A stretch of 34,866 nt of DNA from Candidatus Zixiibacteriota bacterium. GTDB taxonomy: Bacteria; Zixibacteria; MSB-5A5; GN15; FEB-12. Location of the stretch: NCBI GenBank assembly GCA_024276275.1, contig JAJRXM010000004.1:1-34866 (forward strand). The letters run 5' to 3'. Positions 1 to 34,866 of the stretch are shown here, piece by piece; position 1 is the stretch's first letter, and every line of letters begins with the position of its first letter. The notes below the pieces were generated by a model. It searched no databases. It saw only the letters and a list, made by a program, of their open reading frames with translations, and was not told the DNA's origin. Both the position numbers and the translations under genes were made by a program.

Positions 1-128
1 ACACCTGTTCTGCGGAGCTTGATACACTTTTGAACAGAACTGATTCTTTCTTTTTCTCTGCATGTACAGATTCTGATAACATCTGATATTCTCCATACCG
101 CCCTACTTACACGTTTCAACTTTCTGTC

Positions 129-1157
129 TCACTTATATTGGTACGGAGGGGTGTTAGCAATGAGCAAGCTCAGAATTAGTATAATGACAACACCAACTGT
201 TGGAATATCTCGATTAACTTTATCTAGTGATTCAGGTAGCTCACCTTCTTTAGCAAGAATGAATCCTAATCGGGCATTTCCATAAATTGTTGCATTGATT
301 GCTGAGAATGTCGCTAGCAAAGCTGCAATAGAAACTATCGTAAAACCTATTTTCCCAAGGGCCGGTTGTGCTGCAACGGCTAATGCATAATCTTTTGCTA
401 ATATAAGTTGATTCTCAGGAACTGTACCAACAGTAATTATCGCTATTAGAACGTATAAAAATATAACTAGTATTACAGATGAATAAAATGCTTTTGGAAG
501 ATTCTCTTTTGGGCTTTTAATTTCTTCTGCAGCATTCGCAATGAGTTCAAACCCTTCGTAAGCAACAAAAATTATCATACCGGCAACTATTATTGAAAAA
601 GAATCTTCCCAATGTGAAGAAGATAGACGTTCACTATCTATATATGAGAATCCTGTAATAATAATAAGTAATAATAACACTAACTTAATGAGTACGATTA
701 TCGTTTCAGATTTACTTACCAATGAAGCACTTGCTAAATTTATTAGAGCGGGAAGCAATATAGCAAAACAAATAAATAAATGTCTAAGCCATTGAGTTGA
801 GTTGTCAGGAAAGAAAGTTTGAGCATAAGAGGCAAAAGCAACAGCATATAAAGAGATAGTTACTAAATAACTCAACCAAAGAATAAGATTAACCGTTCCT
901 GATAGAATGTTATGTCCAAAAGCGTTATCTACGAATACAACAGTTCCGCCCCGACTTTGATAGGTTACAGAAAGTTTTGCATACGAGTAGGAGGTTAGTA
1001 TCGCAACTATTCCGGCAACTAGAAAAGCAACAAATGTTGCTCCGTGAGCAAGTGAAACAGCTTCCCCTAAAACCGCAAAAATACCACCACCTACCATTCC
1101 TCCTATCCCTATAGAAATGGCTCCCAACAGTCCAATTGATTTTGACTTTGTTTCCAC
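129..1157 (-). CDS. C-terminally truncated APC-superfamily amino acid permease
   Basis: This encodes an inner-membrane amino acid transporter of the APC superfamily. The first membrane segment carries the family's glycine-rich substrate loop (residues about 12-31, with GIGGMVGGGIF). About nine hydrophobic helices can be counted. Family members usually have 12 or more helices and about 430-470 residues, but this product has 342 and ends right after helix 9 (LLIANTPPYQYK). The 128 bases beyond the stop encode only charged, non-membrane peptide in the frames I read, so the missing C-terminus is not simply in another frame nearby. The start is GTG, with AGGAA nine bases upstream and no in-frame ATG close above it. 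The fold assignment is secure. Whether the protein works is doubtful, and a pseudogene or rearrangement junction is likely. Confidence 0.75.
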   Translation of the reverse strand: METKSKSIGLLGAISIGIGGMVGGGIFAVLGEAVSLAHGATFVAFLVAGIVAILTSYSYAKLSVTYQSRGGTVVFVDNAFGHNILSGTVNLILWLSYLVTISLYAVAFASYAQTFFPDNSTQWLRHLFICFAILLPALINLASASLVSKSETIIVLIKLVLLLLIIITGFSYIDSERLSSSHWEDSFSIIVAGMIIFVAYEGFELIANAAEEIKSPKENLPKAFYSSVILVIFLYVLIAIITVGTVPENQLILAKDYALAVAAQPALGKIGFTIVSIAALLATFSAINATIYGNARLGFILAKEGELPESLDKVNRDIPTVGVVIILILSLLIANTPPYQYK

Positions 1158-1299
1158 TAAAGGAATTTCCTCATTCTGATAATCTGATTCTTTAATTTTT
1201 GCAATAAAGATTCCGCTATAATAATTGGACTTAAAAGAAAGTAGGATGATGACACATTAATTAATAAATTATTAACATGCTTGTTTTTACCTTACTCAG

Positions 1300-2106
1300 T
1301 TAAAACTTGTCGATATAGTTTATGCGGACTTCGCGGGTGATAGCTTTTGAGTCTCGGCGGTTGATGAACAAATCTTTTGCCATAGCCTCAAGTTCTAAGT
1401 TATCTGTGAATAACCATTTTATACCGATGTTTAGATACCCCCGACCTTTACCGCCGAAAGCATTTTGATTTCCATTAGGTAAGGTAGAACGATCATCATT
1501 TATTGCCAAATCATATTCAGCTATCAAAGCTAGGTTGTACTGGAAAGTAGCATCAAATCCACCGAAAAAGTTTATTTCATCTTCTTTGTCAAAATCATTT
1601 TCCTGTGAATAGTTCATCCCAAAGTGCCATCCGGCAGTCCATTGGTAGAAATAAAATGAGCGACTGGCTACGGCGTAGACTCCTCGTGATTTAAAAGTAT
1701 AGCGTTGATAGTCTCGTATGTAAGAGCCGTTTCCTTGAGAGGCATATCCAATTGTGATGGCCGGGAAGTATTCAAGTTCATCAACAATACGAAATTTCAA
1801 GCTGAACTCGATACCTGGGTTCCAGTCAGGAATCACATTTGACAGGATAGCATCACCGCCGTACGATATGCCGATAGTTAGTCGGTTGGAGAGGCCGATG
1901 TCGGTATTTGTGATTGCTCCGCCTTCGGGATAAATCCGAACGCCGATATTATAATAACCACGGGGTAGGGTTCCGGCTGTCGGGAGATCGACTAACCATC
2001 TTGGAGGAATGTCGTACATCGATGCAGATATCGATTCTTGTGCGGTTGAAATTTTTGGAGCTAAAGATATTAAACAAACTGCCAGTATTGTGTATATTGT
2101 TTTCAT
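1300..2106 (-). CDS. Small outer-membrane beta-barrel-like protein, function unknown
   Basis: A secreted protein of 268 residues. It opens with a clear signal peptide, probably cleaved after residue 22 (KISTA/QES). The mature part alternates hydrophobic and polar residues in short aromatic-rich strands (for example AGWHFGMNYS and GYLNIGIKWLF), as expected for a porin-like barrel of roughly 10-12 strands. The mature N-terminus carries LPTAGTLPRGYYNIGVR, typical of poorly characterised outer-membrane proteins. The ATG start has AAAGGA six bases upstream. It lies on the same strand as pabB and pabC but 221 bases downstream, behind a repeat-like element, so co-transcription is uncertain. I do not recognise a specific family, and no catalytic motif is visible. 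Confidence 0.7.
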   Translation of the reverse strand: MKTIYTILAVCLISLAPKISTAQESISASMYDIPPRWLVDLPTAGTLPRGYYNIGVRIYPEGGAITNTDIGLSNRLTIGISYGGDAILSNVIPDWNPGIEFSLKFRIVDELEYFPAITIGYASQGNGSYIRDYQRYTFKSRGVYAVASRSFYFYQWTAGWHFGMNYSQENDFDKEDEINFFGGFDATFQYNLALIAEYDLAINDDRSTLPNGNQNAFGGKGRGYLNIGIKWLFTDNLELEAMAKDLFINRRDSKAITREVRINYIDKF

Positions 2107-2222
2107 AAAAATCCTTTTCTATTTTATATCATACTTAAGAAAGTATAGAAAAGTTCATTAGGTGATGTCAATTTAAAAACAATATGGGGGAATAATAACT
2201 GAAGGGAAATGTTGATAAAAAT

Positions 2223-2250
2223 GAGATTGCCACACTTCGTTCGCAATGAC
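2223..2250. repeat. Dispersed repeat-like element (ATTGC...GCAAT type)
   Basis: The intergenic stretch reads, on the minus strand, GTCATTGCGAACGAAGTG followed by TGGCAATCTC. Its ends form an inverted repeat (ATTGC at 2226-2230 with GCAAT at 2243-2247). From memory, very similar strings recur between genes in many unrelated bacterial genomes. Only one copy is seen here, so calling it a repeat is partly from prior knowledge. The rest of the 2107-2327 gap shows nothing else I can support. Confidence 0.5.
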
Positions 2251-2327
2251 TGCTGTAGGAATTTTTCGGTAAGCTTTGCTTATGAAGTCTACGAGGCAGA
2301 TTTTCTGATAAAGTTTAATAAAAGCAG

Positions 2328-3179
2328 CTATTTTAATTTTGCCAGTTTAGCAAACCTGTCATATAGGACAGTAGAGATGTTTCCTGCTGAAATTTTGTAT
2401 GTTTTATTACCCTCTTTTATTTTGGAAATCGGCAAAACAAACTTCAAAGATGAGCTGATAAAAACCTCATCTGCTTTAAAAAGTGTATGTAGCGAGCAGT
2501 TTTTTTCAACTATAGTATAGCCGGATTTTTTTGCCTCACGAATCAGAATTTTCCGAGTGATACCCTCTAAACATCCTGCTGTAAGCGGGGGAGTGTAGAT
2601 TTTATTTTTTTTGACCCAAAAGATGTTAGCCGAGGTTACTTCGGCAACCTGATTTTTTGTATTCAGCAAAAGAGCATCATCGCATTTTCTTTTATGAGCT
2701 AATTTTAAGGCTACGGCATGTATTGCATACGAAATAGTTTTAATTCTTCTGAAAACAGAATCCTGGTCTACCCGAAATTCTGAAATATCTACGGTGAACG
2801 GTTTTGTCGGCATTGAATGAGGTGAGGTCGATAAAATAACCTGCGGTTTTCCCTGAACGCCGACCCATCGGGCGGCCTCGCCTGATGTTATGGTTAGTCT
2901 CAGTTTTTTTATTTTATCAGGATGAGCTTTGACTGTTTTGTGCATCCAGTTTTTTAATGTTGATTGTGGTACCGGAATTGTCATTCCCATCACTTTAGCA
3001 CCCTTGTAGAGTCGTTTGATATGCTCTTGCAAAAAGATTATATTATTGTCAACAGATAAGAAAGTTTCAAAAAGTCCTTCGGCATATAAAAGAGAGTTGT
3101 CAAAAACAGAAATTTTATCATCACCACGTTTTACAAATTTGCCGTTTATAGTCGTAATTGTGAGGAGCTTTTTAGGCAT
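2328..3179 (-). CDS. pabC: Aminodeoxychorismate lyase (class IV PLP enzyme)
   Basis: A class IV pyridoxal-phosphate enzyme of 283 residues. In this context it most likely converts 4-amino-4-deoxychorismate to p-aminobenzoate and pyruvate for folate synthesis in the cytoplasm. Visible features are the PLP lysine K147 in RIKTISY, the glutamate E180 expected to contact the pyridine nitrogen in VAEVTSANIF, and the GITRK loop at 206-210 that holds the cofactor phosphate. Fold-IV branched-chain aminotransferases share these motifs, so the lyase assignment leans on position: the ATG lies one base after the pabB stop, which implies translational coupling. The SD-like GGGA sits in the last codons of pabB. 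Confidence 0.85.
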   Translation of the reverse strand: MPKKLLTITTINGKFVKRGDDKISVFDNSLLYAEGLFETFLSVDNNIIFLQEHIKRLYKGAKVMGMTIPVPQSTLKNWMHKTVKAHPDKIKKLRLTITSGEAARWVGVQGKPQVILSTSPHSMPTKPFTVDISEFRVDQDSVFRRIKTISYAIHAVALKLAHKRKCDDALLLNTKNQVAEVTSANIFWVKKNKIYTPPLTAGCLEGITRKILIREAKKSGYTIVEKNCSLHTLFKADEVFISSSLKFVLPISKIKEGNKTYKISAGNISTVLYDRFAKLAKLK

Positions 3180-3180
3180 T

Positions 3181-4440
3181 TTATAGTCCCACTGCTTGAA
3201 AAAGATTTTCGGCTTTTAAGAGCATCTCATTGTATTCATCTTTAGGGTCAGAATCTGCCACTATTCCGCCGCCGGCATGAATATAATAATGGTTGTCTCT
3301 GTGGTAGATAGTACGTATTGCGATATTAAAATCTGACTTTTCCTTGGTAAGATACCCGATAGAGCCAGTATATACAAACCTTGGATGTACTTCTAAATTG
3401 TTTATAATTTCGACAGCTCTTTTTTTAGGAGCTCCTGTTATGGAACCTCCCGGGATTACGGCATCAACGATATCCTGAAAGGTAATGTTTGTCTTTAATG
3501 TTGCCGAAATGTCTGAGACAAGATGTATCAATGATGTATAGACCTCCGGGTTAAACAGGGATTCAACCGAGACAGTTCCTGTTTTTGCTATTTTACCTAA
3601 GTCGTTTCTCATTAAATCGACTATCATTAAAAGTTCAGCTTTATCTTTATCAGAATGTAAAAGTTTCTGTAAGTTTTCTTTTTGTTCTTCCGCATTTTTC
3701 CCTAATGTTATAGTACCTTTAATAGGGCAACTTTTTATTTTATCGCCGTCGGTCGTAAACATTCTTTCAGGGGAAGAAGATAGTATTTGATAGTCACCGA
3801 AATTTATATATGCCGCATAGGGTGATTGGTTTATTTCTCGTAGTCTGAGGTATGATTCAAACGGTGTGAGGGGAGAGGATATTTCAAACCGAGTTGTGAA
3901 ATTTGCCTGGTATATATCACCCTCTTTAATATGTTTTTTTATCTGCAGAATTTTTTCGAGATATTCTTTTTTTGTAATAGATTGAATTATCTGAGCTTTT
4001 GGAATAGCAGTATTGTTTTTGGGAGACGTCGAAAAAGTATCATTTGGAATTTCGTTTAAATTTTCATACAGAAGAAAGCGAGTCGTCGGTATAGTATCTT
4101 TAGAGTTGTTCGGAATGGCAAATTTTTCTAAAGTAGATTCATAGGAAATATATCCCACGGCACAAAGATCGTATTGATTTACAAGTTGTTCAACTATGGT
4201 GTAGATATCTTTATTTCTGTCAATATGTATATCTTCTTTAGAGCACTTTAGTTGAACTTTACCGTTTAGAAGATACAAATCACCGATAGGGTCAGACATC
4301 AGAAAAGAATTAAGTCCTTTATCACCAATTGTCCTTGAGGAATCCAGCCAGCAGAACCCAAATTCGGAAGCTTTTTGCTGGAAAGAGGAATAATCCGAAT
4401 AGGTGTCAGCTTTTTTATTTCTTTCAACTTTTAGATGCAT
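3181..4440 (-). CDS. pabB: Aminodeoxychorismate synthase component I
   Basis: This enzyme aminates chorismate to 4-amino-4-deoxychorismate, the first committed step to p-aminobenzoate and folate. It belongs to the chorismate-binding family. Diagnostic is PIKGT, with lysine K241 where anthranilate synthases have alanine. Other family motifs are GDIYQANF, SPERMF, a Mg-binding MRNDLG region, PGGSITGAPK (330-339) and GGGIVADSDP (390-399). Length (419) is normal for a stand-alone PabB. No fused or adjacent glutamine amidotransferase (PabA) is present, so that subunit must come from elsewhere or ammonia is used. I chose the ATG at 4438-4440 because GGA lies seven bases before it. An in-frame TTG at 4450-4452 would add four residues but has no SD. 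Confidence 0.9.
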   Translation of the reverse strand: MHLKVERNKKADTYSDYSSFQQKASEFGFCWLDSSRTIGDKGLNSFLMSDPIGDLYLLNGKVQLKCSKEDIHIDRNKDIYTIVEQLVNQYDLCAVGYISYESTLEKFAIPNNSKDTIPTTRFLLYENLNEIPNDTFSTSPKNNTAIPKAQIIQSITKKEYLEKILQIKKHIKEGDIYQANFTTRFEISSPLTPFESYLRLREINQSPYAAYINFGDYQILSSSPERMFTTDGDKIKSCPIKGTITLGKNAEEQKENLQKLLHSDKDKAELLMIVDLMRNDLGKIAKTGTVSVESLFNPEVYTSLIHLVSDISATLKTNITFQDIVDAVIPGGSITGAPKKRAVEIINNLEVHPRFVYTGSIGYLTKEKSDFNIAIRTIYHRDNHYYIHAGGGIVADSDPKDEYNEMLLKAENLFQAVGL

Positions 4441-4620
4441 AACGATATCCAAGCTACAGAAAAAGAGGTTAAAGTCAAGTTGTATTCCGTTAAGTTACGA
4501 GTCTGCTATCATTTACGGATAAAGACAGTTTTGAGGTTGTTTTTACATTGATATTTTAAAAAAATATGTTAAATTGTTGTCAGGTAGTAATATACCTTCT
4601 AAATAAATCCAAAATTTATT

Positions 4621-4645
4621 GGAACTAATTTTGTTTTTATCGGTA
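4621..4645 (+). promoter_or_regulatory. Candidate ECF-type promoter for the sigma factor operon
   Basis: GGAAC at 4621-4625 is followed after 15 bases by CGGTA at 4641-4645. This resembles ECF sigma promoters (GGAAC or TGAAAC, about 16 bases, then CGT-like). It would start transcription about 20-25 bases before the ECF sigma gene, consistent with autoregulation. A small AT-rich inverted repeat (AATAAAT/ATTTATT, 4602-4620) abuts the -35. This is a single match judged by eye. Confidence 0.4.
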
Positions 4646-4675
4646 TCATTATTAAACGAATAACAAAGGTTAAAT

Positions 4676-5278
4676 ATGAGTAAACCGACAGAAAAAGATA
4701 TTGATTTTACATTAATGAGAGCTATCCAAAACGGTGATATGGTTTCATTTAATGAAATGGTTGAACGATATAAAGATCGTTTAATGAATGTCATCGGTCG
4801 CATGTTGTCCTCAACAGAAGAAGCCGAAGATATAGTACAAGAGACATTTGTACGGGTATATCAGCATCGTCAATCATTTAATTTTCAGCATTGTTTTTCG
4901 ACCTGGATATATACTATAGCATTAAATTTAGCACGAAATGAATTACGCAAGAGAAAGAAATTCAAATTTTTAGAAATATCAGAAATGCAGGGTAATGAAA
5001 AAGAGTTTGCCGTTGAGATGAAACTTCCTTCACGACTACCGGAAGTCTTAAAAGCGGCAATAAATGAACTGCCTGAAAAATATAAAACTGCATTTATGTT
5101 ACGGGACATACAGGAATTTCCTTATGAAGAGGTCGCCACAATTTTATCGGTTCCTTTGGGGACAGTAAAGTCGCGAGTAAACCGTGCCCGTATGATGTTA
5201 CGAGATAAATTACAACCTAAACTGGAGAGTCATAATGCGTTGTCAAAAAGTACGCTCTTACCTGTCGGCTTATTGTAA
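4676..5278 (+). CDS. ECF-family RNA polymerase sigma factor
   Basis: A sigma-70 family factor of the extracytoplasmic-function group: 200 residues with region 2 (about 25-95, including EAEDIVQETFVRVYQ and the FSTWIYTIALN strand-opening segment) and region 4 (about 128-180, helix-turn-helix with PYEEVATILSVPLGTVKSRV), and no region 1 or 3. It directs RNA polymerase to a dedicated promoter set. The ATG has AAAGG six bases upstream. The last 44 bases overlap the start of the anti-sigma gene, so the pair is probably made in fixed ratio. It is divergent from pabB. Its regulon cannot be read from the window apart from the candidate autoregulatory promoter. The C-terminal tail after residue 185 is low in complexity and unlikely to be functional. 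Confidence 0.92.
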   Translation: MSKPTEKDIDFTLMRAIQNGDMVSFNEMVERYKDRLMNVIGRMLSSTEEAEDIVQETFVRVYQHRQSFNFQHCFSTWIYTIALNLARNELRKRKKFKFLEISEMQGNEKEFAVEMKLPSRLPEVLKAAINELPEKYKTAFMLRDIQEFPYEEVATILSVPLGTVKSRVNRARMMLRDKLQPKLESHNALSKSTLLPVGLL

Positions 5279-5915
5279 TGATGAGTTAGCAGGACGTAAG
5301 AAACTTGCTGTTGATGAGCATCTTTCAACCTGCGTTCTCTGTCGTAAAGAGGAATCTCTTTACAATGCAATGTTTACCGCAAAAGATGAAATCGGTTCTT
5401 TGAAAGTTACCGATGACTTTAATAATATCTTATTAAATAGAATTGCCAATGAACGTTTTGCCGAGACTCGTACAAAAGCATACTATCCACAGAAACCTCC
5501 TCTGTTTGTATGGTCTAAAGTTGTCCCGGCTGTTGCATCGGCATTTGTTGTTGTATTTGCACTCTTTTCCATGTTCTCGGGCGGTATAGATACCGAACGA
5601 GATAATTTTGCCTATCAAGACGGTAATCTTGATAATTCTTATATGACTGTTCAACCGACCGATAATCCGAATATGAATAAGAATTGGTCACTTGATAATC
5701 ATTTGGCACGGGTTGAACGCGGCAATCGTATTTCTCGAAATATGACTAAAGCCGGATCTTTTTCCCGTCGTCAAAACATGTCGCTAACATCGGTATCTTC
5801 ACAAGGTAGAACATATGTACCGTATGTTACAACATATCATCAAATTCGTCCGGTTATTCGGTTATATCTGATTCCTCATGATGACTCTATTAAGGAGGAT
5901 TTCGGGGAATACTAA
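5235..5915 (+). CDS. Membrane anti-sigma factor with zinc-finger (ZAS) domain
   Basis: The probable partner that holds the upstream ECF sigma factor inactive. The N-terminal 40 residues have the anti-sigma zinc motif: C3, H29, C33 and C36 (HLSTCVLC). One transmembrane helix spans about 92-115, followed by a periplasmic tail of about 110 residues rich in Asn, Ser and Arg with no known fold. This is the classic layout in which an envelope signal is passed to a cytoplasmic sigma-binding domain. The start overlaps the sigma gene by 44 bases and has GGAGAG five bases upstream. The stop overlaps the next start (TAATG), coupling it to the protease-like gene. Length 226. The family is clear; the signal is unknown. 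Confidence 0.88.
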   Translation: MRCQKVRSYLSAYCNDELAGRKKLAVDEHLSTCVLCRKEESLYNAMFTAKDEIGSLKVTDDFNNILLNRIANERFAETRTKAYYPQKPPLFVWSKVVPAVASAFVVVFALFSMFSGGIDTERDNFAYQDGNLDNSYMTVQPTDNPNMNKNWSLDNHLARVERGNRISRNMTKAGSFSRRQNMSLTSVSSQGRTYVPYVTTYHQIRPVIRLYLIPHDDSIKEDFGEY

Positions 5916-7099
5916 TGATAAAATACTTCTCTAAAATGACCGTCGTCAAAACATGTTTAATGTTTTTTCAGGCGGTCTTTTTTTCGACTGCTATTTCAGC
6001 GCAAGACTCAGCTCTTATTAATTTAGAGTTAGGTCTTAATGAGTTGGTGTACGATGTTTCTCGTACTATTGTAACAATTGAAGCGTCTGAACCTATTTAT
6101 CCGCACAATTCAGTTATCAATTCTAACGAAGCAGTTTATTCTGTAATCTCTACAGGCTTGGTTTATGATACCTCGGGTTATATCATAGCACCTGCCGAGG
6201 CTGTTTCTAAATATGCATCTATATTTGTTAGTTTTGACGATAAAACAGTTTCCGCTAAAACAGTAGCTATTGACTATCAAAACGGTATTGCTCTTTTGAA
6301 AATGAAGAATCCTTATGGATGGCCTGTCAAACTAAAGGCTCAATCGGGATGTGCCGGTCAAATGATTTTAGCTATCGGGAATGCATACGGACTTCGTGCT
6401 ACACCTGTCATAGGCTTTTGTGCCGGGTATCGTCCTGATGGAATGATGCAGTTTTCAGCATCATTTACTCCAAGTTCTCAAGGTGGCGGTTTGTTTTCAA
6501 TGGACGGCAAACTACTTGGAATAATTACTGACCAAATCGGCAACAACTCAGAAATCGGGTTAGCGGTTCCTGCTTATAAACTTCCTGAAATTGTTAATTT
6601 TCTAATAGTAAACGGAAACCGTTTTGCAGGTTATCTCGGATTAGTTACCAGAGAGATAGAGATAAGCCCTCCGATTAAAGTCCAAATGCCGACATCCTCC
6701 GCACATATTTCAATGGCATCAATGAAAAGTTCTTTGGAAATCAGTCATGGACTATTAGTTGAAAAAGTTGCACCTCATTCACCGTCATATAAAGCAGGGC
6801 TTAGAAGAGGCGATTTACTCTTTCAGGCAAACGGTCTGAGTATTGATAATCCTCTTGAATTTGCTGATTTTATAAGAAAAACATCTCCGGGTACAAAATT
6901 AAAGTTTGATTTTTTACGCCATAACGCTATCTACCAAGTAGAAGTATCTGTCGGGAAACAGGAACAGAACTTAATTGTTTCTTCATCTCCAAAAGGGTCA
7001 GATGCCGATATGTTGATAGACTCTATTCTCAAAGAACTTGAGCAGATAAAGCAAAACACAAAAACTCTCGAAAATCGTCTTAAGCAGTTGCGTCAATAA
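5915..7099 (+). CDS. HtrA/DegS-like PDZ pseudoprotease (catalytic triad lost)
   Basis: A secreted HtrA-type protein of 394 residues: signal peptide (cleavage near A29), trypsin-like fold (about 45-235), one PDZ domain (about 237-348, with GLLVEKVAPHSPSYKAGLRRGDLL), and a C-terminal coiled-coil-like helix (364-394). The fold is recognisable from SGYIIAP, IALLKM, LAIGNAYGL and GKLLGII. By motif alignment all three catalytic residues are replaced: the histidine of TNNHV is E95, the aspartate of TDLAVLK is G124, and the serine of GNSGGP is Q189 (SSQGGG). It should therefore bind but not cut. The start overlaps the anti-sigma stop, so in the cell it probably acts beside the anti-sigma factor as a periplasmic sensor or decoy. 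A structural model would confirm the alignment. Confidence 0.85.
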   Translation: MIKYFSKMTVVKTCLMFFQAVFFSTAISAQDSALINLELGLNELVYDVSRTIVTIEASEPIYPHNSVINSNEAVYSVISTGLVYDTSGYIIAPAEAVSKYASIFVSFDDKTVSAKTVAIDYQNGIALLKMKNPYGWPVKLKAQSGCAGQMILAIGNAYGLRATPVIGFCAGYRPDGMMQFSASFTPSSQGGGLFSMDGKLLGIITDQIGNNSEIGLAVPAYKLPEIVNFLIVNGNRFAGYLGLVTREIEISPPIKVQMPTSSAHISMASMKSSLEISHGLLVEKVAPHSPSYKAGLRRGDLLFQANGLSIDNPLEFADFIRKTSPGTKLKFDFLRHNAIYQVEVSVGKQEQNLIVSSSPKGSDADMLIDSILKELEQIKQNTKTLENRLKQLRQ

Positions 7100-7142
7100 C
7101 TTTTACGTTGCCATTTAAAGAGATTTTTCTTTTACTAACCGT

Positions 7143-7811
7143 ATGAATATGACTGCGGATAAGACTTTATTTCAAACTCAATTATCTCAATTTAATCCTA
7201 ACTCAGATGTGCAAAACAGGATGTTGGCACTTTTTTCTGCTGCAATAACACTCGATGATGCTAATATTACAGAATTTGCGATTCAGAAAGCACAAGAGCT
7301 GAAAATCAACCGCGATAGTTTATACGAAATTATTCTGCAATCATATCTTTTTTTAGGATTTCCTCGTATGTTGCAGGCTGCCGACTTGCTCGATAAAATA
7401 ATCCCTTTTAGAGGCGGAAATAGTCAGGATATTGATTTTTTATCAGAGAATAAACTGTCTGAGTGGTATAAAGATGGAGTAGAGGTTTGTAAGTCGGTAT
7501 ATAAAGATAAGTATGAACCTCTCAAAAAAAGAGTTACCGATTTTGCTCCTGAGATTTTTCACTGGATGATTTTAGAAGGGTATGGAAAAGTCCTTTCCAG
7601 AAAAGGAATAGGATTAGAGACCCGGGAGCTGTCAATAGTTGCATTTTTAACAATGGAAAACAGACCAAAACAGCTTCACTCACATATTCTCGGAGCTGTA
7701 CATGTCGGAGCATCGAAAGAACTTATTCAAACGGTTATTGATGATATAGGGAAATCAGCAGGAGACGGGTATAAAACAGCTCTCTCAATTTTTGAAAGGC
7801 TAAAGAATTAA
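7143..7811 (+). CDS. Carboxymuconolactone decarboxylase-family protein, cysteine-free active site
   Basis: A soluble protein of 222 residues made of two helical CMD/AhpD-like halves. The first half has LQSYLFLGFPRMLQAADLL. The second (about 160-205) has ELSIVAFLTMENRPKQLHSHI and then GAVHVGASKELIQ, which matches the family core. AhpD-type members reduce peroxiredoxins through a CxxC motif, but none is present and the only cysteine lies between the halves, so a thiol redox role is unlikely. No signal peptide is seen. It sits 43 bases after the protease-like gene, and its stop overlaps the tamB start (TAATG), so it belongs to the same transcript. A second ATG two codons in is equally possible as start. 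Reaction unknown. Confidence 0.7.
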   Translation: MNMTADKTLFQTQLSQFNPNSDVQNRMLALFSAAITLDDANITEFAIQKAQELKINRDSLYEIILQSYLFLGFPRMLQAADLLDKIIPFRGGNSQDIDFLSENKLSEWYKDGVEVCKSVYKDKYEPLKKRVTDFAPEIFHWMILEGYGKVLSRKGIGLETRELSIVAFLTMENRPKQLHSHILGAVHVGASKELIQTVIDDIGKSAGDGYKTALSIFERLKN

Positions 7812-10276
7812 TGTTGAGAACTATTGTCAAATATTTGCTGTATATAACCTTAGTTGTGTTCATCATAGCTTTGTCAGGGTATCTCTATGTCTTTCAGTTT
7901 GGCGGACTCGAGAGTATGGTGAATAAAAAAATAGCCTCGTTGGTTGATGATAAATATCTCTTGGATATCAATATCAAAGAAATAAAAGGCAGTTATCTTT
8001 CCGGGTTTATTATTGAAGATGTCGATGTGTTCTATAACGATTCTTTAAACAGATATAAATTACTTCGTATCCCAAAAATTTCTACAGCATATTCTTTTTC
8101 CAACTTATGGGATAAAAAATATATGTTCGATTTTCTCACGATTGATTCAGCTGAAATTATGTTGATTCGAGACTCATCTGACAACTGGATTATCCCTGAT
8201 TTCAGACCGAAAAACCAAAGCAAAAAAACTATGCTGTCACTTCCTTCGTTTTCTATCGGTAAACTTGATATTCGGAATATGTCGATTACATTGCTGGATA
8301 GGGGAGACACGGTAAATTTTCAAAATATATTTTTAGCTTTGGAATTAAAGAGTGAAGATAAGACGTATGCCTTTGACGTTGAAAAATTCAAGTTTTCCTC
8401 AAATCAAAATGATATAGTTTTGAATACTGCCGGCGGACAAATTACATTTGATGATAATAATTTAGTATTCAAAAATGTAGCATTGGTCACAGCTGATACA
8501 AGGTTTAAAGTTGACGGAAATATAGAACTGCAAAAAGAGCTGAATGGGGAAATTCGGTTTGATGTTGATAATTTTGATTTATCAAAGATAACACAATATG
8601 TCGGTCCTAAATTAAAAGGGGTTTTAGATTTGAACGGGAAAGTACAATTTTCTCGCTCCGGGATAAACGGTTCTCTGAATTTGGGCGGTCAGCTTGCTAT
8701 AGTAGATATGCAAAATCTATTTGTTGCTTTTAAATTTGCTGATAAAAAGTTAGTTTTTGATACATTGGTCGGTACAGTTTTCGGAGAATGTGACATAGAC
8801 GGTGCCGGGTATATGGATTTTTCCAAACCGCTTAAAACATATCATCTGAAAGCAGATATAAAACAGTTTGATTTAAATAGTATAGTAAAGAATTCTTTTA
8901 ATTCAAACTTGAGCGGTTCGATTGTTATGGATGGAGAGTCGTTTAATAAAGAAAAATTTCTGTTGAAATTTGAGGCTGATATTTTGGAATCACAGTTTGA
9001 CGGTTATCCTATTCATGCCGCTAACGGAAAGTTCACTGTTACAAAAGATTCAATTACATTTTTAGATTCATTTCAGGTTGACTATTTCGAAAACAAGTTT
9101 ACATTCTCGGGTAACGTCTCATATAAAGATGAAATGAAATTGCAAGTGAAGGCAGATTTACAAAACCTTGATCGGTATCGCCAAAAACTATTTATAGACA
9201 AGCCCGGTGGAAGAGGCTACGCAGAAGCAATCGTTGACGGAGCTACTAATGACCCTAACCTAACAGGTTATTTCATCTCTGATTCTGTGTGGATATACGG
9301 TTTATACTCTGATTCTATGATTGCCGAAATTGATATTGCAAATTTTTTACATGCCAAACAAGGTGCTGTCCAAATAAATCTCAGGAACGGTTCAGCATGG
9401 GCTGTCCCTTATGACAGTATGTATGCGTTTTTAACTATTGATTCTAATATAGTATTTATTGATACTTCATCGTTGGTCAACAAATTTACCGAACTTGCCG
9501 CAAAAGGTCAACTTGACTATGAGGCTGTTCCGAATAAGCTAACTATTGATTCATTGTTTGTAAGTTTAGCAGAACAAACATTTTATAATCGTGATCAAAT
9601 AGTAGTCGATATTGATTCAGGAGGTTTTAATTTCAAGCAAGCTTCAATAGGTATTCAAAATCAATGGCTCTCTGTGAACGGACGAATGAATTATGATGAG
9701 TCGTTAGATTTATTATTTTCTGTGAACCATATTCCTATTGAACCGTGGAAAAATCTTTACGAAGACTCTTTAAATATAGACGGTATGCTATCATGTGAAG
9801 CTCTTTTACAGGGTAATTTAAAAAATCCTGAATTTATTATCAGAGGTCAAGTAGATTCACTTTCGTACCAGGATTTAGTTCTGGGGGATTTAAATACAGT
9901 TGTCAGCTATAAAGATAAAAAATTGACAATCGATTCAGTCGTTGTTTATTCAAACCCGGGAAACTATAGGGCTGAGGGATACTTGTATATTGACCTAGAA
10001 CTTACTTCCGCTGATATTAACAGATTGCCGAATCTGCCTATGGAAATACAATGTAATGCTACTGACAGCAGGTTTGATTTAGTCTCGCATTTTCTTCCGT
10101 CGGTTGAGGAGATAAAAGGTAACTTTTTTGCTGATTTTGTTCTATCGGGGACCCCAAAAAACCCGCATTTAGAAGGTGAAGCGTATATCAAAAGCTACTT
10201 TAATGAAAACGAAAACAAGTATCGTCCGGCTCAGTTAAAGTACTTTGATTTAGAGGCTCCGATTTATACCGATTAA
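7811..10276 (+). CDS. tamB: TamB-like translocation protein, N-terminal part (open frame ends at in-frame TAA)
   Basis: The N-terminal 821 residues of a TamB/AsmA-like protein, which spans the periplasm and works with TamA in outer-membrane assembly or lipid transport. It begins with an uncleaved membrane anchor (about 8-27) and continues as a long run of amphipathic beta strands with repeated D-G, N-L-x-G and I-x-G patterns, typical of the hydrophobic-groove fold. The frame stops at TAA (10274-10276) after EAPIYTD. The same frame then reopens at once into the C-terminal TamB domain, so this is one gene interrupted by a single stop codon (821 plus about 367 codons, near the usual TamB size). 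Start overlaps the preceding stop. Without readthrough the conserved C-terminal domain would be missing. Confidence 0.85.
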   Translation: MLRTIVKYLLYITLVVFIIALSGYLYVFQFGGLESMVNKKIASLVDDKYLLDINIKEIKGSYLSGFIIEDVDVFYNDSLNRYKLLRIPKISTAYSFSNLWDKKYMFDFLTIDSAEIMLIRDSSDNWIIPDFRPKNQSKKTMLSLPSFSIGKLDIRNMSITLLDRGDTVNFQNIFLALELKSEDKTYAFDVEKFKFSSNQNDIVLNTAGGQITFDDNNLVFKNVALVTADTRFKVDGNIELQKELNGEIRFDVDNFDLSKITQYVGPKLKGVLDLNGKVQFSRSGINGSLNLGGQLAIVDMQNLFVAFKFADKKLVFDTLVGTVFGECDIDGAGYMDFSKPLKTYHLKADIKQFDLNSIVKNSFNSNLSGSIVMDGESFNKEKFLLKFEADILESQFDGYPIHAANGKFTVTKDSITFLDSFQVDYFENKFTFSGNVSYKDEMKLQVKADLQNLDRYRQKLFIDKPGGRGYAEAIVDGATNDPNLTGYFISDSVWIYGLYSDSMIAEIDIANFLHAKQGAVQINLRNGSAWAVPYDSMYAFLTIDSNIVFIDTSSLVNKFTELAAKGQLDYEAVPNKLTIDSLFVSLAEQTFYNRDQIVVDIDSGGFNFKQASIGIQNQWLSVNGRMNYDESLDLLFSVNHIPIEPWKNLYEDSLNIDGMLSCEALLQGNLKNPEFIIRGQVDSLSYQDLVLGDLNTVVSYKDKKLTIDSVVVYSNPGNYRAEGYLYIDLELTSADINRLPNLPMEIQCNATDSRFDLVSHFLPSVEEIKGNFFADFVLSGTPKNPHLEGEAYIKSYFNENENKYRPAQLKYFDLEAPIYTD

Positions 10277-10288
10277 GCAGGCGTGACG

Positions 10289-11377
10289 ATGTCTGACAAT
10301 AAAATTCGGATTAACAAAATTGATGCATATGTATATGAAAATAAAGGTAAACGAAACGAGCGAAAACGGCATGTTTATATAGAAGGTGATTTGACAGTAA
10401 AAACTTTTAATAATTTGCAATACAATTTGGATATCGCAATTCCGGAACCGATGCCTTTTATTTACGAACTTGATGATATTAGAGGTAAAGCAAAAGGAAA
10501 ATTATTTGTAGACGGTGAAACTCCACCGCTTGTAACCGGTGATCTTGAAATTACAAATATGAGGTATGAAGTCAACTTTGCTGAAGAAGATCAGGGGTCG
10601 CCGATTATGCTGCTTCTTACAGGTGAAAATAGTTGGGATTTAGACTTAAATATTTTAATGCTAGCTAATTACAGAATAAAAAATGATGATATCAATGCTG
10701 AATTTGCCGGGGAGATAAAATTAGAAAGAACAGACGGTGTATATAAATTTGCCGGAGAGATGGAAATTTTACGGGGCGACGGCTATTTATTTGATAAGAC
10801 ATTCCGGCTTGACCCGGGTGGGTATGTTATCTTTCAGGGAGATGATCAGTTTAATCCGATATTGGATTTAACAGGCTATACCAGATTACCGGCACCGAAA
10901 GATAATTTAGAAAATAACAATTCGGGCGAACAGTTGAAACTCGGTATTCATATTACCGGAACACTGGAAGAACCTATTATAAATGTGACAGAGGATTCTG
11001 ATTTTGATTCAAATGAAAATATAATTCCTCTAATCGTTGCTAACTATAGCGGAAATGCTACGGAAGTCTCCAGTTCGTTTGAGCATAGGTTGAATGACCT
11101 TATCTCTACCCGGGTATCTCAAATAGGAACAAAGCAGTTAGGTGTAGAGACATTTGAAATAAATCCTCACTATGGCGGTGGAAATTATGACCCCAGGTTG
11201 ACTACAGTAACTTTGGGTACATACCTGTATAAAGGAATTTATGTCTATGGCGAGTCTAATTTTTCATTAAATCGGAATGAAGTCGGTTTTGAATACAGGA
11301 TTTATAAAGGACTTGTTTTGCAGGGTAGTAAAGATGAAGATGATTTTCGTCATTTAAGTTTAAAGTTTCGTTTGTAA
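10289..11377 (+). CDS. tamB: TamB C-terminal domain (separate frame after in-frame stop)
   Basis: This is the C-terminal domain of TamB (DUF490), the part that contacts TamA. Features are the LFVDGE and GDLEITNMRY strands, the GGYVIFQGD segment just before a conserved NPILDLTGYTR, and the final barrel-like strands ending in a phenylalanine-rich tail (LSLKFRL). It is in the same frame as the upstream 821-codon part, separated by one TAA. It has no signal peptide or anchor, so if made separately it would stay in the cytoplasm. ATG 10289 has a weak AGG seven bases upstream; a GTG at 10283 is less likely. Five bases separate it from tamA. It is either the second half of a broken gene or the product of stop readthrough. 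Confidence 0.8.
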   Translation: MSDNKIRINKIDAYVYENKGKRNERKRHVYIEGDLTVKTFNNLQYNLDIAIPEPMPFIYELDDIRGKAKGKLFVDGETPPLVTGDLEITNMRYEVNFAEEDQGSPIMLLLTGENSWDLDLNILMLANYRIKNDDINAEFAGEIKLERTDGVYKFAGEMEILRGDGYLFDKTFRLDPGGYVIFQGDDQFNPILDLTGYTRLPAPKDNLENNNSGEQLKLGIHITGTLEEPIINVTEDSDFDSNENIIPLIVANYSGNATEVSSSFEHRLNDLISTRVSQIGTKQLGVETFEINPHYGGGNYDPRLTTVTLGTYLYKGIYVYGESNFSLNRNEVGFEYRIYKGLVLQGSKDEDDFRHLSLKFRL

Positions 11378-11382
11378 AAATA

Positions 11383-13392
11383 ATGAAAAAAGTATCGTTG
11401 CTACTTCTTATATTCTTTCTAGGTTTTCTTTGTCAACCTACTATGGCAGTTGATAAGGCAAAACTGCGTTGGCTTCGCGATAAACCGATAATTGATTCCA
11501 TTGTAATTAACGGAAATAAATCTATCTCTGTAAATGAAATCAAAGATAGAATGTATTCGCGTACCCAGTCTTTGTGGAGAAAAATTAAGAAAGACCGTAG
11601 AACAAAAGTTCAGAGAGAAACTTTAGGAAGAGATACTCTTGAGATAAAATACCTCTACTTGACAAAAGGATTTATCAATATTAAACTTTCTGAAAATTTT
11701 CGACAACTTGATAAATACCAACAATTAAAAAAAAGGGATAATGATTCTATTCCGATGGCAATGATTTGGATAGATATTGATGAAGGTTCTCAATATCAAT
11801 ATGGAAACATTTTCATTAAGGGAGATTATGAAGAAAAATTTAGATGGCCATTAAAAAAATTGACTTTAAAATTAAAACCTGATAAACCTGCGAATCCTCT
11901 TGAAATTCAAAGAGTAACTTTCGATATGAAAACGGAGTTGGCTAATCACGGCTATCCGTATTCGGATGTTTCTTTTACTATTGACACTCTTAGAGAACAG
12001 GGGCGAGCTGATGTTTCATTCTTTGTAACCTCTGATTCTATGGTTCGTTTCGGAGATATAACAGTAGAGGGAATGGATCATTTTCCGGAATATACCGGAC
12101 TTCGTGAACTGAAAATTAAAAAAGGTGACATTTATAGTAGAAAGTCTATTTTAGATTCTCAAAAGAGATTGTTTGAATCGGGGTATTTTACCTTTTCTCA
12201 ATTAACTCGGTCAGATAGTTCTTCCAATAGATTACAGCCTGATTTTACCCTCAAAGTTCGTGAACGAAAAGCGTGGTTCTTTTCTCTGGCAAGTGGTGTC
12301 GGGCAGTCTGATGTGAAAGATTTGCAATGGGATTTCAATTTTGGTGTCGGTAAACGAGATATTGATTTTACTCCTCTTAAAAAACCGAAATTCCGTAATG
12401 GAAGTCATCGTTTTTCCGCATTTGCTGATTATTCATTTTCTGTCGGGACAGACTCGCGATTAATTACACACCGATACCGTATGAGATACACAACACCATG
12501 GACTTTCGGTATTCGGATGCCGATGATTTTGACTTTTAAAATAGAACCGTCAATTAAATCTCAACTCGGCGACTTTACGATACAACAATGGGCATTTACG
12601 GCAAGAACGAATAAATGGTTTGGTGAAAGAATTAGAACAACTGCCGGTCTAGAATATAATAATGTCAAACTTGATACAAATATTGTAATTCCTCAGCAAT
12701 TAGAGGATATTTCAATTCGCCGAAAACTTTTTGCTACTTTTCGATTAGACAGTCGCGATAATATATTTCTTCCAAGTAGAGGCCAGCTATCACAACTATC
12801 TACAGAGTATTTTGGCGGGTTCTTAGGCGGTGATAATAATTTTTATAAGGTCGAGGCTGCTTGGTCGACATATCAGAAAGTTTGGCCGGGCTGGACATAT
12901 GCTATTCGTCTTAAGGGAGGTATAGCAAAAGAATTCGGTACCTCTAAAGAAGTACCTATCGATGAAAAACTGTATCTGGGCGGAGCAAATACAATTAGAG
13001 GATTTCCTGAAAATTCTCTAGGACCGGGACGATTAGAAATTGACTCTACAACTTCTATTTTTGATACAAATTTTGTAGCAATCGGGGCAAATTATACATT
13101 AGTGTTTAACCATGAATTTAGATGGAAAACAATTCAGGTACTTAACGCTTTACCGGTAGTCGGCTCTTTATTTAAGAAATTTCCTCAATGGCAATCTTTG
13201 TTTTTTGATGCCGGGAACGGTTTTACAAATAGTCGGGAAATAAAATTAAATCAACTTGCTTATTCCTACGGTACCGGTTTTCAAATTGTCTCACCTGCTG
13301 GACCAATAAGAATTGATTATTCCAGAAGAATTAAAACCGGAAGATACGATGTTGATTCTCGCTGGCATTTTACTATATTATATGCCTTTTAG
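11383..13392 (+). CDS. tamA: TamA/BamA-family outer-membrane protein (Omp85)
   Basis: An Omp85 protein of 669 residues that forms the outer-membrane half of the translocation and assembly module. It has a signal peptide (cleaved near TMA/VDK), then three POTRA domains (about 36-133, 138-217 and 222-294, with IDSIVINGN, GNIFIKGD and FGDITVEG strands), then a 16-strand-type barrel. The barrel carries the lid motif GGANTIRGF near residue 535, equivalent to VRGF. The chain ends in an aromatic residue (FTILYAF), the usual signal for outer-membrane insertion. BamA normally has five POTRA domains and about 800 residues. Three POTRAs and adjacency to tamB favour TamA, though some phyla use similar proteins as BamA. 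Confidence 0.85.
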   Translation: MKKVSLLLLIFFLGFLCQPTMAVDKAKLRWLRDKPIIDSIVINGNKSISVNEIKDRMYSRTQSLWRKIKKDRRTKVQRETLGRDTLEIKYLYLTKGFINIKLSENFRQLDKYQQLKKRDNDSIPMAMIWIDIDEGSQYQYGNIFIKGDYEEKFRWPLKKLTLKLKPDKPANPLEIQRVTFDMKTELANHGYPYSDVSFTIDTLREQGRADVSFFVTSDSMVRFGDITVEGMDHFPEYTGLRELKIKKGDIYSRKSILDSQKRLFESGYFTFSQLTRSDSSSNRLQPDFTLKVRERKAWFFSLASGVGQSDVKDLQWDFNFGVGKRDIDFTPLKKPKFRNGSHRFSAFADYSFSVGTDSRLITHRYRMRYTTPWTFGIRMPMILTFKIEPSIKSQLGDFTIQQWAFTARTNKWFGERIRTTAGLEYNNVKLDTNIVIPQQLEDISIRRKLFATFRLDSRDNIFLPSRGQLSQLSTEYFGGFLGGDNNFYKVEAAWSTYQKVWPGWTYAIRLKGGIAKEFGTSKEVPIDEKLYLGGANTIRGFPENSLGPGRLEIDSTTSIFDTNFVAIGANYTLVFNHEFRWKTIQVLNALPVVGSLFKKFPQWQSLFFDAGNGFTNSREIKLNQLAYSYGTGFQIVSPAGPIRIDYSRRIKTGRYDVDSRWHFTILYAF

Positions 13393-13430
13393 TATTGGAG
13401 CTAATTTAATCTAAAAGGAAAATATAATTT

Positions 13431-13455
13431 GTCACCTTGAGCGGAGTCGAAAGGT
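13431..13455. repeat. Dispersed repeat-like element (GTCA..TGAGC..GTCGAA type)
   Basis: The stretch starts GTCACCTTGAGCGGAGTCGA and ends AAGGT; its outer parts ACCTT and AAGGT are an inverted repeat. A second, diverged copy of the same pattern lies at 15854-15878. From memory, similar strings are scattered between genes in many bacterial genomes. It sits in the 145-base gap between tamA and iscS, where no terminator is visible. Confidence 0.55.
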
Positions 13456-13537
13456 TTCAAGTTTTAAAACAAACAAACTCTATTATTGTATAGTATAGAT
13501 ATAGAGTATTAAATTTAACGAACAAGGATTTTTATAG

Positions 13538-14701
13538 ATGGACCCGATATATTTAGACCATAATGCCACTACTCCTGTAGATACGCAGGTTGTTGATGCA
13601 ATGATTCCGTATATGTCTCAGAATTTTGGTAATGCTTCATCGGTACATAATTTTGGTCGTGATGCTAAAGTTGCCTTAGAAAATGCAAGAGAAATAGTGG
13701 CTTCTCATATCAACTGTGAGCCGACAGAACTTTATTTTACTTCAGGTGGAACCGAGTCTGATAACATTGCAATTCTCGGTACAGCAGAGAAATATAAACA
13801 TAAAAAAAATCACCTTATGGTAGGTGCAACTGAACATCATGCTGTTTTAGAAACTGCTGAGTATTTGCATAAGAAAAATGGTTTTGAACTTGATGTTATA
13901 CCTGTTGATAAAGACGGTTTTATCTCGGCAGATTCTATCAACGAACTGATTACGGACAAAACATTCTTAACATCTATTATGCTTGCCAACAACGAAACAG
14001 GCACGATACAAAATCTTATTCCGCTTGTTGGAGCAGTCCAAACAAAAAGAGCTCTGTTTCATACCGATGCGGTGCAGGCTATCGGGAAAATTAAAGTTGA
14101 TGTAAAAGAATTAGGGGTAGATTTACTATCGTTGACGGCTCATAAAATTTATGGTCCGAAGGGGATCGGAGCATTGTTTGTCAAACAGGGTGTTCGTTTG
14201 GAACCTCTTTTTTATGGAGGCTCTCACGAGAAAAAACGCAGACCAGGAACGGAAAATATCGCAGGAGCTGTCGGGCTTGCAAAAACTCTTGAGATTGCTC
14301 AAAGCAGGATGGAAGCCGACCACAAGTTGTTGACAGAGCTTTCTGATTATTTTATCTTAAAAGTTCAATCTGTTTTGCCTGATGTATATCTGAACGGTCC
14401 AAAAGAGAATAGAATACCCCAAACTGTGAACTTGTCGTTTCAAGGGGCTGAAGGGGAGTCGCTACTTTTAGGTTTAGACTTAAAAGGAATAGCGGTATCA
14501 TCCGGTTCAGCCTGTACTTCGGGAGCTACCGAACCTTCACATGTTTTACAGGCAATGGGAATAGATAAAGTCATTTCACAGGGAGCCATTCGCTTCTCAA
14601 TGGGACGTTCGACTACAAAAGAGCAGCTGGATTACGTTATTTCTGTTTTACCTGAAGTAGTTAACCGTTTACGAGAGCTGTCTCCAATTTATAATAAGTA
14701 G
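13538..14701 (+). CDS. iscS: Cysteine desulfurase (IscS/NifS type)
   Basis: A PLP-dependent enzyme of 387 residues that takes sulfur from cysteine as an enzyme-bound persulfide. Visible are the N-terminal YLDHNATTPVD motif, the stacking histidine H100 in ATEHH, the PLP lysine K203 in TAHKIYGPKG, the RRPGTEN loop, and the catalytic cysteine C326 in SSGSACTSG on a loop of group I (IscS-like) length. AAGGA lies about nine bases before the ATG. No iscR, iscU or other cluster-assembly gene follows; instead mnmA lies 49 bases downstream, as in many bacteria where the desulfurase feeds tRNA thiolation. It may also supply Fe-S assembly elsewhere. Confidence 0.93.
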   Translation: MDPIYLDHNATTPVDTQVVDAMIPYMSQNFGNASSVHNFGRDAKVALENAREIVASHINCEPTELYFTSGGTESDNIAILGTAEKYKHKKNHLMVGATEHHAVLETAEYLHKKNGFELDVIPVDKDGFISADSINELITDKTFLTSIMLANNETGTIQNLIPLVGAVQTKRALFHTDAVQAIGKIKVDVKELGVDLLSLTAHKIYGPKGIGALFVKQGVRLEPLFYGGSHEKKRRPGTENIAGAVGLAKTLEIAQSRMEADHKLLTELSDYFILKVQSVLPDVYLNGPKENRIPQTVNLSFQGAEGESLLLGLDLKGIAVSSGSACTSGATEPSHVLQAMGIDKVISQGAIRFSMGRSTTKEQLDYVISVLPEVVNRLRELSPIYNK

Positions 14702-14709
14702 GCTTGTAG

Positions 14710-14732
14710 GTCAGAACCCCTGTGGTTCTGAC
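14710..14732. repeat. Perfect 9-bp hairpin between iscS and mnmA
   Basis: GTCAGAACC (14710-14718) and GGTTCTGAC (14724-14732) form a perfect stem with a five-base loop, CCTGT. It is followed by AAAATTG, not a T-run, so it is not an intrinsic terminator on the plus strand. On the minus strand only a short T-run would follow, and no minus-strand gene ends here. It may be a dispersed palindrome or an RNA-processing or stability element within the operon. Confidence 0.6.
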
Positions 14733-14750
14733 AAAATTGAAAATAAAACT

Positions 14751-15839
14751 ATGGCAAATAAAGTATTAGTTGCAATGTCGGGAGGAGTTGACTCCTCTGT
14801 GGCAGCCTTTCTTTTAAAAGAACAAGGCTATGATGTCGTCGGGGCTCATATGAAGCTATGGGATTATGTCGAGGTCGGTGGTGATATATACAAAGACGGT
14901 CGCTGCTGCACGATTGATTCTATTACAGATTGCCGGGTTGTCTGTGATGCTATCAATGCACCATTTTATGTTCTTAATATGTCGAGACATTTCAGAGATA
15001 CTGTAATAGAGGATTTTGTCTCAGAGTATGATAAAGGGCGTACACCGAACCCGTGTATCCAATGCAATTCAAATGTCAAGTGGACAGAGTTTTTGCGTAA
15101 AGCAGAGGAACTTGGATGTGACTATATTGCTACCGGACATTATTCTTTTATAGAGCAAAATAAAAATGGAAGATGGCATATACGCAAAGGTGTCGATGTT
15201 ACCCGTGACCAGTCGTATGTTCTTTGGGGTGTTTCTCAGGAAGCTCTTTCTAAAACTCTGATGCCGTTGGGTGGGTTGTTGAAAAAAGAAGTCAGAGAGA
15301 TTGCTCATAAGTATAAATTACGAACAGCCGATAAAGCGGAGTCGCGTGAAATCTGTTTTGTCTTAGATGATGATTACCGCAGGTTTTTAATTGAGATGGC
15401 TGAGAAAAATAACAAATCATACGTACCAGGGGAAATAGTACATGCTGACGGTCGGGTTTTAGGTCAGCACAAAGGAACGGCATTTTATACTATCGGACAA
15501 CGAAAAGGGATGGGTATCTCGCATCCGACACCACTATACGTGCAAGTCATTGATGTTGAAAATAATCGTGTGATTGTCGGTGATAATGACACTCTTTTTA
15601 AATCTGAACTTGTTGCTGATTCGCTTAATTGGATAGCAATTGATTCACAATCTGAGCCGTTTGATGCTCTGGTGAAAATTCGGTATCTGCATGAACCGTC
15701 TGAGGCAACAGTTCTTCCACAAGCTGACAATTCAGTTCGCATTGTTTTTAAAGATTCCCAGCGGGCTATAACCCCGGGACAATCGGTTGTCTTTTACGAC
15801 AACGATGTTTTGCTCGGTGGCGGGCTGATAGTAGAGTAA
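14751..15839 (+). CDS. mnmA: tRNA-specific 2-thiouridylase
   Basis: This enzyme adenylates and then thiolates uridine 34 in Lys, Glu and Gln tRNAs, using sulfur delivered from a cysteine desulfurase. Visible features are the ATP PP-loop SGGVDSS (10-16), the two catalytic cysteines C102 (TPNPCIQCN) and C202 (SREICFV), the GHYSFIE region, DQSYVLWG, and the C-terminal beta-barrel with YTIGQRKGMGI. Length 362 is normal. It lies just after iscS with only a hairpin between, so the two sulfur-transfer steps are probably co-expressed. An extra CC and C pair (52-53, 61 and 65) near the N-terminus is typical of one MnmA subgroup. The family call is secure. Confidence 0.95.
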   Translation: MANKVLVAMSGGVDSSVAAFLLKEQGYDVVGAHMKLWDYVEVGGDIYKDGRCCTIDSITDCRVVCDAINAPFYVLNMSRHFRDTVIEDFVSEYDKGRTPNPCIQCNSNVKWTEFLRKAEELGCDYIATGHYSFIEQNKNGRWHIRKGVDVTRDQSYVLWGVSQEALSKTLMPLGGLLKKEVREIAHKYKLRTADKAESREICFVLDDDYRRFLIEMAEKNNKSYVPGEIVHADGRVLGQHKGTAFYTIGQRKGMGISHPTPLYVQVIDVENNRVIVGDNDTLFKSELVADSLNWIAIDSQSEPFDALVKIRYLHEPSEATVLPQADNSVRIVFKDSQRAITPGQSVVFYDNDVLLGGGLIVE

Positions 15840-15853
15840 TGCTGTAATAATCT

Positions 15854-15878
15854 GTCATACTGAGCTTGTCGAATTATG
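15854..15878. repeat. Dispersed repeat-like element, second diverged copy
   Basis: GTCATACTGAGCTTGTCGAA continues as TTATG, matching the pattern of the element at 13431-13455 (GTCA, TGAGC, GTCGAA at the same spacing) with weakly complementary ends (CATA/TATG). It starts 14 bases after the mnmA stop. Confidence 0.55.
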
Positions 15879-16022
15879 CTCAATCAAAATTACCTTATGA
15901 AAATAGAAAAGTTTGGCTGTACAGTCTTGCCAGTATAATTCACGGTATAGTAGAATCTGTTCCCTGTATTACTAACTTTGGAGCATTTTTATTTACTATT
16001 TTAATAAAATTATTAGTTTTTT

Positions 16023-16052
16023 TTGATGCAATTGTGTAGAATGTGTTATGAT
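16023..16052 (+). promoter_or_regulatory. Candidate sigma-70-type promoter for the antiporter genes
   Basis: TTGATG (16023-16028), an 18-base spacer and TATGAT (16047-16052). Transcription would start near 16059 and leave a leader of about 160 bases before the likely antiporter start. The rest of the gap from 15879 is AT-rich, and I recognise no RNA gene or known riboswitch in it. Confidence 0.35.
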
Positions 16053-16220
16053 GAAACGGCAGATAGCATTGATAATAAAATCTAATAGAAAATCTATCAA
16101 TCAGGAGTAAATCTGTCTATATTAACTACTAATCTATTTCTATTCACAAAGTAAGATTAGTCTTTCAAAAAAATCCAAATTAAATTAATGCTTCATATAA
16201 TTAAGGAAACTCGGGATAAA

Positions 16221-17438
16221 ATGATTTTAAAACGGAATACATTATTAACAACAATACCGGTTATAATAGGTATTTTAGCTTGGTTAATAATTGAATATAC
16301 CGGTTTCACCGGACCGGGTCTTTTGGTGTTACAGCTAATTCTGTTTTTCTCAATCATCCTTGTAATTTGGCAAGGCTCAAATTTGCTGGTTGATTCGTCT
16401 CAAGAAATCGCAAGGCATTTTAAGGTTTCACCCTTTTTAATCGGACTTACGGTTGTAGCATTTGGAACCAGTGTACCTGAATTGGTTACATCTTTGGTAG
16501 CAGGTGTAGGCGGAAAAGGTGATATTGCAATTGCTAATATCGTTGGGTCAAATATTTTAAACATATCAGTAATTCTCGGGGGGTTAGCTTTTCTTACAAA
16601 GGGAGGGCTGGCAATTCAGAGACAGACTATTAAACTCGATGCTCCTATTTTGATTTTTGGAGCTTTGCTTATTTTACTGTTTATTGGCAAACTACCGGAT
16701 GATATTCAAGTATTTGAAGGATTAAAAACATTCGGTCTTCTGAATTTAAAGTTAGACTTTTTTGAGGCTGTAGCTCTATCGGTGATTTTTGGTTTGTACT
16801 TGTACATAATAATTTCAAGAAGAAAAAAAACTGACGAATCTTTGGATAGTGTAGAAGAAGATGCGACAACTTTGAGTAGTCAAGCGATAGGTAAGAATTC
16901 TGATAAAGTTGAAAGCCCGGATGCTCTCTTACCTAAAGTGTTTCGTGTAGTTGCCGGCTTAGTGCTGGTAATGTTAGGCTGTCATGTTTTGGTAGGCGAA
17001 GTACAAATTGTAGATAGTGTTATTAAAGGTTACGGTGCTGTCTGGTTTGCATCTGTCTGGGGGGTTCCCGATTTCATCGTAGGGTTATCAATTGTAGCGT
17101 TAGGCACTTCAGCACCTGAAATAGTTGTTTCTTTGTCAGCGGTAAGGTCAAATGCTGTTGATGTAGGAGTAGGAAATCTCTTAGGGAGTGCGATATTTAA
17201 CATTTTTGTGGTATTAGGGTTAGCAGGTATGTTTGTTCAGCCACCGTTAGCTGAGCCTATTACGATTAGTGCCGGGGTAATACAAAGTCTTTTTGTTATG
17301 GGCTTATTATTTATTGTTCTTTTTATCTTTTTGGCAACAAGTCAAAGGTTGTCCCGCAAGGAAGGTTTTGTTTTATTAGGCACCGGGGTGTCATATATGA
17401 TTTATGAAATGCTTGTTAATTTAGCTCGACACAGTTAA
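16221..17438 (+). CDS. CaCA-family calcium/sodium antiporter
   Basis: An inner-membrane cation exchanger of the CaCA superfamily (YrbG type), expected to exchange Ca2+ for Na+ or H+. Two inverted alpha repeats are clear: the first has VAFGTSVPELVTS and IVGSNILNIS, the second VALGTSAPEIVVS and LLGSAIFNIF. The acidic residues in PE and the asparagines in GSN/GSA-N form the ion site. About ten helices with a charged cytoplasmic loop in the middle are visible. I place the start at ATG 16221 because GGGA and AAGGAA lie just upstream. The longer frame from ATG 16188 would add 11 residues but has no SD. It ends 14 bases before nhaA. Confidence 0.88.
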   Translation: MILKRNTLLTTIPVIIGILAWLIIEYTGFTGPGLLVLQLILFFSIILVIWQGSNLLVDSSQEIARHFKVSPFLIGLTVVAFGTSVPELVTSLVAGVGGKGDIAIANIVGSNILNISVILGGLAFLTKGGLAIQRQTIKLDAPILIFGALLILLFIGKLPDDIQVFEGLKTFGLLNLKLDFFEAVALSVIFGLYLYIIISRRKKTDESLDSVEEDATTLSSQAIGKNSDKVESPDALLPKVFRVVAGLVLVMLGCHVLVGEVQIVDSVIKGYGAVWFASVWGVPDFIVGLSIVALGTSAPEIVVSLSAVRSNAVDVGVGNLLGSAIFNIFVVLGLAGMFVQPPLAEPITISAGVIQSLFVMGLLFIVLFIFLATSQRLSRKEGFVLLGTGVSYMIYEMLVNLARHS

Positions 17439-17452
17439 TAGGAAGTAAACAG

Positions 17453-18781
17453 ATGCATAAGAATTTAGAACAGAAATTACGACCCGTACAAAAAATGACC
17501 AGACCTTTTAAGCGTTTCTTTCATTTGGAGGCATCCGGAGGATTGGTTCTTCTCGGTTGTACTATAATTGCGTTGTTAGCGGCAAATTCTCCAATGGCAT
17601 CGTCATATCATACTTTTTGGAATCAGCTGTTCAGTTTAAATATAGGTGATGTCGGAATTTCGTATCCGCTGTGGTATTGGGTAAATGACGGACTGATGGT
17701 CATATTTTTCTTTGTGATAGGTCTGGAGTTGAAACGAGAGCTGACAACCGGAGAGTTAAGCGAAAAACATAAAATAATACTGCCTGCCGCTGCTGCGGTT
17801 GGGGGAGCAGTTACACCGGCAATCATCTTTTTGTCAATGCAATACGGCGGACCTGCTCAAAATGGATGGGCGATTCCGATGGCAACCGATATCGCCTTTG
17901 TAGTAGGTGTATTAAGTCTTTTAGGTAAACGTGTGCCGCACAGTCTGAAGATTTTTCTCTTATCTGTTGCTATTGTCGATGATTTATTAGCTGTTTCGGT
18001 TATAGCGATATTTTTTACCGAAACTATTCATCTGACATGGCTTGCTATGTCAGTAGGCGGGTTTGGTCTGATTTTCCTGATGAATAAAATGGGTGTGCGA
18101 AATATTTCTGTATATGTGTTAGTAGGAACTGTAATATGGTTATGTACGCTTAAATCGGGAGTTCATCCGACAATAGCAGGGGTAATTCTTGGACTGATGA
18201 CACCGTCTATTAGTTTAATAAATAGAAAGTCTGTCAGGTCTGCTTTAGAATCAATTGGTTCTATGATTTCTCGAAGCGACCGAGTGGCAATTGAAAAAGG
18301 GGAATATGCATTATCTAATCAAGTGCAGTTTACTTTAAAAGAATCAATCTCTCCGCTTGAACGTCTTGAAACAGCTTTACATCCGTGGGTTGCATTTGTC
18401 ATCATGCCTCTTTTTGCTTTGGCTAATGCGGCAGTTTTTCTTGATATGTCGAGCTTAAAAGAACCGTTATCTCTTGCTATTATACTTGGATTAGTCCTCG
18501 GGAAACCTGTAGGGATTTTGTTGGCTTCATCTGTAGTTATCGGAGTAGGTTGGACAAAATTACCGAACAATGTGAACTGGTTGACTATGGTCGGTGCAGG
18601 GTTACTGGCGGGTATCGGGTTTACGATGTCATTGTTTATTGCATCACTTGCCCTTGAAGGAAGTCTTCTTGAAATAGCCAAGGGTGGAATACTTGTCGGC
18701 TCAGGGATTAGCATGGTCTTAGGGTCCGGACTTTTATTTGTTTCGTTGAAGAAGAGAGCGGTTGAACAGTTTAATGGGTAG
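17453..18781 (+). CDS. nhaA: Na+/H+ antiporter NhaA
   Basis: An electrogenic sodium/proton antiporter of the inner membrane. Key residues are visible: D146 in MATDIAFVVG, the paired aspartates D176 and D177 in VAIVDDLLA (the ion-binding pair), and K351 in VLGKPVG. SGVHPTIAGV and GIGFTMSLFIA are family hallmarks. It is longer (442) than the roughly 390-residue E. coli protein, mainly from an N-terminal extension and a charged loop at about 258-306 between the two inverted halves, which is common outside proteobacteria. AGGAAG lies eight bases before the ATG. The pairing with a calcium/sodium antiporter suggests joint control of Na+ and Ca2+ levels. Confidence 0.95.
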   Translation: MHKNLEQKLRPVQKMTRPFKRFFHLEASGGLVLLGCTIIALLAANSPMASSYHTFWNQLFSLNIGDVGISYPLWYWVNDGLMVIFFFVIGLELKRELTTGELSEKHKIILPAAAAVGGAVTPAIIFLSMQYGGPAQNGWAIPMATDIAFVVGVLSLLGKRVPHSLKIFLLSVAIVDDLLAVSVIAIFFTETIHLTWLAMSVGGFGLIFLMNKMGVRNISVYVLVGTVIWLCTLKSGVHPTIAGVILGLMTPSISLINRKSVRSALESIGSMISRSDRVAIEKGEYALSNQVQFTLKESISPLERLETALHPWVAFVIMPLFALANAAVFLDMSSLKEPLSLAIILGLVLGKPVGILLASSVVIGVGWTKLPNNVNWLTMVGAGLLAGIGFTMSLFIASLALEGSLLEIAKGGILVGSGISMVLGSGLLFVSLKKRAVEQFNG

Positions 18782-18793
18782 GGCTTAGAATCT

Positions 18794-19472
18794 TTATAAT
18801 AAAAAATTTATTGCTCCAGTAATTGTTTTTTTATCTGGAATTTCATCATATTGATATTGTAATGACAAGTCATATTTCTCTTTTAATCTTTTCCTAATAG
18901 AGATTTTAATTTTTTTGTTTTCTGCTAAAGTAGTATAAGAATAAGTATTACCGTTTTCTGTTAGAATAGAATAATTTCTTAGTGGGTCATTGTTAAGGTA
19001 GAGTTGTGAAATAGTCTACTGATAAGTTATATTGATTCCCTAATCCAATAGAAAGGAACATCTCAAAATATCCACCATACTGATGAGATAGATTAGTAAA
19101 ATCAAATATTTTTAACTCTTCAAAATATGAACTAACACCATAATGGATTGGGTTATAGTTTAATTCTAAAAAACATTGTTTTGCCTTGAGTATTGGATCA
19201 AACGTTATATCATATTTAGAAATGTTATTCCAGCTGTACATGTAGTTTTCGTTGTAATCGTAAGAACGGAATTTCACTTTTAGTCCGGTATTTATATATT
19301 CTCGATACGTCGTAACTAGCAAAGTATATCCTGATAGATAATTAGCGGCTTTAGCAGAAATGTCTCTTTTACTAATAACGGAATTAAAAGTTGGTAGAAA
19401 AGAGAAGTGTTGAGTAGTTTGATATTCTCTATAAGAATATTCAACATCTCGAATTATCGTGCAATCATGCAC
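18794..19472 (-). pseudogene. Frameshifted remnant of a beta-strand-rich (barrel-like) protein
   Basis: A minus-strand open frame of 159 codons (GTG at 19470-19472, stop at 18993-18995) is rich in Tyr, Phe and Asn and alternates like outer-membrane barrel strands. At its end the coding continues one base over: after FTT, the neighbouring frame reads LYLNNDPLRNYSIL and stays open for about 68 codons to a TAA at 18794-18796, ending in KTITGAINFLL, a plausible last barrel strand. The switch lies between about 19000 and 19013. No signal peptide or start region exists upstream: an in-frame TAA sits two codons before the GTG and the RRM gene begins 78 bases away. The gene has therefore lost its N-terminus and has a frameshift. 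The family is not recognised. Confidence 0.6.
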
Positions 19473-19500
19473 AATTTATATCTGATCTTAGAGTTTATCA

Positions 19501-19516
19501 CAATCAATTTTGATTG
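19501..19516 (+). other. Short palindrome upstream of the RRM gene
   Basis: CAATCAA and TTGATTG are perfect inverted 7-mers separated by TT, 34 bases before the RRM gene's ATG. They could form an operator or a small 5'-leader hairpin. No further evidence. Confidence 0.3.
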
Positions 19517-19550
19517 AGGATAATTCAAGATTAAAACAACGGAGTGTAGG

Positions 19551-19844
19551 ATGAATATCTACATAGGAAATATGTCGTTTGAAACGACAGAAGATAATCT
19601 ACTTGAAGCATTCAAAGCTTTTGGTGAAGTTTCAACAGTAAAAATTATTACTGATAATGATAGCGGTAGACCTAAAGGGTTTGCTTTTATCGAAATGCCT
19701 TCAAAAGATGAAGCTCAAGCTGCTATAAGCGGACTTAATGGTACAGAACTTAATGGTCGTACTTTGAATGTCAATGGAGCAAAATCAAAAAGTGAAAAAA
19801 GTGGAAATAGAAGCGGCGGCAACGGCTACCGTAAAACATATTAA
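19551..19844 (+). CDS. RRM-domain RNA-binding protein
   Basis: A 97-residue protein with a single RNA recognition motif (residues 1-77). RNP2 is IYIGNM (3-8) and RNP1 is KGFAFIEM, with aromatic residues placed to stack on RNA bases. The tail (78-97) is short, glycine-, serine- and basic-rich. Such proteins in bacteria are often abundant and cold- or stress-responsive, and may act as RNA chaperones; that is family knowledge, not shown here. GGAG lies six bases before the ATG. It is a single-gene unit, ending in a strong intrinsic terminator with a possible competing structure. Confidence 0.92.
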   Translation: MNIYIGNMSFETTEDNLLEAFKAFGEVSTVKIITDNDSGRPKGFAFIEMPSKDEAQAAISGLNGTELNGRTLNVNGAKSKSEKSGNRSGGNGYRKTY

Positions 19845-19887
19845 TAAAAACCATTGATTTAAAATTCTATTTTAGAGTTTTAAGTTT

Positions 19888-19917
19888 GGAGACTAACAAT
19901 GGTTGGTCTCCTTTTTT
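19888..19917 (+). terminator. Intrinsic terminator after the RRM gene
   Basis: GGAGACTAAC (19888-19897) pairs with GTTGGTCTCC (19902-19911), ten pairs with one T-G wobble and a four-base loop, followed by TTTTTT (19912-19917). An upstream 8-mer AACCATTG (19849-19856) is complementary to CAATGGTT (19897-19904), which covers the loop and part of the 3' arm, so an alternative fold could compete with the terminator. Confidence 0.85.
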
Positions 19918-20047
19918 ATTGCATATTGTTAATCAGATTGAGCTACTTTATCGGGTTTCTTAATTTCAAAATCTTACGATTTCTTGTCAACGGAACACCA
20001 AACTACAAACAGTTCTCAAAATAACCCAAAAAAAACGGTTCCCTCTA

Positions 20048-20076
20048 TTGTCAATTTTCTACTCTCATGTTATATA
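20048..20076 (+). promoter_or_regulatory. Candidate sigma-70-type promoter for ymdB-folD
   Basis: TTGTCA (20048-20053), a 17-base spacer and TATATA (20071-20076). Transcription would start near 20083, about 37 bases before the ymdB ATG and after the RRM terminator. Confidence 0.5.
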
Positions 20077-20119
20077 TAAGGCTGTTGTAATTTGAATTGA
20101 ATAAGTAGAAAGTAGATAG

Positions 20120-20965
20120 ATGTCAGAATTTAAAATAATGTTTGTCGCAGATATTTGCGGTAAAGCAGGTCGTCAGGCTGTTGCCCACATGATTAAACCT
20201 CTCCGTGAAAAACATAATATCGACTATGTAATTTGTAATGTCGAGAATGCTGCCGGAGGATTTGGAGTCACTCCTGAAATGTCAAAAAAGATATTTTCTT
20301 ATGGAGTAGATATTCAAACATCCGGGAACCATATTTGGGACAGGCAAGATATTATTAAGTACTTTTATACCAAACCAAAGCTAATCAGGCCGGGAAATTT
20401 CCCTGAAGGAGCTCCCGGAGTCGGTGCGATGATTGATGAAGTCAACGGCATAAAGATTGGTGTAATGAACGCTATGGGTAGAACTTACATGCGTGACCTC
20501 GACTGTCCCTTTAAGTACGCCGCAGCCGAAGTCAATCGTTTACGTGAGGAAACTAATTTGATATTTTTAGATATGCATGCCGAGGCAACCTCGGAGAAAC
20601 AGGCGATGTTTTATCATCTTGACGGTATGATCACCGCTTTAGTCGGGACACATACACATGTACAGACCGCAGATGAAAAAATCAGTAAACGGGGGACAGC
20701 ATATTTAACTGATGCCGGAATGACCGGTGCGTATGAATCAGTAATCGGGATGAATATAAAACCGTCTGTTGATCGTTTTATTCGCGGTTTACCGATTCGG
20801 TTTACACCTGCTGAAGAGGATGTACGTATATCGGGTGCTATTATTACAGCTAACCCTAAGACAGGTGAAGCTCTGAATATTGAACGGTATTGTGAAAAAT
20901 TTGATATAAATAATCCACCGAAAAATGCACCGAAAGAGATTGATGCTGATGAGGGGAAGCTTTAA
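20120..20965 (+). CDS. ymdB: YmdB-family metallophosphoesterase
   Basis: A cytoplasmic calcineurin-like phosphoesterase of the TIGR00282/YmdB family, known in Bacillus to hydrolyse 2',3'-cyclic nucleotides. The dinuclear metal site is visible: D11 (FVADICGKAGR), E42 and N43 (NVENAAGG), N70 and H71 (SGNHIWD), H153 (DMHAEATSEK), and H178 and H180 (GTHTHVQTADE). Length 281 is close to the family norm of about 265. In many genomes it follows RNase Y; here it follows an RRM protein and leads directly into folD (two-base gap), which suggests one transcript. The tail beyond about residue 262 is divergent. The substrate in this organism is inferred from family. Confidence 0.93.
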   Translation: MSEFKIMFVADICGKAGRQAVAHMIKPLREKHNIDYVICNVENAAGGFGVTPEMSKKIFSYGVDIQTSGNHIWDRQDIIKYFYTKPKLIRPGNFPEGAPGVGAMIDEVNGIKIGVMNAMGRTYMRDLDCPFKYAAAEVNRLREETNLIFLDMHAEATSEKQAMFYHLDGMITALVGTHTHVQTADEKISKRGTAYLTDAGMTGAYESVIGMNIKPSVDRFIRGLPIRFTPAEEDVRISGAIITANPKTGEALNIERYCEKFDINNPPKNAPKEIDADEGKL

Positions 20966-20967
20966 GT

Positions 20968-21855
20968 ATGACAACGCAAGTTATTGATGGAAAGCAGATA
21001 GCAAAAGATGTCCGTAAGAAACTAAAACCGAGAATAGCGGCATTACGTGAAAAAGGAATAGTCCCGGGGTTGGCAGTTGTGCTGGTTGGGGAAGACCCTG
21101 CCTCGCAGACGTATGTCAATAGTAAGGGGAAAGCATGCGAGAGATTGAAACTGTATTCAGAGACTATCAGAAAAGATGCAAACATAACCCAGGAAGAACT
21201 AATAGAGATTATCAAATCACTAAATGCCAACGACAAAATTCACGGGATTTTAGTACAGTCTCCTGTGCCTTCTCATATTGATGAATTAGCGGTTACATTG
21301 ACAATCGCTCCCGAAAAAGATGTCGACGGGTTTCATCCGTATAACGTCGGGATGATGCTATTAGGTCGGGGGGCGTTGTTACCATGTACCCCAAACGGCA
21401 TTTTGAAACTACTTGAAGAATCTCAGATTGACCCTACCGGAAAAGAAGTCGTAATTGTCGGGCGTTCAAATATAGTCGGAAAACCTGTTGCGGCTCTTTT
21501 GATGCAAAAAGCAAAAATCGGAAATGCAACCGTAACAGTTGCACATTCGAGGTCAATAAATTTAGCAGAAATTACCAAGCGGGCAGATATATTAATAGCT
21601 GCTATCGGGATGCCTGAATTTATCAAAGCGGATATGCTCAAAGATGATGTTGTCATTATTGATGTTGGAGTAAATCGGGTTGATGACAGTTCATCTGAAA
21701 AGGGTTATAAGTTAGTCGGAGATGTAGACTATGAGGGCTGTTTTGAAAAAGCATCTTATATTACACCCGTTCCGGGTGGAGTCGGACCGATGACTATTTC
21801 TATGCTAATGGAAAACACAGTGACTGCCGCAGAAAAAATAAGCTCTGTTATGTAA
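20968..21855 (+). CDS. folD: Bifunctional methylenetetrahydrofolate dehydrogenase/cyclohydrolase
   Basis: Interconverts 5,10-methylene-, methenyl- and 10-formyl-tetrahydrofolate in the cytoplasm, supplying one-carbon units. Catalytic features are Y49 and K53 in TYVNSKGKAC, the QSPVP segment, the DVDGFHPYNVG signature, the NADP-binding GRSNIVGKPVA, and PVPGGVGPMT near the C-terminus. Length 295 is normal. It begins two bases after the ymdB stop with GAGGGG upstream in the ymdB tail. The folate link to pabB/pabC elsewhere in the window is by pathway only; they are not in the same operon. Confidence 0.97.
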   Translation: MTTQVIDGKQIAKDVRKKLKPRIAALREKGIVPGLAVVLVGEDPASQTYVNSKGKACERLKLYSETIRKDANITQEELIEIIKSLNANDKIHGILVQSPVPSHIDELAVTLTIAPEKDVDGFHPYNVGMMLLGRGALLPCTPNGILKLLEESQIDPTGKEVVIVGRSNIVGKPVAALLMQKAKIGNATVTVAHSRSINLAEITKRADILIAAIGMPEFIKADMLKDDVVIIDVGVNRVDDSSSEKGYKLVGDVDYEGCFEKASYITPVPGGVGPMTISMLMENTVTAAEKISSVM

Positions 21856-21960
21856 GATAATGCAACAACTTAGCGATTTCGTGCAAATTAGGTACATATC
21901 AATAAATATTATATAGTTTTCATAGTTCTTAACAGAAGATAAGAGAATTATAAGCATGTA

Positions 21961-21974
21961 GCTAAGGCGTTAGC
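21961..21974. repeat. Small inverted repeat in the folD downstream gap
   Basis: GCTAA (21961-21965) and TTAGC (21970-21974) flank GGCG. On the minus strand the region reads AGGCTAACGCCTTAGCTAC, which looks like a dispersed intergenic palindrome. The remaining sequence from 21856 to 22125 is AT-rich with no gene, terminator or RNA I can support. Confidence 0.35.
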
Positions 21975-22125
21975 CTGTATTGATATACGATAATTGTTCA
22001 TAGCAATAAATAAGATATAATGTTTCTGTTTTATTTATAGAGTAAATGAGTTGAAGGGCATGCTCTTTGCTCGTTACATTGAACTACAGGTAAATTAAAA
22101 AGAAAAAATATAATTTGGTACTTTC

Positions 22126-25100
22126 ATGAATTTAATTGATAAATATTTACGCGGCATATTTTGTCTGTTTATAATAATTTCAATCTTTGCAGTTTCGGTT
22201 TCCGCTCAAACACAATTAATAGTCGAGACCGATAATGCTCAGGTCAATGAGTTGACAGATTACTCTTTTAATTTTCAAACATCAATCGGGGATTATGCTC
22301 ATATCAATAAAGGTGAGTTGATTATTACACTTCCAAGCGGTTTTTCGATAACGACTCTTGATTCTGTTGAATTGATAGATGATTACAAACACCATAACTA
22401 TACTATTAAAAAGATAGAAAATGACTTACAGTCGATTCACCTCTATTTAAATAGGGATAAATCTCATGATGACCACGATGACGACGACGATGAGTTAGAT
22501 GATGATTATCCTAAAGATACGACTATTTCGATCAATGTTACTGTAAGACTTTCAAAAATTCAGAATCCGTCAGAATCAGGAAATTATCAGATTTCTCTGT
22601 TAGGGCTTCGCAAAAACAAGAAAATTGCTATCGGACCGCTTCTGTCAGAACCTTTTACGATTACAACAGCATCTATTTATTCTATCGAGGTAATACCTTC
22701 TGAAAGTATCAATTTACAAGCAGGCGATGTTCAGCAATTCTCAGCATCTGCGTTTGACCAATATGGGAACAAGATAGAGGGGACAGTTTTTCAATGGTCT
22801 TTGTTTGAGTGTTCGAATTGTGTCGGACAATTCACCGACTCTACTCTAAAAGTAACTCGTGTAGGGGCAGGAATAGCCCAAGCAACAGCTGGTGAAGTAT
22901 ACGGGTTATCAGGACAAATTACAGTTACTCCGGGTGACTTATCTCGAATGACTTTGCAGATAGATGAAACACAGTTTGTCGGAAATATTATCAACCATAA
23001 TGCCGCTATTATTTTATATGATGCCTATAACAATTTAAAAACCGATTATGACCTATCTGCGAACCCGATTGAATTATTTGTTTCCGACGGTGAGCTAAAC
23101 CGATATTTTCTTGATAATAATCTGTACCAAGTCGGTGGTGTTGTTCGGTTAAAAGATTTTGAACTTATCTATTCTGGATTGTCTGGACAGGTATCGATTT
23201 ATGCTGACAATGGATTTGTATCATCGAATATAGAATTAGTTTATTTTAATAATTATGATATTATTGATGTACAAAATGTCAATGGCGAAACTATTTCTAC
23301 TGTCTTTGCGGGTGATTCAACGAGTGTAACAATTTTAATTCGAAATGAGGGGAACCAACAAGCTTCAAGTATACTTCTTGTTCAGTTTGATTGGGTGTCA
23401 TATGCTGATTCTAATAATTTAATTGTTGTTCATCATGTAGATCCTCCAGCGGTAGGTGAAATAGCAGAATTAGCAGTGAAACTACCTCCCTTAGCTAATG
23501 TTGGATCATTTGATGAATTATATGTTACTGTACAGGCTTCATATTCCGATGGTTCTTTATCTGGTTTTCCATCAACATCCTCTAATAGGCGATTTACAGT
23601 TGAAGTTTTAGAAGCTTCACAACTCTCTCTGATAGCTGATTCGTTTAAACCGGATACGATAATACATCAAATTCCATTTGAGATTTCATTTGAGATTGAG
23701 ACAGATGGGTTCGCTCAGACAATAGATTCAACGCTTTTATCGGTAGCAATAAGAGATAAAATGACTCAGCAGAAAATAGCAGATTTGTATATTGGTTCTC
23801 CTATACCTGAAGCATTTATAAACGGAATTATTACTTACAACAACCTTCCTGCTGTCTTGAACACAGAAAATAGCTTTGAAAATGGTTGGTATGAAGTTGT
23901 AATGGATTATCAGCTTTTTTCATCCGGAAATATGCTGACTCTATCTGAACCGTTGGTTGATTCGATATTTATCTTTTTTAACAATCAAATATCTTTAGTA
24001 GAAGGTTCTTTAACACCAAAAATTGTATACGCCGGTACAAATGTATCTTTTGAATTTAAGATTAATATTGAAAGTGATGCTCCGTATGTTTTTCACGGGA
24101 ACGAATCTTTGTTTAGAGTATTTGATAATTCGTATTCATCATCTACAAATCTCTTTTTAGAATCGGATTCATTGTATCCGGGTGAAAATATTTTACGGTC
24201 AGCTGCTATATCAATACAATCCGAACAAGTCGGTACTGATTTATATGCTGAAGCAGAATTTAAATTTTGTCTCCCCGGTATGTTTGATACGTTAACGTTT
24301 GAAACTGACTTTACCTCGGCATCTGTTCCAATCAAAGTACTTGAATTACCGTTGGTACAGATTTTAGATCTAGAAGTTATAGCACCAAATGCTCCTATAG
24401 TAAACAGTTCACAAGAGATTCAATTTAAAGCTACCCTTGCTAATTTATCATCTAATACTTTAGACTCGGTAGCACTTCAATTGAAATCCATTGACGGTAA
24501 TTCTGATATTATTAAACCTTTAATGATAATACATAATATAGGGCCATTTGATACAGCTACTGTCTTGTTTGATGTTGTCGCGGCATCAATGATGAATAGC
24601 CTTCCCGAAAGCTTTAGAGTTGATATAGCTGATAATACTATCAGCACTTTAAATCCGGTAAATAATTCAGCATTTCTGAAAATAGAGGAAGCGGCATCTC
24701 TTGAATTTAGTTATAGACTTAATGGAATTGAAAACATAGAAGGTGCTGTTGTCGGCCAAGGTGACCATTTACATCTTGAAATTGAGTATGAAAATAACGG
24801 AACTGCACGTGTTACGGATGGTGTATATCAGTTGATAATAGAGGGCTTATCCGGAAATTCACCTGATACTTTTACCGGTTGTATTTGTGCTGATTCGGCA
24901 ATTGATTTTGATTTTAAAGCACCGCTTATAGATACTTCTATACAGTTTTCTTTCTCTGTGATTGAAGTTCCTCTTGATGTAAACTACAACAGGCCTGTCG
25001 TGACCATAAATGAATCTATCAACTTTACTGTCATATCAGTCTCAACCTCTGCTGAATTAGTTATTGAACCGAGTTTTATCGGTTCTAATCTTATATTACC

Positions 25101-25839
25101 CGAACGACCAAAAGATTTGTTTCTTCTGTCTATTACGAATAATTCCGTTTCAAGCTTAAACTCGATACAACTTGAAATTATTGATATGAATTCATTCACA
25201 ATCGCTCATAATGCGATTGATGCTCAAGATGTTATAAGTATAGGGAAATCATATTTTTCAGAAAATGATGAAAAGGTTACAATTACTACAGCCGGCGGGA
25301 ATGAACTGATGTTTTGGTTTACTGATTTTATTATAGCTCCACGGGAAACGAGAACAATACAATTGACTACAGAATTTATAGGAACATCTCAAAAAGAATT
25401 ATTACTAGAAATTTTAGAGTCAGGAATTAAAGCAGTATATTCTGACGGACCAAACCAGGGGAAAGCTGTAAAAGTAAAATCAATTAGCGGCAATGATAAA
25501 ATTCTTTCATATCAGGTAGTTCTTAAAGGAAACAGCTTGTGTGAATCATTTATAATCGAAAACAATCCGTTTAATCCGACAATTCAACCGGTACAGTTTG
25601 CCTTTGAACTATCCGAAGATGCCCCGATAGAATTTCAAATGTTTACGTTGACCGGAGAAGAAGTGTTTCGAATGTATTATCCTCCCGGAGGTGTAGGTTC
25701 TTCAATCGGTGAGAATATAATAGAGTGGGACGGGTATAATAATTCCGGTGAGATGGTTCTAAACGGTGTTTATATTGCCTCTATAATAAATAAGACAACT
25801 GGTGAATATGCCCGGATAAAAGTAGCGGTGGTGAAATAA
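22126..25839 (+). CDS. Large secreted protein with Ig-like repeats and FlgD-like C-terminal domain
   Basis: A 1237-residue exported protein. A signal peptide (cleavage near VSVSA/QTQ) is followed by beta-rich modules: an N-terminal domain with an Asp/His-rich stretch at 111-128, an Ig-like domain (about 184-270, VIPSESINLQAGDVQQFSA), a CARDB-like domain (about 385-495, TSVTILIRNEGNQQASSILLV), and further similar repeats. The last 100 residues are a FlgD-type Ig domain (NPFNPTI, FTLTGEEVFRM, IIEWDGYNNSGEMVLNGVYIA), the kind used as a C-terminal sorting domain for type IX-like secretion in FCB-group bacteria. The stop overlaps the start of the PorV-like gene. No enzyme domain is seen; a surface or adhesin role is inferred. 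No good SD precedes the ATG. Confidence 0.8.
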   Translation: MNLIDKYLRGIFCLFIIISIFAVSVSAQTQLIVETDNAQVNELTDYSFNFQTSIGDYAHINKGELIITLPSGFSITTLDSVELIDDYKHHNYTIKKIENDLQSIHLYLNRDKSHDDHDDDDDELDDDYPKDTTISINVTVRLSKIQNPSESGNYQISLLGLRKNKKIAIGPLLSEPFTITTASIYSIEVIPSESINLQAGDVQQFSASAFDQYGNKIEGTVFQWSLFECSNCVGQFTDSTLKVTRVGAGIAQATAGEVYGLSGQITVTPGDLSRMTLQIDETQFVGNIINHNAAIILYDAYNNLKTDYDLSANPIELFVSDGELNRYFLDNNLYQVGGVVRLKDFELIYSGLSGQVSIYADNGFVSSNIELVYFNNYDIIDVQNVNGETISTVFAGDSTSVTILIRNEGNQQASSILLVQFDWVSYADSNNLIVVHHVDPPAVGEIAELAVKLPPLANVGSFDELYVTVQASYSDGSLSGFPSTSSNRRFTVEVLEASQLSLIADSFKPDTIIHQIPFEISFEIETDGFAQTIDSTLLSVAIRDKMTQQKIADLYIGSPIPEAFINGIITYNNLPAVLNTENSFENGWYEVVMDYQLFSSGNMLTLSEPLVDSIFIFFNNQISLVEGSLTPKIVYAGTNVSFEFKINIESDAPYVFHGNESLFRVFDNSYSSSTNLFLESDSLYPGENILRSAAISIQSEQVGTDLYAEAEFKFCLPGMFDTLTFETDFTSASVPIKVLELPLVQILDLEVIAPNAPIVNSSQEIQFKATLANLSSNTLDSVALQLKSIDGNSDIIKPLMIIHNIGPFDTATVLFDVVAASMMNSLPESFRVDIADNTISTLNPVNNSAFLKIEEAASLEFSYRLNGIENIEGAVVGQGDHLHLEIEYENNGTARVTDGVYQLIIEGLSGNSPDTFTGCICADSAIDFDFKAPLIDTSIQFSFSVIEVPLDVNYNRPVVTINESINFTVISVSTSAELVIEPSFIGSNLILPERPKDLFLLSITNNSVSSLNSIQLEIIDMNSFTIAHNAIDAQDVISIGKSYFSENDEKVTITTAGGNELMFWFTDFIIAPRETRTIQLTTEFIGTSQKELLLEILESGIKAVYSDGPNQGKAVKVKSISGNDKILSYQVVLKGNSLCESFIIENNPFNPTIQPVQFAFELSEDAPIEFQMFTLTGEEVFRMYYPPGGVGSSIGENIIEWDGYNNSGEMVLNGVYIASIINKTTGEYARIKVAVVK

Positions 25840-27659
25840 TGAAAAAAATAATTACAACACTTGCTGTTTTATGTTTATCGGTTTCGACTTTATTTGCCGG
25901 CGATGCCGGTCGCGAGACTCCGTTTTCTGTCGGAGCAGGTGCCAGAGCATTGGGTATGGGTGGTGGATTTGTCGCTCTTGCCGACGATGCATCAGCTTTG
26001 TATTATAATCCTGCCGGATTACCAAACTTGAATTATCAAGAATTTTCTGCTATGCATATTAATTTGTTTGAAGGTACCTCATATAACTATGCCGGATGGG
26101 TCTTTCCTGACTCAAAATTAGGCGGATTTGGTATCGGCTTTTTTAGGATCGGTACTGATGATATTGAAAGAAGATCAAGATTTATATCAGGTGGGACATT
26201 TGGATATTCACAAAGCCAAATTCTATTATCCTATGGTAATTCATTAGGGGATAGGTTATCAATAGGGGGTAGTTTTAAAATTGTTAATCAATCACTTGAT
26301 TCATTGTCTGATTACGGTTTAGGATTTGATCTCGGCATTACTGCGAAAATGAGTAATCATATTTCGGCAGGTATAATTTTAAGAGATATAATTCCTCCTG
26401 AATTGGAATTAGCAAGTCTTAACGAAACAACCCCGATTACTATAGCGAGCGGAATTGGTCTGAAAAATGTATTACTCTATGATAAAACAATTCTAAATGC
26501 AGCACTTGATTTTGAAAAGATTGAAAACCGTTCTTTGAAAATTCATACCGGAGCGGAATTACTGTTTAATCAATCGTATGCTCTCAGATTAGGATATGAT
26601 AACAACAACTTCTCATTTGGTACCGGAATGGTTGTAAATAGAGTTAAAATTGATTATGCGTATAAGATAATGGATAATATCAATGATTCGCATCGCTTTT
26701 CGCTCTCTTTATTAATAGGTACTTCTGTTAAAGACAAAATTTTATTAGAAGAGAAATTAGTGAAATCTAGGGGTACTTTGCTGCTTGCCGAGGAAAGACA
26801 AAAACAATTTGATTTCTATAAAGATAAAGCAGACAGCTATCATCACAGTTTTAAACTAGATTCTGCCTTAGTTTATTATCAACGGGCTTTAGCCTTTGAT
26901 GAGGAAAACTCAGAAATTATCGGATTAATTGCCGCTATAGAAAATTCTATTTCTACTCGAAAAGGTGCTGAACTTCTTCATATACAACAACAAAAAGATA
27001 CCGAAACAGCACGGGGTACATATTTGGCACAGGCACAAAATTTTTATGATAAAAAGTATTATAATGCTGCCTTAGATCTTCTTGAACTTAGTTTAGATAT
27101 TTCTCCTAATTATGCGGAAGCTTTAAATTTAAAATCTCGTATTGAAAATAATATTAAAAGTGAATTACAAAAGAATTTCTCCGATGCGACAAGTGCTGAA
27201 GAGGAAGGTAATACGATTGAAGCTATAATAGCATATAATAAAATTATTGATATTGATCCTGAAAATAAAAATGCTTTAGAAGCAATTGCTCGGATTGCCG
27301 ATAATATAAATATAGCTCAACAACTTAATAGCGGTATCAAATTATATAATAATAAAAAGAACCGTAAAGCGAGAAAAACCTTTGAAGCGGTCTTGTCGCT
27401 GGATAATGAAAACCCGGTTGCTATTGAATATCTCAAGAAGTTAAGTTTGACGACTGCCAGAGAGACTACTCTTGAAGATTTACAGGAAAACAAAAAAGTT
27501 TGGGGTCTTTACTTAGACGGTCTCAAATTTATGCGGGACAAAAAATATCAAAAAGCTATTGATGTGTGGAGATTAGTTTTAAAAGAGTATCCGAATAATA
27601 TCAACACAATCAATAATATAGAGCAAGCGAAATTGAGATTGTCGACAGAAAAGAAATAA
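25839..27659 (+). CDS. PorV/UPF0164-like outer-membrane barrel fused to TPR repeats
   Basis: A 606-residue protein with a signal peptide (cleavage after about residue 20) and two parts. Residues 21-295 form a PorV/UPF0164-type barrel, recognised by ARALGMGGGF, ALADDASALYYNPAGL and repeated short aromatic strands. Residues 300-606 hold about five TPR-like helical repeats (for example YYNAALDLLELSLDISPNYAEAL and YQKAIDVWRLVLKEYPNN), presumably periplasmic. PorV shuttles cargo with C-terminal sorting domains in type IX secretion, and the preceding gene encodes just such a protein with TAATG overlap, so a dedicated pair is plausible. The TPR extension is not part of classical PorV. No other secretion components are in the window. 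Confidence 0.78.
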   Translation: MKKIITTLAVLCLSVSTLFAGDAGRETPFSVGAGARALGMGGGFVALADDASALYYNPAGLPNLNYQEFSAMHINLFEGTSYNYAGWVFPDSKLGGFGIGFFRIGTDDIERRSRFISGGTFGYSQSQILLSYGNSLGDRLSIGGSFKIVNQSLDSLSDYGLGFDLGITAKMSNHISAGIILRDIIPPELELASLNETTPITIASGIGLKNVLLYDKTILNAALDFEKIENRSLKIHTGAELLFNQSYALRLGYDNNNFSFGTGMVVNRVKIDYAYKIMDNINDSHRFSLSLLIGTSVKDKILLEEKLVKSRGTLLLAEERQKQFDFYKDKADSYHHSFKLDSALVYYQRALAFDEENSEIIGLIAAIENSISTRKGAELLHIQQQKDTETARGTYLAQAQNFYDKKYYNAALDLLELSLDISPNYAEALNLKSRIENNIKSELQKNFSDATSAEEEGNTIEAIIAYNKIIDIDPENKNALEAIARIADNINIAQQLNSGIKLYNNKKNRKARKTFEAVLSLDNENPVAIEYLKKLSLTTARETTLEDLQENKKVWGLYLDGLKFMRDKKYQKAIDVWRLVLKEYPNNINTINNIEQAKLRLSTEKK

Positions 27660-27684
27660 TCTGTTTAGATAAATTACGTTTTAC

Positions 27685-29748
27685 GTGAAGAGGGTTATGT
27701 TCAGGCGACCGATAAAAGAGATTAACGCAGAATTCAAAGCCGAAGAAAAATACTTAGACAGTATTCATAGAACGGTTCGTGAAAGCTGTATCGCTGCGTC
27801 GATGAACAAAAAAGAAATAGCGGCTGTTCTGCTGGCTATTGAAGAGGGAGCTACCAATATAATTCGGCATGCCTATCTCTATGAAAAAGGCTTAATGAGA
27901 GTACGAATTGTTATATACAAAAAGCTTGTAGTTTTTTCTCTTATTGATTACGGAAGATCATTCCAGCCAGATAACTCCGGAAAAGTAGATTTACAGAAAT
28001 TAGTTGAATCAGGTCGCAAAGGCGGTTTGGGTTTTTACATGATTCAAAAAATCATGGATTCTGTTGAGTATATTTCTACAGCGAGTTTTAATGAACTACG
28101 TATGATAAAGCGTGTTCACGAAGACAAACAGAAGGGGAAACCTTTTTTACGACGAATGTTTTCTCTCAGGTTTAAATTTTCTTTTTGGACTTTTATTATT
28201 GTCTCCATGATTATCGGAGGTTCAATATATTATTTTGATCACGAAATATCGAGCGGGATGTACAGGCACAAGCATGAAACCGTACAAGCTCTTGGAAAAA
28301 CTATTGCAGCTCAAGCTGCAGGTCATATTTTAAATAATAGGTCGGATGTGGAATTTGATGAGCTAATTATTAGCTATAAACTTGCCAACCCGGAACTGAA
28401 ACAGATTGTGTTGACAGATGCTTCCAATATGATACGAGCACATTCTGATGATATTTTATTTATAAGAAAAAGATATCTTCCCCCGAAAGGATTAAATGCC
28501 GATAAACTAAATACTCCACAGTCTTTTACTATAGACAACAACGAAGTTGTTTTTTTAGTAGTACCTATCAAACTTGGCGAAAATATAATTGGAAAAGTGA
28601 ATATTATATATACGACAGAAGGTATTTACAACAGACTGTCTGATACCCGTAAACAGATATTTCTCCTGACTGTTATTCTGCTCGTTTTTGGGATTCTAGG
28701 GATATACCTCTTGTCGGATTATTTTGTAAGCCCGATACTTAAAATCACTCACCGAATCAGAAGGTTTACATCGGGAGATTTGGAAACGGAATTACCGCTT
28801 GAGGGTGCAGAAGAATTTTTTGAAATTTCAAAAGCGTTTAACCAAATGATAACACGCTTATCACAAGATAGAAAAAATATCGCCGCTCGTGAGAAAATGG
28901 CAAAAGAGATAGAAGTTGCCTCAGAAATTCAAAAAACGCTTCTACCGCATAATCTTCCTAAGATTAAAAATCTAGATGTTGAAACATTTTATAGAGCTGC
29001 TTCCTTAGTAGGAGGAGACTTGTATGATGTTTTTGAAGTTACTGATAAAAGATATTGTATGGTTGTTGCCGATGTTTCCGGCAAAGGAGTACCGGCATCA
29101 TTAGTAATGTCAATGCTTCGTACTGTAATACAGATTCATGTAAAGCAAATGCTCTCTCCCAAAAAGATTATTGTTTCGGTAAACGATTACATGAAAAGAA
29201 ATATACCTCCCGGAATGTTTGTAACTGTATTTCTGTTGATGTATGATAGCAATGATAATTCTATCTCATATGTTTCAGCAGGACATAACCCGATGTTTTA
29301 TTATAATAGTGTACGGGGAGAAATCGAAGAATTGAATCCAAAAGGTATGCCTGTCGGTTTACCCACGAAAGAAAATGACAAATTTGAGACTTCGATAATC
29401 GAAGAAAAAAGAATAATGCAGGAAAAAGATTGTTTCCTTATTTTTACAGACGGGATAACCGAAGCTCCTAATCGTGAAGGTAACCTGTTTGGTATAGAAC
29501 GTCTAAAAGAACTTATTAAATCAAATGCGAGTAATTCGTCAATATCTATGACAAAGCTTTCAGATACTCTTGTTGATAATATCGACGACTATACCGGTTT
29601 TCATAAATCTGTTGATGATATAAGCTTTATTGTAGCTCAGTACAAAAAAGAAAAACCGAAATCGGACAGTAAGATAAATAAAAAGCAAAACAACAACTTA
29701 CCGATTAAGAACATCAATGTAGATTCAAACGACTCTGAAACACCCTAA
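27685..29748 (+). CDS. RsbW-like kinase / membrane sensor / RsbU-like PP2C phosphatase fusion
   Basis: A 687-residue regulator joining two opposing activities. Residues 1-150 are a GHKL ATPase of the RsbW/SpoIIAB type: N-box EEGATNIIRHAY (53-64), IDYGRSF (87-93) and the glycine-rich GGLGFYMI (113-120). A helix (about 165-185), an extracytoplasmic sensor region of about 135 residues and a second helix (about 324-346) follow, then HAMP (347-398). The SpoIIE-type PP2C phosphatase (about 410-653) keeps its metal aspartates: D445 in GGDLYD, D463 in ADVSGKG, D589 in FTDGITE, D644 and D645 in DDISF. It probably phosphorylates and dephosphorylates the STAS protein encoded 64 bases downstream. The start is GTG 27685 or ATG 27697; no well-spaced SD settles it. 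Confidence 0.88.
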   Translation: MKRVMFRRPIKEINAEFKAEEKYLDSIHRTVRESCIAASMNKKEIAAVLLAIEEGATNIIRHAYLYEKGLMRVRIVIYKKLVVFSLIDYGRSFQPDNSGKVDLQKLVESGRKGGLGFYMIQKIMDSVEYISTASFNELRMIKRVHEDKQKGKPFLRRMFSLRFKFSFWTFIIVSMIIGGSIYYFDHEISSGMYRHKHETVQALGKTIAAQAAGHILNNRSDVEFDELIISYKLANPELKQIVLTDASNMIRAHSDDILFIRKRYLPPKGLNADKLNTPQSFTIDNNEVVFLVVPIKLGENIIGKVNIIYTTEGIYNRLSDTRKQIFLLTVILLVFGILGIYLLSDYFVSPILKITHRIRRFTSGDLETELPLEGAEEFFEISKAFNQMITRLSQDRKNIAAREKMAKEIEVASEIQKTLLPHNLPKIKNLDVETFYRAASLVGGDLYDVFEVTDKRYCMVVADVSGKGVPASLVMSMLRTVIQIHVKQMLSPKKIIVSVNDYMKRNIPPGMFVTVFLLMYDSNDNSISYVSAGHNPMFYYNSVRGEIEELNPKGMPVGLPTKENDKFETSIIEEKRIMQEKDCFLIFTDGITEAPNREGNLFGIERLKELIKSNASNSSISMTKLSDTLVDNIDDYTGFHKSVDDISFIVAQYKKEKPKSDSKINKKQNNNLPIKNINVDSNDSETP

Positions 29749-29775
29749 AGAATTCACTTGCCAATTTCAATGATT

Positions 29776-29813
29776 TTAATTATCCTGAGTGATACTTATT
29801 ATGGGATAATTAA
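29776..29813 (+). promoter_or_regulatory. 10-bp inverted repeat over the STAS gene's ribosome-binding site
   Basis: TTAATTATCC (29776-29785) and GGATAATTAA (29804-29813) are perfect inverted arms around an 18-base loop. The right arm includes most of the GGGAT SD and reaches the first base of the start codon, so an RNA hairpin here would hide the ribosome-binding site. As DNA it could be an operator. Confidence 0.5.
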
Positions 29814-30205
29814 TGGACAATATTGCAATATCATTAAAAGAAAATAACACGAAAGATGTCTCCGAAATTCGGGTTGACGGTGTCATTGATACGCTGACAG
29901 CTGCTGAGCTAGAAGAAGTAATCGAATCTCTTTTGAAAAGAGACCGGTTTAAGATGATAATAGACTTAGCTGGTGTTGACTATATCTCTTCAGCCGGATG
30001 GGGAATCTTTATTTCACACATAAGAGATATTCATGAAAACGGTGGAGACTTAAAGCTAGCCAATATGATTGCCAATGTCTCTGAAATATATGAATTACTC
30101 GAGTTTGATAATGTCTTAAAAGCGTATGCATCTCTTGAAGAAGCACGTGATGATTTTGCCGAAATAGATTATTCTGAAAATATAAAAAAAAAAGACCGAC
30201 TATAA
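29813..30205 (+). CDS. STAS-domain anti-sigma factor antagonist (frame continues after an A10 tract)
   Basis: A 130-residue STAS protein of the RsbV/SpoIIAA type, the switch substrate of partner-switching systems. The core is DLAGVDYISSAGWGIFI, in which S60 aligns with the phosphorylated serine of SpoIIAA (MDSSGLG). It follows the kinase/phosphatase fusion, its likely enzyme. The frame ends just after a run of ten A (30184-30193). In the -1 frame coding continues without a stop and without any plausible internal start for 95 codons to 30480, so the full protein is probably about 222 residues. Slippage or frameshifting could yield both forms; an assembly error or mutation is the simpler alternative. 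The ATG has GGGAT six bases upstream. Confidence 0.88.
   Translation: MDNIAISLKENNTKDVSEIRVDGVIDTLTAAELEEVIESLLKRDRFKMIIDLAGVDYISSAGWGIFISHIRDIHENGGDLKLANMIANVSEIYELLEFDNVLKAYASLEEARDDFAEIDYSENIKKKDRL
30184..30193 (+). other. A10 slippery tract linking the STAS frame to its C-terminal extension
   Basis: Ten consecutive A followed by G. In the STAS frame the codons are ATA AAA AAA AAA GAC and a stop comes three codons later. A -1 ribosomal shift on A-AAA-AAA, or one extra A added by RNA polymerase, joins it to the 95-codon extension. Runs of this length are known substrates for transcriptional slippage, but also for sequencing errors. Confidence 0.55.
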
Positions 30206-30480
30206 CTAATCTTACCGTTTCAGAAGCTAAACCCTCAGTAGCAACAAAATCAGTTAACATAATTGAAGATAGAAAAATTACGGAACATGATTCTATTGAG
30301 TCAGCCGTTCTGAAAGTTGTTAAAAATGACCCGTTTGCCTCAATCGGTGAGATAAAATACGAGATAAATTTCGCCAATGATTCATTGCAGGCGGGGTGGT
30401 GGAAAGTGTTTTTGGTGTTAAAGGAGAATAAACTTCTTAAAAGAAGGTCGCGGTTTCGGTTTGGAAGAAAATTCTATTAA
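30193..30480 (+). other. C-terminal extension of the STAS protein in the -1 frame (winged-helix-like)
   Basis: Ninety-five codons open from AGA 30193 to TAA 30478-30480, lacking ATG and any upstream SD, so not a separate gene. After a Thr/Lys-rich linker comes SIESAVLKVVKNDPFASIGE, a second short helix, GWWKVFLVLKENKLL and a basic tail KRRSRFRFGRKFY. Helix lengths and the basic wing suggest a winged-helix nucleic-acid or protein-binding domain; this is inference from pattern only. The codon use matches the surrounding genes, supporting real coding. Confidence 0.6.
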
Positions 30481-30489
30481 TGGTTTTAG

Positions 30490-30517
30490 TTGACAGTTTC
30501 TAATTATAATATATATT
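30490..30517 (+). promoter_or_regulatory. Candidate sigma-70-type promoter for the GGDEF gene
   Basis: A consensus TTGACA (30490-30495), a 16-base spacer and TATATT (30512-30517), about 41 bases before the diguanylate cyclase ATG and ten bases after the STAS extension ends. Confidence 0.5.
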
Positions 30518-30558
30518 TTATTTAGCAGAAATAATCAAGCCCAAGAGGTATCTTAAGC

Positions 30559-32202
30559 ATGACCTTCGAACTGTCTTTGATATTGTTGCTTCTCTTATGC
30601 GTTGGAATTCTTGCAGTATTACTTTATAACAGAATTAAGGGCGAAAGAAAACAAGCAGCATTTATACAAAATTTGTCTTTGCATGAATTGACAGATTTTA
30701 TGAAAAAAAACTCCCTTGACGGGTCTGTCTCAGTAGTTGCCAGGTTGTTTTCTGATATCTTAAAAAGTAAATTTAAATGTGAATATATTATCTTTTTGCG
30801 AAAAAAAAGAGGTGCGTTAGAACTGAACTATTATCACGGTATAAAATCGTTTAATCGCAATGATTTTAAGATAGATTATTCTAAAGAACTGATGCAGGTC
30901 TTAAAACAAAGTTTTTTCCCCCGTGATGTTGCAGAGATTGAAAAATTTTTAACAAAAAAATTTATTTCAAAAATTAACCATTTTCATGTGGACAAATTTT
31001 TCCCCGTTTTTTGGAGAGATAACCTGTACGGATTTTATGTTATTAAAAGTAACAACAAAATAAATTCTGATTCTTTACAAAATGTTATTGCTCAGATGGT
31101 ACAATCATTAGCGGCAGCTTATCATATCAAATGGCATGAATCAAAACTTGAACAAGTAAATCTCCATACTGACGGAACAAATGTGATAAATCAAGTAACC
31201 GAGGGAGAACATCAGGTTGAACGCGTCTTAAACTTAATGAAATATAAAAAGGCTGATGCTATAATTACTCAGGTAGTAAATACATTGCAAGATGCCTCGC
31301 AAGTGGATAATCTTATTTTTATTTATGCGGGCAAAGACCTAAGTACGACAAAACATATTTTTGTAGGGAAACAACCAAAGAACTTAAAAATTCCTACTAA
31401 TACGGAATTAAATAACGTTGACAACTTTATTAACCCGGAAGCAATTGTTCCGTTGGAATATCTTTCAAAAAAAATACCTGATAATAATTCCTGGGTTGAC
31501 AGTTTAAAACAAAATAATGTTAATCGTATAGCATCGTTTCCTCTTTCATCAAAAAGAAAGGGGTTGTTGGCGTGGAAACAAAACGGAGAATCATCCGAGA
31601 TAAAACAGAAGATAGATGTTTACAGAAAATATCTGGTGAATATATTTGAAAATGTGGAAGAGTTGGAGTCTCTTGAGGAACTTTCGTATACCGATAATCT
31701 AACTGCACTTGCCAATAGAAGATATTTTTATAAACGTCTTTATGAAGAGCTTAATAGAGCAGAAAGATATAGCCGTAAACTTGCACTTATTATTTTTGAT
31801 ATTGATGAATTGAAAACAATCAATGATACGTACGGTCATCAGGCCGGAGATGAGATTATAAAGCAGGTTGGCTTAATACTAAAAACATCTATTCGTACTA
31901 TTGATGTTGTCGCAAGGTATGGTGGTGATGAGTTTTGTGTTATAATGCCGGAGTCAGATCAGGAAACTTGCATGAAGTTTGTCGAAAGGCTTCAAAAGAA
32001 AATCCAAACGACAGAATTTACTTTGAATCAAGCTGATAAATCAATCTCCTGTACAATTTCTATGGGAATATCAATTTATCCTGATCATGCACAAAAGAGT
32101 GAAAAACTGCTTTATTCTGCTGATATGGCTCTTTTGAAGGCAAAAGAATCCGGTCGAAATAGAGCTTTGGTAGCTTCCTCTTCTTCTGTCCAATCCAAGT
32201 AA
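30559..32202 (+). CDS. Membrane-anchored diguanylate cyclase (GGDEF)
   Basis: Makes cyclic di-GMP from two GTP. An N-terminal membrane helix (about 4-23) is followed by two weakly GAF-like sensor regions (about 40-190 and 225-365) and a GGDEF domain (about 375-537). The active site is intact: DNLTALANRR, FDIDELKTIND with the first metal aspartate, and RYGGDEF (455-459 for the signature). RTID at 446-449 matches the RxxD inhibitory site, so product inhibition is expected. No EAL domain is present. It has its own candidate promoter and stands between a partner-switching module and polysaccharide export genes, which fits control of matrix production, though this link is only positional. Confidence 0.93.
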   Translation: MTFELSLILLLLLCVGILAVLLYNRIKGERKQAAFIQNLSLHELTDFMKKNSLDGSVSVVARLFSDILKSKFKCEYIIFLRKKRGALELNYYHGIKSFNRNDFKIDYSKELMQVLKQSFFPRDVAEIEKFLTKKFISKINHFHVDKFFPVFWRDNLYGFYVIKSNNKINSDSLQNVIAQMVQSLAAAYHIKWHESKLEQVNLHTDGTNVINQVTEGEHQVERVLNLMKYKKADAIITQVVNTLQDASQVDNLIFIYAGKDLSTTKHIFVGKQPKNLKIPTNTELNNVDNFINPEAIVPLEYLSKKIPDNNSWVDSLKQNNVNRIASFPLSSKRKGLLAWKQNGESSEIKQKIDVYRKYLVNIFENVEELESLEELSYTDNLTALANRRYFYKRLYEELNRAERYSRKLALIIFDIDELKTINDTYGHQAGDEIIKQVGLILKTSIRTIDVVARYGGDEFCVIMPESDQETCMKFVERLQKKIQTTEFTLNQADKSISCTISMGISIYPDHAQKSEKLLYSADMALLKAKESGRNRALVASSSSVQSK

Positions 32203-32230
32203 TTTATTCAAGTCTTAGTTGTATTAAATC

Positions 32231-32259
32231 TTTACAGTTTAATAAGCGGAGTATATATT
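32231..32259 (+). promoter_or_regulatory. Candidate promoter for the polysaccharide export genes
   Basis: TTTACA (32231-32236), a 17-base spacer and TATATT (32254-32259). The predicted leader before the export gene is about 70 bases. The gap (32203-32335) shows no terminator for the GGDEF gene. Confidence 0.4.
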
Positions 32260-32335
32260 AAATAAATAGGAAATAATGCCGATTTTAGCAGTATAAAATC
32301 GTACAAGAGAAAACTTACTCGTTTAGGAATTTTTT

Positions 32336-33322
32336 ATGAAAAGGATTTTCAATACATTACTTATAGCAATAACTTTTTTCTTGTTGTTACAATCAACAAG
32401 TTCAGCACAAAGTTATAAAATAGGTAGTGGAGATATTTTAGAGGTACGTTTTTGGCAGGAAGCCACTCTTAATACTACCGTTCGTGTAGCCGAAAACGGT
32501 AAAATTACAATCGATATCATCGGTGAATTAGATGCGTTCGGTAAGACAACTAATCAACTACAAGATGATATTGTTCGTCAAATGTCCAGATTAAATGCAC
32601 GTATTTCTCAAGTTGTGGTTCGGGTTATTGAGTTTAACTATCAACATGTTTTTCTAAAAGGTCAGATTACTACTCCGGGAAAGCATAATTTTGAAAAAAT
32701 ACCTGATTTATGGACTATTATTAACGAGGGTGGCGGAATTACTGAATACGGTGATTTATCGAGGGTTACTATAATTCGTGGTGGTAAAGAGGCAGGAAAA
32801 ATTGAAGTTATCAATGTTGCCGAAGCTATCGAAAACGGTACGCTTAACAAACTGCCTAAAATTAATAGACAGGATACTATCGAAATTCCACGTACATCGG
32901 CAAATCTTCCATCCGGTGAATTTTCTCAACAAATAGGTGCTAAAAACCAATTTTATGTAATCGGAGCGGTAAATACTCCGGGACCGTTAGTATTTGAAGA
33001 CAATATCGATATTTTGGATGCCTTAGCTCTTGCCGGCGGTCCGACAGAAACTGCTGATTTAAGCAGGGCTCGTATTATTTCAAAAGACGGAATATATGCA
33101 CAAACTATTCAAATTGATTTGGAGAAGTATTCTGTAACCGGTAATGTACCGCGTTATTTTCTAAAAAAAGAAGATACTTTTTTGCTTCCAAATGATAGAG
33201 GTGGTTTTATTGGAAGAAATATTGGGACTATCGGTGCTGTTGCCGGAGTGATTACTTCAGGCCTCCTGATTTATCTGCAGTTCGAAAGAAATAATACTAC
33301 TACAACCGGAGGACTTCGGTAA
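32336..33322 (+). CDS. Wza-like polysaccharide export protein (SLBB repeats)
   Basis: An outer-membrane or periplasmic polysaccharide exporter of 328 residues. The signal peptide is cleaved near SSA/QSY. A Poly_export domain (about 26-105, with YKIGSGDILEVRFW) is followed by two SLBB domains (about 106-185, VFLKGQITTPGKHNF, and 205-285, FYVIGAVNTPGPLVF). Classical Wza is a lipoprotein, but no lipobox cysteine is present here. Instead the C-terminus has a hydrophobic helix (about 293-315), which may span the outer membrane or anchor the protein otherwise. AGGA lies eight bases before the ATG. The next gene starts two bases after the stop, so it is co-translated with the chain-length protein. 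Confidence 0.9.
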   Translation: MKRIFNTLLIAITFFLLLQSTSSAQSYKIGSGDILEVRFWQEATLNTTVRVAENGKITIDIIGELDAFGKTTNQLQDDIVRQMSRLNARISQVVVRVIEFNYQHVFLKGQITTPGKHNFEKIPDLWTIINEGGGITEYGDLSRVTIIRGGKEAGKIEVINVAEAIENGTLNKLPKINRQDTIEIPRTSANLPSGEFSQQIGAKNQFYVIGAVNTPGPLVFEDNIDILDALALAGGPTETADLSRARIISKDGIYAQTIQIDLEKYSVTGNVPRYFLKKEDTFLLPNDRGGFIGRNIGTIGAVAGVITSGLLIYLQFERNNTTTTGGLR

Positions 33323-33324
33323 TT

Positions 33325-34824
33325 ATGTTAAAACCGAAACCTGTAAAATCTTTAGATATCAGAGAAATACTGACAATTCTCAAAAAAAGGAAATGGCTCA
33401 TAATCATTCCGATGATTTTAGTAACCGGAATAGCGTACGGTGCTACATTTTTTATGGCACCTAAATATGAATCGTCAACTATTGTGTGGATAGACCGTCC
33501 CTCTAATGTCTCTTCAGAGCTTCAAAGAATATTGGGCGGTACTAATCGTCGTGAAAGCAGAGAAGAACAGCGTAATCGCAGGTTAGCAATCGAGGCGGAG
33601 TTAACATCGCAAGGGTACTTGTTTCAACTGATTGAAAATTTACGTATTGATGAAGATCCGGATATATCTCGAGAGGCAGCCAAATTACGAGAAACAAATA
33701 CTACAATTTCCTTAGAGCAGATAAAATTTAATTTATTGGTAGAAAAATTACGAGAACAAATATCAGTTTCGTTTTACGGCTCTGACCAAATAAAGATAAC
33801 AGTCGAATCGGAAAGTCCTATTCTTGCCAGAGATATTGCCGAGCAGTTAACTACTATTCTTGAGGCAGAAAAAACAAAATATGAAATGCAAAAGATTTCG
33901 GATAATCAGCGATTTACTGATGTACAGCTTAAAAAAACAGAACAGTATTATCAGTTAGCTATTGATTCTCTTAATGATGCCAGAGTCCGATTATCAAATC
34001 TGCAGCTTCCTGAAAATATAGCTTCTGAAGAGAATAGATTAGACATTCTTTCTACCATAGATAATATTGATTTGGAAACAGATGATTATCTGAATGCACA
34101 AAAATCTATACGTAAGCAGTTAAAAGAGTATGAACTTGATAACCTTACATTTAAGTTTTCTGATACGATGGTTGAATTACGAACTACTATCGACGGACTT
34201 ATCACCAGCTATGTAAATATGATGGAAAAATATACCTGGAATGATCAGAATGTTATCAATGTCAATATCCGTTTAAACGATAATACCAGGTTACTCGAAA
34301 ACACAATAAAATCAATTATTGAAAAAGAATTTGCCACATATCCTGAAAACCAAATGTCAATTCTTGTGAGAAGTTATATTGTCAGGGAAAATTTAGATAT
34401 TCTGAATTCAAAAAAACGAAAACTTAAACAATCCCTAAAAAGAATTGATGATAGTATCAATATGATTCCAAAGTTAGAGTCAGAAATCAATGAGCTTGTA
34501 AATCAAGTTGCTGATTATCGTCGCTATCGTGATGCATTTAAAACAGAAGAAACTACGGTAGGTCTTTTATCTGAGCGGGCAAAAGAGAGAACTACTTATA
34601 AAATTATAGAACCTGCGAAACTACCTCTTGAACCCTTTTGGCCAAATAAGCGTAATGTCATTTTAATCGGACTTGTTTTAGGAGTTGTCTTAGGTGGTGC
34701 TTTTGTCTTTTTGTTTGAACTGTTAGATAATTCATTTAAAAGAGTTGAAGATATTGAGGATGAGTTAGGTGTAAGGGTAGTGGCTACTATTCCTAAAATT
34801 GAAAAATATCATTTATATCGGTGA
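33325..34824 (+). CDS. Wzz/GumC-like polysaccharide chain-length determinant
   Basis: A polysaccharide co-polymerase of 499 residues in the inner membrane. It has an N-terminal Wzz domain with a first transmembrane helix (about 24-46, KKRKWLIIIPMILVTGIAYG), a long periplasmic coiled-coil region (about 100-430), the PxxP-type segment LPLEPFWPNKR before the second transmembrane helix (about 440-465), and a short cytoplasmic tail with FKRVEDIEDELGV. The attached tyrosine kinase domain found in some members is absent; the next gene, starting five bases after the stop, may supply it. Part of an exopolysaccharide export operon with the preceding gene. Confidence 0.9.
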   Translation: MLKPKPVKSLDIREILTILKKRKWLIIIPMILVTGIAYGATFFMAPKYESSTIVWIDRPSNVSSELQRILGGTNRRESREEQRNRRLAIEAELTSQGYLFQLIENLRIDEDPDISREAAKLRETNTTISLEQIKFNLLVEKLREQISVSFYGSDQIKITVESESPILARDIAEQLTTILEAEKTKYEMQKISDNQRFTDVQLKKTEQYYQLAIDSLNDARVRLSNLQLPENIASEENRLDILSTIDNIDLETDDYLNAQKSIRKQLKEYELDNLTFKFSDTMVELRTTIDGLITSYVNMMEKYTWNDQNVINVNIRLNDNTRLLENTIKSIIEKEFATYPENQMSILVRSYIVRENLDILNSKKRKLKQSLKRIDDSINMIPKLESEINELVNQVADYRRYRDAFKTEETTVGLLSERAKERTTYKIIEPAKLPLEPFWPNKRNVILIGLVLGVVLGGAFVFLFELLDNSFKRVEDIEDELGVRVVATIPKIEKYHLYR

Positions 34825-34828
34825 GTAT

Positions 34829-34866
34829 ATGGAAACATACAGATTAAACAGTAAACTAGTTGAAAA
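34829..34866 (+). CDS. Start of a further gene, cut by the window edge
   Basis: ATG at 34829 begins METYRLNSKLVE and runs off the end. Position right after a chain-length determinant suggests a tyrosine-kinase-like ATPase (CpsD/CapB type) or another export protein, but 12 codons cannot show this. A GTG at 34821 is closed by a stop after eight codons. Confidence 0.35.
   Translation, partial: METYRLNSKLVE

Follow-up and report, generated by a model that had tools for sequence, protein, structure and literature searches.

A conserved A10 run followed by stops in two frames suggests programmed slippage in a STAS antagonist gene of Zixibacteria

A gene encoding a STAS antagonist in a Zixibacteria genome enters a run of ten adenines and stops shortly after it, and a second reading frame remains open far beyond that point. 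The locus raises the question of whether such a gene is miscalled, phase-variable or really two genes, or whether it is built to give two proteins. Two products of one gene, STAS alone and STAS plus a C-terminal tail, had been proposed in a preliminary description made from the DNA letters only, and slippage between them remains the best-supported reading of the sequence evidence, given the conserved run and the unbroken fusions found elsewhere. We place the probability of programmed slippage at the A10 run, transcriptional by preference, at about 0.8; that slippage occurs, how much of it there is, that both proteins are made and what each does are all inferred, as there are no mRNA or peptide data. 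The window, meaning the whole stretch of DNA analyzed (34,866 nucleotides), carries the features listed below, where f1 to f19 are codes for families within the Zixibacteria phylum; G and L numbers used later refer to genomes and loci.

27685-29748, + strand: upstream neighbor with HATPase_c_2, HAMP and SpoIIE-type phosphatase domains (Pfam-type domain matches), the likely kinase/phosphatase of the STAS protein
29813-30205, + strand: ORF of the STAS antagonist in the zero frame, 130 aa (Pfam PF01740 STAS, E 7e-16; phospho-site motif YISSAGWG)
30184-30193, + strand: putative slippage run A10, followed by G (A9-A11 kept in 60/60 tail-bearing f1/f4 orthologues)
30193-30480, + strand: -1-frame coding sequence of the tail, a linker plus an HTH-like domain (RKITEHD to RSRFRFGRKFY), with its stop at 30478-30480
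30203-30205, + strand: zero-frame TAA three codons past the run, predicted to end the short STAS product
30207-30209, + strand: third-frame (+1) TAA four codons past the run, the second stop trap
30271-30477, + strand: C-terminal HTH-like domain proper, with three predicted helices and a basic SRFRFGR end
30559-32202, + strand: downstream neighbor, a GGDEF diguanylate cyclase (domain matches)

The 3′ end of the STAS ORF reads KKK-D-R-L-stop, its three lysines being encoded by the A10 run, and the run thus ends the STAS frame three codons ahead of a stop, as the preliminary description had stated. The long open -1 frame that it reported is also present, extending from upstream of the run through 94 codons beyond it, with a predicted translation that includes the peptides RPTITNLTVSEAK and ITEHDSIESAVLK; the third-frame stop had gone unmentioned. 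Its claim that the tail frame has no internal start stands only up to the first helix, a segment free of ATG, GTG and TTG, since TTG and GTG codons do occur later within the domain. An alternative reading makes the tail a gene of its own, with an internal start or with coupling to the STAS stop. A start codon of one of these three kinds lies ahead of tail helix 1 in 15 of 36 out-of-frame genes, and the coaB of G069 and G075, which has lost the run, stands as its own ORF and has an ATG immediately ahead of it. However, 21 of the 36, the window gene among them, have no such start, and a separate gene would account neither for the run, nor for its persistence in in-frame genes, nor for the stop traps; we find this reading scarcely credible.

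The locus has the sequence features expected of a STAS anti-sigma-factor antagonist of the SpoIIAA/RsbV type, namely a PF01740 domain with the conserved serine motif and an adjoining RsbW-like ATPase and SpoIIE/PP2C phosphatase. The motif YISSAGWG, with S60 and S61, is invariant in an alignment of ten fusions. A SpoIIE relative lies upstream of the STAS gene in 48 f1 and 11 f4 loci, a GGDEF relative lies downstream in 50 f1 and 12 f4 loci, and a GenBank relative from Zixibacteria (L031) shows the same gene order as the window. In Pseudomonas, the HsbR-HsbA-HsbD and SiaABCD systems are reported to combine a kinase/phosphatase with an antagonist acting on a diguanylate cyclase (PMC5085249, PMC8457831). 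The likeness is one of arrangement, with a STAS-type antagonist next to phosphatase and diguanylate cyclase partners, and does not imply orthology. To our knowledge, neither a C-terminal HTH-like domain nor slippage has been described in those systems. Past the GGDEF gene, at window positions 32336-34824, reading of the ORFs indicates SLBB-type export-like and Wzz-like chain-length-like genes, and the STAS/HTH switch may therefore control exopolysaccharide.

To place this gene among its relatives, a profile of ten fusions (A1) was used, which recovered relatives in 109 of the 132 genomes of the phylum; 110 loci were read, and one further locus (L171), on another contig of G089, was left unscored. 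Homologues in which STAS and the same C-terminal domain form an unbroken fusion occur in many families, comprising all 45 tail-bearing genes outside f1 and f4, none of which has a run of at least nine at the corresponding place. The absence of any homologue with this domain, which would have refuted the original proposal, can thus be set aside, and the question of whether relatives keep the A-run receives a positive answer within f1 and f4. There, all 60 tail-bearing orthologues carry it, at about nucleotides 358-379 of the ORF and at a local GC content of 0.34-0.65, as A9 in eight genes, A10 in 51 and A11 in one. The tail frame relative to STAS is not constant in the same genes (0 in 24, -1 in 32 and +1 in four). 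The tail is missing from four f1/f4 loci. In G008 the run is lost and STAS alone is retained, G083 and G084 are divergent, and in G089 a contig end truncates the gene. The STAS tree requires at least 16 frame changes against only two changes of run presence, and a single gain of the run is likely, although not proved: few forks of the tree are well supported, and f3, which falls inside the clade with the run, sits on a long branch. Since most families have the unbroken fusion, the long STAS-HTH form is probably ancestral as judged from these sequences, and the f1/f4 clade would have gained the short form. One genome (G012) holds two STAS-tail genes of differing frame class, L116 and L130 (-1 with A10; +1 with A9), which are either paralogues or the product of a mixed bin.

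Homopolymers are error-prone, and most of the genomes are fragmented and presumably metagenome-assembled, one source record being titled MAG, so it could be argued that an assembly or sequencing error has split a gene that is truly one continuous fusion, all the more as unbroken fusion homologues exist. An error confined to a single genome is ruled out by the 60 orthologues. The break is seen in independent genomes, including the single-contig G056, G058, G059 and G060; the run is mostly an identical A10, with flanking indels accounting for some of the frame changes; and an error would neither place stop traps nor keep the run in in-frame genes. For the run itself this explanation is refuted, and we give it next to no credence otherwise. 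Poly-A is slippery for DNA polymerase too, and phase variation at the DNA level, in which replication slippage would toggle the tail between cells, could account for frame classes that vary within genera and that differ between the close pair G005 (A9, -1) and G075 (A10, 0). Genes with A9 or A11 do show that the run changes at the DNA level, and some replication slippage therefore occurs. Phase variation, however, predicts a variable length, and 51 of the 60 runs are exactly A10 although frames 0, -1 and +1 all occur; some frame changes are due to indels beside the run (G073 versus G071). It also predicts no double stops, but in-frame genes retain stop traps in both other frames. Moreover, the same device is found in coaBC and dnaX (see below), genes whose full products the cell is expected to require at all times. 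Phase variation is therefore a very unlikely explanation of the locus.

The run, as well as the stops that follow it, departs from what codon usage would produce. AAA makes up 54% of the lysine codons adjoining the run, yet the run is kept in 60/60 genes and is absent from the 45 fusions of other families; on this comparison, selection beyond codon usage conserves it. Runs of this length are also rare: on both strands, the window genome (G000, 3.39 Mb) contains only eight A10 runs, with exact counts of 698 for A8, 100 for A9 and none for A11, and other genomes contain three (G011), four (G009) or one (G016, the STAS gene). Because it is kept in all 60 orthologues and only eight A10 runs exist genome-wide, the run is far beyond chance. 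Both non-tail frames stop within 13 codons past the run in 58 of the 60 genes, compared with a mean of 23.6 and a maximum of 36 in 1000 trials of a synonymous null, in which the amino acids were held fixed and the same residues were recoded by local codon usage only. Typical sources of the stop traps are GTA-ACC (TAA) and GTT-GAG (TGA). Without slippage, out-of-frame stops should make no difference to an in-frame gene; among in-frame genes only, 23 of 24 have the double stops (null 8.0, maximum 15). A run of at least nine at a two-frame junction, with stops close to it in the alternative frames, meets the description of a slippage gene of the dnaX type. The 60 orthologues amount to a natural experiment in which run and stop traps stay constant and the template frame changes. 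Since both are kept while the frame varies, the sequence comparison indicates that run and stops are selected and that the frame of the template hardly matters, which is the pattern predicted for programmed slippage with STAS alone and STAS-HTH as its constant products. The out-of-frame tail is itself under purifying selection, with dN/dS of about 0.1-0.2 in close pairs (dN and dS of 0.01 and 0.12 for G071/G072, 0.06 and 0.28 for G073/G072, and 0.23 and 1.19 for G079/G077); more distant pairs were saturated and were excluded.

The run, its conservation, the stops, the constraint on the out-of-frame tail and the operon are directly observed; the mechanism that we propose to connect them is not. 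RNA polymerase transcribing the A10 run would allow the RNA-DNA hybrid to realign, giving mRNAs that differ in their number of As, so that the sequence past the run would be translated in each of its three frames. One of these would yield STAS with the linker and the HTH-like domain, and the remaining two would reach a stop within a few codons and yield STAS alone. The template frame would then set only the ratio of the products and could have drifted among the three frames while the run stayed. The upstream kinase/SpoIIE phosphatase may act on both forms. Through its HTH domain, the long form would connect the switch with a target, either nucleic acid or protein, and the short form would compete for the same partners, signal to the downstream diguanylate cyclase, or both. 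That the short form competes with the long form for the same kinase/phosphatase, or signals beside it, is probable but inferred only.

Ribosomes rather than RNA polymerase could slip or slide on the A-run and give the same two proteins, either by poly-A sliding or by -1 programmed frameshifting in the style of E. coli dnaX, which relies on ribosomal frameshifting (PMC5009743). The run does contain the slippery motif A AAA AAA/AAG, and one report describes ribosomes that slide along iterated AAA (PMC4363877). Against this, no structured RNA was found downstream of the run, with mean z scores of -0.19 and -0.11, and only 10 of the 60 genes have a Shine-Dalgarno-like stimulator. Simple -1 shifting would give no access to the tail in the four +1 genes, would leave the two stop traps unexplained and does not fit a tail frame without a single fixed relation to STAS (0/-1/+1 = 24/32/4). 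The run is, furthermore, fixed at about ten, a length that corresponds to the RNA-DNA hybrid within RNA polymerase (9-10 bp) and not to a heptamer. We regard a ribosomal origin as unlikely, with the reservation that ribosome sliding on poly-A cannot be separated from transcriptional slippage by sequence.

The tail has no Pfam match, and a search of PDB sequences with it returned one weak match only, to the HTH regulator PF0864 (E 0.07). A two-row AlphaFold model of the tail contains three helices with a mean pLDDT of 76 and a low-confidence basic C-terminus/wing region; a three-row model of the whole fusion reached a pLDDT of 51 and was not used. With VIA-align, the tail model matched a mixed set of HTH proteins (Fur, FapR, LmrR, Pax, I73R) at Z scores of about 5-7, none of the matches being specific. 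The tail is modeled as HTH-like with moderate confidence, and the wing of the helix/basic-wing pattern read initially from the translation is unconfirmed. DNA binding by the tail is an inference without binding data, and the direct link from phospho-switch to nucleic acid suggested at the outset likewise remains an inference, resting on a tail without a Pfam match and on this model. Gene callers split such genes or call them broken, and the tail domain is therefore probably missed in many annotations.

Productive slippage at homopolymers is documented in several bacteria. In bacterial RNA polymerase the hybrid measures 9-10 bp, and efficient slippage occurs in vivo at nine As (PMC5009743); Thermus dnaX gives tau and gamma through transcriptional slippage at an A9 run with stops in both other frames (PMC5009743, PMC1088944). 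The STAS gene resembles dnaX of Thermus thermophilus in having an A-run near the hybrid length, close stops in both non-tail frames and a short and a long product, the latter two predicted here; it differs in encoding a STAS antagonist, in its mostly A10 run and in a template frame that varies across species. In tssM (A11 in Citrobacter rodentium, and tssM3 of Yersinia), poly-A transcriptional slippage gives two length variants at 15-25%, and both forms of C. rodentium tssM1 were shown to be required (PMC4256274). As in the Zixibacteria gene, the frame of tssM differs between species, one having the gene in frame and the other not, but few genes are involved there, compared with 60 orthologues in two families, plus coaBC and dnaX, here. 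Homopolymer slippage in Shigella mxiE, spa13, spa33 and mxiA extends some products and truncates others (PMC4256274, PMC5009743); these genes belong to type III secretion and include no partner-switch antagonist. Our literature search found no paper joining slippage with STAS or an anti-sigma antagonist and none joining Zixibacteria with slippage, and the GeneTack paper mentions neither STAS nor anti-sigma.

The same arrangement recurs in other genes of these families. The only three A10 runs of G011 (3.0 Mb) lie in the STAS gene, coaBC and dnaX. Between CoaC and CoaB, an A9-A11 run is present in 48 f1/f4 loci (L172 of G000, L182, L183, L188; L192-L221; L252-L275), with CoaB in frame 0 in 32, -1 in 15 and +1 in one; no run of at least nine was present in the 16 coaBC loci read from other families. 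Double stops follow in 43 of the 48 (null 15.5, maximum 23, 500 trials). Where coaBC has no run, it is split into separate coaC and coaB in G022 (L256), G069 (L259) and G075 (L254) and is a plain fusion in G018 and G055. Once the run is lost, therefore, a gene settles, as STAS alone, as split coaC/coaB or as a plain fusion. In dnaX, read in f1 only, an A9-A11 run occurs at codon 391-437 in 25 of 30 loci (L222-L251, L185, L186, L191), as a run does in Thermus dnaX, with double stops in 22/22 testable loci (null 7.8, maximum 14); in dnaX of the window genome (L228) the run is A9 and the rest of tau is out of frame. We offer only tentatively, at somewhat below even odds, the generalization that in f1 and f4 a run of about A10 with double stops is a general two-product signal, read by efficient RNA polymerase slippage in several unrelated genes (STAS-HTH, coaBC, dnaX, perhaps yidC/mnmE, PP2C phosphatase and queG), with a downstream frame free to drift and a product ratio that may respond to physiology. 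The STAS antagonist and the coaBC fusion, the latter belonging to central metabolism, extend the short list of cellular genes that apparently use programmed slippage, and they make it testable whether one lineage built slippage into several genes together.

Some further observations concern individual loci. The coaBC gene of the window genome (L172, contig C2 of G000) has a second frame break farther downstream in CoaB, after KIKKIIKRWSFL and not at its A10 run. In two genera (L187 of G056 and L189 of G058), an A10 run marks the point where a YidC-like 3′ end meets the mnmE 5′ end. Others lie close to the C-terminal end of a PP2C-like phosphatase (L184 of G009) and of a QueG-like protein (L180 of G027), where they would give alternative short C-termini.
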